DNA from: Millionella massiliensis
GTDB taxonomy: Bacteria; Bacteroidota; Bacteroidia; Bacteroidales; Rikenellaceae
Assembly: GCF_900104655.1 (NCBI RefSeq)
Contig: NZ_FNWD01000002.1
Location: 1,658,246-1,722,245, forward strand
Direction: 5' to 3'
Length of the DNA stretch: 64,000 nt
Shown: piece after piece, positions 1 through 64,000 of the stretch
Layout of the letters: each line of letters begins with the position of its first letter
Position numbering within the stretch: the first letter of the stretch is position 1
The notes under the pieces: generated by a model
What the model was told of the DNA's origin: nothing
Seen by the model: only the letters and a program-made list of their open reading frames with translations
Databases searched by the model: none
Translations under genes and position numbers: made by a program

Positions 1-1974
1 GATCTGCGGCACGAGGGTCTTGTGGCCGGCAGCCAGCGACGATACGCCCACGACGTGAACGTCGTTCTCAACGGCCTGTTTGGCAGCCTCTTCGGGGGTC
101 TGGAAGAGCGGGCCCATATCCACGTCGAATCCGATGTCGGCATAGCCGGTCGTAACGACTTTGGCACCACGGTCGTGGCCGTCCTGCCCCAGTTTGGCGA
201 TCATGATACGAGGCTGACGCCCCTCTTTCTTGGCAAATTGTTCGCACAGCTCCTTGGCTTTGGCGAATTTCTGGTCGTCTTTCACTTCTGCAGAATAAAC
301 ACCTGAAATTGAGCGGATCACCGCATTGTAACGACCTACGACCACTTCGCAGGCATCCGAGATTTCGCCCAGCGACGCGCGTACCTTGGCGGCTTCGACG
401 GCCAGCTCGAGCAGGTTGCCCTTCTTGGTGCGCACGCATTCGGTGATGGCATCCAGGGCACGTTTCACGGCCGCTTCGTCGCGGTTGGCACGCAGCTCTT
501 TCAGACGGGCCACCTGCGATTCGCGAACGGCGGTGTTGTCCACAGCCAGAATGTCGATCGGGTCCTCTTTTTCGAGCCGGTATTTGTTCAGCCCTACGAT
601 GGTCTGTTCGCCGGAGTCGATACGGGCCTGCGTACGGGCCGCTGCCTCTTCGATACGCATCTTCGGCACGCCGGTCTCGATGGCTTTGGCCATACCGCCG
701 AGCGATTCGACCTCCTGGATCAGCGCCCAGGCTTTGTGCATGATCTGGTTGGTGAGCGACTCTACGTAGTAGGAACCGGCCCACGGGTCGATACCGCGGC
801 AGATGTTGGTCTCTTCCTGGATGTAGATCTGGGTGTTGCGGGCGATACGCGCCGAGAAGTCGGTCGGCAGGGCGATGGCTTCGTCGAGGGCGTTGGTGTG
901 CAGCGACTGGGTGTGTCCGAGCGCGGCGGCCATGGCTTCGATGGCGGTACGGGCCACGTTGTTGAACGGATCCTGTTCGGTGAGCGACCAGCCGGAGGTC
1001 TGCGAGTGGGTACGCAGGGCCAGCGATTTGGGGTTCTTGGGGTTGAACTGTTTTACGATCTTGGCCCACAGCATACGGGCGGCGCGCATCTTGGCGATCT
1101 CCATGAAGTGGTTCATGCCGATGGCCCAGAAGAACGACAGACGCGGAGCGAAGGAGTCGATGTCCATCCCGGCGTTGACCCCGGTGCGGAGGTACTCGAG
1201 ACCGTCGGCGAGGGTGTAGGCCATTTCGATGTCGGCCGTAGCGCCGGCCTCCTGCATGTGGTAGCCGGAGATCGAGATGGAGTTGAACTTGGGCATGTTC
1301 TTCGAGGTGTATTCGAAGATGTCGGCGATGATGCGCATCGAGAATTCAGGCGGGTAGATGTAGGTGTTGCGCACCATGAACTCCTTGAGGATGTCGTTCT
1401 GGATGGTCCCGCTGAGCTGGTCGAGGGTGCAGCCCTGTTCCAGACCGGCCACGATGTAGAAGGCCAGCACGGGCAGCACGGCACCGTTCATGGTCATCGA
1501 GACGGACATTTTGTCGAGCGGAATTCCGTCGAAGAGGACTTTCATGTCTTCGACCGAGCAGATCGACACACCGGCTTTTCCGACGTCACCGACTACACGG
1601 GGATGGTCGGCGTCGTAACCGCGGTGGGTAGCCAGGTCGAAGGCCACCGACAGACCTTTCTGTCCGGCGGCAAGGTTGCGGCGGTAGAAGGCGTTGGATT
1701 CGGCGGCGGTCGAGAAACCGGCATACTGACGGATGGTCCACGGACGCATCACGTACATGGTGCTGTAGGGGCCGCGCAGGAAGGGGGCCAGACCCGCAGC
1801 GTAGTTCAGGTGCTCCATGCCGAGCAGGTCGTCGGCCGAGTAGGAGCCTTTGACGGCGATGTGCTCCGGGGTCATCCACACGGGCGCTTCGCCGCACTCT
1901 TTTTTGGAAGAGCAGCCGCAGCTGCCGGCGGCAGTAGCGGAAGTGTAATTTATATCTGAAAATTTGGCTCTCAT
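1..1974 (-). CDS. scpA: Methylmalonyl-CoA mutase, large (catalytic) subunit, 3' end cut by window
   Basis: Cobalamin-dependent interconversion of succinyl-CoA and (R)-methylmalonyl-CoA, used in gut Bacteroidetes for propionate formation. The frame is open from an ATG at 1974 to the window edge, giving 658 residues; about 55 more would be expected. The N-terminal TIM-barrel mutase domain fills roughly residues 35-560. The C-terminal B12-binding domain shows the base-off motif GQDGHDRG, with the cobalt-ligating His at residue 600 and [16 protein letters not shown] further on. Presence of DxHxxG marks this as the catalytic subunit. The start is the only ATG ahead of the conserved core. The short N-terminal tail carries three cysteines (C19, C21, C27), which is unusual. 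The small subunit lies 205 bases upstream on the same strand, so the two are probably co-transcribed, although a hairpin repeat lies between them. Confidence 0.95.
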
Positions 1975-2105
1975 GGTTTGTCGTTTCGTTGGAGTCCGCA
2001 ATCCATTTCACCAGTCGCACGGAACGGTCGCTCCCCCTCACGGAAAATCCTCCTCGGTGCAACCTAACTCTCAAACACGGAATGTTTAGGATGCGTCAGC
2101 ATCCT

Positions 2106-2143
2106 CGAAAGTTTTTTTGGTTCTTTTTGTTCACAAAAAGAAC
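2106..2143 (+). repeat. Dispersed intergenic repeat, copy 1 (hairpin with T-rich arm)
   Basis: A 38-base A/T-rich element lies in the gap between the two mutase genes. Its right part is a perfect 11-bp inverted repeat (2120-2130 with 2133-2143) and its left part begins CGAAAG followed by seven Ts. A diverged copy, in the opposite orientation, sits at 45469-45506 and shares the same CGAAA(A)GTTT..TTTG.TTCTTT layout. The run of T/A beside a hairpin means it could attenuate or terminate transcription on either strand. Confidence 0.6.
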
Positions 2144-2179
2144 AGTTCCAGGCGGCTCAATGAACGGAATACGAACGAT

Positions 2180-4078
2180 TTAAATACCTAATTCTTTCTG
2201 ATAACCTTCGAGGGTTTCGAGCACGTTGCTGCGAACGCTGATGAAGTGCGAAATGCCGGCAGCTTCGAGTTCGGGCTGGCAGGCCGGAGCACCGGCCACC
2301 ACGACGATCACGTCGGTGCCCTTGAAGGCTTCGTACACTTCGGGCGCTACGGTTGCGTAGTCGTCATCCGACGAGCAAACCACAACGATCTGGGCGCCGG
2401 ACTGTTTGGCAGCCTCGATCCCTTCGGCTACGGTGTGGAAGAAGGTGTTGTCGATCACGCGGATCCCGGCGCAGGCAAAGAAGTTGCAGGCAAACTGCGA
2501 GCGGGCGCGGGCCATGGAGAGCGTACCGCAGGTGAGCATGAAGGCTTTGGGTTCCTTGCCGCTACGGTCCGTGCGCAGACGCATCGCTTCGAAGGCCATC
2601 GCACCGCGATAGGGTTTGAGGGGCCGGTATTCGGGCTCCTGGTCGGCGTGTTTGCATCCGCAGTGGCATTTTTTCATGCCGCGCGTAACGATCTCGTCGG
2701 TGATTTCGGTCTGAGCCACTTCGTTGAAGTTGGGGTACTGGTTCGTACCGAGCAGGATTTCACGCCGCGTGGCGATGTTCTGGTCGCGTTTGGCCGCGGT
2801 CGCTTCGACCTGATCCTGAACGAATCCGGCCTCGAAGGCAGCTACGTATCCGCCCTTCTCTTCGATCTCCTTGAAGAGTTTCCAGGCCTGTTCGGCGATC
2901 GAGGCGGTCAGCTCTTCGATGTAGTAGGAACCGGCTGCGGGGTCGGTCACCTGGTCGAAGTGCGACTCCTCCTTGAGCAGCAGCTGTACGTTACGGGCGA
3001 TGCGGCTGCTGAATTCGGTCGGTTTTTCGTAGGCGTGGTCGAACGGCAGCACTTCGATCGAATCGACGCCGGCAATGGCGGCGCTCATCGCTTCGGTGGT
3101 ACCGCGGAGCATGTTCACATAGGGGTCGTAGACGGTCTGGTTCCAGGCCGAGGTCTGGATGTGGGCACGAAGTTTCGAGCTGCAGCCGCGTTTGGGGTTG
3201 TAGGGTGCCATGATGTTGGCCCAGAGCATCCGCGCAGCACGCAGTTTGGCGATCTCCATGAAATAGTTGGTGCCGACCGAGAAGTTGAACTTGATCGACG
3301 GGGCGACCTGATCGACGTCGAGTCCAAGGTCGGTGAGCCGCACGACGTATTCATGGCCCATGGCCAGCGCAAAGGCGAGCTCCTGTACGATCGAGGCGCC
3401 GCAGTTGTGGAACAGGGTCCCGTTGACGGCGATCAGCCGCACGCGTTTGTACTGGGGAGCCTTTTCGAGGAGCTCCTTGATGCGGGCGAACTGTTTGGCA
3501 CCGTCGGGAGCCGAGCAGCCCCAGGAGCCTTTTTTCGAGAGTTTCATCAAGGGGTCGATGCCGAAGGTGGCGAAGACCTGTTCGGGGTCGAGTTTTTCGG
3601 CAGCGACTTTGTCGAGGAAAAGTTCGGCGACTTTAGCGACGCCGCATCCGCTGAATGCGAGTTCGATGGCGGTGATGGTGATTCCCTGGAGGAGGGCTTC
3701 GAGGTCGGCGGCCGAGAACTCTTTGTTCTTGATGACGAATCCGAGCGAGTCGACGCCTTTCATCAGCACGTCATGGGCGGTTCGGTTTGCAGCCGCGATG
3801 TCGTCGCCGACTTCGATGGTCTGACGCACGCGCCAGTTGTTGTCGGCCTTGACGCCACGCACGTAGGGGAATTGTCCGGGAGCCGACCCGAGGTGTTTCA
3901 GCTCCTTCATATCTTCGGCCCGGTAGTAGGGCTCGGCGTTGAAGCCTTCCATGGTACGCCAAACCAGTTTTTTGGTCCGGTCGGCCCCCTTGAGGTCTTT
4001 GGCAATGGCCTCTTCCCACTCCTGGGTGGTAACGGGAGGAAATTCGGCCATCAGCTTTTTAGCTTTTTCTTCTGCCAT
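2180..4078 (-). CDS. mutA: Methylmalonyl-CoA mutase, small subunit
   Basis: Non-catalytic partner of the heterodimeric mutase, 632 residues, close to the usual 610-640 for this subunit. It starts MAEEKAKKLMAEFPPV and holds a complete mutase TIM-barrel domain (about residues 15-460). The C-terminal domain has the B12-domain fold pattern but lacks the DxHxxG cobalt-ligand motif, as expected for the small subunit. The linker between the two domains carries a tight cysteine cluster (C471, C473, C475 within KKCHCGCKH), reminiscent of the cysteines at the large subunit's N-terminus. Gene order small then large on the minus strand is the common Bacteroidetes order. A clear TAnnTTTG promoter lies about 90 bases upstream. 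Confidence 0.95.
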   Translation of the reverse strand: MAEEKAKKLMAEFPPVTTQEWEEAIAKDLKGADRTKKLVWRTMEGFNAEPYYRAEDMKELKHLGSAPGQFPYVRGVKADNNWRVRQTIEVGDDIAAANRTAHDVLMKGVDSLGFVIKNKEFSAADLEALLQGITITAIELAFSGCGVAKVAELFLDKVAAEKLDPEQVFATFGIDPLMKLSKKGSWGCSAPDGAKQFARIKELLEKAPQYKRVRLIAVNGTLFHNCGASIVQELAFALAMGHEYVVRLTDLGLDVDQVAPSIKFNFSVGTNYFMEIAKLRAARMLWANIMAPYNPKRGCSSKLRAHIQTSAWNQTVYDPYVNMLRGTTEAMSAAIAGVDSIEVLPFDHAYEKPTEFSSRIARNVQLLLKEESHFDQVTDPAAGSYYIEELTASIAEQAWKLFKEIEEKGGYVAAFEAGFVQDQVEATAAKRDQNIATRREILLGTNQYPNFNEVAQTEITDEIVTRGMKKCHCGCKHADQEPEYRPLKPYRGAMAFEAMRLRTDRSGKEPKAFMLTCGTLSMARARSQFACNFFACAGIRVIDNTFFHTVAEGIEAAKQSGAQIVVVCSSDDDYATVAPEVYEAFKGTDVIVVVAGAPACQPELEAAGISHFISVRSNVLETLEGYQKELGI

Positions 4079-4164
4079 GGTGAGTGTATTTGGGTTATTT
4101 ATTCGTGTATTGCCAGCAGTTGCGGCAAGGGAGGTAGCTCTGTGAATCGACTAACAGATTCATA

Positions 4165-4172
4165 CAAAGTTA
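4165..4172 (-). promoter_or_regulatory. -7 promoter element TAACTTTG for the mutase operon
   Basis: The minus strand reads TAACTTTG here, an exact match to the Bacteroidetes -7 consensus TAnnTTTG. Transcription would begin near 4158, leaving a leader of about 80 nt before the ATG at 4078. No convincing TTTG -33 box is visible. Confidence 0.65.
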
Positions 4173-4369
4173 GGCGATTATTTCCGAAAAATAACAGCCC
4201 GGGGACCAAATTTTCACTCGTCCGGAATCTTTTTGCCGAAAAATTATCGACAACGGATTAAACTTTTCGGCTGTTGCGCGTCATAAATAAGCATCCCGCA
4301 CCAAGAACGGGACACCCAAGTGCCACCACACAGATTTATAAACATATAGTAACCCCACAACTCCAAACC

Positions 4370-7264
4370 ATGAAACGAATCCTCGGATTGCTACTCCTGC
4401 TACTGACCACATCGGCCGGGTGGGCAGCTCCCACAACCATCAAAGGGACCGTCGTCGGCGGAGACGATGGCCAACCGATCATCGGTGCCTACGTCATCAT
4501 CAACGCCTCGGCCCCCGACGCCGCTAAACGCACCAGCCTGACCGGAACCGGCGGTACCTTCCAGGTCACCAGCAAGGAAGCGACCGTCAATGTGACGATT
4601 TCGTTCATCGGTTACAAGAACTACTATAAGGAGATCACCCCGACCGGCAAGAGTGTCGATCTGGGCACCATCCGTCTGGTTCCGGAGGCCCAGGTGACCG
4701 AAACGGTGACCGTCACCGCCAAAGCCCCGATGGCTGTGGTCAAGGGCGACACCCTGCAATACAACGCCGCCGCCTACAAAACCAACCCCGATGCATCGAG
4801 CGAAGACCTGCTCAAGAAGATGCCGGGCGTGACCACCAACGATGACGGCGCCGTCGAAGTGCACGGCGAGACCCTCGGCAAGGTTTACGTCGACGGCAAA
4901 GAGTTCTTCGCCGACGACCCGGCCGTAGCCATCAAGACCCTGCCGGCCGACGTTGTAGCCAGCATCCAGGTGTTCGACGACAAGAGCGACGAATCGAAAT
5001 TCTCCGGTTTTGACGACGGCGAACGCATCAAAGCCATCAACATCGTCACCAAGAGCGGCGTCAGCTCGAGCGTATTCGGGAAAGTCTACGGTGGATACGG
5101 CACCGACGACCGCTACTCGGTCGGCGGCGCAGCCAACATCTTCAACTCCAACCAGCGTTGGACCATCCTCGCCTCGCGCAACAACGTCAACAACCAGGGC
5201 TTCACCCTGAACGACATCGCCAGCGCCATGACCGGCCGACGCGGCGGCATGGGCGGCGGTATCGACGCCAGCCAGTTCACCACCAACGTCCGCGGCGGTA
5301 TCCAGACCACCACGATGGCCGGTCTGAACTACCAGGGCGATTTCGAAAAGATCAAGATCAACGGCAGCTACTTCTTCAACAACGTGAATGCCAACATCTG
5401 GCAGATCGTCGGCCGCGAATACCAGTCCCAGGACCTGCGCGAAAACGACACCACCCGTTCCATGGGGTACAACTACCAGCACCGCGCCAACCTGCGGATC
5501 GAATGGAACCCCAACGAGACCAACCGCATTTTCTTCACCCCCCGCATCACCTACTCCACCAACCACGGTAACAGCAGCAGCATCTCGATGAACCTGCTCA
5601 ACGGCCTGCCCAACACCTCGGGCGACAACCGTTACGCCACCCAGCTGGGAACCTACGACGCATCGGCCAACCTCTTCTGGATGCACCGCTTCGGCAAAGC
5701 CGGCCGTACCTTCTCCATCGGCGGATCGGGCGGCGGCAGCAACGGCTGGGGCGAACGCACCCAGGAATCGGTCTACGGATCGATCTCCGACGACGCCTCG
5801 CTCAACGCCTCGGTGGCTCAGACCATCGGTCTCACCTATAACGAAATCAACCAGATCGGTATCCTCGACGCACCGGGCTACGACCTCTCGGGACGGGTCA
5901 GCTACGCCGAACCGCTCTCGAAATCGTCCCGTCTGCAGTTCAGCTACCGTTTCAGCTACGACGAGAGCGACTCGAAAAAACTGAGCTACAACCTCACCGA
6001 CGAGTTGGAATCGCTGGACGCCATCCGTGACATGATCACCGACCTCGGTCTGGATCCGGATCCCGTCACCTCGAACCTCTTCAACCGCGACCAGAGCCGC
6101 CATGTCGCCACCGTCGGCTACAACTGGGTCAAGAAAGACAAAATGACCCTCAACGTCTCGCTGAACTACCAGTACTCCACCCTCAACGACGACGAGACCT
6201 ACCCGCGCACCATCAACAGCAAGTACAACTTCGACGCCTGGCTGCCCCGCGTACGCTTCGAGTACAACCCCAGCAAGATGGAACACCTGAACTTCGAGTA
6301 CCGCCGCACCACCTCGACCCCGACCGTCAACCAGCTGCAGGACCTCTACGACATTAGCGACCCGTTGAACGTGTCGGTCGGTAACCCCAACCTGAAACAA
6401 AGTTACACTGACCGGCTGGAGGTTCGATATAACCGTGCAAACCCCGAAAAGTCCAATTACTTCCACCTGTTCGCACGGGTTAACTTCATCCAGAACTACA
6501 TCTCGACACACCGCCGCTTCCTCACGGAAGACATGGAGATCGACGGTACGACCATCGTCAAGGGGGCACAGCTCTCGAGCCCGGTCAACCTGGACGGTTA
6601 CATCAGCGCCAACCTCTTCTCGATGTACGGATTCCCGATCAACCCGATCCGCAGCAACATGAACATCGGCCTGATGTACATGTACACCCGCACCCCCTCG
6701 ATCGAAGACAACGTCGAGTACCGCACCAACAGCAACCGGATCAACCTGAACCTCTCGCTGACCAGCAACATCTCGGAAAACGTCGACTTCACACTCGCCT
6801 ACCGTCCCGGCCTCACCTTCACCACCAGCCGCGACCAGGCTACCCAGGCCCGTCAGTTCGACCGTTACCTGCGCAGCGACCTGTCGGCCTTCCTGAACGT
6901 CTTCCTCTGGAAAGGGCTCTTCATCAACGCCGACGCCACCTGGCGCAACTCGTTCGGTACGCAGGCCTCCTACTCGCAGCACTACGCCCTGCTCAACGCC
7001 GGCATCGGTTACAAATTCCTCAAATACCGTCAGGCCGAGATCCGTATCTCGGGCTACGACCTGCTCAACCAGAACCGCGCCTTCCGCCAGAGCACCCAGA
7101 GCAGCTATATTCAGACCACCCTCTCGAACGTACTGCAACGCTACTTCATGGTCAGCTTCACCTACAAGTTCGACACCCGTAAAGGACGTTCTGCAGAGAA
7201 CTACGGCACTGCCGACCGTGGCGGCATGGGCATGGGTCCCCGTCCGGGAGGCCCGCGTCACTAA
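4370..7264 (+). CDS. Outer membrane beta-barrel protein with carboxypeptidase-like regulatory domain
   Basis: A 964-residue TonB-receptor-like outer membrane protein of the OMP_b-brl family. The start at 4370 gives a textbook signal peptide (MKRILGLLLLLLTTSAGWA); the frame extends upstream without a plausible leader. Residues about 20-115 form a carboxypeptidase-D regulatory-like Ig fold. They are followed by a plug-like region (GDTLQYNAAAYKTNPDASS, MPGV, VYVDGKEFF) and a long beta barrel rich in alternating aromatic and polar residues. The C-terminus is not a canonical barrel-end Phe but a Gly/Pro/Arg-rich tail (MGMGPRPGGPRH). No SusD partner follows, so it is probably not a glycan-import SusC. 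The substrate cannot be told from the sequence. A strong terminator follows. Confidence 0.9.
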   Translation: MKRILGLLLLLLTTSAGWAAPTTIKGTVVGGDDGQPIIGAYVIINASAPDAAKRTSLTGTGGTFQVTSKEATVNVTISFIGYKNYYKEITPTGKSVDLGTIRLVPEAQVTETVTVTAKAPMAVVKGDTLQYNAAAYKTNPDASSEDLLKKMPGVTTNDDGAVEVHGETLGKVYVDGKEFFADDPAVAIKTLPADVVASIQVFDDKSDESKFSGFDDGERIKAINIVTKSGVSSSVFGKVYGGYGTDDRYSVGGAANIFNSNQRWTILASRNNVNNQGFTLNDIASAMTGRRGGMGGGIDASQFTTNVRGGIQTTTMAGLNYQGDFEKIKINGSYFFNNVNANIWQIVGREYQSQDLRENDTTRSMGYNYQHRANLRIEWNPNETNRIFFTPRITYSTNHGNSSSISMNLLNGLPNTSGDNRYATQLGTYDASANLFWMHRFGKAGRTFSIGGSGGGSNGWGERTQESVYGSISDDASLNASVAQTIGLTYNEINQIGILDAPGYDLSGRVSYAEPLSKSSRLQFSYRFSYDESDSKKLSYNLTDELESLDAIRDMITDLGLDPDPVTSNLFNRDQSRHVATVGYNWVKKDKMTLNVSLNYQYSTLNDDETYPRTINSKYNFDAWLPRVRFEYNPSKMEHLNFEYRRTTSTPTVNQLQDLYDISDPLNVSVGNPNLKQSYTDRLEVRYNRANPEKSNYFHLFARVNFIQNYISTHRRFLTEDMEIDGTTIVKGAQLSSPVNLDGYISANLFSMYGFPINPIRSNMNIGLMYMYTRTPSIEDNVEYRTNSNRINLNLSLTSNISENVDFTLAYRPGLTFTTSRDQATQARQFDRYLRSDLSAFLNVFLWKGLFINADATWRNSFGTQASYSQHYALLNAGIGYKFLKYRQAEIRISGYDLLNQNRAFRQSTQSSYIQTTLSNVLQRYFMVSFTYKFDTRKGRSAENYGTADRGGMGMGPRPGGPRH

Positions 7265-7333
7265 CCTGACCCCGCATCCATAGCTTCGCCCTCCGCAGAA
7301 GCGACACGCCGTCCGGAGAGCGCACCGATAACC

Positions 7334-7382
7334 GCAGCGCGAAAAAGAGACCCGAAAGTTTCTTTTTCGCGCTGCTTTTTTA
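7334..7382 (+). terminator. Rho-independent terminator after the outer membrane protein
   Basis: A 15-bp perfect stem (7334-7348 with 7361-7375) is followed by a run of Ts. It lies 70 bases after the stop codon at 7264. Confidence 0.9.
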
Positions 7383-7414
7383 TTCCTTTGGGGTAACCAA
7401 TCAGCCCACAGACC

Positions 7415-8059
7415 ATGGAGAAGATCAAGGAACCGACCTGTGTCGATTGCGGCACTCAGAACTGTAAAATCAAAACCGCCACCTATCCCGAATTCTGTCT
7501 GACCACCCATCTTGACGAGAGCGATCGCCAGTGGGCCCTCGAGCGTTACGACCAGGGGCGAAACCGCGAAATCATGCGGGTCAGCGCTGAGGTGGAGTAC
7601 GAGGGTTACGGCCGCTGGACCCGCGTACAGGAGATCATGGAGTTTGCCCGCCGGATCGGGGCCCGAAAGATCGGCATCGCCAACTGCATCGGTCTGATCC
7701 ACGAAGCCCGCATCTTTGCCCGCATCCTGCGCGCCAACGGTTTTGAGGTCTACTCCGTGATTTGCAAGGTGGCCGGACAGGCCAAAAGTTCGATGGGGAT
7801 CCCGGCCGAGTGCGAAAAAATCGGGGCCGCCATGTGCAACCCGATTCTTCAGGCGCGGCTGCTGAATCAGGCCCGGACCGATTTGAATGTCGTAATCGGC
7901 CTGTGTGTAGGCCACGACAGCCTGTTCTACAAATACGCCGAAGCCTACACCACCACACTGGTGACTAAAGACCGGGTAACCGGCCATAATCCAGCTGCGG
8001 TCCTTTACACCGCACAATCCTACTACAAAAAGAAGCTGGAACCCGACGGACAGCAATAG
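7415..8059 (+). CDS. DUF1847 family protein (putative metal-binding)
   Basis: A 214-residue cytoplasmic protein resembling the DUF1847 family. It starts MEKIKEPTCVDCGTQNC with a CxxC-x3-C cysteine cluster, and further cysteines occur in YPEFCLTTHLDE, NCIGLIHEARI, VICKVAGQAKSS and GLCVGHDSLF. This spacing is why the family is predicted to bind a metal; its biochemical role is unknown to me. No signal peptide or membrane segment is visible. It starts 33 bases after the terminator of the preceding gene, so it must have its own promoter, but no clear TAnnTTTG lies in that gap. The last 21 codons and the 3' flank are reiterated downstream (7991-8400). Confidence 0.85.
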   Translation: MEKIKEPTCVDCGTQNCKIKTATYPEFCLTTHLDESDRQWALERYDQGRNREIMRVSAEVEYEGYGRWTRVQEIMEFARRIGARKIGIANCIGLIHEARIFARILRANGFEVYSVICKVAGQAKSSMGIPAECEKIGAAMCNPILQARLLNQARTDLNVVIGLCVGHDSLFYKYAEAYTTTLVTKDRVTGHNPAAVLYTAQSYYKKKLEPDGQQ

Positions 8060-8400
8060 AAACGTCCGGGGCATGACTTCTTCGGAGTTGGCCCCCATTC
8101 ATTTACAACCGCCGTCCTCTACACCGCACAATCCTACTACGAAAAGAAGCTGGAACCCGACGAACAGAAATAGAAACGTCCGGGACATGACTTCACGGGG
8201 CTGCCCCCATTCATTTACAACCGCCGTCCTCTACACCGCCCAATCCTGCTACAAAAAGAAGTTGGAATCCGGCGGACAGAAATAGAAACGTCCAGGGCAT
8301 GACTTCGCGGAGCTGCCCCCTTATTAATTTCCCGTTTCTGGACCCTACACCGTGCAATCGTACCCAAAAGAAACCGGAACCTAACGAACAAAAATTGAAG
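7991..8400 (+). repeat. Tandem ~113-bp repeat of the DUF1847 gene's 3' end (about 3.6 units)
   Basis: Unit 1 is the last ~21 codons of the DUF1847 gene plus its 3' flank. Units 2 and 3 begin near 8109 and 8221 and are close copies. Unit 4, from about 8335, is strongly decayed. Offsets between equivalent bases are 114, 112 and 114. Units 2 and 3 still encode a recognisable tail, for example TAVLYTAQSYYEKKLEPDEQ then a stop, versus AAVLYTAQSYYKKKLEPDGQ in the gene. Each of units 1-3 also carries a small GC-rich hairpin around a GGGCATGACTTC..TGCCCCC core. Confidence 0.85.
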
Positions 8401-8411
8401 AATTTGTACGA

Positions 8412-8419
8412 TACCTTTG
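8412..8419 (+). promoter_or_regulatory. Orphan -7 element TACCTTTG
   Basis: An exact TAnnTTTG match with no convincing gene behind it on this strand. A strong terminator ends at 8523, so a transcript of about 100 nt could be made. No good -33 box is visible, so it may be chance. Confidence 0.35.
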
Positions 8420-8482
8420 TGATTCAGGCTGCCATGACCTGTTTCCCGGAAACCATGTTGCACAGCACCGCATCATACCACA

Positions 8483-8523
8483 CGGGGCGGCACTCCTTTC
8501 GCCAGGAGGCCGCCCCGTTTTTA
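8483..8523 (+). terminator. Rho-independent terminator
   Basis: A 9-bp GC stem (8483-8491 with 8509-8517) with an additional inner 5-bp stem is followed by TTTTTAT. It would end plus-strand transcripts from the DUF1847 gene or from the orphan promoter at 8412. Confidence 0.85.
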
Positions 8524-8671
8524 TACCCATATTCTCTGCCCCCTCGGGAGAGGACTACCCGTTCGGGAAATAGAACTCGTGAAATAAGCTTGCGTTCAGT
8601 GGGGAAATTCACCCATCCCCTTCGGTTAATCGAGCTGCCGCGGAACTTCCGGAATAACCATCGTCCGCTCT

Positions 8672-9145
8672 CTACTCGGCCGGTACGATCGGATTCGTGC
8701 GCGACACCGTTCCGTCCTCGCTGACCTGCACCACCTCGATTCCGGCCCGCTCCAACAGTTTCACGCCGTCCTGCGAGTGGTAATCGTCGCAGAAGACCAC
8801 CCGACGGATCCCCGCCTGAATGATGAGCTTCGCACACTCGATGCAGGGCGACGCCGTCACATAGAGCGTCGCGCCGAGCGAACTGTTGTTCGACTTGGCC
8901 ACCTTCGTAATGGCATTGGCCTCGGCGTGCAGCACATAAGGTTTGGTCAACCCGGTCGCTTCGTCTTCGCAGACATTCTCGAACCCCTGTGGCGTACCGT
9001 TGTATCCGTCCGAGATAATCATCTTGTCGCGCACGATCAGCGCTCCCACCTGTCGGCGGACACAGTAGGAGTTCTCGGCCCAGATGCGGGCCATACGGAT
9101 GTAACGGCTGTCGAGCAGACGTTGTTTCTGTTCCTGGTATCCCAT
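8672..9145 (-). CDS. dCMP deaminase family protein (deoxycytidylate deaminase)
   Basis: A zinc-dependent deaminase of 157 residues that most likely converts dCMP to dUMP for thymidylate synthesis. The zinc site is complete: H73-A-E75 (VLHAEANAIT), with E75 as the proton shuttle, and P100-C101..C104 (SPCIECAK). The IIxDGYNGTP loop that follows the first strand is typical of dCMP deaminases rather than tRNA or guanine deaminases. The start at 9145 follows a TAACTTTG promoter by 30 bases. It is monocistronic: convergent with the terminator at 8483-8523 and separated from the next minus-strand gene by another terminator. Confidence 0.9.
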   Translation of the reverse strand: MGYQEQKQRLLDSRYIRMARIWAENSYCVRRQVGALIVRDKMIISDGYNGTPQGFENVCEDEATGLTKPYVLHAEANAITKVAKSNNSSLGATLYVTASPCIECAKLIIQAGIRRVVFCDDYHSQDGVKLLERAGIEVVQVSEDGTVSRTNPIVPAE

Positions 9146-9175
9146 AGCTCAAACGGATTGATTCGGTGTTGAACA

Positions 9176-9183
9176 CAAAGTTA
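9176..9183 (-). promoter_or_regulatory. -7 promoter element TAACTTTG for the dCMP deaminase gene
   Basis: Exact TAnnTTTG match on the minus strand. It predicts a start of transcription near 9170 and a leader of about 25 nt. Confidence 0.65.
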
Positions 9184-9317
9184 AGAATTATTCGCACTCC
9201 ACCTGCTGCCACCCGGGAGTGAATCGGACGCCCCCAAAGGATACCCCAACAGACGTCCACCGCAGCGGCCTCCGTTCTCCACACACCACCCGTGCTTTTG
9301 CCGCAGCATACAATAGA

Positions 9318-9353
9318 GGAGGCTCTTTCCCCCCTCACGGGAAAAGAGCCTCC
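9318..9353 (-). terminator. Terminator hairpin after the threonine dehydrogenase gene
   Basis: A long GC-rich inverted repeat (9318-9331 with 9339-9353, one unpaired base) begins 24 bases beyond the stop at 9377. The following minus-strand sequence is only mildly T-rich. Confidence 0.6.
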
Positions 9354-9376
9354 TCCGAATATGAATACCGGTTGGA

Positions 9377-10315
9377 TTACTTGCGCAACCGTTCGCCGAG
9401 GACTTTGATCATGTCGGCGGTCATCTCAGGCAGCCCCCACTTCGGAGCCCAGTCCCATTCGGCACGCGCCACGCTGTCGTCCATCATGTTGGGCCATCCG
9501 TCCGAAATGGCATCCTTCACGGGATCGATTTCGTAAACCATCTCCAGCGACGGGATGTGTTTTTTGATTTCGGCATAGATGATCTCGGGCGAGAAACTCA
9601 TCGAAGCGACGTTATAACCGTTGCGGTGTTTGAGTCGCGACGGATCGGCCTCCATCAGCTGCACCATGGCGTTGAGCACGTCGGGCATGTAGATCATGTC
9701 CATAAAGCGGTCGTGGGGCACGGGGCAGACGAATTTTTCACCTTTGAGGGCGGCGTAGAAGATCTCCACGGCGTAGTCGGTCGTGCCGCCGCCGGGCAGT
9801 GCCTGCGACGAGATGACGCCGGGCAGACGCACGCTGCGGGCATCCACCCCGAAACGCTGGAAGTAATAGTTGCTGAGCAGTTCGCCGGTCACCTTGCACA
9901 CCCCGTAGATCGTGGTGGGGTGCATCGGGGTATCCTGCGGCGTTTTGTCTTTGGGGGCGTCGGGGCCGAAAGCTCCGATCGAGCTGGGTGTGAAGACCGA
10001 GCAGTTGTACTCGCGGGCGATCTCCAGCGCGTTCATCAGCGCTCCCATGTTCACCCGCCAGGCTTTCTGGGGATTGGCTTCGCCGGTGGCGGACAACAGG
10101 GCCACCAGGTTGAAAATCGTATCGATTTTGTCTTCACGCACCACTTTGGCCACAGCTTCGGCATCGAGCGCGTCGAGCTGTACAAAATCGTTATCCTCGC
10201 GGTCGCCGTGAATATCGGCAGCGATCACGTTGTGTTGGCCGTAGATGCCCCGCAGGTGGGTAGTCAGTTCGGAACCGATCTGTCCGCCGGCTCCGACGAT
10301 CAATATTTTTTTCAT
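9377..10315 (-). CDS. NAD-dependent epimerase-type L-threonine 3-dehydrogenase
   Basis: An extended short-chain dehydrogenase of 312 residues. The N-terminal Rossmann motif is GAGGQIG (residues 8-14), preceded by KKILIV, and the catalytic Tyr/Lys pair is in TTIYGVCKVTGE. The segments LPGVISSQALPGGGTTDYAV and PHDRFMDMIYMPD are characteristic of the SDR-type threonine dehydrogenase, which oxidises L-threonine to 2-amino-3-oxobutyrate. The usual partner, 2-amino-3-ketobutyrate CoA ligase, is not in this window. The frame runs upstream of 10315, but the promoter at 10339-10346 and the glycine-rich start fix the ATG at 10315. A generic nucleotide-sugar epimerase is less likely. Confidence 0.85.
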   Translation of the reverse strand: MKKILIVGAGGQIGSELTTHLRGIYGQHNVIAADIHGDREDNDFVQLDALDAEAVAKVVREDKIDTIFNLVALLSATGEANPQKAWRVNMGALMNALEIAREYNCSVFTPSSIGAFGPDAPKDKTPQDTPMHPTTIYGVCKVTGELLSNYYFQRFGVDARSVRLPGVISSQALPGGGTTDYAVEIFYAALKGEKFVCPVPHDRFMDMIYMPDVLNAMVQLMEADPSRLKHRNGYNVASMSFSPEIIYAEIKKHIPSLEMVYEIDPVKDAISDGWPNMMDDSVARAEWDWAPKWGLPEMTADMIKVLGERLRK

Positions 10316-10338
10316 GGGTAGAGCTTGATTTTGAGACA

Positions 10339-10346
10339 CAAATTTA
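10339..10346 (-). promoter_or_regulatory. -7 promoter element TAAATTTG for the threonine dehydrogenase gene
   Basis: Exact TAnnTTTG match on the minus strand, 24 bases upstream of the ATG at 10315. It rules out the longer in-frame start at 10411. Confidence 0.65.
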
Positions 10347-10597
10347 TCGGTTTTTTTCACATCCGGAGCGGCTTTTTGTGAAATTCTTGCGTCCGTCGGG
10401 GTTCGACCCATAATCCGCCCCCTTTTCGACTCAGATTCAGGGTTCCCGCTTCCGCCGCGCGGAACACAAGATCACTCCTCGCCTGCCAATCTGCCAACCG
10501 CTGCAACAGCCCCGGTCCCCAAAACTTCTGCACGCCTTCCGGAGCCTTCACTGCCCACACGCTTTTCACAACCTCTCCGCACCCGTCCGACAAGCAA
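10347..10597. other. Non-coding stretch, no gene seen
   Basis: Between the threonine dehydrogenase promoter and the transaldolase terminator I see no gene. Short open frames here lack conserved motifs and overlap regulatory signals. Confidence 0.5.
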
Positions 10598-10633
10598 CGA
10601 GCCGGTATCGAAACTGAGTTCGATACCGGCTCG
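10598..10633 (-). terminator. Terminator hairpin after the transaldolase gene
   Basis: A perfect 15-bp inverted repeat (10598-10612 with 10619-10633) starts 20 bases past the stop codon at 10654. The T-tract on the minus strand is weak. Confidence 0.65.
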
Positions 10634-10653
10634 CCACGGAGTAAATTGGTTTG

Positions 10654-11313
10654 CTAACGCAGTTTTTCGCTGTCGCGGATAAACTGAGCCAGCCCCTTGT
10701 CGGTCAGCGGATGCTGCAGCAGGCCCAGAATGGCCTTGAGCGGGCAGGTAGCCACTTGGGCACCCACTTCCATACATTCGATGATGTGGCGGGTGTGACG
10801 GATCGAGGCGGCCAGCACTTCGCAGGTCCGGTCGTAACCGTACGTTTCAAAGGTTTCGACAATCGAGGCAACCAGTCCGATCCCGTCTTCCGAGATGTCG
10901 TCCAGACGGCCCACGAAGGGCGACACGTACGATGCTCCGGCTTTGGCGGCCAGCACGGCCTGTCCCACGCTGAAGATCAGCGTACAGTTGGTGCGGATTT
11001 TCTTGCCGGCGAAGTATTTGATGGCCCGGATCCCGGCTTCGGTGCAGGGAATCTTGACCACAATGTTCGGATGGAGAGCGGCCAGGGCGGTTCCTTCGGC
11101 GATCATGCCTTCGTAATCGGTGCTGAGCACTTCGGCGCTGACGTCGCCGTCAACGATTTCGCAGATGCGGCGATAGTGTGCCTCGACTGCTTCGTGTCCT
11201 TCGATGCCCTCTTTGGCCATCAGCGAGGGGTTGGTCGTGACCCCGTCGATAATTCCCAGTGCCACACCTTGTTGAATCTGTTCAAGGTTGGCTGTGTCCA
11301 GAAAAAATTTCAT
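10654..11313 (-). CDS. fsa: Transaldolase / fructose-6-phosphate aldolase family protein
   Basis: A class I aldolase of 219 residues in the short transaldolase subfamily, starting MKFFLDTANLEQI. D6 lies in the FLDTAN motif and the Schiff-base lysine is K87 in NIVVKIPCTEAG. Other family segments are GVTTNPSLMAKEG, TNCTLIFSVGQA and SYVSPFVGRLDD. The family covers both true transaldolases of the pentose phosphate pathway and fructose-6-phosphate aldolases. In Bacteroidetes genomes lacking the long transaldolase this short form is usually annotated as transaldolase. The exact activity cannot be fixed from sequence alone. It is monocistronic, with its own hairpin terminator downstream. Confidence 0.9.
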   Translation of the reverse strand: MKFFLDTANLEQIQQGVALGIIDGVTTNPSLMAKEGIEGHEAVEAHYRRICEIVDGDVSAEVLSTDYEGMIAEGTALAALHPNIVVKIPCTEAGIRAIKYFAGKKIRTNCTLIFSVGQAVLAAKAGASYVSPFVGRLDDISEDGIGLVASIVETFETYGYDRTCEVLAASIRHTRHIIECMEVGAQVATCPLKAILGLLQHPLTDKGLAQFIRDSEKLR

Positions 11314-11415
11314 CTTTATTTGAGTGAGTTAGTGTTCCTCGTGGGGGGTTCAGATTCCCGTTATCAGACGGGCTGCAACTCCGAAACGAGCTGCTGCAAA
11401 AGACTTTTGCGGCCC

Positions 11416-11447
11416 CTAAAGTACGAAATTTCCTGTTGTCTGGACAA
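11416..11447 (-). promoter_or_regulatory. Probable promoter of the transaldolase gene
   Basis: The minus strand reads TTG, a 21-base spacer, then TACTTTAG. The -7 box differs from TAnnTTTG at one position. It sits immediately beyond the lspA stop codon and about 100 bases upstream of the transaldolase ATG. Confidence 0.45.
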
Positions 11448-11449
11448 TA

Positions 11450-12067
11450 TTACTTGAAAAATTTATACTGGAACAGGAGCAGGTACACCATACCGCACGT
11501 AACGTACGAGTCGGCGATATTGAAAATGGGGCTGAAGAAGGTGAAGGGTTCGCCCCCCCAGATGGGCACCCAGTCGGGCATCTGTTCAATCTCGATGATG
11601 GGGAAATAGAGCATGTCGACAACGCTGCCGTGCAGGAACGAGGCATACCCTTCGCCCCAGGGTACGAAACGGGCCACTTCGGTAAAGGTGGACTCCGAGA
11701 AGATCAGCCCGTAGAAGGCCGAATCGACAATGTTGCCCAGCGCTCCGGCCAGTACGACGGATACGCCGACGATCACGCCGACAGGTGCCTGACGCCGGAT
11801 CAGGCGGCGAATATACCACCCGATGGCCACAACGGCCACAATGCGGAAGAGACTGAGGAAGAGTTTTCCGAAATCGCCACCGAGTTCCATGCCGTATGCG
11901 GCGCCACGGTTCTCGATAAACCGGATGTAGAACCACTCTCCGAAGACCGGGATGGCTTCGTCGAGGGTCATGTGTGTTTTGACGCAGATTTTGACGATTT
12001 GATCAAGGATCAGCAGCCCGATAACGAGCAGCACCACAAAAAGGCTCTTTTTTCTATTGGATTCCAT
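11450..12067 (-). CDS. lspA: Signal peptidase II (lipoprotein signal peptidase)
   Basis: An inner-membrane aspartyl protease of 205 residues that cleaves the signal peptide of prolipoproteins after lipid attachment. The two catalytic aspartates are visible in GNIVDSAFYG and FNIADSYVTCG. Four hydrophobic helices flank them, with the ENRGAAYG motif after the first periplasmic loop. It is somewhat longer than the ~160-residue E. coli enzyme because of an extra periplasmic insert (about residues 115-155), as is common in Bacteroidetes. Several proteins in this window carry lipoboxes and are expected substrates. Its promoter begins directly after the HU terminator. Confidence 0.95.
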   Translation of the reverse strand: MESNRKKSLFVVLLVIGLLILDQIVKICVKTHMTLDEAIPVFGEWFYIRFIENRGAAYGMELGGDFGKLFLSLFRIVAVVAIGWYIRRLIRRQAPVGVIVGVSVVLAGALGNIVDSAFYGLIFSESTFTEVARFVPWGEGYASFLHGSVVDMLYFPIIEIEQMPDWVPIWGGEPFTFFSPIFNIADSYVTCGMVYLLLFQYKFFK

Positions 12068-12155
12068 CGTTGTATAGTCTCAGGTTGGGCATCATCTTCT
12101 TCCCCGGAGGGGGCTGCGACGCAGCAGGATGAGTGGGGCGGCCGGCCGCCCGGCG

Positions 12156-12163
12156 CAAAGATA
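12156..12163 (-). promoter_or_regulatory. -7 promoter element TATCTTTG for lspA
   Basis: Exact TAnnTTTG match on the minus strand, just outside the HU terminator. Transcription would start near 12149, giving an ~80-nt leader that opens with a 16-bp GC palindrome (12136-12151). Confidence 0.65.
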
Positions 12164-12165
12164 CG

Positions 12166-12225
12166 AAAAGCCGACCATCTTTCGCCCCTCCAGTCTGGAG
12201 GAGTCGCAAGATGGCCGGCTGTTTT
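12166..12225. terminator. Terminator after the HU gene, T-tracts on both sides
   Basis: A long imperfect hairpin pairs 12169-12193 with 12196-12220. It is flanked by GTTTT on the plus strand and CTTTTC on the minus strand. It lies 43 bases past the HU stop and insulates HU from lspA. Confidence 0.8.
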
Positions 12226-12267
12226 CAGTCGGATCGACGTGCGCTGGGCACGGCACCGGGCATCGGA

Positions 12268-12543
12268 CTATTTTTCGATGGCAGCGCAGAGTTCGGCGCC
12301 GGCTTTGAATTTCACGACTTTCTTAGCCGCGATTTCGATCGTTGCACCGGTACGGGGGTTACGACCGGTACGAGCCGGTTTTTCGGTCACGCCGAACGAG
12401 CCAAAGCCTACAAGGGCGATTTTTTCGCCAGCTTTGAGGGTTTTGCCCGTCACGGAGACGAAGGCTTCGAGGGCTTTCTTAGCCTGTACTTTTGAGAGTC
12501 CTGCTTCAGCAGCGATTGCGTCGATGAGTTGAGTTTTATTCAT
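12268..12543 (-). CDS. hup: HU-family DNA-binding protein
   Basis: A small nucleoid protein of 91 residues that binds and bends DNA as a dimer. The N-terminal helical dimer region begins MNKTQLIDAIAAEAGLSK. The beta-arm carries the family signature GFGSFGVTEKPARTGRNP, with the intercalating proline of the RNP turn, then TGATIEIAAKKVVKFKAG. Length and sequence fit canonical HU-beta rather than IHF, and no partner subunit is nearby. It has its own promoter at 12582-12611 and its own terminator, consistent with high monocistronic expression. Confidence 0.95.
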   Translation of the reverse strand: MNKTQLIDAIAAEAGLSKVQAKKALEAFVSVTGKTLKAGEKIALVGFGSFGVTEKPARTGRNPRTGATIEIAAKKVVKFKAGAELCAAIEK

Positions 12544-12581
12544 AATGGTAACTTTAATGAGTGAGTGTTTCTTCGTTGTTG

Positions 12582-12611
12582 CAAATATAACTTATAAATC
12601 TTAATAACCAA
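12582..12611 (-). promoter_or_regulatory. Promoter of the HU gene (TTG-N19-TATATTTG)
   Basis: On the minus strand a TTG (12611-12609) is separated by 19 bases from an exact -7 box TATATTTG (12589-12582). The A/T-rich sequence around it contrasts with the GC-rich genes. Confidence 0.75.
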
Positions 12612-12664
12612 CATTTTAGCCATATTTTTTAGCGTCTGGAAAGCGGACAAAAAGCGGGTCTGGT

Positions 12665-12695
12665 TTTGCCCGTAAGGAAAAAACCGCTACATTTG
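12665..12695 (+). promoter_or_regulatory. Promoter of tRNA-Ser(TGA) (TTTG-N19-TACATTTG)
   Basis: A full consensus Bacteroidetes promoter: TTTG at 12665-12668, a 19-base spacer, TACATTTG at 12688-12695. It ends 5 bases before the mature tRNA 5' end, so transcription may begin at or next to the first tRNA nucleotide. Confidence 0.8.
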
Positions 12696-12700
12696 CCCCC

Positions 12701-12788
12701 GGAGAGGTGGCAGAGTGGTCGATTGCGGCGGTCTTGAAAACCGTTGAGCTGCGAGGCTCCGGGGGTTCGAATCCCTCCCTCTCCGCCA
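12701..12788 (+). tRNA. tRNA-Ser(TGA)
   Basis: An 88-nt class II tRNA including an encoded 3' CCA (12786-12788). The acceptor arm pairs 12701-12707 with 12778-12784. The anticodon loop CTTGAAA gives anticodon TGA at 12735-12737, reading UCA serine codons. A long variable arm follows, and the T-loop shows GGTTCGAATCC. Confidence 0.95.
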
Positions 12789-12821
12789 GAAAACATCGAA
12801 CAATCGATCGTTTACAGATCT

Positions 12822-12865
12822 ACATCCGCTTTTACATCCACAAGGTAAAAGCGGATGTTCTTTTT
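12822..12865 (+). terminator. Rho-independent terminator after tRNA-Ser(TGA)
   Basis: A 14-bp perfect stem (12822-12835 with 12845-12858) is followed by TTCTTTTT. Confidence 0.9.
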
Positions 12866-13056
12866 CATCCCATCCCCCCTTCACACGTCCGAATTGGGAA
12901 CATAGCCTGCCACAGGCATTATCTTCCACACAAATTGCACCTCCCGGCCACACCTGTCCTGCACAACCAACTTGGGGCCCATAAATCCCGGCAGACACAC
13001 CTTCGACGACCATATTTTTCACATCTTTGCAAGGTATCACGCCCAAGACCATGCGT

Positions 13057-13971
13057 ATGAAAATCAAACATGTAACGCTCGTATTATGCGGGATTCTTCT
13101 CTCCCTGCATTCCCTCGCCATAAAGCCGGACCGGAAATACATTCGCCTGCCGCAGCACGTGGGACTGATCTACAAAAAGTTAAACGTCACAACACCGGAC
13201 GGCTACCGCATTGAGACGTGGTTTTATCCCGCCCAGGAGGCAGCGGCCCCAAACGCCGGACAAGACGACATGCTACCCTACCGGGTCATCGACCACCGGC
13301 GAAGACCCACGTTGGTTATCTGCAACGGCGATGCCGGAAACATGTCCTACCAACAAATCCTGCTCGCCTCAATATACACCGCCAACGGATTCAATGTGGT
13401 GACATTCGACTGGAGGGGATTCGGTCAAAGTTCAGTCTTCGAGATGAACGAGAACTACCTTTGCTACACCGAGATGCTCGAAGATTACGGAGCAGTCATT
13501 AAGGCTGTCCGGAAACAGAAAGAGGTCGACCACAAACGTATTTTCGTTATGGGCTGGTCCACGGGAGCCTATTTGAGCATGATCACCGCCCATAACAACC
13601 GAAACGTAACGGGATGCATCGTGAGCGGGACACCCTCTTCATTCGAAGAGGTGATCCCGCAACTGGTGAAAGTCCACCCCAAAGGAAAGAGCGCAAAGAA
13701 CCTACTGGTACCGGATGACTTCCCGCGCGAACAGATGCCGGCCCTGATAGCTCCCGAATTCCACAAACCCATTCTCCTCGTCGTGGGCGACAAGGACGAC
13801 AGGACCCCCCGATGGATGTCCGAGAAAATATATCATGCGCTGCCCAAAGATACGGACCAGCGACTCTCGGTATATGAAAATGCGGGGCATGGAGGGATGG
13901 ATTCTCCCTACTTCGTCGACACGCAACGCTGGACCCAGGAAACGATTGACTTCATGACCGGCATAAAATAG
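13057..13971 (+). CDS. Secreted alpha/beta hydrolase
   Basis: A serine hydrolase of 304 residues with a signal peptide (MKIKHVTLVLCGILLSLHSLA), so it probably acts in the periplasm or outside the cell. The nucleophile elbow is GWSTG, the acid is likely the Asp in VVGDKDDRTP, and the histidine is in NAGHGGMDS. A core beta-strand pattern (LVICNGDAGNM, VVTFDWRGFGQS) matches the S33/lysophospholipase-like alpha/beta hydrolases. The substrate is unknown. An ATG at 13051 would add two residues and is equally possible; the frame also extends to 13027, but the signal peptide argues against that start. It is monocistronic, followed by hairpins and then the divergently unrelated marR region. Confidence 0.85.
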   Translation: MKIKHVTLVLCGILLSLHSLAIKPDRKYIRLPQHVGLIYKKLNVTTPDGYRIETWFYPAQEAAAPNAGQDDMLPYRVIDHRRRPTLVICNGDAGNMSYQQILLASIYTANGFNVVTFDWRGFGQSSVFEMNENYLCYTEMLEDYGAVIKAVRKQKEVDHKRIFVMGWSTGAYLSMITAHNNRNVTGCIVSGTPSSFEEVIPQLVKVHPKGKSAKNLLVPDDFPREQMPALIAPEFHKPILLVVGDKDDRTPRWMSEKIYHALPKDTDQRLSVYENAGHGGMDSPYFVDTQRWTQETIDFMTGIK

Positions 13972-14081
13972 CATCAAATCCAGCAGCAGGAAAAACTGAC
14001 AGTCAACCCCTTAAAACCACCCGAGTCAGATACCCTTTCCGGTTCCATTACGCCCCTGCCGGAACACAAAGTTTCCCCTTT

Positions 14082-14101
14082 TGCCTCACCCGGGTGAGGC
14101 A
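14082..14101. promoter_or_regulatory. 20-bp perfect palindrome centred on CCCGGG
   Basis: A gap-free two-fold symmetric sequence, TGCCTCACCC followed by its complement. It lies between the hydrolase gene and the marR promoter, about 250 bases upstream of the latter. It could be a protein-binding site or part of a terminator. Confidence 0.4.
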
Positions 14102-14122
14102 GAAGCGCTGAAATAACGAGAG

Positions 14123-14158
14123 ATCCAGCGCGGCACTACTACCTCTGCTGGATTTTTT
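14123..14158 (+). terminator. Rho-independent terminator downstream of the hydrolase gene
   Basis: A 7-bp stem (14123-14129 with 14147-14153) with a wide loop is followed by TTTTTTG. It separates the hydrolase from the marR operon. Confidence 0.6.
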
Positions 14159-14296
14159 GTTTCTCCCTTGGTACAGTTTGAGTAGGAAGGCCATTCCATA
14201 ATATCATCGAGCCAGCCCCATTTTTCGGGCCTTTCTCCAATCCAGTATATTCACAGTAAATCAACACCTTACATATACAATCAGAGATACTACAAC

Positions 14297-14328
14297 GAAA
14301 AATTAGTCAAAAATTTGACTAATTTTTC
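14297..14328. promoter_or_regulatory. Operator palindrome of the marR efflux operon
   Basis: A perfect 15+2+15 bp inverted repeat with inner core TTAGTCAAA/TTTGACTAA. Its right half contains the TTTG -33 box of the marR promoter. Position and symmetry are what is expected of a MarR dimer site used for autorepression; the binding protein is inferred. Confidence 0.75.
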
Positions 14329-14345
14329 ACCCCGCCGTATCTTTG
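14314..14345 (+). promoter_or_regulatory. Promoter of the marR-tolC-emrA-emrB operon
   Basis: TTTG at 14314-14317, a 20-base spacer and TATCTTTG at 14338-14345. It overlaps the palindromic operator. Transcription would start near 14351, which makes the ATG at 14369 the real start of marR. Confidence 0.8.
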
Positions 14346-14368
14346 CGCCCGAAAATCAGCCACACTGC

Positions 14369-14812
14369 ATGATAAACGACGGCAACGATTTCCGCAACTT
14401 CCAGATCGCCATTGTCCGCATGCGCATCGCCTTCCGCGAATGCCTCCAGCGAACCCTCCGACAACACGGCATCAACGTCAGCTACGAAACGATCCAGGTG
14501 CTCAGCACCCTGTGGCGCGAAGAGGGCATCCCGCAACAGGTGCTCGCCACCCGCACCGCAAAAGGTAAAGCCGCACTGAGCAGCCTGATGAACATCCTCG
14601 AAGAGAAGGGCTGCATCGAACGGCGCGAAGACCCCGCCGACCGACGCAACAAACTGGTCTACCTGACCCCGCAGGGCCGGGCATTCTGGGACCGGATCCT
14701 GCCCCTGCTCAACGACCTGTACGCCCGCCTCGAAGGAGACGTCAGCCTCGAGCGCATCCGCCTCATGACCCACGACCTAACGACCATTCAGCATGCACTG
14801 GAGAACGCCTAA
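14369..14812 (+). CDS. MarR-family transcriptional regulator
   Basis: A 147-residue winged-helix repressor, starting MINDGNDFRNFQIAIVRM. The family signature is clear: a helix-turn-helix around SYETIQVLSTLWREEGIPQQ followed by LATRTAKGKAALSSLM, then the wing with KGCIERREDPADRRNK (the conserved D-x-R-D-R-R type motif). MarR proteins usually repress an adjacent efflux operon and release DNA when a small ligand binds. Here the gene heads a four-gene operon, overlapping the tolC start by 20 bases, and a palindromic operator covers its promoter. An upstream TTG in frame lies inside the operator and is not credible as a start. Confidence 0.92.
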   Translation: MINDGNDFRNFQIAIVRMRIAFRECLQRTLRQHGINVSYETIQVLSTLWREEGIPQQVLATRTAKGKAALSSLMNILEEKGCIERREDPADRRNKLVYLTPQGRAFWDRILPLLNDLYARLEGDVSLERIRLMTHDLTTIQHALENA

Positions 14813-16109
14813 ATACCTGTTCCGGCTGTTGCTGGCAGCACTGAGCGTCACGCCCGCCGCCGCACAGAACGATACGCTGGCCCTCTCCGTCGAGCAGCTC
14901 TTCGAACGCGGCCTGCGCTACAACCTGCAGCTGCAGGCCGACGCCATCGAAGAGGAGGTCGCTCTGGAGCAGACCCGCACGGCCCGGGCCGCACGGCTGC
15001 CCGATCTGGAGGTCGGTCTGCGCGGCGGCTACGTCGGCCAGCCCGTCATATTCCGCGAAGGACTCTCGCACGCCACCCGTCCCGACGCCCCCGACTGGTC
15101 GCAGAACTACGCCGTCGACCTCAACCAGCCCATCTACACCGGCGGCCGGCTCCGCCACTCGCTCCGCAAGAGCCAACTCCAGCACACCCTGGCCACGCTT
15201 CGCACGGCAGGCGATCAGTCGGCCGTCAAGCTGAGCCTGCTGAGCCAGTACCTCGAACTGTTCAACCTCTACCGCCAGCAGGAGGTGCTGCAACGCAACA
15301 TCGAAGAGTCCGAACGGCGGCTGCACGACATCCGCCGCATGAAAAACGAAGGGCTGATCACCACCAACGACGTGCTCCGCAGCGAGATGCAGCTCACCGA
15401 CGACCAGCTCGCCCTGCAACAGACCCGGAACGACATCCGCATCGCCTCCCAGCAACTCGACATCCTGCTGGGTCAGGACGAACGGCTGCTGATCCTCCCC
15501 GACACCACCCTGCTGCACGCTCCGGTGCCCCTCGAAAGCTACGAAACCTACGTGGCCGAAGCCCGCGACAACGACCCCACCATGCGGCAGCTCCGCCTGG
15601 AGACCGAACTGGCCCGGAACGACATCCCGCTGAGCCGTTCCGCCCTGCTGCCCGACATCTCGCTCTACGCCTCGAACACCCTGGCCCGCCCCATCACCCG
15701 CACCATGGAGGACTACTACAACAACACCTGGAACGTCGGGCTGTCGGTGGCCGTACCCCTGTCGGCACTCTACAAGAACAACCACCAGGTGAAGGCGAGC
15801 GGACTGACCGTGGCCCTGCGCCAAAACGCCGAACAGCAGGAGATGCAACGCCTCCGCGTACAGATCCGTACCGCCTACCTCCGCCATCAGGAGGCCCTCC
15901 AGCAGGTCGAAGCGCTGGGTCTTTCGGCACGTCAGGCCCGCGAAAACTACCGCATCATGCAGAACCGCTACCTCAACCAGCTGGCCATCCTGACCGACCT
16001 GCTCGACGCCAACACCGTTCTGCTCGACGTGGAGCTGCAACTGACCGCCGCCCGCACGCGCGTCATCTACACCTATTACCAACTACTGGAAGCCAGCGGG
16101 CGCCTCTGA
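14793..16109 (+). CDS. TolC-family outer membrane efflux protein (MarR operon)
   Basis: The outer membrane channel of a tripartite exporter, 438 residues, with a cleavable signal peptide ending near PAAAQ. It shows the two internally repeated TolC halves, each with long coiled-coil helices (for example LFNLYRQQEVLQRNIEES and the NYRIMQNRYLNQLAILTDLL segment). The DLNQPIYTGGRLRHS motif lies in the first beta-strand region. The ATG lies inside the marR 3' end, so the two are translationally coupled. No lipobox is seen. It works with the adaptor and MFS pump that follow. Confidence 0.9.
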   Translation: MHWRTPKYLFRLLLAALSVTPAAAQNDTLALSVEQLFERGLRYNLQLQADAIEEEVALEQTRTARAARLPDLEVGLRGGYVGQPVIFREGLSHATRPDAPDWSQNYAVDLNQPIYTGGRLRHSLRKSQLQHTLATLRTAGDQSAVKLSLLSQYLELFNLYRQQEVLQRNIEESERRLHDIRRMKNEGLITTNDVLRSEMQLTDDQLALQQTRNDIRIASQQLDILLGQDERLLILPDTTLLHAPVPLESYETYVAEARDNDPTMRQLRLETELARNDIPLSRSALLPDISLYASNTLARPITRTMEDYYNNTWNVGLSVAVPLSALYKNNHQVKASGLTVALRQNAEQQEMQRLRVQIRTAYLRHQEALQQVEALGLSARQARENYRIMQNRYLNQLAILTDLLDANTVLLDVELQLTAARTRVIYTYYQLLEASGRL

Positions 16110-16134
16110 GACACACAACCCTGAGACACACAAC

Positions 16135-17202
16135 ATGGGAGACTGGATCAAGAAACAACAACGACTCCGCAGACACCGGTTCCGCAACATCGTGCTGAAC
16201 ACCGTCTGCATTCTGCTGGCCGGTTCCGGCCTGTGGTTCACGGCCGACTACTTCTGGCGATACATCAACTACGAAGTGACCAACGACGCCTACGTGGACC
16301 AGTACGTCGCACCGCTCAACATCCGCGTGGCCGGCTACATCCGCGAAGTGCGCTTCAAGGAGCACCAGTTCGTCCACCGGGGCGACACGCTGCTGGTGCT
16401 CGACGACCGTGAATACCGCATCCGCGTCAAGGAGGCCGAAGCCGCCCTGCTCGATGCCCAGGGCACCCAAGGAGTGATCCACTCCGGCATCCGCACCTCG
16501 CAAACCAACGTCGCCGTACAGGACGCCAACATCGCCGAAGCCAAAGCCAAACTCTGGCAGACCGAACAGGACTACCACCGTTTCGAACGGCTGTTGCGCG
16601 AAGAGTCGATCCCCGAGCAGCAGTACGAACAGGCCAAAGCCGCCTACGAAGCCGCCCAGGCCCGCTATCAGGCCTACATCGAGCAGAAGAACGCCGCCGA
16701 GTCGCAATACCACGAAGCCAGCAAGCGCACCGTCAGCGCCGAGGCCAGCATTCTCCGCCAGGAGGCCGACCTCGACATGGCCCGCCTGAACCTCTCCTAC
16801 ACGGCGCTGACCGCCCCCTACGACGGCTACGTCGGCCGGCGCACCCTCGAACCCGGCCAGTTCGTACAGGCCGGACAGACCATCACCTATCTGGTGCGCA
16901 GCAGCGACAAATGGATCACGGCCAACTACAAAGAGACCCAGATCGTTCACATCTACCTCGGCCAGGAGGTGCGCATCAAGGTCGACGCCCTGCCGGGCCG
17001 CATCTTCCACGGCCGCGTGACGGCCATCTCGGAAGCCACCGGATCGAAATACTCGCTGGTCCCGACCGACAACTCGGCCGGTAACTTCGTCAAGGTGCAG
17101 CAGCGCATCCCCGTGCGCATCGACCTCGAAGACGTCACGGACGACGAGATGGCCCTGCTGCGGGCCGGCATGATGGTCGAAACCGAAGCCCTGCGCCGAT
17201 GA
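16135..17202 (+). CDS. HlyD/EmrA-family membrane fusion protein
   Basis: The periplasmic adaptor of the MFS efflux system, 355 residues. A single membrane anchor lies at about residues 18-42 (NIVLNTVCILLAGSGLWF). The NDAYVDQYVAPLNIRVAGYI segment is typical of EmrA-like first biotinyl-lipoyl halves. A long coiled-coil hairpin (about 100-215) follows, then the second lipoyl half (ALTAPYDGYVGRRTLEPGQF) and a beta-barrel domain. It starts 25 bases after tolC and its stop overlaps the emrB-like start by 4 bases (ATGA). The anchored N-terminus, rather than a lipobox, fits partnership with an MFS rather than an RND pump. Confidence 0.92.
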   Translation: MGDWIKKQQRLRRHRFRNIVLNTVCILLAGSGLWFTADYFWRYINYEVTNDAYVDQYVAPLNIRVAGYIREVRFKEHQFVHRGDTLLVLDDREYRIRVKEAEAALLDAQGTQGVIHSGIRTSQTNVAVQDANIAEAKAKLWQTEQDYHRFERLLREESIPEQQYEQAKAAYEAAQARYQAYIEQKNAAESQYHEASKRTVSAEASILRQEADLDMARLNLSYTALTAPYDGYVGRRTLEPGQFVQAGQTITYLVRSSDKWITANYKETQIVHIYLGQEVRIKVDALPGRIFHGRVTAISEATGSKYSLVPTDNSAGNFVKVQQRIPVRIDLEDVTDDEMALLRAGMMVETEALRR

Positions 17203-18803
17203 TTACCGCCGCCACGCTCGAAATGCCCGTCCGCCGATGGGTACCCGACTGGCTCGCCACGGCGAGCCTCTTTCTGATCATCATCCCCATCACCATGCTG
17301 AACGGCTCCTACACCGGCAGCATGCTCGAGGTCTCCAACACCCTCGGCACCAACACCGAGGACATCACCATGGGCTACTACGCCGCCTCGGCCGGCATGG
17401 CCATCGCCTACCCGATCATCCCCAAAGTGCTGGGAGCCCTCTCCTCGAAAGTGCTCCTGCTGGGCGACCTGCTGCTGCAGCTCCTCCTGAGCTGGGTCTG
17501 TGCCCGCTCGCAGAGCGCCGACATGCTGATCGCCTGCAGCTTCGCCATCGGATTCCTCAAGGGGTTCCTGATGCTGTGGGGCATCCGGCGGCTCCAGAAA
17601 ATCTTCAGCCCCCACAACATCCGCAGCGAATTCTACGCCTACTTCTACCCGCTGGTCTACTGCGGCGGACAACTCTCAATGATTATCACGGCCGAACTGG
17701 CCTACCACTACAACTGGCAGTACATGTACTACTTCATGATGATTCTGCTGCTGGTTGCACTGCTGGTGGTCGCCGTCTGCTTCCGCCACGACCGGCCGTT
17801 GCGCCGGATTCCCCTCCGGGAGCTCCACATCCGCGAGATGTTGGTCATCTCGGCCGGCCTGCTCATGCTGATGTACGTCATCAACTACGGCAAACTGCTC
17901 GACTGGATGTCTTCGTTCCGCATCTGCCTCTACATCGTGCTGGCCCCCATGCTGATCGCCCTCTTCATCTGGATCCAGTACCACTCGCGAACCCCCTACG
18001 TCAATCTGGCACCGCTCTACCAGCCCAAAGCCATCGTCGGCTACCTCTACATGATGATCGTCATGTTCTTCAGCACCTCCACCACCCTGATGACCAACTA
18101 CATGACCTCCATCCTGCAAGTCGACGCCACACGCACCTACACCCTCTACATCTACCTCCTGCCGGGCTACTGTCTGGCCGCCTTCATCTGTTTCTGGTGG
18201 TTCCGCTGGCAGCGGTGGCGGTTCCGCTTCCTGATCGCCGGCGGAATGGGTTGCTTCGCGCTCTTCTTCGGGCTGCTCTACTTCGGCGTATCGCCCGACA
18301 GCACCTACGAGAGCCTCTTCCTGCCGATCTTCATCCGCGGACTCGGGATGCTCACCCTCATCATCGCCTTCGCCCTGTTCGCCGTCGAGGAACTGAACCC
18401 GAAATTCCTGATATACAACGCCTTTTTCCTCATCACATTCCGATCGGTACTGGCTCCGGTGCTGGCCACATCGTTTTACAGCAACCTGCTCTACCACCTC
18501 CAGCAGAAATACACGCACTCGCTGGCCGAAAACTTCACGATGCTCGACCCGCTGGCCGCCGAGCGCTACACCTCGTCGCTGAACTCGGCCATGGCCCAAG
18601 GACACAGCTACGACGAATCGGTGCAAATGGCCGTACAGAACCTTTATACGACCGTTCAGCAACAAAGTCTGCTGCTGTCGCTCAAGGAGATTCTGGGCTG
18701 GCTGCTCATCGTGTCGCTGGTGATCGCCGTGATATCGCGCTTCATTCCGTTCCACAAAACCATTCGCGTCAAAGAGGCCAAAGTCGGGGACGATATGGTA
18801 TAA
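17199..18803 (+). CDS. MFS efflux transporter, EmrB/DHA2-like
   Basis: A 534-residue inner-membrane transporter with about 14 hydrophobic segments, the DHA2 drug:proton antiporter layout. A large periplasmic loop before the last helix (about residues 440-490) is typical of EmrB-type pumps that dock with an adaptor. The usual motif A is poorly kept in the loop after helix 2 (IIPKVLGALSSKVLLL). The ATG overlaps the adaptor's stop (ATGA), so translation is coupled. It is last in the marR-tolC-adaptor-pump operon. The substrate is unknown; drugs, fatty acids or bile-type amphiphiles would fit the family. Confidence 0.9.
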   Translation: MITAATLEMPVRRWVPDWLATASLFLIIIPITMLNGSYTGSMLEVSNTLGTNTEDITMGYYAASAGMAIAYPIIPKVLGALSSKVLLLGDLLLQLLLSWVCARSQSADMLIACSFAIGFLKGFLMLWGIRRLQKIFSPHNIRSEFYAYFYPLVYCGGQLSMIITAELAYHYNWQYMYYFMMILLLVALLVVAVCFRHDRPLRRIPLRELHIREMLVISAGLLMLMYVINYGKLLDWMSSFRICLYIVLAPMLIALFIWIQYHSRTPYVNLAPLYQPKAIVGYLYMMIVMFFSTSTTLMTNYMTSILQVDATRTYTLYIYLLPGYCLAAFICFWWFRWQRWRFRFLIAGGMGCFALFFGLLYFGVSPDSTYESLFLPIFIRGLGMLTLIIAFALFAVEELNPKFLIYNAFFLITFRSVLAPVLATSFYSNLLYHLQQKYTHSLAENFTMLDPLAAERYTSSLNSAMAQGHSYDESVQMAVQNLYTTVQQQSLLLSLKEILGWLLIVSLVIAVISRFIPFHKTIRVKEAKVGDDMV

Positions 18804-18815
18804 TGCCCTTCGGGC

Positions 18816-18838
18816 CGCAAGCCAATCTTTGCGGTTTG
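18816..18838 (+). terminator. Weak terminator-like hairpin after the MFS pump
   Basis: A 6-bp stem (18816-18821 with 18830-18835) is followed by TTT. A tiny GCCC-TTCG-GGC hairpin directly precedes it. Confidence 0.4.
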
Positions 18839-19142
18839 ACGCCACTCCCCGACCAAACCGGGAACCGAATGGCTGCGCAGCCAGGCCGGAGATCGCACGC
18901 CGGGGGGCAGGTAAAGGGTTTCCGCTCAAAATTTCGCCCACCCCTCCTGCTTCCATACTCCCGACAATCCGGATTCCACACCCCTGCCGTTCTGCCTAAC
19001 ACGTCCCCCGCATCCCTTCCATCTCTGCACACGAGGCCGCCATTCGCCGTTCACAGCCCTTCGGAGCGGGCACTCGGGATACATTTTTCGCCACGATGCA
19101 TAAATTTCGCACTGCGAAGCGTCGGGGAATCAAAATAATTGC
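18839..19142. other. Non-coding stretch, no gene seen
   Basis: No conserved reading frame is recognisable between the efflux operon and the tRNA-Ser(CGA) promoter. Long open frames crossing it are shadows of the efflux gene. Confidence 0.5.
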
Positions 19143-19150
19143 TATCTTTG
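19143..19150 (+). promoter_or_regulatory. -7 promoter element TATCTTTG for tRNA-Ser(CGA)
   Basis: Exact TAnnTTTG match, 13 bases upstream of the mature tRNA 5' end. No TTTG is seen at the right distance upstream. Confidence 0.65.
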
Positions 19151-19163
19151 CCCCCGAATTGAA

Positions 19164-19250
19164 GGAGAGATGCCGGAGTGGTCGATCGGGCCGCACTCGA
19201 AATGCGGTGTACGGGCAACTGTACCTAGGGTTCGAATCCCTATCTCTCCG
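19164..19250 (+). tRNA. tRNA-Ser(CGA)
   Basis: An 87-nt class II tRNA. The acceptor arm pairs 19164-19170 with 19243-19249. Loop CTCGAAA gives anticodon CGA at 19198-19200, reading UCG serine codons. A long variable arm is present, and the T-arm holds GGTTCGAATCC. CCA is not encoded (the sequence continues CTA), unlike the other tRNA-Ser here. Confidence 0.95.
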
Positions 19251-19278
19251 CTACGGGAACCGACAGGGCCGGAGAAAC

Positions 19279-19316
19279 AAAAAAGAGGTTTGCCGAACAG
19301 CAAACCTCTTTTTTTA
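19279..19316 (+). terminator. Rho-independent terminator after tRNA-Ser(CGA)
   Basis: A 14-bp stem (19279-19292 with 19300-19313) is flanked by A and T runs. The T-tract is seven or more bases. Confidence 0.9.
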
Positions 19317-19527
19317 TCCTCGTCCGGGTGCAGATTTCCTCGATTCCCATTGGGCCATTATTTTCGTTCAGCCATCATCTTCGTTCGACCCTGACGTTCA
19401 GCCCAGATTCCTGCTCGACCCTGATTCCCTTTAGCCACACCGCATCTGCACGCCAAAATCCCGTGCCAGGACAATCCCAACCATCGCAATAGGGCGGCAA
19501 GACTTCACAAAGGCCCGCTCCCCCGTT

Positions 19528-20298
19528 CTAATAATTCAGCCACGCCTTGAAAACCGCGATCTTCTCCTCGCTGATCGTAATCTTATCCTTATGCGGCGGA
19601 CGCACCGTTACGAACACCTTTCCGTTGAAATAGGGTTCGATCTGCGCGATCGCTCCGACACTCAACAGAATCTGACGGTTGGCCCGGAAGAAACGATCCG
19701 GATCCAACTGCTCCTCGAGCCGGCTCAACGGCAAATCGACCACATGATGCGTCCCCGTGTGCGTAACCGCCGTGGTGACCTTGTTTTCCGAATAGAAATA
19801 GGCGATATCCTCCACCTGCAGGGTCCGGAACCGGTCGGCACCCGCAATCAGGAACCGCGTCCGAAACCGTTTCTCACGCCGCTGCAACGCATCGAGCAGC
19901 GTTTCAAGATAGTCATCGGGCCGCTGGAGGCGCCCCACCGAGGCCTCATACTTGGCAATGGCCTCCTCCAGGCGGTGCTCGTCGATCGGCTTCAGGATAT
20001 AGTCGATGCTGTTGACGCTGAACGCCCGCACGGCATACTCGTCGTAGGCCGTGGTGAAGATGACGGCCGAGCGCGGACGCACCTGCGAGAGCAGGTCGAA
20101 CGACGTCCCGTCCGAAAGACGGATGTCCAAAAACAACAACTGCGGATGGGGATGCTGGGCGAACCATCGGCCCGCCTCTTCGACGTTGCCCGGCAGAACG
20201 ACCACCTCCCACTCGGGTCTGAGCCGTTCGACCAGCGACCGCAGCAACCGGGCGGCCGGGATTTCATCTTCTACAATAGCGACACGAATCTTATTCAT
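19528..20298 (-). CDS. LytTR-family response regulator
   Basis: A two-component response regulator of 256 residues. The receiver domain (1-120) has the acidic pocket E10-D11-E12, the phospho-acceptor D58 (LLFLDIRLSDG), the conserved Thr in IFTTAYDEYA and the Lys in YILKPIDEH. The C-terminal LytTR DNA-binding domain (about 150-256) contains FLIAGADRFRTLQVEDIAYF and RFFRANRQILLSV. The start overlaps the stop of the sensor kinase gene by 8 bases, so the pair is coupled. Promoters controlled by it are not known, but the adjacent efflux genes are natural candidates. Confidence 0.93.
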   Translation of the reverse strand: MNKIRVAIVEDEIPAARLLRSLVERLRPEWEVVVLPGNVEEAGRWFAQHPHPQLLFLDIRLSDGTSFDLLSQVRPRSAVIFTTAYDEYAVRAFSVNSIDYILKPIDEHRLEEAIAKYEASVGRLQRPDDYLETLLDALQRREKRFRTRFLIAGADRFRTLQVEDIAYFYSENKVTTAVTHTGTHHVVDLPLSRLEEQLDPDRFFRANRQILLSVGAIAQIEPYFNGKVFVTVRPPHKDKITISEEKIAVFKAWLNY

Positions 20299-21331
20299 AC
20301 GACATGGGGACTTTAACCGTGAAACTTGTGGACGTGCGGAGCACCTCGATCTCGCGGCCCAGCATGATGCGGCAGCGGTTCGAGAGGTTGCGCAGCCCGA
20401 CCCCTTCGGAGGCGACCCCCTGCCGGGGGCGGATCGGGTTGGAGACCGTCAGCCAGCCATCGTCCGTCGCAACGACGATCTCCATGGGGCGCGACGCCGT
20501 GATGGTATTGTGTTTGACCACGTTTTCGATCAGCAGCTGGAGGGTCAGCGGCGGCACACGGCACTCGCGTTCCTCGTCCGTCACCTCGACCCGGCAACGG
20601 AGACAGTCGCCCAGCCGCACCACGTGCAGATAGAGGTAGGCATCGGCAAACCGCAACTCCTCGCCGAGCGACACCAGCGGCCGGCTTTGGGCCTGCAACA
20701 CATAGCGATAGACCTCCGACAGATTGCGCGTGAAGGAGACGGCCCGAGCCGGATCGTACTCGATTTCGGCAATCAGCGCATTGAGGTTGTTGAACAGGAA
20801 ATGGGGATTGAGCTGGCTTTGCAGGGCGGCATATCGGGCCGCATTGTTCTCGGCCTGGAGTTCAGCCGCACGTTGCGACAGGCGCAGCGTCTGAGCCATC
20901 ATCCGATTGGAGAGCAGCAGCCCTAAGACTGCCACCTCGACCAGCCAGACGACGAGCAGAATACGCACACCGCCTCCCGAGAAGGCAAACGGATGACGCG
21001 CGCCGACCAGCGCCTTGCCCACGACGAGGAATCCGTAATCGACCAGCAGATAGACCGCCAGCACGGCCATACAGGCCGCCGCCACCTTCCACCGCCGCTG
21101 GACGTGGAGCACATACTGCCGGTTGAGCCAGGCCGACACCCGCAGGGTCAGGAAACCCAGCGCATTGAACAGCACCACTAGGAACAGACAGACCCAGCCT
21201 GAGCCGAGCACCGCTTCGGCACTCGGTGTCAGGTCTGTGTAGCCCGCCAGCAGGAACCAGGCAAAACAGCCCAGCCCCGTGAACAGCAGCGCCGGAAAAA
21301 GACCGTTTCTCGTTCGATCGCCCATCGGCAT
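20291..21331 (-). CDS. LytS-type sensor histidine kinase
   Basis: A membrane sensor kinase of 346 residues. Four hydrophobic helices occupy about residues 10-150, then comes a His_kinase domain with the phospho-acceptor in LNPHFLFNNLN. The ATPase N box is LLIENVVKHN and a G-box-like GVGLRNL follows. No extracytoplasmic ligand-binding domain is obvious. The ATG at 21331 (MPMGDRTRN) is chosen because the frame further upstream runs into the tolC stop and a possible -7 box, TACCTTTA (21380-21373, one mismatch). That box would give this pair its own promoter, independent of the interrupted tolC. Confidence 0.88.
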   Translation of the reverse strand: MPMGDRTRNGLFPALLFTGLGCFAWFLLAGYTDLTPSAEAVLGSGWVCLFLVVLFNALGFLTLRVSAWLNRQYVLHVQRRWKVAAACMAVLAVYLLVDYGFLVVGKALVGARHPFAFSGGGVRILLVVWLVEVAVLGLLLSNRMMAQTLRLSQRAAELQAENNAARYAALQSQLNPHFLFNNLNALIAEIEYDPARAVSFTRNLSEVYRYVLQAQSRPLVSLGEELRFADAYLYLHVVRLGDCLRCRVEVTDEERECRVPPLTLQLLIENVVKHNTITASRPMEIVVATDDGWLTVSNPIRPRQGVASEGVGLRNLSNRCRIMLGREIEVLRTSTSFTVKVPMSYE

Positions 21332-21386
21332 ATTTCGATTGATGTTCTGCAAAACTTCTTCGATTGACTCCCTAAAGGTACAAAAC

Positions 21387-22682
21387 TTACAGCGCACCAT
21401 AGCCATGGAGGGCCTTGAGCAGCTCGGCCAGATGCAGCTGCGCCTCGGCCCGCGCCGTCACATCGTTGGTCTGTGCCGTCTGGCGGTAGACCTGCGCATC
21501 GATCACATCGGCCAGCGAGATGGCCCCCTCTTCATACTCTTCGGTAGCGCGACGTTCATTTTCGCGGGCCTTTTCGAGCGACGATCGCGACAACTCCACC
21601 CGCTGTTCGGCCCGGCCCAGGGCCGTCCACGCCGTACGTGTCTGAAGTTCGACCTCCGACTCGACCCGGTGCAGTTCGTCGGCTGCCATACCGGCCCGTT
21701 TTTCGCCGGCCCGCTTTTCGCTCCGCCGCCGGCCCCCTTCGTAAATCGGCACCGACAGCTGGGCATACACCGCGTAGTTCGGCGACAGATCGGGCCGAAA
21801 ATCGTAACCCGGCGAGAGGTAACCCGCATCGGCCCCTACGTAGAGCTGCGGTTTGTAACGGGCGTCATTGGCCCGCAGGCTGCTCCACTCCATCCGGATC
21901 TTCTCCCGGGCAATACGCACTTCGGGACGCAGCGAGAGGTCACAGACCGAGTCGTTCACATCGCCGACCTCCGCCACAACCGCACCGACCGGCGTTTCGG
22001 CCTCGAGCGACACCCCGATCAGCGAGTTGAGCGCCATGCGTCCGATTTCGAATTCGCTCTGCGCCTGCAACAGCTGATACTCCGCCTCGTTGAGCTTCAC
22101 CTCGACGGTCAGCAGTTCCTGCCGGTCGCACATCCCCTCCTCGACCCGTTCGCCGACGATTCGCGCCAGATCGGCCACCGCGTTCCGGAACTCCCGGGCC
22201 ACCCCCAGCAGCTCGAACCGCGCAACGGCCGTCCAGTACAGCACATCAGTCTGGTAGCAGACCGCCGCATGCAGCAGATCCTGCTGAGCCTCGGCCACCA
22301 GCCGCTGCGACTGCGCCAGCCGAATCGCCTCCAGAATCCGCCCGCCGGTATAGATCGGCTACATCAGGCTGGCCGACGCCCCGTACTTCACGTGACGCCC
22401 CTGGAAACTCAGCTCGCCCACGTTCGGCAGCTCCGCCGTGTATTCATACGGGTTGCCCGTGTAGCGAAAGTTGGCTCCGGCCCCCAGACTCGGCATACGG
22501 TCGGCACGTGCGGCCCGTTCCAGTTCAATCCCCGCTTCGATATTCTTCTGCGCCGCCTTCAGATCGTCGTTGTAGGCCAGCGCCATCTGCCGGTAACGGG
22601 CCAGCAGCGAATCGGACACGGGTTGCGCCACAGCCGCGGCCAGACAAAACAGTCCCCCCAGAAGCATGATCGTTCGTTTCAT
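21387..22682 (-). pseudogene. TolC-family outer membrane efflux gene interrupted by one amber codon
   Basis: The frame reads as a normal 431-residue TolC protein except for a single TAG at 22361-22359, codon 108. The first part has the signal peptide (MKRTIMLLGGLFCLAAAVA) and ends SASLM; after the stop it continues PIYTGGRILEAIRLAQSQ. The intact TolC at 14793 reads LNQPIYTGGRL, so the lost residue is almost certainly Gln (CAG to TAG). No frameshift or other damage is seen, so the mutation is recent, a sequencing error, or tolerated by readthrough. The gene starts 3 bases after the RND permease stop, in one operon with adaptor and permease. Confidence 0.85.
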
Positions 22683-22685
22683 CCT

Positions 22686-25600
22686 CTATCGAATCTTTAC
22701 TTTATAAAATACGGCGTACAAAACCGGCGTGACAAAGAGCGTCAGCCCCGTGGCGAAGGTCAGCCCGAAGATGATGGTCGCCGCCATTCCGCCGAACGCA
22801 ACGTCGAACAACAGGGGGATCATCCCGGCCAGGGTCGTGGTCGCCGCCATCAGCACCGGCCGCGTGCGCGAGACCGTCGCCTCGACAATCGCCTGCTGCA
22901 GCGACACACCCGTTCGATACTGCACATCGATCTCGTCGATCAACACAATCACATTCTTGATCATCATGCCCAGCAGCCCGAGCCACCCCGCGATGGGGAA
23001 GAAACCGAAGTCGAATCCCGTGAGCAGCAGCCCCGCGACGATCCCGATCAGCGACATCGGCAGGATGCAGAGAATAATCACCGGTTCGCGGAAGTTCCCG
23101 AACAGGGCCACCAGAATGACCACCAGCAGCAGGAACGCCACCGGAAAATACTTCATCAGTGCCTCCATCGCTTCGCTCTGGTCCTTGAACTGCGAATCCC
23201 AGAAGAAGGAGTACCCTTCGGGCAGTTCGATCGCCTCGATCTGATCCCGGATTTCGCCGTGCACCTCGGCCATCGTGGCTTCGGGGACAACCCCGCACAT
23301 GGCGGCCATCGAGAGCTGACGGTTGTAGGTTCTGATCTGCGGATACTCCCAGGTGGTCTCGATGCGGCCGGTCAGCTGCGACAACGGCACCGAACGCTCG
23401 CCGTTCCAGACCGGCAGATCGCCCACCCCGGTCAGGTCGCCCTCTTCGCTGCGCAGCAGCACGGGCACCTGTTTCTCACGATCGCGATAGACGCCCACCG
23501 CCAGGCCGTCGCTTCCGGCCTTGACCGACTCCATCATTTCGGCCTTGGTGATCCCCATTGCGCCGGCCCGCACCGGATCGTACTCCGGCCGGATCATCAT
23601 CGCCATATTGCCCCACTCGTTGCGGGCATCGGCCACCTTGGGGTTGCGACGCATGATCTCGATGGCCACCCCGACCAGTGAATCGAGCACCGCCGGGTCG
23701 GGTCCCAGGAAACGCGCCTCGATCACAGCTTCGGGCAGGGTGTTCAACTCAAACTTATTCACCTTGATCAACGGCTCGGGGAAACGCAGCCGGATGGAGT
23801 CCTGCAACCGGGCCTGCAACGCACGCGCCTCGGCCGAGGTGCGACACTTGACCAGCAGCTGGGCATAGTTCGACTGCGGGCCGATCGAAATGTTCGACAG
23901 GTAGTAGCGCGGAGGGGTCCGTCCCACGTAGGAGGAGACCGTCTCGACCGACTCGTGCGCCGCAACGTAGTCGACCATGCGCGCCGCGACCGTATCCGTC
24001 TTTTCGATTCTCGTTCCCTCGGGCAGCCACATGTCGAGCGTGAAGTAGGCCTTGTCGAGCGAGGGGGTGAAGACCCGCGGAACGAACCGGAATCCCCAGG
24101 CCGCCAGCACCAGCAGTCCGACCAGCAGCACCAGCGTGGCAAACTTGTGGCGGATGACAAACCGCAGCCAGGAGCGAAACCGGTCGTATCCCCGTCCGGA
24201 GAAGGGCACCCCCTTCAACTCGTCGGGACGGGGACGCCGCACGAACTGCTGGATGAAGAACGGCGTCTGGGTCATGGCAAACACCCAGCTGAACATCAGC
24301 GAGATACCGATGACAATCACCAGCGACGAGAGCAGTTCGCCCGTAATGTGGGGCGAATAGTAGATGGGCATAAAGGTCAGGATGGCAATGGCCGTGGCGG
24401 CCAGCAGCGGCAGAGCCGTCGACGAACAGGCCCGCAGAATGGCCACCCGTTTCCGCATCCCGCGCTGCATGTTGACCAGCGCGGAGTCCGACACCACGAT
24501 CGCGTTATCGACCAGCATCCCCATGGCGATGATGATGGCGGCCAGCGACATGCGTTGCAGGGCAATCCCCTGTACGTACATCACGATCAGCGTGGCGAAA
24601 ATCGAGAAGACCAGTCCGCTCCCGATCAGGATTCCGTTTTTGAAACCAATGAAAAAGAGCAGAATCCCGACCACTGTCAGTACCGAAATAATCAGGTTCC
24701 AGACAAAGCCGCGGTTGGCCACCTCCGATTCGTAGCCCTGGTCGTAGATCGGATGCAGGTCGAACCCTTCGGGCAACGTGCGCTCGAAACGGTCGATGCA
24801 CTCGGCCACGGCACGCGCCATATCGACCACGTTGCCGGTCGATACGGTCGCCACGGCCACCCCCAACGCCGGTTTCCCATCGATACGCATGATATTTCCG
24901 GCCGGTCTCTTGTATCCCTCCTCGACCCGTGCAATGTCCGCCAGCCGGAAATGCTCGCCTGTCTGCGAGGTGATGGTCATCCGCCGAATGTCGTCGAGCG
25001 AATAGAAATTCCCGGTCGATTCGATACGGAGCCGGTTTTCGGCCGTTTCGACCGCCCCGGCATCCACCACCTTGTTCTGCGCGGCAAACGCCCGGGCGAT
25101 GTCGGCCGTGGTCAGCCCGCCTCGCGCCAGCACCGACGGCCGCACCGTCACGTCGATCGTCGGCGTCTGCATGCCGTACACCTCGACCCGTGCCACATCC
25201 TTCACCTTCAGCAGCTCGTTCTTGAGCAGTTTGGCCTGATCCTCCAGTTCGCGATAGGTGCGTCCGTCGCCCGTGATGCCGTAAAACACCCCCAGCACGT
25301 CGCCGAAATCGTCGTTCACCACCGACGGACCGGCACCGGCCGGCAGTTTGCTCTGCACGTCGGATACCTTGCGTCGCAGTTTGTCCCACAGCTGCTGCAT
25401 CTGATCGGCGCGGATCTCCTTCTTGACATACACCGTGATCTTCGACATTCCGGCACGGTTCTCGGTCTTCAGGTAGTAGAGCTCGCCGAGTGACTGGATC
25501 GACTCCTCCAGCACATCGGTCACCTGCTCCTGCACCTCGGCGGGCGAAGCCCCGGGATAGGGGGTCAGCACCAACGCCTGCTTGATCGTGAACGGAGCAT

Positions 25601-25712
25601 CCTCCAGTTTGCCCATATGGACATAGGAGAACAACCCGCCCGCCAGCACCAGCACGAGCAACAGCCAGGTCACCGCCCTGTTTTTCAGGAAATATTTTAC
25701 AAATCCATTCAT
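22686..25712 (-). CDS. RND efflux permease (AcrB/HAE1-like), TetR-linked system
   Basis: An inner-membrane proton-driven pump of 1008 residues with 12 predicted helices and two large periplasmic loops. The N-terminus MNGFVKYFLKNRAVTW is typical; an upstream ATG at 25742 adds ten residues and is less likely. The helix 4 region reads AMGMLVDNAIVVSDSA: the first of the paired proton-relay aspartates of AcrB is kept while the second is Asn. The C-terminal half ends GLTFATGLTLFVTPVLYAVFY. It works with the adaptor upstream (330 bases apart) and the interrupted tolC immediately downstream. The substrate is unknown, probably amphiphilic drugs or bile-type compounds. Confidence 0.92.
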   Translation of the reverse strand: MNGFVKYFLKNRAVTWLLLVLVLAGGLFSYVHMGKLEDAPFTIKQALVLTPYPGASPAEVQEQVTDVLEESIQSLGELYYLKTENRAGMSKITVYVKKEIRADQMQQLWDKLRRKVSDVQSKLPAGAGPSVVNDDFGDVLGVFYGITGDGRTYRELEDQAKLLKNELLKVKDVARVEVYGMQTPTIDVTVRPSVLARGGLTTADIARAFAAQNKVVDAGAVETAENRLRIESTGNFYSLDDIRRMTITSQTGEHFRLADIARVEEGYKRPAGNIMRIDGKPALGVAVATVSTGNVVDMARAVAECIDRFERTLPEGFDLHPIYDQGYESEVANRGFVWNLIISVLTVVGILLFFIGFKNGILIGSGLVFSIFATLIVMYVQGIALQRMSLAAIIIAMGMLVDNAIVVSDSALVNMQRGMRKRVAILRACSSTALPLLAATAIAILTFMPIYYSPHITGELLSSLVIVIGISLMFSWVFAMTQTPFFIQQFVRRPRPDELKGVPFSGRGYDRFRSWLRFVIRHKFATLVLLVGLLVLAAWGFRFVPRVFTPSLDKAYFTLDMWLPEGTRIEKTDTVAARMVDYVAAHESVETVSSYVGRTPPRYYLSNISIGPQSNYAQLLVKCRTSAEARALQARLQDSIRLRFPEPLIKVNKFELNTLPEAVIEARFLGPDPAVLDSLVGVAIEIMRRNPKVADARNEWGNMAMMIRPEYDPVRAGAMGITKAEMMESVKAGSDGLAVGVYRDREKQVPVLLRSEEGDLTGVGDLPVWNGERSVPLSQLTGRIETTWEYPQIRTYNRQLSMAAMCGVVPEATMAEVHGEIRDQIEAIELPEGYSFFWDSQFKDQSEAMEALMKYFPVAFLLLVVILVALFGNFREPVIILCILPMSLIGIVAGLLLTGFDFGFFPIAGWLGLLGMMIKNVIVLIDEIDVQYRTGVSLQQAIVEATVSRTRPVLMAATTTLAGMIPLLFDVAFGGMAATIIFGLTFATGLTLFVTPVLYAVFYKVKIR

Positions 25713-26042
25713 ATCGTCATGAAAATCTTGATTATCCACCACCTTCGCTGCCCCCGGCCGACAGGTTCGACCCCTGAAGACCAGCCGCCCCGCGAACTGC
25801 CCGATCGGACGATCCGTTCACAAAAAAAGACGGGCAGAGGCTTTCCGAGACACGACACTCCCCCCCAGAGAGCTGTCGTCTCCCCCCATCGAAACACCTC
25901 TGTCCGTCATGATCATTCCGTCATTCAACCGTCACGCGCTTCGCCCCTCCAGCCTGCACCTGCGCCCCAAAACCTCCACTCACATGCCGGACATGAAGCG
26001 CCCGCAGACCTCGGTTGCATACACACTCTTTGCGTCGCCGGG
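25713..26042. other. Long spacer between adaptor and permease genes
   Basis: 330 bases separate genes that are usually adjacent or overlapping. I see no conserved frame; a 62-codon minus-strand frame (25897-25709) overlaps the permease start and looks spurious. It has G/C runs but no clear terminator. Confidence 0.5.
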
Positions 26043-27113
26043 TCACTGTCGCAAAGCAGTCTCCGCACGGGCGCCGTCACTCACCTGCACCTCCATACCG
26101 TCACTCAAGAAACGCAATCCACTGGTAGCCACCGTCTCTCCACTCTTCAACCCGCTGCTGACGACGATTCTTCCACCCGGGAGCAGCTCGCCCAGCGTCA
26201 CGGGGCGCTGAGCGACCCGTCCTGTCAGGGTATCGACAGCCCACACGTAATCGCCCACGGTCGGGCGGTGGCACAGCGCCGCCTGCGGAATGGCCACCGC
26301 ACGCGAAGCGGCCGCCGGCAGGTCGAAGCAGACCCGTCCGGACAACCCGGCCGGTAATTTTCCGTCGGGATTGGGCAACAGCGCCGTCAGCAAATAGGAG
26401 AGGTTGTTCGGCGTGGTGCTGCGGGCACAATCGACCACCCGCGCCGTGAACTCCCGATCGGGCATCTGGTCGAAAACCAGACTCACCTCGCGCAACTCGT
26501 CGGCCCGCATGGCGATGTCCTGCGTCACGTAGATTTCGATGCGCAACTCCGAGATGTCGGTCAATGTCACCACCGGCTGCGAAGCCTTCACATCCTGAAA
26601 CCGCTCGATGAACACTTCGCCGACATAACCGTCGAACGGAGCCCGCAGTTTCGTGTCCTCCAGATCGTTCGCAGCCGTTTCATAGGCAGTCTCGGCCGCC
26701 ACATGCTCGGCCCGCGCCGCCTCATAACTGCTGGCCGACACGTTGTCCTTGCGGTAGAGCGCTTCGATGCGTTCGTAATCGGCCTTGGCCCGGCGCCAGG
26801 TCGCCTCGGCCCGCTGATAGCGCAACCGGAAATCGCGCGGATCGATCTCGGCAATCACCGCGTCACGCCGGTAGAAATTCCCGGCGTAGACATCAAACTG
26901 CTCGATCGGTCCCGACACGCGGAACGAGAGTTCCGAGGTGCGCAACGGCTTGGAAATAAACGGAAACTCTTTGCGTTGAGCCGTTTCGGCCGGTACCGCA
27001 CGGGTTGTCTCGACCACCAGCGGCGATTCGGCGACGCTCTGTCCGCCGGAGCAGGCCGTGGCGAACATCATCCCCAGCGGAAGAAGCAGAATGCTGATTG
27101 CCTTTATATTCAT
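26043..27113 (-). CDS. RND efflux periplasmic adaptor lipoprotein
   Basis: A membrane fusion protein of 356 residues. The start at 27113 (MNIKAISILLLPLGMMF) gives a lipoprotein signal peptide with a cysteine in FATACSGG. Order of domains: barrel-sandwich half (SFRVSGPIEQFDVYAGNFYR), helical hairpin (about 90-160), second half (LRAPFDGYVGEVFIERFQDV), beta-barrel (LRIEIYVTQDIAMR) and membrane-proximal domain (VATSGLRFLSDGMEVQV). It leads the adaptor-permease-tolC operon. The divergent TetR gene 357 bases away is the probable repressor. Confidence 0.92.
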   Translation of the reverse strand: MNIKAISILLLPLGMMFATACSGGQSVAESPLVVETTRAVPAETAQRKEFPFISKPLRTSELSFRVSGPIEQFDVYAGNFYRRDAVIAEIDPRDFRLRYQRAEATWRRAKADYERIEALYRKDNVSASSYEAARAEHVAAETAYETAANDLEDTKLRAPFDGYVGEVFIERFQDVKASQPVVTLTDISELRIEIYVTQDIAMRADELREVSLVFDQMPDREFTARVVDCARSTTPNNLSYLLTALLPNPDGKLPAGLSGRVCFDLPAAASRAVAIPQAALCHRPTVGDYVWAVDTLTGRVAQRPVTLGELLPGGRIVVSSGLKSGETVATSGLRFLSDGMEVQVSDGARAETALRQ

Positions 27114-27138
27114 CGGTCCGGTTTTGAATTTCACACCG

Positions 27139-27146
27139 CGAAGGTA
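27139..27146 (-). promoter_or_regulatory. Variant -7 element TACCTTCG for the RND operon
   Basis: The minus strand reads TACCTTCG, one base off TAnnTTTG, 25 bases upstream of the adaptor ATG. The same octamer occurs at suitable positions upstream of map (51791) and the esterase gene (60994). Confidence 0.45.
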
Positions 27147-27203
27147 TCGGCACCGGCCTGTTCTCAGCGGCGTTTCGTTGCCCAACCCGGGAAATCGGCT
27201 CCC

Positions 27204-27288
27204 GAACTCCCCGTTTCGTGCCTTGAACTCCCCGTTTCACGCTTTGGACTCCCCCATTTCGCATCCCGAATTCTCCGTTTCGCACCCT
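27204..27288. repeat. Four imperfect 21-22 bp tandem repeats
   Basis: Units at 27204-27224, 27225-27245, 27246-27267 and 27268-27288 share GAACTCCCCGTTTCGCxCC. They lie in the divergent region between the adaptor and tetR genes. The period is a multiple of three for most units, but no gene is recognisable across them. Confidence 0.75.
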
Positions 27289-27411
27289 GAACACACCAGT
27301 CGGGTTCATAAAAGAGCACCAATTCGTTCGCCAGCGCCCCGCATCCCTCTAAAGAAGATTCCTAAATCACAGCAAAACATCAACCTAAAGGTAAAAAATG
27401 AAGGTTTTCGC

Positions 27412-27442
27412 TTGCATGTTACCTTAGAGTAACATAATTTTG
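27412..27442 (+). promoter_or_regulatory. Promoter of tetR (TTG-N20-TAATTTTG)
   Basis: TTG at 27412-27414, a 20-base spacer and an exact -7 box TAATTTTG at 27435-27442. Transcription would begin near 27448, about 22 bases ahead of the ATG. Confidence 0.7.
27417..27434. promoter_or_regulatory. Candidate TetR operator TGTTAC-N6-GTAACA
   Basis: A perfect 6+6+6 inverted repeat that exactly fills the spacer between the -33 and -7 boxes of the tetR promoter. Related half sites (GTAACC, GGTAAC) follow at 27442-27457. A bound dimer would block RNA polymerase; binding by the adjacent TetR protein is inferred. Confidence 0.65.
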
Positions 27443-27470
27443 TAACCAAAAGGTAACTCTTATTCACACT

Positions 27471-28097
27471 ATGGAAAACCGCAAAATACGCACCGAGAAA
27501 GACCGGGAAACGACCGAACAATCGCTGTTGCGGGCCATCGGCGAGTTGGTGGCCGAAGAGGGTTTCGAACGGCTGGGCGTGAACGCCGTCGCCGCCCGGG
27601 CAGGAGTGTCGAAAGTACTGATATACCGATATTTCGAATCACTGGACGGGCTGATTGCCGCCTACATCCGCACCCACGACTTCTGGATCGACTACCGCCC
27701 CGAACTTCCCAAGAAGAAACACCTGGGAATCTTTCTGAAACAGATGTTCCGCAGCCAAATCGAACGTCTGCGCAGCGACACGACCCTCAAACGGCTCTAC
27801 CGCTGGGAACTCAGCGGCAACAACGCACAGATCGCCGAACTGCGCAGCCAGCGCGAAGCGACCGGTCTGTGGCTCGTCGAGTCCGTCAGCCAGCTCACCG
27901 GCCGACCGCGGACCGAAGTGGCCGTACTGGCCACGCTAATCTCCGCCTCGGTGAGCTACCTGGCCCTGCTCGAAGAGAGTTGCCCGACCTACAACGGCCT
28001 GCCGCTCCAACAGCCCGCCGGATGGGAGACATACGCCGCCGGAATCGACAGCCTGATCGACCAATGGACCGCCACCTTCAAAAGCAAGTCAAAATGA
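27471..28097 (+). CDS. TetR/AcrR-family transcriptional regulator
   Basis: A repressor of 208 residues. The N-terminal TetR helix-turn-helix is clear (LLRAIGELVAEEGFERLGV followed by AVAARAGVSKVLIYRYF, residues about 18-60). The C-terminal ligand/dimer domain is helical and not assignable to a ligand class. It is divergent from the RND adaptor gene and its own promoter carries a symmetric operator, so it probably controls itself and the efflux operon. Its stop codon overlaps the ATG of the DUF2271 gene (ATGA). Confidence 0.93.
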   Translation: MENRKIRTEKDRETTEQSLLRAIGELVAEEGFERLGVNAVAARAGVSKVLIYRYFESLDGLIAAYIRTHDFWIDYRPELPKKKHLGIFLKQMFRSQIERLRSDTTLKRLYRWELSGNNAQIAELRSQREATGLWLVESVSQLTGRPRTEVAVLATLISASVSYLALLEESCPTYNGLPLQQPAGWETYAAGIDSLIDQWTATFKSKSK

Positions 28098-28876
28098 GCA
28101 CGCCGCGACGACATGCACGTTTTGGTCTGCTGACGGCGGTCTGGCTACGGCCAAGTCTGTTGCTGGCAGGTCTATCATTGGCAGGTCTGTCGCTCGCCTT
28201 CACCGCCTGTCGACCGGACACCGCACGCTACGGCGAGGGCGACCTGCGGGTCGTGGTCGAACCCGGCAGCGCATGGTTGCACGACTTCCCGCTACTGCTC
28301 GGTATCAAACGCCGGAACGCCCCACAGATTGCTGTCTGGGTCGAAGACACCGACGGCCGCTACCTGCGTACCCTCTATGTCAGCGAGAAGATAGCCTCGC
28401 AGGGTTGGCTTCTGGCCGGCGGCAACCGCCGGCCAGAAGCGCTGCCCGTCTGGTGCCACGCACGCGGCGTACGCTACGACGACGGCCTCTATCTGCCGAC
28501 CCGCAGCCAGCCCCTGACCGACGCCACCTCCGGAGCCACGCCGCACGGTGCGTTCGTCATCGGTTTCAGCTCCGACAGCCTGCCGCAACGATTTGTCATA
28601 AGGGCCGAGGTCAACCACTCGACCGACTTCAACGACGCCTACCCCAAAGAGGCCGAACCGGGATCGCCCGGTTGGTCGGGCGGCGCGATGGGCAGCGGAC
28701 AACCCGCCCTGGTCTGGGCCGCGACCGTCGACCTGACCTCACGCGACAGCTGCTGGCAGGCTCGTCCGATCGGACACAGCAGTCCCGACGGAACGGACGG
28801 GCGGATCGACCCCGACCTTTCACAGCTGACCTCCGCCCTTCGGATCGTACACCGAATCGCCGTTTGCCGCCACTGA
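28094..28876 (+). CDS. DUF2271 domain lipoprotein
   Basis: A 260-residue protein whose first part is a lipoprotein signal sequence with an internal short repeat (LLLAGLSLAGLSLAFTAC). The mature part matches the DUF2271 pattern: APQIAVWVEDTDGRYLRTLY, then ALPVW.HARG and late GQPALVWAATVDL. The function of the family is unknown to me; members are periplasmic and often sit near redox or flavin-transfer proteins. The start overlaps the tetR stop by four bases, so it is co-expressed with the regulator and may share its inducer response. A terminator follows. Confidence 0.8.
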   Translation: MSTPRRHARFGLLTAVWLRPSLLLAGLSLAGLSLAFTACRPDTARYGEGDLRVVVEPGSAWLHDFPLLLGIKRRNAPQIAVWVEDTDGRYLRTLYVSEKIASQGWLLAGGNRRPEALPVWCHARGVRYDDGLYLPTRSQPLTDATSGATPHGAFVIGFSSDSLPQRFVIRAEVNHSTDFNDAYPKEAEPGSPGWSGGAMGSGQPALVWAATVDLTSRDSCWQARPIGHSSPDGTDGRIDPDLSQLTSALRIVHRIAVCRH

Positions 28877-28920
28877 AACGATTCCTCGCCCCCGTTCGTC
28901 CCGCCTGTCACCCCACACAC

Positions 28921-28963
28921 AAGCGGCAGAAACGGAATGTGCGCCGTTTCTGCCGCTTTCTTT
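28921..28963 (+). terminator. Rho-independent terminator after the DUF2271 gene
   Basis: A 15-bp stem (28921-28935 with 28944-28958) is followed by TCTTTCC-type T-rich sequence, 45 bases after the stop codon. Confidence 0.8.
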
Positions 28964-29457
28964 CCAGCCATCACCTATTCGCCGCGCTCCACTTCTTCGC
29001 GCAGGGTACCACAGTTTCCGATTCCGCAGGCGAATATCCGTTCAGCACACCTCATTTTGTCGTTTTTCTCCCGGAAACCACCCGAAATACGCCCGCGTAA
29101 CCGGGCATCAATCAGCCTCTTGCCGATTTCGGCACAAGAGTTGTTACGGAACTATCTGCAACCGGTCGGCAGCGCCAAGCCATAACTTCGCCCGCCGACC
29201 CCGCACGTACCGTTACTCCTCCAATGCCGTAACCCATGCCATGCCCACCACAACGACACTCCGCCCCCACCGTCCTGTCCGCAGTCGGCACAGCGCCCCC
29301 CTTCCCGTTGTGCCCCCGCCCCACGAAAATGGACAAAACTGCGGCTCTGATGGCCGCTAGGTTCAAAAACGTCACGAAACACAACATGAAGTGTCGGAAT
29401 TCTGTTCATAATGAGAACACCGGCAAGTGGCCGAATTTTCGAAACATAAATAATTCG
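28964..29457. other. Non-coding stretch, no gene seen
   Basis: Nearly 500 bases without a convincing gene. Short open frames on both strands lack recognisable motifs. Confidence 0.5.
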
Positions 29458-29465
29458 TATCTTTG
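29458..29465 (+). promoter_or_regulatory. -7 promoter element TATCTTTG for the PCMD-barrel-eptA operon
   Basis: Exact TAnnTTTG match in an A/T-rich island. Transcription would begin near 29471, leaving a ~130-nt leader before the ATG at 29603. Confidence 0.7.
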
Positions 29466-29602
29466 CAAAATTGTTACATCCTGACGATTAGGATCGGAAA
29501 CCAACGCTGCGCAGCCACCACCGGGAGGAAAAAGACACAACAAGTACGGTAACCTAAACAACGCGAACCCGATACCCCGCTTCGCCAATAAAAAGAACCG
29601 CT

Positions 29603-30565
29603 ATGAAAAAACTTATCGCCACCCTGCTCATCCTCGCCAGCCCGGGAATCATCCCGACAGCCTCCAGTCAAAAGACCGTCGGCCTGGCCTACGGCAACTT
29701 CGACCGCTGGACCGTCCGCGAGATCAAAGAGTCAGGGGTGATCGGCGGCAACGTGCGCTACCTCTACGAGATCGCACCCGGCGACACCATCAAAGGCGAC
29801 ATCCCCTACCGACGCAGTTCGCAATCCCCCTGGCGCACCTCCAACGTGCTGGCCAAGGTCAGCGGCATCACCAAATGCAGCGTCACCGTCTTCCCCGAGA
29901 AACGCGGCAACGGATACTGCGCCCGCCTCGACACCCGCATGGAGACCGTCAAAGTGCTCGGTCTGATCAACATCTCGGTGCTGGCTTCGGGAAGCGTTTT
30001 CCTGGGCGAGATGCTCGAACCGATCAAAGATACCAAAAACCCGCTGGCCAAACTCAACCAGGGCGTCCCGTTCACCGGCCGTCCCACGGCCCTGATCCTG
30101 GACTACAAGTTCCACACCGACGGATCACCCAACCGCATCAAAGCCACCGGTTTCAGCTCCCAGAAGACCATCCCCGGCCCCGACTTCGCCGACGTGACGC
30201 TGATGCTTCAGAAACGTTGGGAAGATGCTGACGGGAACCTCTATGCCAAACGCGTGGCCACCGCCAACGAACGTTTCGGACGGAACACCCCCGACTGGAT
30301 CAACAACCACTCGATCCCGATTCACTACGGCGACATCACCTCGGATCCCGCCTACCGCCCCCACATGGGCCTGATCCCCGAAGAAGACCCCTACTGGGGC
30401 CGTAACAGCAAAGGCCAGATGGTGCCGATCCACGAAACCGGATGGGCCTCGGCCGACGAACAACCCACCCACCTGATTCTCCAGATCACCTCCAGCTATG
30501 GCGGCGCCTACATCGGAACCGTCGGCAACAGCCTGTGGGTCGATAATGTGAAATTCCAATACTGA
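29603..30565 (+). CDS. Secreted PCMD-domain protein
   Basis: A 320-residue exported protein with a signal peptide ending around PTASSQ. The body matches the Bacteroidetes PCMD (putative carbohydrate metabolism) domain. Its pattern is strands around the SNVL segment, GNGYCARLDTRMETVKVLG, ASGSVFLGEMLEP, then VPFTGRPTALILDYKF and a C-terminal GTVGNSLWVDNVKF. The domain is a beta-sandwich thought to bind glycans, though this has not been shown for this protein. No cysteine lipobox is seen. It is followed after 17 bases by an outer membrane barrel gene and then an EptA-like enzyme on the same strand, suggesting a cell-surface role. Confidence 0.8.
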   Translation: MKKLIATLLILASPGIIPTASSQKTVGLAYGNFDRWTVREIKESGVIGGNVRYLYEIAPGDTIKGDIPYRRSSQSPWRTSNVLAKVSGITKCSVTVFPEKRGNGYCARLDTRMETVKVLGLINISVLASGSVFLGEMLEPIKDTKNPLAKLNQGVPFTGRPTALILDYKFHTDGSPNRIKATGFSSQKTIPGPDFADVTLMLQKRWEDADGNLYAKRVATANERFGRNTPDWINNHSIPIHYGDITSDPAYRPHMGLIPEEDPYWGRNSKGQMVPIHETGWASADEQPTHLILQITSSYGGAYIGTVGNSLWVDNVKFQY

Positions 30566-30582
30566 AACTACACCCCCCACCA

Positions 30583-31836
30583 ATGAGCCACAACAGCCCA
30601 TTACGTCTGCGACATCTGCTCGCGGCCCTGCTGCTCCTCCCCCTGCTCGCCAGCCAGCCGGACGCCGCCAACGCAGCCCAAACAGCAAAAAAGAAGACAC
30701 GACACACCACAGACAGCGTCGCGGTCGACACCACCGGACGCCACACCGCCGCAGACACCACCGCAAAGGCCGACACGGCCGCAAAACTGACCGGATGGCA
30801 GCGTTTTGCCCGCTTTTTCACCGAGTCGAACAAAGAGAAACGCGACAAGAAATTCGACTTCAGCATCATCGGGGGTCCGTTCTACTCGAACGACATCAAG
30901 GTAGGGCTGGGGATCGTTGCCTCGGGGCTCTACCGTACCGACCGCAGCGACACCCTGCTGCAACCCTCGAACGTATCGCTCTTCAGCTCCGTAGCCACCT
31001 CCGGTTTCTACATGGTCGGCATCCGCGGTACCAACATCTGGCCCAAAGACCGGTATCGGCTGAACTACCTGCTCTACACCTTCTCGTTCCCCAGCGCCTT
31101 TTGGGGCATCGGTTACGACATGGCCGTGGACAATGCCAACGCCAGCCGGTACACCCGCAAACAGAACCAGTTGAAGGTCGATTTTCAGTTCCGCATCGCC
31201 AATAACCTCTACCTCGGCCCGCTGGCCAGCGTCGATTACGTCGACGGGCTCCACTTCGACCGCCCCGAACTGCTCAACGGACAGGATCCCTCCGTATTCA
31301 GCCTGGGGATCGGCTTCGTGCTGAACTACGACTCTCGAGACGTGATGACCAACGCCTATAAAGGATGGTATGTCCGCCTCGAACAGTACGCCAACACCAA
31401 ATGGCTCGGCAATAAATACGCCTACGGCCGTACCGACCTGATCGTCGACTACTACCAGAAACTGTGGAAAGGGGCCGTCCTGGCCTTCGACTTCCACACC
31501 CAGCACAACTACGGCGACGTACCCTGGACCATGATGGCCAAACTCGGCGGCTCGTACCGCATGCGCGGCTACTACGAAGGACGGTACCGCGACAACAACC
31601 TCACCGAGATCCAGATGGAGCTGCGCCAGCACATCTGGCACCGCCACGGGATCGCCGCCTGGGTCGGAGCCGGTAATGTATACAAAGATTTCAAAACCTT
31701 CCGCTGGAACCACACCCTCCCCAACTACGGGATCGGTTACCGGTGGGAATTCAAGAAACGCGTGAACGTCCGCCTCGACTACGGCTTCGGCAAAGGTCAG
31801 AGCGGATTCCTCTTCCAAATCAATGAAGCCTTCTAA
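30583..31836 (+). CDS. BamA/Omp85-like outer membrane beta-barrel protein without POTRA domains
   Basis: A 417-residue outer membrane protein. The signal sequence (HLLAALLLLPLLASQPDAANA) is followed by a Thr/Ala/Lys-rich linker to about residue 70. The barrel then begins at FDFSIIGGPFYSNDIKVGLG. The GSYRMRGYYEGRYRDNN motif matches the conserved RGY/GRYRD lock region of surface-antigen (Omp85 superfamily) barrels, and the protein ends in ..FQINEAF with a terminal Phe. No POTRA repeats are present, so it is not BamA itself. Its last 14 bases overlap the eptA-like gene. Confidence 0.85.
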   Translation: MSHNSPLRLRHLLAALLLLPLLASQPDAANAAQTAKKKTRHTTDSVAVDTTGRHTAADTTAKADTAAKLTGWQRFARFFTESNKEKRDKKFDFSIIGGPFYSNDIKVGLGIVASGLYRTDRSDTLLQPSNVSLFSSVATSGFYMVGIRGTNIWPKDRYRLNYLLYTFSFPSAFWGIGYDMAVDNANASRYTRKQNQLKVDFQFRIANNLYLGPLASVDYVDGLHFDRPELLNGQDPSVFSLGIGFVLNYDSRDVMTNAYKGWYVRLEQYANTKWLGNKYAYGRTDLIVDYYQKLWKGAVLAFDFHTQHNYGDVPWTMMAKLGGSYRMRGYYEGRYRDNNLTEIQMELRQHIWHRHGIAAWVGAGNVYKDFKTFRWNHTLPNYGIGYRWEFKKRVNVRLDYGFGKGQSGFLFQINEAF

Positions 31837-33595
31837 CCCACACACCCTGCTGTCGCGACTCAAAAGCCGGCTCGCCGACCAACGGACCTACTACTGGGTC
31901 TTTCTGGTCGTACTGCTGGTTCCGAACCTCTTTCTGTGTTTCACCGAGCCCCTTCCCCTGCTCGGACGGGTCGCACTCATCGTGGTTCCGGGAGCCGTAT
32001 GGATGGCCCTGCTCACCCTTAGCCGACGACCCGGCATCCCCATTTGGTGCATGCTGCCCCTGCTGGTATTCGGAGCCTTCCAACTGGTGCTGCTCTACCT
32101 GTTCGGCAACTCGATCATCGCCGTCGACATGCTGCTCAACGTGGCCACCACCAACTCCGGCGAAGCACTCGAACTGCTCGGCAAACTCGTGCCCGCCATT
32201 GCCGGCGTAATCCTGCTCTACGTACCGACCTTGATTCTCGGCGTGATGTCGATCCGCATCGCCGACCGGCTCACCCCCGAGTTCCGACGCCGCAACCGGC
32301 TGCGTGCCGGCGCACTCTTCCTGGTCGGCGTGGCCACCATCTTCGGAGCACGGATGCAGGATCCCGCCTACCGCGTCAAACTCGACATCTGGCCCGCCAA
32401 CATCGCCTACAACCTTCAGCTCGCCGTCGAGCGATGGGACCAAAGCGAGCACTACGCCGAGACCTCGCGTGACTTCCGCTTCGAAGCCACGACCGAACAC
32501 GCCGACAGCGTCCGGGAAGTCTACATCCTGGTAGTCGGCGAAACCTCGCGCGCCCTCAACTGGCAACTCTACGGCTATGACCGCGAAACCACCCCCCGCC
32601 TCATCCGCCACACCGACCACATGGTCTGGTTCCGCGACATGCTCACCCAGGCCAATGCCACCCATAAGAGTGTGCCAATCATGATGAGCGCCGCCTCGGC
32701 CGAGAACTTCAACACCCTCTACACCCAGAAAAGCATCCTGACCGCCTTCAAGGAGGCCGGATTCCAGACCGCCTTCTTCTCCAACCAGCTGCCCAACCGC
32801 TCGTTCATCGACTACTTCGGCGAAGAGGCCGACACCACCGTCTTCCTGAAAGCCAACCGGATGGCCAAAGGCGAAGACTACAACCCGTACGACAACGTGC
32901 TGCTGGAGAGCGTCGACCCGCTGCTGGCCGACACCACCCTCCGCAAACTCTTCATCGTGCTGCACACCTACGGTTCACACTTCGACTACCAGGAACGCTA
33001 TCCCGTCAACGACATCTACTTCCGTCCGGCCAGCTACGAGTCCGTAGGCTTCAAAAACCGCGACATCCTGGTCAACGCCTACGACAACTCGATCCGCGCC
33101 ACCGACAAACTGCTCGACGGCATCATCGCACGGCTGCAAGCTCTGCCCCACACCGCATCGGCCATGCTCTACGCCTCGGACCACGGCGAAGACCTCTACG
33201 ACGACCGCCGCAAACTGTTCCTCCACGCGTCGCCCATCCCCAGCTACTACCAGCTCCACATCCCCTGCCTGATCTGGTTCTCGCCGCGCTACGACACCCT
33301 GTGGCCCCAGGCCCACGCCCAAGCCGCAGCCAACAGCACGAAGCCCGTCACCACCAACGTGATTTTCCACACGCTGCTCGATCTGGGCGGTGTCGACACC
33401 CCGTACCGCAACGACTCGCTGGCCGTCACCTCGCCCCGGTTCACCGTCACCCCGCGCCACTACCTCAACGACCACAACCGTCCCGAGACCCTCGACCAGG
33501 TCGGATTCAAAGCCCAGGACATCGAAATGTTCCACCGGCTCGGACTCGACTACCCCACCCCACAGAAAGACACCTCGTCGCGCAAATCGAAATAA
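31823..33595 (+). CDS. Phosphoethanolamine transferase, EptA/sulfatase superfamily
   Basis: A 590-residue inner-membrane enzyme that transfers phosphoethanolamine from phosphatidylethanolamine to lipid A or another envelope glycan. Five hydrophobic helices occupy residues about 25-180. The periplasmic alkaline-phosphatase-like domain begins near 230 with the metal/nucleophile motif VVGETSRALNW (E240, T241 as nucleophile), continues with HTYGSHFDY and ends with the zinc-binding YASDHGEDLYDD. The order matches EptA-type enzymes. Overlap with the barrel gene indicates tight co-translation. In Bacteroidetes such changes to lipid A are associated with polymyxin resistance; the acceptor here is not proven. 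Confidence 0.9.
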   Translation: MKPSNPHTLLSRLKSRLADQRTYYWVFLVVLLVPNLFLCFTEPLPLLGRVALIVVPGAVWMALLTLSRRPGIPIWCMLPLLVFGAFQLVLLYLFGNSIIAVDMLLNVATTNSGEALELLGKLVPAIAGVILLYVPTLILGVMSIRIADRLTPEFRRRNRLRAGALFLVGVATIFGARMQDPAYRVKLDIWPANIAYNLQLAVERWDQSEHYAETSRDFRFEATTEHADSVREVYILVVGETSRALNWQLYGYDRETTPRLIRHTDHMVWFRDMLTQANATHKSVPIMMSAASAENFNTLYTQKSILTAFKEAGFQTAFFSNQLPNRSFIDYFGEEADTTVFLKANRMAKGEDYNPYDNVLLESVDPLLADTTLRKLFIVLHTYGSHFDYQERYPVNDIYFRPASYESVGFKNRDILVNAYDNSIRATDKLLDGIIARLQALPHTASAMLYASDHGEDLYDDRRKLFLHASPIPSYYQLHIPCLIWFSPRYDTLWPQAHAQAAANSTKPVTTNVIFHTLLDLGGVDTPYRNDSLAVTSPRFTVTPRHYLNDHNRPETLDQVGFKAQDIEMFHRLGLDYPTPQKDTSSRKSK

Positions 33596-33601
33596 AATCC
33601 G

Positions 33602-33609
33602 TATCTTTG
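33602..33609 (+). promoter_or_regulatory. -7 promoter element TATCTTTG for the metal-efflux locus
   Basis: Exact TAnnTTTG match 6 bases past the eptA-like stop and 27 bases ahead of the His-rich gene. It marks a new transcription unit. Confidence 0.7.
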
Positions 33610-33636
33610 GGACCGAACCTTCGGATTCCCTAAAAG

Positions 33637-34074
33637 ATGCAACGACGCAGACACATCTCGTTTGTTGCCGTGCTGATAGCCTGCACGGTAATGTTTCTGC
33701 ATGCCGTCATCCCGCATCACCACCGGGCCTCCGACCTGGCCATCTGCACCGAAGCCATCGAACCGTGCCGCCACCACAACGCTCCCGTGATCGGAGCCTG
33801 TGGCAGCGAAATGCTGATCGACGCCGACTGCGACTGCCACTGCAACAGCGTCGGATGCGCCGCTCCGCTCCCCTTCACCCTACGCTGCGGAGACGACCAC
33901 CCCACCCATCCCGACATCCAACTGCTTGTCGCCCATGATCGCCATGCCGGCACAAGCCTCCTCCAGACAATTCCCGAAACGCGCCGTGCCACAGCCCATT
34001 TCATCACAGACAGCCGTCTGATCGCGCAATGGTGTCCCGGCACCCGGGCCGGCCGCGCTCCTCCCGTTTTATAG
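33637..34074 (+). CDS. Small exported His/Cys-rich protein, family not recognised
   Basis: A 145-residue protein with an N-terminal hydrophobic segment (RHISFVAVLIACTVMFLHAV) followed directly by IPHHHR. It is rich in potential metal ligands: CRHHNAP, CGSEML and the DADCDCHCNSVGC cluster. I do not recognise a characterised family; it resembles small unnamed proteins found beside Cus/Czc operons in Bacteroidetes. Its position directly ahead of the metal adaptor, behind a dedicated promoter, suggests periplasmic metal binding or sensing. The C-terminal third is Arg/Ala-rich without clear structure. The start follows the promoter by 27 bases. Confidence 0.7.
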   Translation: MQRRRHISFVAVLIACTVMFLHAVIPHHHRASDLAICTEAIEPCRHHNAPVIGACGSEMLIDADCDCHCNSVGCAAPLPFTLRCGDDHPTHPDIQLLVAHDRHAGTSLLQTIPETRRATAHFITDSRLIAQWCPGTRAGRAPPVL

Positions 34075-34162
34075 TTTTGCTCCCTCAGCATCCCTGCCGT
34101 CGCCCCTTCGGACCCGCACGGCAACACCCTTTCATGCAAAACCATAAAACGAGAACCTCTCC

Positions 34163-35431
34163 ATGAAAATATCCCTGATACTTTTGTCGGCGCTCACCGC
34201 GCTGGCACTTTCCGGCTGTGCTTCAGGCACCTCGGCCGACCACCACGACCACGCTGAAGAGACCCATAACCACGAAGCCGAAGGTCACGAAGGCCATGAC
34301 CACGAGGCAGAAGGCCACGACCATGAAGCCGAGATGGCCGCCGGCCACGATCATGAGGCAGAAGCGGCCGAAGCCAACCACGACGAACACGCCCCGGGCG
34401 TGATCCTGCTCGACCAGCATCAGGCCGAGTCGCTCGGCCTGACCTACGATACCGTCACCCCGGCCCCGTTTGCCAGCGTGATCCGCACCGGCGGCAGCAT
34501 CGAAGCCGCCCCGGGCGACCGCTCGACCGTTACGGCCACCACCTCCGGCATCGTCAGCTTCGGCGGACGCCAGCTGACCGAAGGTTCGAAAGTAGCCAAA
34601 GGCAGCGCCTTTCTGATCCTGGGTTCCGCCGGCATGGCCGAAGGCAACTACCCCCAGCAGCTGGCCGATGCACGTGCCACACTGGCCAAAGCCGAAGCCG
34701 ACTATGCCCGCGCCGAATCGCTCTCGGGCAACAAGGTCGTTAGCGGCGCCGATCTCGAAGCCGCGCGACTGGCCGTCGACATTGCCCGCCGGCAGGTGGC
34801 CGTCCTCTCCGAAAACGCCACCCAGGGCGGTAAGAGCATCGTGGCTCCGCTCGGCGGATACATCACCTCGCTGGCCGTGAGCGAAGGCGACTACGTGACC
34901 GCCGGCCAGCCGCTGGCCACCATCTCGGCCAACCGCAACCTCGTGCTACGCGCCGACCTGCCGCAACGCCACCTGGCCGAAGCCGCACAGATCCGCACCG
35001 CCAACTTCACCACCCCATACGACGGCCAGAGTTACGACCTCGCCCAGTTGGGCGGCCGCATGATCGGGTCGGCACGGAGCGTTGGCGACGGCTCGCCGAC
35101 TCTCCCCATCCGGTTCGAGTTCGAAAACCGCGGCAACCTGACGGCCGGTTCGGTCGTCGAAGTGTTCCTGAAAGGAGCCACCCGCGACAACATCCTGACC
35201 GTGCCGCTCTCCGCGCTCACCGAAGAGCAGGGCGCCCACTACCTCTATGTCCGCACCTCGCCCGGCCACTACCTGAAAAAGGCCGTCCGTGTCGGTGCGA
35301 CAGACGGTGCCCGGATCGAAATCGTGAGCGGGATCGCCCCCGGCGACGAAGTGGTCGCCACGGGAGCCTACTACGTCCGTCTGGCCAGCATGTCCAACGC
35401 GATCCCTCACGGCCACTCCCACTCGCATTAA
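34163..35431 (+). CDS. CusB/CzcB-like metal-efflux adaptor lipoprotein
   Basis: A membrane fusion protein of 422 residues for a heavy-metal RND pump. The lipobox LSGC places the lipidated cysteine at residue 19. Residues about 25-75 form a His/Glu-rich tract of repeated HDHEAEGH-type units, and the C-terminus ends HGHSHSH, both likely to bind metal ions. The core shows a barrel-sandwich half (TVTATTSGIVSFGGRQL), helical hairpin, second half (IVAPLGGYITSLAVSEGDYV) and beta-barrel. The permease gene follows after 218 bases. Metal identity (Cu/Ag versus Zn/Co/Cd) cannot be set from this; His-rich tails are more common for Zn/Co/Cd/Ni. Confidence 0.92.
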   Translation: MKISLILLSALTALALSGCASGTSADHHDHAEETHNHEAEGHEGHDHEAEGHDHEAEMAAGHDHEAEAAEANHDEHAPGVILLDQHQAESLGLTYDTVTPAPFASVIRTGGSIEAAPGDRSTVTATTSGIVSFGGRQLTEGSKVAKGSAFLILGSAGMAEGNYPQQLADARATLAKAEADYARAESLSGNKVVSGADLEAARLAVDIARRQVAVLSENATQGGKSIVAPLGGYITSLAVSEGDYVTAGQPLATISANRNLVLRADLPQRHLAEAAQIRTANFTTPYDGQSYDLAQLGGRMIGSARSVGDGSPTLPIRFEFENRGNLTAGSVVEVFLKGATRDNILTVPLSALTEEQGAHYLYVRTSPGHYLKKAVRVGATDGARIEIVSGIAPGDEVVATGAYYVRLASMSNAIPHGHSHSH

Positions 35432-35649
35432 CATTCACCTCCATCCGGACAAGACTCTGAACCGGAAGCACACCGGAGATACTGCGACGCCCCGCTCGCC
35501 GCACCCCCGTTCCCGGCCCTCCGCACCACACGCGACGACACCGACCGGTACGCCTTCGCGCTTCGCAACAGGCCCCCGCTCCAAGGCGGAACCGTTCCGC
35601 CCCGCCCGCAGAGTCCGTCCCCCGTACCCAAACCGAACCACAGTAAACG

Positions 35650-38600
35650 ATGATTAACAAGATAATACACTTCTCGCTCCACAACCGGTTGAGCGTGATG
35701 ATCGTATCGGCGCTGATGCTCATCGCCGGCGCCTACACCGCCAGCCGGATGGAGGTCGATGTCTTTCCCGACCTCACCTCGCCGACCGTGGTGGTCATGA
35801 CCGAAGCCCCCGGCATGGCCTCCGAAGAGGTCGAACGCCTCGTGACCTTCCCCATCGAGACCGCCCTCAACGGCGCCACCGACGTACGCCGCGTCCGTTC
35901 GGCCACCACCACCGGTTTCTCGACCGTGACCGTCGAATTCGACTGGGGAACCGACATTTATCTCGCCCGACAGATCGTCGCCGAAAAGCTCTCCGGCATC
36001 GGCGAACGGCTGCCCCAGGGGGCACAGACTCCCGTACTGGCGCCCCAGTCGTCGCTCCTGGGCGAAGTGATGGTGATCGGTCTGACGGCCGACAGCACCT
36101 CGCTCGAAGAGCTCCGTACACTGGCCGACTGGACCCTGCGCCCGCGTCTGCTCTCGACCGGCGGTGTGGCCCAGGTCACCGTCGTAGGCGGTGACATCCG
36201 GGAGTACCAGATCGTCGCCTCGCCCCAGCTGATGCGCCACTACAACGTCAGCCTCGACGAACTGCTCGCCGCCACCCAAAGCATGAATACCGACGCCTCG
36301 GGCGGCATCCTGAACCAGTACGGCAACGAATACATCGTCCGCGGCATGGTGCGCACCACCTCGCCCGAAGAGATCGCCTCGAGTGTGGTGAAACTCTCGC
36401 CCGAAGGCACCCCCGTCACCATCGCCGACATCGCCCAGGTCCGCACCGGCGGCAAAACTCCGAAAATGGGTGACGCTTCGGTGAACGGCATCCGCGCCGT
36501 CCGCCTCTCGGTGACCAAACAGCCCGCCACCGGGACCCTCGAACTGACCGATCTGCTCGACACCACCATCGCCGACATCGCCCGCAACCTGCCCCCCGAC
36601 GTGCAGGTCACCACCGAGATCTTCCGCCAGGCCACCTTCATCGAAAGCTCGGTCAACAACATCGAACGCGCCCTGATCGAAGGCGGCGTACTGGTGGTCG
36701 TAATTCTGATGATCTTCCTGGGGAACTTCCGCACCACCATCATCTCACTGCTGGCCATTCCCCTCTCGCTGCTGGTCTCGATGATCGTGCTGAAGGTGCT
36801 CGGCTTCTCGCTCAACACCATGAGTCTCGGCGGTATGGCCATCGCCATCGGTTCGCTCGTCGATGACGCCATCATCGATGTCGAAAACGTCTTCAAACGG
36901 CTGCGCGAAAACCACCGGCTGCCCGAAGAACAACGCAAGGGGACCCTCCAGGTGGTCTACGAAGCCTCGACCGAAATCCGGGCCTCGATCTGGAACGCCA
37001 CCCTCATCATCATCGTCACCTTCGCTCCGCTCTTCTTCCTGAGCGGCATGGAGGGACGCATGCTTCAGCCGCTGGGCATCGCCTTCATCGTGTCGCTCTT
37101 CGCCTCGATGATCGTGGCCATCACGCTGACCCCCGTTCTCGGCAGCTATCTGCTCACCGGCGACCGGATGCTCGGCCGCCACGAACGCGAACCGTGGCTT
37201 GTCCGCCGCATGAAAGCCGGCTACACCTGGATGCTCGCCGGCGTCCTCCGCCACCGCAAAATCGTCATCACCACCGCCATCGTGCTCTTCGTCGGGGCCG
37301 TGGCCATCTTCACCACGCTGGGCCGCAACTTCCTGCCCCCGTTCAACGAAGGTTCGATGGCCATCTCCGTCTCGGCCCTGCCCGGCACCTCGCTCGAAGA
37401 GAGCACCCGGATCGCCGAACTGGCCGAAGAGCAACTGATGCAGGTTCCCGAAGTGGTGATCGTCTCGCGCAAGACCGGCCGCGCCGAACTCGACGAACAC
37501 GCCCTCGGCACCGAAACCTCGGAGATCGACGTGCCGTTCGTGCTGAAGGATCGGAGCCGCGCCGAGGTGTTTGCCGACGTGCGCCAACGCCTCAGCAACA
37601 TCAAGGGGATTGTTTTCGAGATCGGACAGCCCATCTCGCACCGCATCGACCTGCTGCTCTCGGGCACCCGGTCGAACATCGCCATCAAGGTCTTCGGCGA
37701 CGACCTGAACGAACTCTTCGCGCTGGGCAACCGCATCAAGGCCGCCACGCAGGATATCCCCGGTCTGGTCGACCTCAACGTCGAACAGCAAATCGAGCGT
37801 CCGCAGCTGCAGATCAAACCGCGCCGCAACGTCCTCAGCCAGTGGGGCATCACCCCGGCCCAGTTCACCGAGACCGTCGAAGTGGCTCTGGCCGGTCGTG
37901 CCGTGTCGGAGGTCTACGAAGGGGAGCGCAACTTCGACATCACGCTGAAGTTCGACTCGGTGAGCCGCTCCTCGATGGAGGGCATCTCGCAAATCCTGCT
38001 CGACGGCCGTAATGCCGCCGGCGAAACGGTCAAGGTGCCGCTGGGCAACCTGGCCGAGCTAGTCTCGACCACCGGCCCGAACGCCATCAACCGCGAGAAC
38101 GTCAGCCGTAAACTGGTCGTATCGGGCAACGTCGAGGGGGCCGACCTGCGCGGCGTGGTGACCCAAATCCAGCAACGCATCGCCGAACAGGTTCCCATGC
38201 CCGAAGGCTACCACATCGAATACGGCGGACAGTTCGAGAGCGAAGCCGCCGCCTCGCGCACGCTGCTGCTCACCTCGCTGCTGGCCATCCTGATCGTCTT
38301 CATGCTGCTCTACAACGAGTTCAAGGACCTCCGGTTGACCGGCGTGGTGCTGCTGAACCTGCCGCTGGCCATCATCGGCGGCGTGGTCTCGATCTGGTGT
38401 ACGTCGGGCATCGTCAGCATCCCGTCGATCATCGGCTTCATCTCGCTCTTCGGGATCGCCACCCGAAACGGCATCCTGCTGATCTCCCGCTACCGCCACC
38501 TCGCCTGCGAACCGGAAGGCGCGGCACTATCTTTGCATGAACAGATCCTGCACGGCTCGGCCGACCGCCTCAGCCCCATCATCATGACCGCCCTGACCTC

Positions 38601-38763
38601 CGGACTGGCCCTGATTCCGCTGGCGCTGGGCGGCGACCTGCCCGGCAACGAGATCCAAAGCCCGATGGCCATCGTGATCCTGGGCGGGCTGCTGACCTCG
38701 ACCCTGCTGAACCTGTTTGTCGTACCGGTCGTGTACTCCCTGATGAACCGAAAACACCATTAG
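35650..38763 (+). CDS. CusA/CzcA-family heavy-metal RND permease
   Basis: A 1037-residue inner-membrane pump. The heavy-metal-efflux signature is present early: MEVDVFPDLTSPTVVV and APGMASEEVERLVTFPIE. Helix 4 contains MAIAIGSLVDDAIIDVENV with both acidic proton-relay residues, unlike the two drug-type RND pumps in this window. The periplasmic domains follow the usual duplicated layout and the C-terminus ends LFVVPVVYSLMNRKHH. No obvious methionine ladder of the CusA type stands out, so a divalent metal substrate is at least as likely as copper. It is flanked by its adaptor and its outer membrane channel. Confidence 0.93.
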   Translation: MINKIIHFSLHNRLSVMIVSALMLIAGAYTASRMEVDVFPDLTSPTVVVMTEAPGMASEEVERLVTFPIETALNGATDVRRVRSATTTGFSTVTVEFDWGTDIYLARQIVAEKLSGIGERLPQGAQTPVLAPQSSLLGEVMVIGLTADSTSLEELRTLADWTLRPRLLSTGGVAQVTVVGGDIREYQIVASPQLMRHYNVSLDELLAATQSMNTDASGGILNQYGNEYIVRGMVRTTSPEEIASSVVKLSPEGTPVTIADIAQVRTGGKTPKMGDASVNGIRAVRLSVTKQPATGTLELTDLLDTTIADIARNLPPDVQVTTEIFRQATFIESSVNNIERALIEGGVLVVVILMIFLGNFRTTIISLLAIPLSLLVSMIVLKVLGFSLNTMSLGGMAIAIGSLVDDAIIDVENVFKRLRENHRLPEEQRKGTLQVVYEASTEIRASIWNATLIIIVTFAPLFFLSGMEGRMLQPLGIAFIVSLFASMIVAITLTPVLGSYLLTGDRMLGRHEREPWLVRRMKAGYTWMLAGVLRHRKIVITTAIVLFVGAVAIFTTLGRNFLPPFNEGSMAISVSALPGTSLEESTRIAELAEEQLMQVPEVVIVSRKTGRAELDEHALGTETSEIDVPFVLKDRSRAEVFADVRQRLSNIKGIVFEIGQPISHRIDLLLSGTRSNIAIKVFGDDLNELFALGNRIKAATQDIPGLVDLNVEQQIERPQLQIKPRRNVLSQWGITPAQFTETVEVALAGRAVSEVYEGERNFDITLKFDSVSRSSMEGISQILLDGRNAAGETVKVPLGNLAELVSTTGPNAINRENVSRKLVVSGNVEGADLRGVVTQIQQRIAEQVPMPEGYHIEYGGQFESEAAASRTLLLTSLLAILIVFMLLYNEFKDLRLTGVVLLNLPLAIIGGVVSIWCTSGIVSIPSIIGFISLFGIATRNGILLISRYRHLACEPEGAALSLHEQILHGSADRLSPIIMTALTSGLALIPLALGGDLPGNEIQSPMAIVILGGLLTSTLLNLFVVPVVYSLMNRKHH

Positions 38764-38766
38764 AAG

Positions 38767-39936
38767 ATGAAGATACTCACACTGATAGCGTTGCCTGCAC
38801 TGCTTCTGGCCGCCGGCAGCGCCACCGCCCAGACTGACGACTATGCGGCTTTTCTGAACGACGTGGCCGCACGCAGCCCGCAACTGACGGCAGCCCAAAA
38901 GAACCACACGGCCACCCTGCGCGGGCTGCGCACCGGTTTGGCTCCGGACGATCCGGAGGTCGGCCTCGAATACTTTTTTGCCGGCGAGACCCGCTACGAA
39001 CTGGCCGTGGAACAGGCCTTCGACTTCCCGACCGTCTATCACCAGCGCAATAAGATCAGCAAACTGGGCGCCACGAAAGCCGACCAGGAGTTTCTGGCGG
39101 CCAAACGCGGCGTGATGGCCGCCGTGTCGGATGCCTACCTGAGCCTGAACTACGCCACAGAGCGTATCTCGATCCTCACGAAACGCCGCGACGACATCCG
39201 TCGGGTCATCGACCTCTACAAACAGGGGGTCGAGGCGGGCCAAAACACCGTTATCGAGATGCGTAACGCCCAGATGCTGCTGACCGAGATCGAGAACAGC
39301 CTGACGCTGATCGAAACCGAACGCGAAGAGGCCGCCGCCACGCTGACCCAGCTGAACGGTGGCACCCCGATCGCCCCGCAAGGCTATCCGCAGTTCCGTT
39401 TCACGGGCACGGAGGATGAGTTCGTCGCCGCCGCACTGGCCGCCGACTACGAACTGCAGGCTGCCGCGATCGATACGCTGATCGCCCAGCGTGAACTGAA
39501 ACTGAGCCGTCAGGAGTGGATTCCGAAACTGAAAGTGGGTTACAAGGTCGAGGTCGAAGGTTCGAAAGGAACGAACGGACTGCTGGCCGGCATCTCGCTG
39601 CCGCTGTGGCAGAACAGCGGTCGCACGCGCCACGCCAAGGCGCTGAACGAAGCAGCGATGGCCCAGCACGAAGCGACCGAACTGTCGGCCCGCACCCGGC
39701 TGCGTTCGCTCTACGCCCGCTACCAGACGCTCACGGAGGCGCTTGCCGCCCGTTTCCAGGACAACTGGGGGGCCGACTATCCGGAGTTGCTCCAACAGGC
39801 CGCCCGCGAGGGACAGATCAACTCGATCGACGCCCTGATGGGACTCGGCGAATGGTACGCCATGAAAGACAGCCTGATGGAGCTGGAATACGCCATTGCA
39901 CAGGCCGGAGCCGCCATGGCGCTGTGCCTGATGTAA
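38767..39936 (+). CDS. CusC/CzcC-like TolC-family outer membrane channel
   Basis: A 389-residue outer membrane factor starting 4 bases after the pump gene. The signal peptide ends GSATAQ. The first half has PEVGLEYFFAGETRYELAVE and QAFDFPTVYHQRNK, a pattern typical of CzcC-type channels, followed by long helices; the second half repeats the layout (LKVGYKVEVEGSKGTNGLLA, ISLPLWQNSGRTRHAKA). It completes the adaptor-pump-channel set. Downstream are a 20-bp minisatellite and then a strong terminator. Confidence 0.92.
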   Translation: MKILTLIALPALLLAAGSATAQTDDYAAFLNDVAARSPQLTAAQKNHTATLRGLRTGLAPDDPEVGLEYFFAGETRYELAVEQAFDFPTVYHQRNKISKLGATKADQEFLAAKRGVMAAVSDAYLSLNYATERISILTKRRDDIRRVIDLYKQGVEAGQNTVIEMRNAQMLLTEIENSLTLIETEREEAAATLTQLNGGTPIAPQGYPQFRFTGTEDEFVAAALAADYELQAAAIDTLIAQRELKLSRQEWIPKLKVGYKVEVEGSKGTNGLLAGISLPLWQNSGRTRHAKALNEAAMAQHEATELSARTRLRSLYARYQTLTEALAARFQDNWGADYPELLQQAAREGQINSIDALMGLGEWYAMKDSLMELEYAIAQAGAAMALCLM

Positions 39937-39946
39937 TCCGCCCCCA

Positions 39947-40006
39947 CCACGGACAGACACGGGCAACCACGGGCAGACACGGGCAACCACGGGCAGACAC
40001 GGACAA
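39947..40006. repeat. Minisatellite, three 20-bp units
   Basis: Three head-to-tail copies of CCACGGGCAGACACGGGCAA (39947-39966, 39967-39986, 39987-40006) with only two substitutions, 11 bases after the channel gene's stop. Each unit itself contains two related ACGGGCA-type half units. Confidence 0.9.
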
Positions 40007-40101
40007 CCGCCGGCTCCGAATATTCCGCAGCGGTCCACACCTTTCCAAGACAAAACATCCGCTCCCGGGAGCAGAACAACACTTGCTCCAGCCTGACATG
40101 A

Positions 40102-40155
40102 AACGCATCGCCGGAACAATCTCTGTTGGATTGTTCCGGCGATGCGTTCTCTTTA
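40102..40155 (+). terminator. Rho-independent terminator of the metal-efflux operon
   Basis: A perfect 20-bp stem (40102-40121 with 40129-40148) with a 7-base loop is followed by CTCTTTATAT. From here to 40389 nothing else is recognisable. Confidence 0.85.
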
Positions 40156-40389
40156 TATATACGGTTATGCGTTCGGTACGGAAACCCGCTCAATTCTCAC
40201 CCGACGGGAGCGTATCGGGCAGCAACATCCGCCGCCCATCCGTATCGAGCGGCACACATCGCAGGCGGTTTCGCCCCCCCCGAAAATACACTGTCCGGCC
40301 GATGCAACGGCTCAGACGGTTCCGGCTGCACATTTCATTTCAACGGTTTATCCGCACAAAATCAATGCCGGGCCGAGGTCGGCCGACCG

Positions 40390-41169
40390 TTATCGGGCAA
40401 CGGAGGTGACGATATCCAGGTCCAGATCGCGAATACGTGCGGCGATGGCCTCCATCTCGTCGTACGAGACTTTTTGCAGATCGTCGGCCGGCGTATTACG
40501 GTCGATGGTGTAGAGCATCACCTCGGAAGGATGGATCTGACGGATCGCCTCGAGGTAAGCCTCGACCTCTTCGGGCGTCGTATTGTCGATGTGATGGCCG
40601 CCGTAATCGCCGCGCAGACACATGGTCTGCACCACAAGGCACCCTTGAAACTCCTGCAGCAGTTCGATAATCTGCGCCACACTCCGATGGTTCTGCGGCT
40701 GGTTGATGTGCCGCATGGTCTCATCGATGGCGGAGTCGAACTTGAGGATGTTACGGTCGACCCGCAGCAGCGCCTTGCGCACCGATTCATGGTCGATCAT
40801 CGTGGCGTTGCTCAGAACGGCCACCTTGGTATTCGGAGCGTAACGGTCGCGCAACGCGATCGTCGCATCGACCACGCGGTCGAACTCGGGGTGCATGGTA
40901 GGCTCGCCATTACCGGCGAAGGTGATGACGTCGGGCAGCTTCCCGGCAGCCGCCATCTCTTTCAGCCGTGCCTCGAGTGCCGGGATCACCCGGTCGTAGG
41001 GGTTGAAGGCTCCGTGTCCGTGGGCACCGTTCCACCCGCATTCGCAATAGATACAGTTGAAATTACAGAGTTTTGCATCGGGGGCCAGCAGATTGACACC
41101 CAACGAAGTGCCGAGCCGACGGCTGTGGATCGGCCCGACGATGATGCTGTCGAACAAAAAAGTATCCAT
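40390..41169 (-). CDS. Radical SAM protein of unknown substrate
   Basis: A 259-residue radical SAM enzyme. The Fe-S motif CX3CX2C is C35-NFN-C39-IY-C42, with an extra cysteine C44. The N-terminus GPIHSRRLGTSLGVNLLA and the following AGNGEPTMHPEF (GGE-like SAM-binding motif) define a widespread subgroup of standalone radical SAM proteins. No second Fe-S cluster motif is evident. Function is not known to me. It is transcribed alone, convergent with the metal operon terminator and 135 bases downstream of thiC on the same strand, so read-through from thiC is possible. Confidence 0.88.
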   Translation of the reverse strand: MDTFLFDSIIVGPIHSRRLGTSLGVNLLAPDAKLCNFNCIYCECGWNGAHGHGAFNPYDRVIPALEARLKEMAAAGKLPDVITFAGNGEPTMHPEFDRVVDATIALRDRYAPNTKVAVLSNATMIDHESVRKALLRVDRNILKFDSAIDETMRHINQPQNHRSVAQIIELLQEFQGCLVVQTMCLRGDYGGHHIDNTTPEEVEAYLEAIRQIHPSEVMLYTIDRNTPADDLQKVSYDEMEAIAARIRDLDLDIVTSVAR

Positions 41170-41304
41170 CTTTTCAGCAAATTATTTTGTTCCGGTTCCG
41201 ACTGTTCCACATGGAACTTTTCCTCCACATACCGCCTGATATTTCACTAAGAATCAATCGAATGACAGCGAAGATTCCTGCAGAAAGCCGTTCAACGGAG
41301 ACTG

Positions 41305-42855
<1,551 letters not shown>

Positions 42856-43833
42856 CTATTTGTTTCGTTTCATCAGTGAATAAGCATACTCCTCGAGCAC
42901 GGTCAGCCGGTCGGCCTGCGTATGGGCCCGGCGCAGCGCCGACAGCGCCACGTCGAAATAGGAGGCGATGGCCGCTTCGGCTGCCGGACGCACCTCCAGC
43001 GCATCGTAGATGCTGCGGACGCGGGGCAGCTTCTCGGCAATGTCGCCCGGCGCGAGGATCGCCTCGCGCTGCTCGGCCGAAGCTCGTTCCATGGCGGTGA
43101 TGTGCAGGAAGGTCTTCTTGCCGACGGCAATATCGCCGCCGATCTTCTTGCCGAAGGTCTGCGCATCGCCGTAGGTGTCGAGCAGGTCGTCCTGTATCTG
43201 GAACGCCAGCCCCAGGTTGACGCCGAAGTCATACAACGCCCGCCGTTCGGCCTCGGAGGCTCCGCCGACTACGGCTCCCATCTCCAGCGCGGCGGCCAGC
43301 AGTACCGATGTCTTGAGGCGAATCATCTCGATGTAGGCTTCGCGCGTCACGGGCCGGTCGCTGTTCTCGAAATCCATGTCGTACTGCTGTCCCTGGCACA
43401 CCTCCATGGCGGCCCGGTTGAAGACGGCCAGCAGTTGGGGCAACTTCTCGGTTCCGTAGGTCGAGGCTCCTCTCTGTAGAATCTGATAGGCAAGGATCAG
43501 CATGGCGTCGCCCGAGAGGATCGCGCCGCTTTCGCCCCACTTGAGGTGAACCGTAGGGCGTCCGCGCCGCAGTTCTGCCTTGTCCATGATGTCGTCGTGC
43601 AGCAGGGTGAAGTTGTGGAACACCTCGACGGCCACGGCCGCCGACAGCGCTTGCCGGGGAGCGCCGCTGTAAAGGTCGGCCCCCATCAGACAGAGCAGGG
43701 GGCGGATCCGTTTGCCGCCATCCTCCAGGATGTAACGTATCGGGGCGTAGAGTCCCTGCGGCTGCATGTTGTCGAGGGGGAGTCGTCCGATCTCATCCTC
43801 CACGAGCCGCAGCAACGTCTCTCTGTTTTCCAT
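42856..43833 (-). CDS. Polyprenyl (short-chain) diphosphate synthase
   Basis: A trans-isoprenyl diphosphate synthase of 325 residues that condenses IPP with allylic diphosphates. Both Asp-rich motifs are present: LLHDDIMD followed by RRGRPTVH, and QIQDDLLDTYGD. A Phe lies five residues before the first motif (HNFTLLHDD). An aromatic there usually limits chain length, so a C15-C20 product is more likely than a quinone side chain. The start at 43833 (MENRETLLRLVEDE) aligns with the family; an ATG nine codons earlier is possible. thiC follows after 6 bases. Confidence 0.9.
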   Translation of the reverse strand: MENRETLLRLVEDEIGRLPLDNMQPQGLYAPIRYILEDGGKRIRPLLCLMGADLYSGAPRQALSAAVAVEVFHNFTLLHDDIMDKAELRRGRPTVHLKWGESGAILSGDAMLILAYQILQRGASTYGTEKLPQLLAVFNRAAMEVCQGQQYDMDFENSDRPVTREAYIEMIRLKTSVLLAAALEMGAVVGGASEAERRALYDFGVNLGLAFQIQDDLLDTYGDAQTFGKKIGGDIAVGKKTFLHITAMERASAEQREAILAPGDIAEKLPRVRSIYDALEVRPAAEAAIASYFDVALSALRRAHTQADRLTVLEEYAYSLMKRNK

Positions 43834-43953
43834 AGTCTTTCGTCCGGATTGATTCGGCATGTCGAGCAGACCCGCAACCGTACCAAACGCACCTCCAAGG
43901 ATCCGTCGGCACCGATGGTTGGCAATCGGCTCGCATACCGGTATAATTCATGA

Positions 43954-43961
43954 CGAAGATA
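43954..43961 (-). promoter_or_regulatory. Variant -7 element TATCTTCG for the prenyl synthase-thiC operon
   Basis: The minus strand reads TATCTTCG, one base from TAnnTTTG, predicting a ~115-nt leader. That leader shows no TPP-riboswitch landmarks (no CTGAGA core). Confidence 0.4.
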
Positions 43962-44353
43962 CGACATTTTTCCGAGCCGATTATACACTTCGCCTCTGCG
44001 AACGCCTCATGTCGGGACGCCCGTCCCGACCGATCGGGCAATGAACACCTCACTGCCATCGACAACAGCCGAATCGGCCTCGACAGTAATCCACCCAACA
44101 CAGCTCCTGCAAGGGTTACCGTCATTTCCCGGACTCGCCCCCTTTCGGCACACGTCGACTCCCCGGCGGCCGGAATCCATCCCATTGAATCACCATTATT
44201 ACCGCTCGATTAACTTCCAGCAGCCCCGTGGAAACCGTTTTCACCCCGTTTCGAAGCCACCTGACCGGAAATTTTCCGGTCGTTCCCCCCAAAGAATCGA
44301 CCCGGGACGAATATTTATCTTGCATTTTGGCTGTCAAATAAATAAAAAATCTT
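43962..44353. other. Divergent intergenic region with two inverted repeats
   Basis: No gene is seen. It holds an 8-bp perfect hairpin with a 4-base loop (44011-44030) and a 9+1+9 bp palindrome GACCGGAAA-T-TTTCCGGTC (44263-44281). The latter lies about 70 bases upstream of the glucokinase -7 box and could be an operator. Confidence 0.5.
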
Positions 44354-44361
44354 TATATTTG
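44354..44361 (+). promoter_or_regulatory. -7 promoter element TATATTTG for the glucokinase gene
   Basis: Exact TAnnTTTG match in an A/T-rich stretch, 36 bases ahead of the ATG. A TTTG at 44326-44329 is 24 bases away, rather far for a -33 box. Confidence 0.65.
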
Positions 44362-44397
44362 AATTACGAAAGGATTAATCACATAAACCAATAGCAA

Positions 44398-45372
44398 ATG
44401 AAGCAATTAGCAGTAGGGATCGACATCGGAGGAACCAACTCGGTATATGGTCTGGTAGACCGTGAGGGCAACATGTACGGCGAAGGCGTCGTGCCTACCA
44501 AGAAATTCCCGGATTTCGACCAATACCTCGAAGAGCTCTATATCGGTATCCAGGGCCTGGTGAAAAACCTCGACGGTGAGTACGAGATCATCGGTATCGG
44601 TATCGGTGCACCGAATGCCAACTACTACAACGGCACGATCGAACACGCTGCCAACCTGATCTGGCAGGGCGTCATTCCGTTCGTCGAAAAGATGAAACGC
44701 TACTACCCCACCATCCCGGTGCTCATCACCAACGACGCCAACGCCGCCGCTATCGGCGAAATGGTGTACGGTGCCGCCAAAGGGATGAAAGACTTTATCG
44801 TGGTGACCCTCGGTACGGGTCTGGGCAGCGGTTTCGTCGCCAACGGACAGCTCATCTACGGCCATGACAGCTTCGCCGGCGAACTCGGCCACGTCATCGT
44901 CAACAAAACCGCCAGCGCACGCGTCTGCGGTTGCGGTCGCAAAGGGTGTCTGGAAACCTACGTTTCGGCAACCGGTATCAAACGTACGGCCTTCAAACTG
45001 CTGGCCGACCACATCGAAGACAGCGAGTTCCGCAACTACAGCTTCAACGAACTGACCGCCGAAATGATTACCAAAGCGGCTCTGAACGGCGACCGTCTGG
45101 CCATCGAAGCCTACGAATACACGGGTATGATCCTGGGGCAGGCGCTGGCCGATGCCGTGACGATCACCTCGCCCGAGGCCATCTTCCTGTTCGGCGGGCT
45201 GGCCAAAGCCGGCAAGTACATCTTCGAACCGACCAAAAAGTACATGGAGATGCACATGCTGTCGAACTTCCGCAACAAGGTGAAGCTCCTCCCGTCGGGT
45301 ATCGACGGAAAGAATGCAGCCGTACTGGGCGCCTCGGCTCTGATCTGGCAGCAGCTCGAAAACCAGAAATAG
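44398..45372 (+). CDS. glk: ROK-family glucokinase
   Basis: A 324-residue sugar kinase of the ROK family, most likely ATP-dependent glucokinase for glycolysis. The N-terminal phosphate motif is GIDIGGTNSVYGLV. The catalytic base Asp lies in ITNDANAAAIGE. The VTLGTGLGSGFVANGQL phosphate loop is followed by GELGHVIV and the ROK zinc signature CGCGRKGCLE. Length and the KNAAVLGASAL C-terminus are normal. The GC content is a little lower than that of the surrounding genes, and codon use looks typical of a highly expressed gene. It is monocistronic with a strong terminator. Other hexoses (mannose, N-acetylglucosamine) remain possible substrates. Confidence 0.93.
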   Translation: MKQLAVGIDIGGTNSVYGLVDREGNMYGEGVVPTKKFPDFDQYLEELYIGIQGLVKNLDGEYEIIGIGIGAPNANYYNGTIEHAANLIWQGVIPFVEKMKRYYPTIPVLITNDANAAAIGEMVYGAAKGMKDFIVVTLGTGLGSGFVANGQLIYGHDSFAGELGHVIVNKTASARVCGCGRKGCLETYVSATGIKRTAFKLLADHIEDSEFRNYSFNELTAEMITKAALNGDRLAIEAYEYTGMILGQALADAVTITSPEAIFLFGGLAKAGKYIFEPTKKYMEMHMLSNFRNKVKLLPSGIDGKNAAVLGASALIWQQLENQK

Positions 45373-45402
45373 AGCAACGGAGAGTTACAAGTTGGAATCT
45401 TG

Positions 45403-45445
45403 AAAAAAGAGCTCGATCCTGTTCGCAGGATCGAGCTCTTTTTTT
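45403..45445 (+). terminator. Rho-independent terminator after glucokinase
   Basis: A 19-bp stem (45403-45421 with 45426-45444) closed by a TTCG tetraloop, with T-runs. The A-run on the 5' side makes it potentially bidirectional. Confidence 0.92.
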
Positions 45446-45468
45446 AGGCGCTCCGGCCGCGCGGGCCA

Positions 45469-45546
45469 TTCTTTCTTTGAAAAGAAAGAATCAAAGAAAC
45501 TTTTCGTGGAGAAAATCGTGGAGGAAACGCGACTTTTCGTGGAGAA
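45469..45546 (-). repeat. Dispersed intergenic repeat, copy 2, plus a 33-bp duplicated tail
   Basis: 45469-45506 is the reverse-oriented counterpart of the element at 2106-2143, with a TTCTTTCTTT..AAAGAAAGAA hairpin followed by ATCAAAGAAACTTTTCG. The tail ACTTTTCGTGGAGAA occurs at 45499-45513 and again at 45532-45546, a 33-bp period. It lies between the glucokinase terminator and the 3' end of the AAA ATPase gene. Confidence 0.65.
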
Positions 45547-45561
45547 GAGCAGTAACAGATG

Positions 45562-46425
45562 TTATTTGGCGGGCTCCACGTGCATGGGACGCAACAGATC
45601 GCTGATCTCCGACACCCGGTCGGTCCAACCGTTCATCACCACGGCGGGCGAATGGGTTGCCAGGATCAACTGCAGGTTGGGATTCAGGCTCCGGACATCC
45701 TCGATCAGCCGCCGCTGCCAGTCGAAGTGAAGCGAGATCTCGGGTTCGTCCATAATCATGATAAAACTGCGACCGGCCTGTATCAACACCTGGGTGAGGA
45801 TAATCAGAATCTGTTTCTCGCCGGAGGAGAGCTGGTATGGCTGGATCGTAACGCCGAATCGGGTCTTAAACTGGAGCGTATCGCTATCCCGGTCGACACG
45901 TTTCCCGGTCGCCTCGAGCAGCGAATCGAGTATATCGAAATACTGCGTCTTACGAATCGTCAGCGCCTGCACCTCGGTCGCACTACGTCCGGCCTGCAGT
46001 GCCGCAATCACCTTTTTCCCTACCTCCAGCTGATAGGTAAGGTAACGGTTCTGGAGTTTGTAGAGAATCCAGTCGAGATAGGTGGCCACCGTCCCGTCCG
46101 AGAGTTTATAGATGGCGTCGCTCTCCTGCAACACCGTATCAAACGTACTGATCACGGAGACATTGTAAATCGAAGGATCGAACGGCCGATCGGATCCGAC
46201 CGTAGTACCGTCCGAGAACTCCACATGCAGCGATTTCAGTCGGCACCGGTGTCCATTCGAGATGGTACCCGTCGTAAACAGGTCGCTCAGGCAACGCAAC
46301 ACGGTACTCTTGCCACTCCCGTTGCTCCCGGCCAGCACATTGACTTCGGGCGTCAGTTCCCACGACAGATCACAGATATTCCACAATCCCTGGATCTCAA
46401 TCTTGCGTATATATACCCCACTCAT
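45562..46425 (-). CDS. AAA/ABC-type ATP-binding protein (RecF/OLD-like), standalone
   Basis: A 287-residue ATPase with one ABC-class nucleotide-binding domain. Walker A is GSNGSGKST (33-41), the signature motif is LSSGEKQ, Walker B is FIMIMDEPEISLH and the switch histidine is in ATHSP. Between Walker A and the signature lies a helical insert with little charge patterning. The DEPEISLHFDW segment is typical of the AAA_15/AAA_21-like, OLD-related ATPases of Bacteroidetes, several of which act in phage defence. No TOPRIM or nuclease domain is attached and no effector gene is adjacent. Its function here is unknown. Confidence 0.85.
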   Translation of the reverse strand: MSGVYIRKIEIQGLWNICDLSWELTPEVNVLAGSNGSGKSTVLRCLSDLFTTGTISNGHRCRLKSLHVEFSDGTTVGSDRPFDPSIYNVSVISTFDTVLQESDAIYKLSDGTVATYLDWILYKLQNRYLTYQLEVGKKVIAALQAGRSATEVQALTIRKTQYFDILDSLLEATGKRVDRDSDTLQFKTRFGVTIQPYQLSSGEKQILIILTQVLIQAGRSFIMIMDEPEISLHFDWQRRLIEDVRSLNPNLQLILATHSPAVVMNGWTDRVSEISDLLRPMHVEPAK

Positions 46426-55432: not shown

Positions 55433-58400
55433 AGGGATTGTTTTTGAGCTTGACGTTTCCGAAAATCTTCCAGTAGGTCACCGGCAGCACCGTCACCACC
55501 AGAATCATCGAGACCACCGTGCCGACACAGATCACGATCCCCATCGGGGTCCAGAGCGAACTCTGGCTGATAATCATCGGCACCACGCCGACCGCCGTGG
55601 TCGCCGAGGTCAGGAAGATGGGCAGCATACGCCGTTTGCCGGCATCGTAAGCGGCCTCGCGTGCCGGCACCCGTTTCTTGATCCGCAAGTCTTCGGCGTG
55701 CTGGAACATGATGATCGCGTTGCGCACGATGATCCCCATCAGGCTGATCAGCCCCAGCACACAGGTCAGACCGAACTCGGTTCCGGTCATCCAGAGCCCC
55801 AGGGCAGCCCCCAGCAGACAGAGCGAGATCGAAATCAGCGCCACGATCGAAAGACTCACCTTCTTAAAGTTGATGAGCAGGAAGAGGAAGATGATGAAGG
55901 CCGCAGCCGAGACCCCTTTGATAATCGGGCCGTTGATTTCGGCATCGCTCTCGATGGAGCCCCCGTACTCGAACTCGACCCCATCGGGCAGAGTTTGCGC
56001 CTCGACCAGCCGTTGGACCTGTTTGAAGGCTTCGCCCTCGTTGTAACCGCGGCGCACGTCGGCCATTACACTAAGGGTACGGACGCCGTTCCGACGGACA
56101 ATCTGCCCCTCGTGCCAGGCGGGGTCGACCGTGGCCACCTGACGCAACGGCACCGACACTCCGGGGATAGCCGTGGCGATATACTGGTCGCCGATCCGGT
56201 CCAGCGGATCGTCCCCTTCGGTTCCCTGGGCCTTCAGCACCACCGACAACGGATAGTCGCCCTCCCAGAGGGTTCCGGCCGGGAAGCCGGAGTAGCAGGC
56301 AGCCAGCTCGGTCTGGGCCGTCATGCGGTTGATGCCCAGACGGGCCGATTCGACCGGATCGAGCTGTACGCGGATTCCGGCCAGCGGCTCCTCGTAGTTG
56401 GTATGCACCCACACCAGTTCGCCCATCCGGCGCATCCCGGCCATCAGGGTATCGGCAGCCCGACGCAGCGCATCGATATCATCGCCCCGGAAACGCACTT
56501 CGATGGGGGTGGTGAGGTTTTGGTAGTCGAGCTGTTTGAACTTCACGTAGGCACCGGGGAAGCGGTCGGCCCAGGCGTTGGCATAGTCGTCGAGCAGCCC
56601 GCGGGTCGCTTCGACCGACTGCGTATTGACGATGAACTGCGCATAGTGTTTCGACGGCAGGTTCGGAGCATAGGTGGCCTGGAAACGGGGCGAAGCGGTC
56701 CCGATGAACTGGGTCACCGACTTGACGCGTTCGTCGGCCCGGAGAGCCTGGTAAACGCTGTCGGCCACCGCTTCGGTCCGTTCGAGCGCCGTGCCCTGAG
56801 GCAGGTAGATCTCAACGGCCAGCTGGTCACGGTCGGCGAAGGGCATCATCCGCACCTTCAGCCCCATCATGATGAACCCGGCCACTACGACGGTCATGAT
56901 CCCGCCGAAGATGGTCAGTTTGGGCCAGCGGAAGGTCCAGTCGAGGGCACGGTTATACCAGCGCTGAACAGCATCCAACATATTGCCATGCCGTTTTTTG
57001 CCCTCCTGCTCCGGTTTTCGCTGATGCAACCCTTTTTTGATGAGCACATACTCCAGGAAGGGGATAAAGATCATGGCCAGCACCAGCGAGGTCATCAGCG
57101 AAATGGTGATGGTCCACGGGAAGTCTTTCAGGAAGTCCAGGAACTGACCGCTCATGGTGGCCAGCAGCGGGAAAAAGATAATACAGATACAGAGGGTGGC
57201 CAGAAAGATCGACCCAAAGTAGTTTTTGGCACTGGCAACGGCAGCGTACCAGCGCGACATTCCGCGGTCGAGGTTCTCGAGATAGGCATCCACCACGATG
57301 ATCGAGTTGTCGACGATCATCCCCAGCACCACGATCAGCGCCGCGAGCGTCACGGTGTTCAGCGGGATGCCGGTGATGAACATGATGCCGATCGAGATGA
57401 AGATGCTGATCGGGATCGACGTCGCCGCCACAATGGCCGACCGGAAGGGGAACAGCACCATCATCACGGCAATCACCACCACGATCGACACCAACAGGTC
57501 GCGGACGAACGAGGTCACCGAATCATCCACCACCTTGGGCTGGTCGGCAATGCGTTCGATCTGCACATCCTCGGGCAGGGTTTTCTGGAACTCGGCCAGC
57601 ACTTCGTCAACCTCCCTGCCGTACTCCACGATGTTGTTGCCCTCGCGCATCTCCATCGACAGGATCACCGCCTTGCGGCCGTTGTTGGTCACATAGCTGT
57701 CCGGATCGTCATATTCGCGCACGATGCGGGCAATGTCCTTCAACCGGATCACGTTCCCGTGCGGGTCGCTGTAGACGATCTGCTCGGCGATTTCGTACTC
57801 CGAGTCGTAGCTGGGCGTGAAGTGGATGGGCAGTTCCTGGCCGGAGTTCTCGACCGAACCGCCCGTGGTGGTGAAACCCTGGGCAAAGAGCCGGGCCATC
57901 AGCAACCGCTGGTCGAGTCCATAAACAGCCAGTTTGTCAGGATCGACATAAACGGTGATCTGCTCGTTCTGTAGGCCGTAGCGCCGCAGGTTCGACACCG
58001 ATTCGATCCGCCGCAGCCGTCCCTCGAGGTCATCAAGGTAATTTTGCAGCTCGCGGTAGGTCTTGTCTTCGGACTGGAGCGAGATCAGCAGGGCCGATGT
58101 GTCGCCGAAGTCGTCGTTGACCACCAGCGCCAGCACCCCGGAGGGCAGCTGCATCTTGAAGTCGGCCACGCCGTGTTTGATTTTGGACCACACCTCGTCC
58201 TTGTTGTGGACGTCGTCGTTGAGTTCGACCATCATATAGACGATACCGTCCTGAGACATGGTGTAGGTTTTGGCCTTTTTCACCTCCTTATAGGTGAACA
58301 TGAAGCGTTCGAGGGGTTTGGCGAGCTGCTCTTCGACCTCTTCGGAGGTGGCGCCGGGATAGACGCCGACGATCAGCCCCTGCCGGATCGTGAAGGGCGG

Positions 58401-58523
58401 GAACTCCTGTTTGGGCATCACGGCCAGCCCGTAGATGCCGAGCAGCACCAGCAAACCCACCACCAGCAGCATGATCCGCTGGTAACGCATGCAGGATTCT
58501 ATGATTCCAATTTTTTTCTTCAT
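55422..58523 (-). CDS. RND efflux permease (AcrB-like), AraC-linked system
   Basis: A 1033-residue inner-membrane pump, second gene of the operon. The N-terminus reads MRYQRIMLLVVGLLVLLGIY after a short charged stretch. The porter domain begins MPKQEFPPFTIRQGLIV. Helix 4 contains VLGMIVDNSIIVVDAYLEN, with Asn where AcrB has the second relay Asp, as in the other drug-type pump of this window. The two large periplasmic loops and 12 helices are complete. The start overlaps the adaptor stop by 4 bases (ATGA) and the stop overlaps the tolC start. The substrate is unknown. Confidence 0.93.
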   Translation of the reverse strand: MKKKIGIIESCMRYQRIMLLVVGLLVLLGIYGLAVMPKQEFPPFTIRQGLIVGVYPGATSEEVEEQLAKPLERFMFTYKEVKKAKTYTMSQDGIVYMMVELNDDVHNKDEVWSKIKHGVADFKMQLPSGVLALVVNDDFGDTSALLISLQSEDKTYRELQNYLDDLEGRLRRIESVSNLRRYGLQNEQITVYVDPDKLAVYGLDQRLLMARLFAQGFTTTGGSVENSGQELPIHFTPSYDSEYEIAEQIVYSDPHGNVIRLKDIARIVREYDDPDSYVTNNGRKAVILSMEMREGNNIVEYGREVDEVLAEFQKTLPEDVQIERIADQPKVVDDSVTSFVRDLLVSIVVVIAVMMVLFPFRSAIVAATSIPISIFISIGIMFITGIPLNTVTLAALIVVLGMIVDNSIIVVDAYLENLDRGMSRWYAAVASAKNYFGSIFLATLCICIIFFPLLATMSGQFLDFLKDFPWTITISLMTSLVLAMIFIPFLEYVLIKKGLHQRKPEQEGKKRHGNMLDAVQRWYNRALDWTFRWPKLTIFGGIMTVVVAGFIMMGLKVRMMPFADRDQLAVEIYLPQGTALERTEAVADSVYQALRADERVKSVTQFIGTASPRFQATYAPNLPSKHYAQFIVNTQSVEATRGLLDDYANAWADRFPGAYVKFKQLDYQNLTTPIEVRFRGDDIDALRRAADTLMAGMRRMGELVWVHTNYEEPLAGIRVQLDPVESARLGINRMTAQTELAACYSGFPAGTLWEGDYPLSVVLKAQGTEGDDPLDRIGDQYIATAIPGVSVPLRQVATVDPAWHEGQIVRRNGVRTLSVMADVRRGYNEGEAFKQVQRLVEAQTLPDGVEFEYGGSIESDAEINGPIIKGVSAAAFIIFLFLLINFKKVSLSIVALISISLCLLGAALGLWMTGTEFGLTCVLGLISLMGIIVRNAIIMFQHAEDLRIKKRVPAREAAYDAGKRRMLPIFLTSATTAVGVVPMIISQSSLWTPMGIVICVGTVVSMILVVTVLPVTYWKIFGNVKLKNNPYEA

Positions 58524-59563
58524 AGCACATCGACATTCATACCGTCACTCACCTTTTGATAACCGTCGACGATGACCTGTTCACCACCGGCGAGACCACC
58601 CGTCACGACGACTCCGGTTTCGGTCAGCGCACCGACCGTCACGGGAACCAACGCGGCACGGCCGTCACGCACGCACCACACGAAGCGTTCGCCGCGTCCG
58701 GTGACCTGTACGGCCCGGTTGGGCAGCACGATGGCCCGGGCCGACGAGTCGCTCTCCATCGTCACACGGCACACCATGCCGGGCATCAGGGCGCCGTCGG
58801 CATTGCGGAGCGGGATCTTGGCCTCATAGGTGTGCGACACGGGGTTGGCAGTCACGCCCTTCTCCTGCACGGCACCTTCATAGGTACGTCCATCGAGCGC
58901 CGCTACGGTAATCCGTGCGCGGCTCTGGCTGCCGATGTTCGAAATTTCGTTTTCGGGAACCGGTATCTTGATCTTCACGACATCGGTTTTCAACAGCGTA
59001 TAGACAGTCTGGCCGGGCAGGACGTTTTCGCCGGTCTCGACCTGCCGCTGTCCGATCACGCCGCCGAAGGGGGCCGACAGCCGACTGTCGTCCAGATTTT
59101 TCCGGGCCACCTCTTCCATCGATCGGGCCTGTTCCAGTTTGGTCTGCGCCTCGACGTACTTGATTTCGGGCAGACTTTTATTGTCGTAGAGCTGCTGGAG
59201 ACGTTTCATGGCGTCTTCGGCCTGTTCGAGCGATGCCCGTGCACCATTATATACACTTTGGAGATTGCGCTCGTCGAGTTTCGCGAGCAACTGTCCCTGA
59301 GCAACCCTCTGCCCCTCGCCGACGGTCAGCGAGGAGACGGTTCCCTGAACGGGAAAACTGAGCGCCGTGGCCGACTCCTCTTCGACCACTCCAACGTACT
59401 CCCGGCCGAGCGAAGCTTCTGCCGAGACCGAAACCGTAATGGTCCGCACTGGGATTGCCTGTGCCGGACGGGATGTGGTCGTACCGGAAGAGCATCCGAC
59501 GGCGAGGGTCGCTCCCATGGCGAGCAAAAGCCCGTTCCGGACCTTGTTTAATTGTTCAATCAT
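58520..59563 (-). CDS. RND efflux periplasmic adaptor lipoprotein (AraC-linked system)
   Basis: A membrane fusion protein of 347 residues. The lipobox LAVGC places the lipid-bearing cysteine at about residue 24. The domains are in normal order: SFPVQGTVSSLTVGEGQRV (first barrel-sandwich half), helical hairpin (about 95-150), LSAPFGGVIGQRQVETGENV (second half), beta-barrel (VKIKIPVPENEISNIG) and membrane-proximal region. It leads the operon. Upstream on the minus strand, CAATTTTG (59600-59593) is one base off the -7 consensus and would give a ~25-nt leader. The AraC gene is divergent, 170 bases away. Confidence 0.92.
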   Translation of the reverse strand: MIEQLNKVRNGLLLAMGATLAVGCSSGTTTSRPAQAIPVRTITVSVSAEASLGREYVGVVEEESATALSFPVQGTVSSLTVGEGQRVAQGQLLAKLDERNLQSVYNGARASLEQAEDAMKRLQQLYDNKSLPEIKYVEAQTKLEQARSMEEVARKNLDDSRLSAPFGGVIGQRQVETGENVLPGQTVYTLLKTDVVKIKIPVPENEISNIGSQSRARITVAALDGRTYEGAVQEKGVTANPVSHTYEAKIPLRNADGALMPGMVCRVTMESDSSARAIVLPNRAVQVTGRGERFVWCVRDGRAALVPVTVGALTETGVVVTGGLAGGEQVIVDGYQKVSDGMNVDVL

Positions 59564-59643
59564 AGCTGTCTATCCGTTATTAATCTTTGCTGCAAAATTG
59601 CACGAAATGCAGAGGCGTTTAAAGTACCGGAATCCGGCATAGA

Positions 59644-59732
59644 TGTTCTAAAAGTAGGATAATAACCCCCATCATACCAACAACATCACAATCATTTCTA
59701 TATTTGGACCGTTAAACAGGAACTTTAGAACA
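59644..59732. promoter_or_regulatory. Pair of inverted TGTTCTAAA(A)GT sites flanking the araC promoter
   Basis: TGTTCTAAAAGT at 59644-59655 and its near-exact reverse complement ACTTTAGAACA at 59722-59732 bracket the -7 box at 59699. Such spaced inverted half sites suit an AraC-type dimer or looping arrangement; binding is inferred. Confidence 0.45.
59699..59706 (+). promoter_or_regulatory. -7 promoter element TATATTTG for the araC-family gene
   Basis: Exact TAnnTTTG match, 26 bases ahead of the ATG at 59733. Confidence 0.7.
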
Positions 59733-60617
59733 ATGACCGATCTGATAAGCATCACAATTTCCCAACTGCGGAAAGCCCTGGGCTACCGGGACGGTGGCGA
59801 CGACGATGTGGTTATCATCTCTTCGGACAAATCGACCGAATCCGACCTTTTCCGCTATCCTTGCCGCCTGGACGCCGTGGTCATCGCCCTCTGTACCGAA
59901 GGCGAAGGACGGGCCACCATCAACCTGAAAGAGTCCGTCATCACGCCCAACATGGTGGTGGTCAACCTTCCCGAAAACATTATCCGCATCGATCGGGTAA
60001 GCGACAACTTCAAGGGCTATATCCTGATCGTTTCGCAGAGCTTTCTGCGCGAGGCACAAATCGACCTGAGCAACATGATCTCGATTTACATGCACCTCAA
60101 AACACATCCGGGTCGCATCGTCTCTCCCGAACTGGCCGAGCACATGAAACAGTTCTACAACCTGATTCTGGCCTGTGCCGAGAACAAACAGAGTCAGTTC
60201 CGAACCGAAATCCTGAAAGGACTGATCCGTGCCTTCCTCTACACCTGCTCCGAACAACTGCACAGCCAGGCACACGACGAAGAACGGTCCGTCAAAAGCC
60301 GCCGCGAAATCTTCTTCCGCCAGTTCATCGAACTGCTTACCCAACACCACCGCGAACAGCGCAGCGTCGGTTTCTATGCCGAAAAGATGCACATCACGCC
60401 CAAATACATGTCCTCGCTGATGAAGGAGATCACCGGGCGTTCGGCCGCCGAATGGATCGACGAGTATGTGATTCTCGAAGCCAAGACGCTGTTGAAATAC
60501 TCCGGTCTGAGCATTCAGGAGGTGGCCTACAAGCTGAACTTCTCCACGCAGTCGTTTTTCGGAAAGTACTTCAAACAACATACCGGAATGTCGCCCGGAC
60601 AGTACAAGATGCAATAA
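59733..60617 (+). CDS. AraC-family transcriptional regulator
   Basis: A 294-residue regulator divergent from the RND operon at 54131-59563. The N-terminal cupin-like sensing domain covers about residues 25-170 (DAVVIALCTEGEGRATINLK). The C-terminal domain has the two AraC helix-turn-helix motifs: VGFYAEKMHITPKYMSSLMK and GLSIQEVAYKLNFSTQSFFG, then the signature YFKQHTGMSPGQYK. AraC proteins of this layout usually activate a neighbouring operon when they bind a small hydrophobic ligand. The adjacent efflux system is the obvious target. The ATG at 59733 follows the promoter directly. Confidence 0.93.
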   Translation: MTDLISITISQLRKALGYRDGGDDDVVIISSDKSTESDLFRYPCRLDAVVIALCTEGEGRATINLKESVITPNMVVVNLPENIIRIDRVSDNFKGYILIVSQSFLREAQIDLSNMISIYMHLKTHPGRIVSPELAEHMKQFYNLILACAENKQSQFRTEILKGLIRAFLYTCSEQLHSQAHDEERSVKSRREIFFRQFIELLTQHHREQRSVGFYAEKMHITPKYMSSLMKEITGRSAAEWIDEYVILEAKTLLKYSGLSIQEVAYKLNFSTQSFFGKYFKQHTGMSPGQYKMQ

Positions 60618-60960
60618 TCGCACCATACCCCCCCCGGGAAACAACCAAAAAAAGATCGACACCCGGCGTTCGAATCATACTCCCGCGCCCGAAACCGACT
60701 CCCGAAGAAATGAAACAGACATCGGATTCTTTCAGAGTTCCCGATGCGAATTTCTCTGCCGCCTCGTTACGCATCGCTCCTCTCCCCAAAGCCACCACCC
60801 TGTAAATCAAGGATCGGCACTCGCACAGAACAAAAACAGGAATCTACATTTCCATATCTTTAAAATTTACCGCTTCGATCTCCATTATCCCCCCACAAAT
60901 ACCGCAGTTCCGCATAATTTTTATAACAATAATACAAATTTTACATTAACCAAAATTAGT
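60618..60960. other. Non-coding stretch, no gene seen
   Basis: Between araC and the esterase promoter no gene is recognisable. The last 100 bases are markedly A/T-rich. Confidence 0.5.
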
Positions 60961-60976
60961 TGAAAAATATTTTTCA
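60961..60976. promoter_or_regulatory. 16-bp perfect palindrome TGAAAAAT/ATTTTTCA
   Basis: It lies directly upstream of the esterase -7 element, covering the -33 region, where a repressor or activator dimer could act. Confidence 0.4.
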
Positions 60977-60993
60977 GAATCATAAAAACAGAT

Positions 60994-61001
60994 TACCTTC
61001 G
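60994..61001 (+). promoter_or_regulatory. Variant -7 element TACCTTCG for the esterase gene
   Basis: One base off TAnnTTTG, 43 bases ahead of the ATG. The same octamer occurs ahead of map and of the RND adaptor gene at 26043. Confidence 0.5.
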
Positions 61002-61044
61002 TCATGCAGATAAACAAATTCACATAACCACAAACATCCGTGTT

Positions 61045-62343
61045 ATGAATAGAAAAGTTGTATTCACCATGGTTCTGGCAGGACTCCTCGGCTTCACACA
61101 AGCCCAAAACAACTCCACCTCTTCCGACCGCATCAAATCGACCACGGCCATCAGCCAGGTATTCGGAGACGGCAGAAAAGTAGCCACAATCGTTCTGGAA
61201 TACGACAGCCCCATCAGCAACCAAAGCCTCCAAAACGACAGCTACCAGGTCGACGGTAAGGAGATAACCCGCGTTTATGCCAATGCAGCTCCCGAAACCG
61301 CCGCAGAAGGCACCGACGGTCCCTACGTCATCATCGAAGTGAAAGCGGGCGTAGACCTCAACGCCCAACCCAAACAACCGACACCGGCCGACTTGGAAAA
61401 GAAACAGGAACGCGACCGAATGCAGGGAGGTCCCGGCCTGCGCGCCGGCTGGAGCACGGGCGGCGACGACGAATACCCCGGCAATGCCTCCGTCATGCAA
61501 CGGCGACCGATCCTCACCACCGACGGAACGACCATTCCGGCAAGCGACACCTGGATCGCAAACACCCAGGAAAAATGCCTCGTGGCGGACGACTTCGCAC
61601 AGCAGGAGTTCATCAGCCCGTACACGGGCCAGACACTCCCCTACAACATCTATCTGCCCGAAGACTACGACCCGACCAACTCCTACCCGCTGGTACTGTT
61701 CATTCATGATGCCGGCGTAGCCAGCGCACAAATCAAACAACCCCTTTACCAGGGTACCGGAGCCATTTCCTGGGCCACTCCGGAAGCCCAGGCCCGCCAC
61801 AAATGTATCGTCGTGGCCCCCGAATACCCCTTCGTGACCGTCGATGACAACTGGAACTACAGCCACCATCTGGATGCCACCATCGCCCTGATCAAAGATC
61901 TGGAGACCCGCTACTCGATCGACCCCAAACGCATCTACACCACCGGACAATCGATGGGTTGCATGTCCTCGATCGTCCTGATGCTCAAAGAGCCCGACCT
62001 TTTTGCAGGCGCACTTCTGGTGGCCGGCAAATGGAACCCGGCTCTGATGGGCCCCCTCGACAAACAAAACATCTGGATCATCTCCTGCGAAGGCGACAGC
62101 TCGTCCAACTCACTCCAGGGTGAGGCCGTCGCACTGTGGCGTAAACAGGGCAGCACCGTTACCGAAGCCACTTGGGACATGACACTCCCCACCGACCAAC
62201 TCTCCGCCGAAGCCGACAAAATGCGCGCCGAAGGCTCCCACCTGCTGTTCACCCACCTCACCGGCGGAAACCACCGCGCCACCTGGTTCGTAGCCTACGG
62301 CATCCCCGGCGTTCAGGATTGGCTCTTCGAACAACACCGATAA
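61045..62343 (+). CDS. Secreted EstA-like esterase (Ig-like plus alpha/beta hydrolase domains)
   Basis: A 432-residue exported serine esterase. The signal peptide is MNRKVVFTMVLAGLLGFTQAQ. Residues about 30-110 form an Ig-like domain (GRKVATIVLEYDSPISNQSL) like that of EstA-type esterases. A charged linker follows to about 130, then an alpha/beta hydrolase with LPYNIYLPEDYDP, oxyanion region FIHDAGV, nucleophile TGQSMG, acid probably in SCEGDSS and histidine in TGGNHRATW. The probable substrate class is short acyl esters or plant-polymer esters; this is inference. It is monocistronic with its own promoter and a hairpin terminator 40 bases downstream. Confidence 0.85.
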   Translation: MNRKVVFTMVLAGLLGFTQAQNNSTSSDRIKSTTAISQVFGDGRKVATIVLEYDSPISNQSLQNDSYQVDGKEITRVYANAAPETAAEGTDGPYVIIEVKAGVDLNAQPKQPTPADLEKKQERDRMQGGPGLRAGWSTGGDDEYPGNASVMQRRPILTTDGTTIPASDTWIANTQEKCLVADDFAQQEFISPYTGQTLPYNIYLPEDYDPTNSYPLVLFIHDAGVASAQIKQPLYQGTGAISWATPEAQARHKCIVVAPEYPFVTVDDNWNYSHHLDATIALIKDLETRYSIDPKRIYTTGQSMGCMSSIVLMLKEPDLFAGALLVAGKWNPALMGPLDKQNIWIISCEGDSSSNSLQGEAVALWRKQGSTVTEATWDMTLPTDQLSAEADKMRAEGSHLLFTHLTGGNHRATWFVAYGIPGVQDWLFEQHR

Positions 62344-62382
62344 ACCGGACATCCGACCGCCCCCCAAAAAACGCAACTTCCC

Positions 62383-62428
62383 GTCATGCCCCGCTACCCG
62401 CTGCCAAAGCGGGATCGCGGGGCATGAC
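62383..62428 (+). terminator. Terminator hairpin after the esterase gene
   Basis: A 12-bp outer stem (62383-62394 with 62417-62428) with an inner CCCGCT/AGCGGG stem, 40 bases past the stop. The T-tract is weak. Confidence 0.65.
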
Positions 62429-62505
62429 CGTCTCATACACCTCCGTCACCCTCAGAAAATAACTTTTTTTGCCCTCCTCAGGCCCGGGAATTCCAAATCA
62501 TTCCG

Positions 62506-62513
62506 TAATTTTG
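62506..62513 (+). promoter_or_regulatory. -7 promoter element TAATTTTG ahead of the MFS-kinase fusion
   Basis: Exact TAnnTTTG match. Transcription would start near 62519 and run straight into the hairpin at 62524-62576. Confidence 0.6.
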
Positions 62514-62523
62514 CCCCGACAAC

Positions 62524-62584
62524 GAGTAGTGTCCAATCACGTAAATCCAGTTGATTTTCAATGATTGGCACTACTCTTTTTTTT
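62524..62584 (+). terminator. Attenuator-like intrinsic terminator 6 bases before a start codon
   Basis: A 15-bp stem with one bulged T (62524-62539 with 62562-62576) encloses a second small stem (62543-62547 with 62553-62557) and is followed by eight Ts (62577-62584). The ATG of the transporter gene is at 62591. It is either a regulated attenuator of that gene or an extra terminator for upstream transcription. Confidence 0.75.
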
Positions 62585-62590
62585 GCCCCC

Positions 62591-64000
62591 ATGAATCAAC
62601 TCGACACCCATCCCCAACTGTGGACCGCATCTTTCATAAAGATCTGCCTGGTCAATTTTTTCATCTTCGTCAATTTCCACGCCCTGCTGCCCACCTTTCC
62701 CTTCTTCGTCACCTATCTGGGCGGCGACGCGGTCGCCATCGGCATAGCAACGGCACTTTTCAGCCTTGCCTCCATCGTTTCGCGTCCGTTCGTCGGCTGG
62801 CTCACCGACACCAAAGGCCGCTGTTCGCTCCTCGTAATGGGACTGATCGGAATGACCCTCATCCCGATGGGCTACTTCGCATCGGCCGGTATCGCCCTGG
62901 CCGTGATCCTGCGCACCGCGCACGGAGTATTCCACGCCGCATCGAGCAATGCCGCCTCCACCTGGGTCACCGACATCATCCCCCACCGCCGGATGGGCGA
63001 AGGCCTGGGCATGTACGGACTCTCCATGGCACTCTCCACGGCCATCGCCCCCGCCCTCGGACTCGCCATCATGAACAACTGGGGTTTCCGCCCGATGTTC
63101 GCCATCACGGCCCTGGTCGCACTGATCGCCCTGCTGATCGGAATCAGCATCCGTCCCCGCAACTACAGCCTGTCGACCTCGCCCCTGCGGCTCCGCGACC
63201 TTTTCGAACCGATGTCGCTCCCGGCAGCCGTCACCCAATTCTTCTTCATGATGGCTTATGGGGTAGTCGAAGTTTATGTCGCCATCTACGCCGCACAGCA
63301 CCACCTGCCCGGAGGCGGTATCTACTTTATCTGTATCGCAGCCGCCACGGTACTGACCCGCATCCTGCTGGGACGCGCCGTCGACAAATACGGCGAAGCC
63401 CGGCTGGTCTATACCGGCAATGCCGCTATCATCGCCGGTATCCTCTGTCTAGTCCTGTTCCATAACCTGCCTGGCTATCTGCTCTCGGCCGCACTGCTCG
63501 GATACAGTTTCGGCGCAGTCCAGCCGTCGTTGCAAACCATGGCCATGCATGCCGTACCGCAGGAGAGACGCGGTGCCGCCAGTTCCACGTTTTTCGTCGC
63601 CTTCGACTTCGGAATCGCGCTGGGCGGATTCCTGGCCGGCGTACTGGTAAAAGTTTTCGGATACGATACGATGTTTCTGCTTATGATCGTTCCCTGCCTG
63701 CTCTCGTGGGGCTACTATTTACTCTTCGGACGACGCCACCCCTCCTCGTTCAACCCCCAAAATCGCAAACAATACGACGTCGGCAACAATCCGGCAGCCA
63801 CGGCCCACGCCGAGCACCTTCCGTTAATTATAACCATCTCGCGGGAATACGGCAGCGGCGGCCATCACATTGGCCGACTGCTGGCCCAACGCCTGGGGAT
63901 CCCCTTCTACGACCGGGAACTGATCGCACTCACAGCACGAGAAAGCGGATTGAGCGAATCGCTCGTACAGGAAAGCGACCAAATCGTCACCAGCCGATTG
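62591..64000 (+). CDS. MFS transporter fused to a cytidylate-kinase-like domain, 3' end cut by window
   Basis: One uninterrupted frame of 470 codons runs to the window end. Residues 1 to about 390 are a 12-helix major facilitator, with FVGWLTDTKGRCSLLVMG (motif A after helix 2) and TDIIPHRRMGEGLGMYG in the middle. A hydrophilic linker of about 20 residues (FNPQNRKQYDVGNN..) leads to LPLIITISREYGSGGHHIG at residue 410 onward. This is the P-loop start of the cytidylate-kinase-like family (Cytidylate_kin2), followed by LLAQRLGIPFYDRELIALTA. The rest of the kinase-like domain lies beyond the window. The transporter substrate and the kinase activity are unknown. The leader carries a terminator-like hairpin just before the ATG. 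Confidence 0.88.
   Translation, partial: MNQLDTHPQLWTASFIKICLVNFFIFVNFHALLPTFPFFVTYLGGDAVAIGIATALFSLASIVSRPFVGWLTDTKGRCSLLVMGLIGMTLIPMGYFASAGIALAVILRTAHGVFHAASSNAASTWVTDIIPHRRMGEGLGMYGLSMALSTAIAPALGLAIMNNWGFRPMFAITALVALIALLIGISIRPRNYSLSTSPLRLRDLFEPMSLPAAVTQFFFMMAYGVVEVYVAIYAAQHHLPGGGIYFICIAAATVLTRILLGRAVDKYGEARLVYTGNAAIIAGILCLVLFHNLPGYLLSAALLGYSFGAVQPSLQTMAMHAVPQERRGAASSTFFVAFDFGIALGGFLAGVLVKVFGYDTMFLLMIVPCLLSWGYYLLFGRRHPSSFNPQNRKQYDVGNNPAATAHAEHLPLIITISREYGSGGHHIGRLLAQRLGIPFYDRELIALTARESGLSESLVQESDQIVTSRL

Follow-up and report, generated by a model that had tools for sequence, protein, structure and literature searches.

A conserved 34-nucleotide core overlapping an intrinsic terminator is a candidate riboswitch upstream of transport genes in Bacteroidales

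The window analyzed here, a stretch of 64,000 nucleotides of the Millionella massiliensis genome, ends within a gene for an MFS transporter fused to a cytidylate-kinase-like domain (Pfam MFS_1 and Cytidylate_kin2), whose open reading frame runs from 62591 past the window end at 64000 and encodes 603 amino acids in the genome. Upstream lies an esterase gene (61045 to 62343; Pfam EstA_Ig_like and Esterase), a neighbor that is not necessarily a component of the switch proposed below; both genes and all leader features are on the forward strand. The leader is preceded by a Bacteroidota-type -7 box, TAATTTTG (62507 to 62514), ending 6 nt ahead of a conserved 34-nt core, CAACGAGTAGTGTCCAATCACGTAAATCCAGTTG (62520 to 62553), which was defined by covariance models and alignments A5 and A7 and is a candidate aptamer or antiterminator hairpin. 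Overlapping it is an intrinsic terminator hairpin of 15 bp (62524 to 62576), recognized by its fold and by stem covariation in relatives, with a 5' arm (62524 to 62531, a bulged T at 62532, and 62533 to 62539), a 22-nt loop (62540 to 62561) and a 3' arm (62562 to 62576). The T8 tract that follows (62577 to 62584), the predicted termination site, is separated by GCCCCC from the ATG at 62591. Folding of 62515 to 62590 returned exactly this hairpin at -24.2 kcal/mol, compared to -9.3 ± 2.4 kcal/mol for shuffles (z -6.1), none of 200 being as stable. Sequence and fold thus agree with the preliminary description, which had reported a -7 box and a strong hairpin with T8 six bases before the ATG. Since the terminator ends so close to the start codon, its hairpin, once formed, would probably also impede translation.

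Inspection of the sequence upstream of the window -7 box revealed no clear -33 element. The layout is not that of a leader-peptide attenuator: in the window leader there is no ATG before the terminator 5' arm, and about 5 to 20 nt lie between box and core. An origin of the hairpin from a repeat or IS end was rejected because it is single-copy in the genome. A second in-frame ATG (62561 to 62563) lies inside the terminator 3' side, and its use would add 10 residues to the MFS protein; homologous proteins start at the position of 62591, which speaks against such use. In the gap between esterase gene and leader, 62383 to 62428 form a near-perfect 12-base inverted repeat (GTCATGCCCCGC ... GCGGGGCATGAC) with no T run, which could be the esterase transcript end or a repeat element.

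Is this leader tied to the fusion gene? At the protein level, 84,980 species genomes were searched for relatives of the MFS part, yielding 18 loci with close matches (63 to 80% identity) from MAGs that, with few exceptions, carry Bacteroidales or one of its genera as their label. L033, with only 69 bases of upstream sequence, was left out of the leader count. The leader stands directly upstream of the related MFS gene in 16 of the 17 readable loci, the exception being L035; L034 and L048 share an identical leader sequence. The leader is not confined to the MFS-kinase fusion; kinase-less MFS genes carry it in L043, L045, L046, L047, and L050, where the protein ends at 385 to 427 amino acids. 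An esterase gene is a recurrent neighbor of the motif-bearing MFS gene, seen in the window, L034, L043, and L048. L042 (1107 to 1165) has kept the core and lost the terminator 3' arm, and its leader is a natural candidate for constitutive expression.

Beyond these MFS genes, the core recurs before other transport genes of gut-type Bacteroidales. It was found in 29 leaders of Bacteroidales genomes, a set sought within one phylum, drawn mostly from MAGs with some members nearly identical, and with most new copies coming from one large family. Pattern scans of 251 genomes gave nine core sites and no control matches, and further copies came from covariance model R2 and later scans. A Bacteroidota -7 box usually lies immediately ahead of the core; TAnnTTTG stands 12 to 18 nt upstream of the core in most copies other than the window's. 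Three xusABC-type xenosiderophore operons carry the leader, namely L182 and L183, with TonB receptor-DUF4374-PepSY_TM gene order, and L043, where a TonB receptor gene and a DUF4374 gene were seen. Four leaders precede Bcr/CflA exporters (L151, L199, L200, and L201), two precede TolC-HlyD-MFS pumps (L185 and L187, both in genome G604), and one precedes a PepSY-like lipoprotein gene (L150). The element therefore occupies the 5' leaders of several nonhomologous operons (MFS with or without kinase, Xus, Bcr/CflA, TolC-HlyD-MFS, and PepSY-like), as expected of a riboswitch. Of the remaining copies, L149 lies at a contig end, L184 is followed by a short ORF and looks decayed, and L186 is followed by a short ORF and then by genes that look BlaI/BlaR1-like by eye. 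In L186 (8516 to 8556, minus strand), core and terminator directly follow the apparent 3' end of a tRNA gene and have no -7 box of their own. L185 and L187 are paralogous efflux operons in which a terminator-less core lies about 230 to 280 nt upstream of the first gene.

Several candidate copies were discarded. Covariance model R1, based on the terminator stem, gave weak matches (L152 to L163) that lack the core and are ordinary terminators, and its minus-strand matches reflect the palindromic stem only. Order-wide pattern matches L164 to L167 and L170 to L172, which have no hairpin context, look like chance, as does L202.

Across the leaders, the core consensus is CAA[C/U][R][W]G..GUG-N(4-9)-CACGUAARUC[Y][R][R]UUG, with CAACR-WG..GUG-N4-9-CAC-GUAARUC-YR-GUUG as the main form. 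R1, built without the window copy, recovered the window leader at 61 bits (E 1.6e-13); R2, built with the window copy included, scored the core at 53.3 bits (E 4.2e-10) in its own genome. The conserved bases form a hairpin of two helices. In the window, the P1 5' strand CAACG (62520 to 62524) pairs with 62548 and 62550 to 62553 of the 3' strand C(A)GTTG (62548 to 62553), A62549 being bulged and the 3' strand lying within the terminator loop. The alignment of the core gives P1 as CAACR with YRGUUG and one bulged purine, and its changes are compensatory: at pair 4/31, 20 sequences carry C-G and 8 carry U-A, and at pair 5/29, 16 carry A-U and 11 carry G-C, with one exception. P2 joins GTG (62529 to 62531), which is shared with the terminator 5' arm, to CAC (62538 to 62540); both strands are invariant in 28 sequences, GTG even where there is no terminator. 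The 3' side of the internal loop, GTAAATC (62541 to 62547; GUAARUC in relatives), is nearly invariant in the same 28 sequences and is a candidate binding site. Within the core, P2 and the internal loop vary too little to show any covariation themselves. In the P1/P2 alignment, 99.2% of cells are paired and the covariation score is 0.205 compared to at most 0.101 in slid controls, a signal that comes mainly from two covarying P1 pairs among copies many of which are related. Unguided RNAalifold predicted the same P1/P2 hairpin, with pair 5/29 missing. An extension of P1 past the base after GTTG was rejected, as it pairs in only about half to three quarters of sequences.

In three copies, L183, L185, and L187, no terminator is obvious, the core is kept, and P2 is extended (GTGTC-TA-GACAC, GTGCG-GTTCT-CGCAC, and GTGCA-ACGTC-TGCAC, respectively). 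The longer helix supports P2 as a component of the conserved fold and sets it apart from the expression platform.

The terminator stem changes in sequence from locus to locus with its pairing preserved: double changes affect 6 of 14 pairs among seven ungapped members, and the covariation score is 0.58 compared to at most 0.15 in slid controls. Its 5' arm overlaps P2 and the P2 apical loop, and since nucleotides are shared, P1/P2 and the terminator cannot both form fully. The leader thus has a covarying conserved fold and an expression platform exclusive with it, both general features of riboswitches. The attenuator or small-riboswitch layout suggested in the preliminary description gains support from the conservation of the leader and from the covariation of both exclusive helices; for the same reasons, its proposed refutation, absence of the hairpin from orthologous loci, fails, the leader being present at every readable locus except L035. 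The nested stem it had noted, AAATC/GATTT, does exist in the window; it is not conserved in relatives and so does not provide the alternative pairing that matters. The important partner of the loop is CAACG (62520 to 62524) at the leader 5' end, a pairing absent from that description.

When elongation of the window leader was simulated, the lowest-energy fold was P1/P2 at lengths of 34 to 46 nt and the terminator from 50 nt on. Scored by itself, P1/P2 lies between about +1.5 and -2.4 kcal/mol depending on the copy, whereas complete leaders have minima of -16 to -50 kcal/mol where the terminator is intact. The antiterminator hairpin would thus fold first and yet be weak, so that some stabilizer is required; given this disparity, the default state should be OFF, and an effector that stabilizes P1/P2 should turn the gene ON. 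Under this model, RNA polymerase would start close to 62520 and make the 34-nt core first, which would fold into a weak hairpin of P1 (CAACR/YRGUUG) and P2 (GUG/CAC) around the conserved internal loop. Stabilized by ligand, the hairpin would hold the terminator 5' arm in P2 and the apical loop, block the terminator, and allow the transporter gene to be read. Without ligand, the 3' arm from 62562 onward would invade, complete the 15-bp terminator, and stop transcription in T8.

Comparison of the copies shows, at the level of sequence, a conserved leader with two covarying exclusive helices, a promoter-proximal position, and several unrelated transport operons downstream; ligand binding and the ON direction are what we infer from this arrangement. 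We favor, with moderate confidence, a compact transcription-terminating switch, most likely a riboswitch for a small molecule or metal complex. The loss of the leader in L035, the loss of the terminator 3' arm in L042, and the lack of a visible -33 element in the window count against a switch.

Does the element belong to a known family? Scans of four members with the Rfam 15 covariance models gave no match at or above the gathering threshold, and the best matches below it were microRNA or snoRNA models, which fit hairpins in general. As a recurring element outside all RNA families tested, the leader is probably an undescribed molecular switch and a candidate for a new transcription-terminating riboswitch. 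Literature searches on the core sequence and on siderophore or iron riboswitches, covering subscription papers in part and with preprints outside their scope, returned nothing relevant; the main text of two recent RNA-discovery papers does not mention these taxa or genes, and term searches of two xusABC papers found no riboswitch (PMC13142918, PMC10434189). The closest parallels are guanidine-IV (GGAM-1), with a pseudoknot coupled to its terminator (PMC7736828), and Gd4v, which also occurs in Bacteroidetes, is enriched in gut samples, and has no identified ligand (PMC7736828, PMC9788692). Like them, our element is a transcription-terminating leader whose terminator hairpin contains conserved bases that pair with a segment farther upstream, and it lies upstream of transporters (MATE and others in their case). 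They have a pair of hairpins connected through a pseudoknot, whereas in our element a single 34-nt hairpin has the terminator 5' arm as its apical loop; the associated genes also differ, and no guanidine family matched in Rfam. No conserved hairpin was seen upstream of CAAC, where the promoter box ends at a distance of 6 to 18 nt, the comparison with guanidine-IV and Gd4v models having been made via Rfam only.

A second parallel lies in protein-dependent control. The RAT site recognized by BglG/LicT, a short hairpin with an internal loop, shares nucleotides with the 5' arm of an intrinsic terminator, and our core resembles it in layout. An RNA-binding protein rather than a metabolite might therefore hold P1/P2, the more so as the antiterminator alone is weak and needs a stabilizer. 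We regard this as unlikely: no antiterminator protein gene adjoins the core copies in the neighborhoods seen and no RNA-binding regulator recurs beside them, a conserved internal loop before several unrelated transport operons is more typical of an aptamer, and the core persists without a visible terminator in L183, L185, and L187. Quite improbable, too, is a ligand-controlled OFF switch in which CAAC and the terminator loop form a pseudoknot alongside an intact inner terminator stem, the ligand strengthening or tuning termination, as when iron sufficiency shuts off uptake. The order CAAC-stem-GUUG-stem' would make an H-type pseudoknot, which is topologically possible, guanidine-IV offers a precedent (PMC7736828), and Xus-type genes of Bacteroides thetaiotaomicron are switched off by iron (PMC10434189). 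However, the outer terminator pairs and P1 would have to coexist, and the nested hairpin is favored by a GUG/CAC that is invariant even if unpaired in the terminator and by the longer P2 of terminator-less copies. There is very little room for the view that the hairpin is an ordinary terminator of the esterase transcript and plays no part in regulating the MFS gene: a strong hairpin and T8 do lie about 180 to 240 nt past the esterase stop codon, but loop and 5' flank are conserved at loci with different upstream genes, a -7 box stands between upstream gene and core in most copies, and plain terminators do not retain a 34-nt core. A nucleotide trigger matched to the kinase-like domain, as the preliminary description had speculated and as Cytidylate_kin2 in the downstream protein might suggest, is scarcely credible because the same leader precedes kinase-less MFS genes and unrelated transport operons.

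If the leader is a ligand-stabilized ON switch, what might it sense? XusABC, composed of DUF4374, TonB, and PepSY proteins, imports ferric enterobactin in B. thetaiotaomicron, and one xus operon includes an esterase (PMC13142918); iron depletion raises xus expression 490- to 680-fold (PMC10434189). Three leader copies precede the same gene content as the Bacteroides xusABC operons, unlike the window, where the gene encodes an MFS transporter; a DUF4374 search of the window's own genome gave no match, and control searches were equally silent. These Xus-type operons and the esterase neighbors suggest, as a guess, a siderophore- or iron-linked compound. Exporters are a larger class among leader-bearing genes than Xus-type operons, and this mixture of import and export blurs the ligand, which may be linked to xenosiderophore or iron traffic or to a compound exported by the pumps. 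A Bacteroidales riboswitch class that senses a siderophore-derived or iron-linked molecule and coordinates Xus import, esterase processing, and MFS/TolC export is a rather doubtful, speculative extension. A ferritin-like gene, an iron-related neighbor, is divergent from the motif-bearing Bcr/CflA exporter in L199 (7650 to 8047) and L201 (7429 to 7911).

An orphan riboswitch class of this kind would combine a very small core (about 34 nt) with a simple, testable two-state mechanism, in bacteria in which regulation by RNA has been little explored. Its targets include operons of the kind with which gut commensals steal iron-bound siderophores, and the identity of the ligand would reveal the trigger of this theft and the cargo of the MFS-kinase fusion.

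The nearest genomes of the Millionella massiliensis genus and family have no full fusion gene, so the window locus may have arrived by horizontal transfer; a plasmid search returned distant MFS matches only. One genome of the same family (G014, contig C1, 12000 to 12158) holds a 53-amino-acid stretch with a stop codon, 81% identical to the MFS part, which is apparently the remnant of a lost MFS copy.
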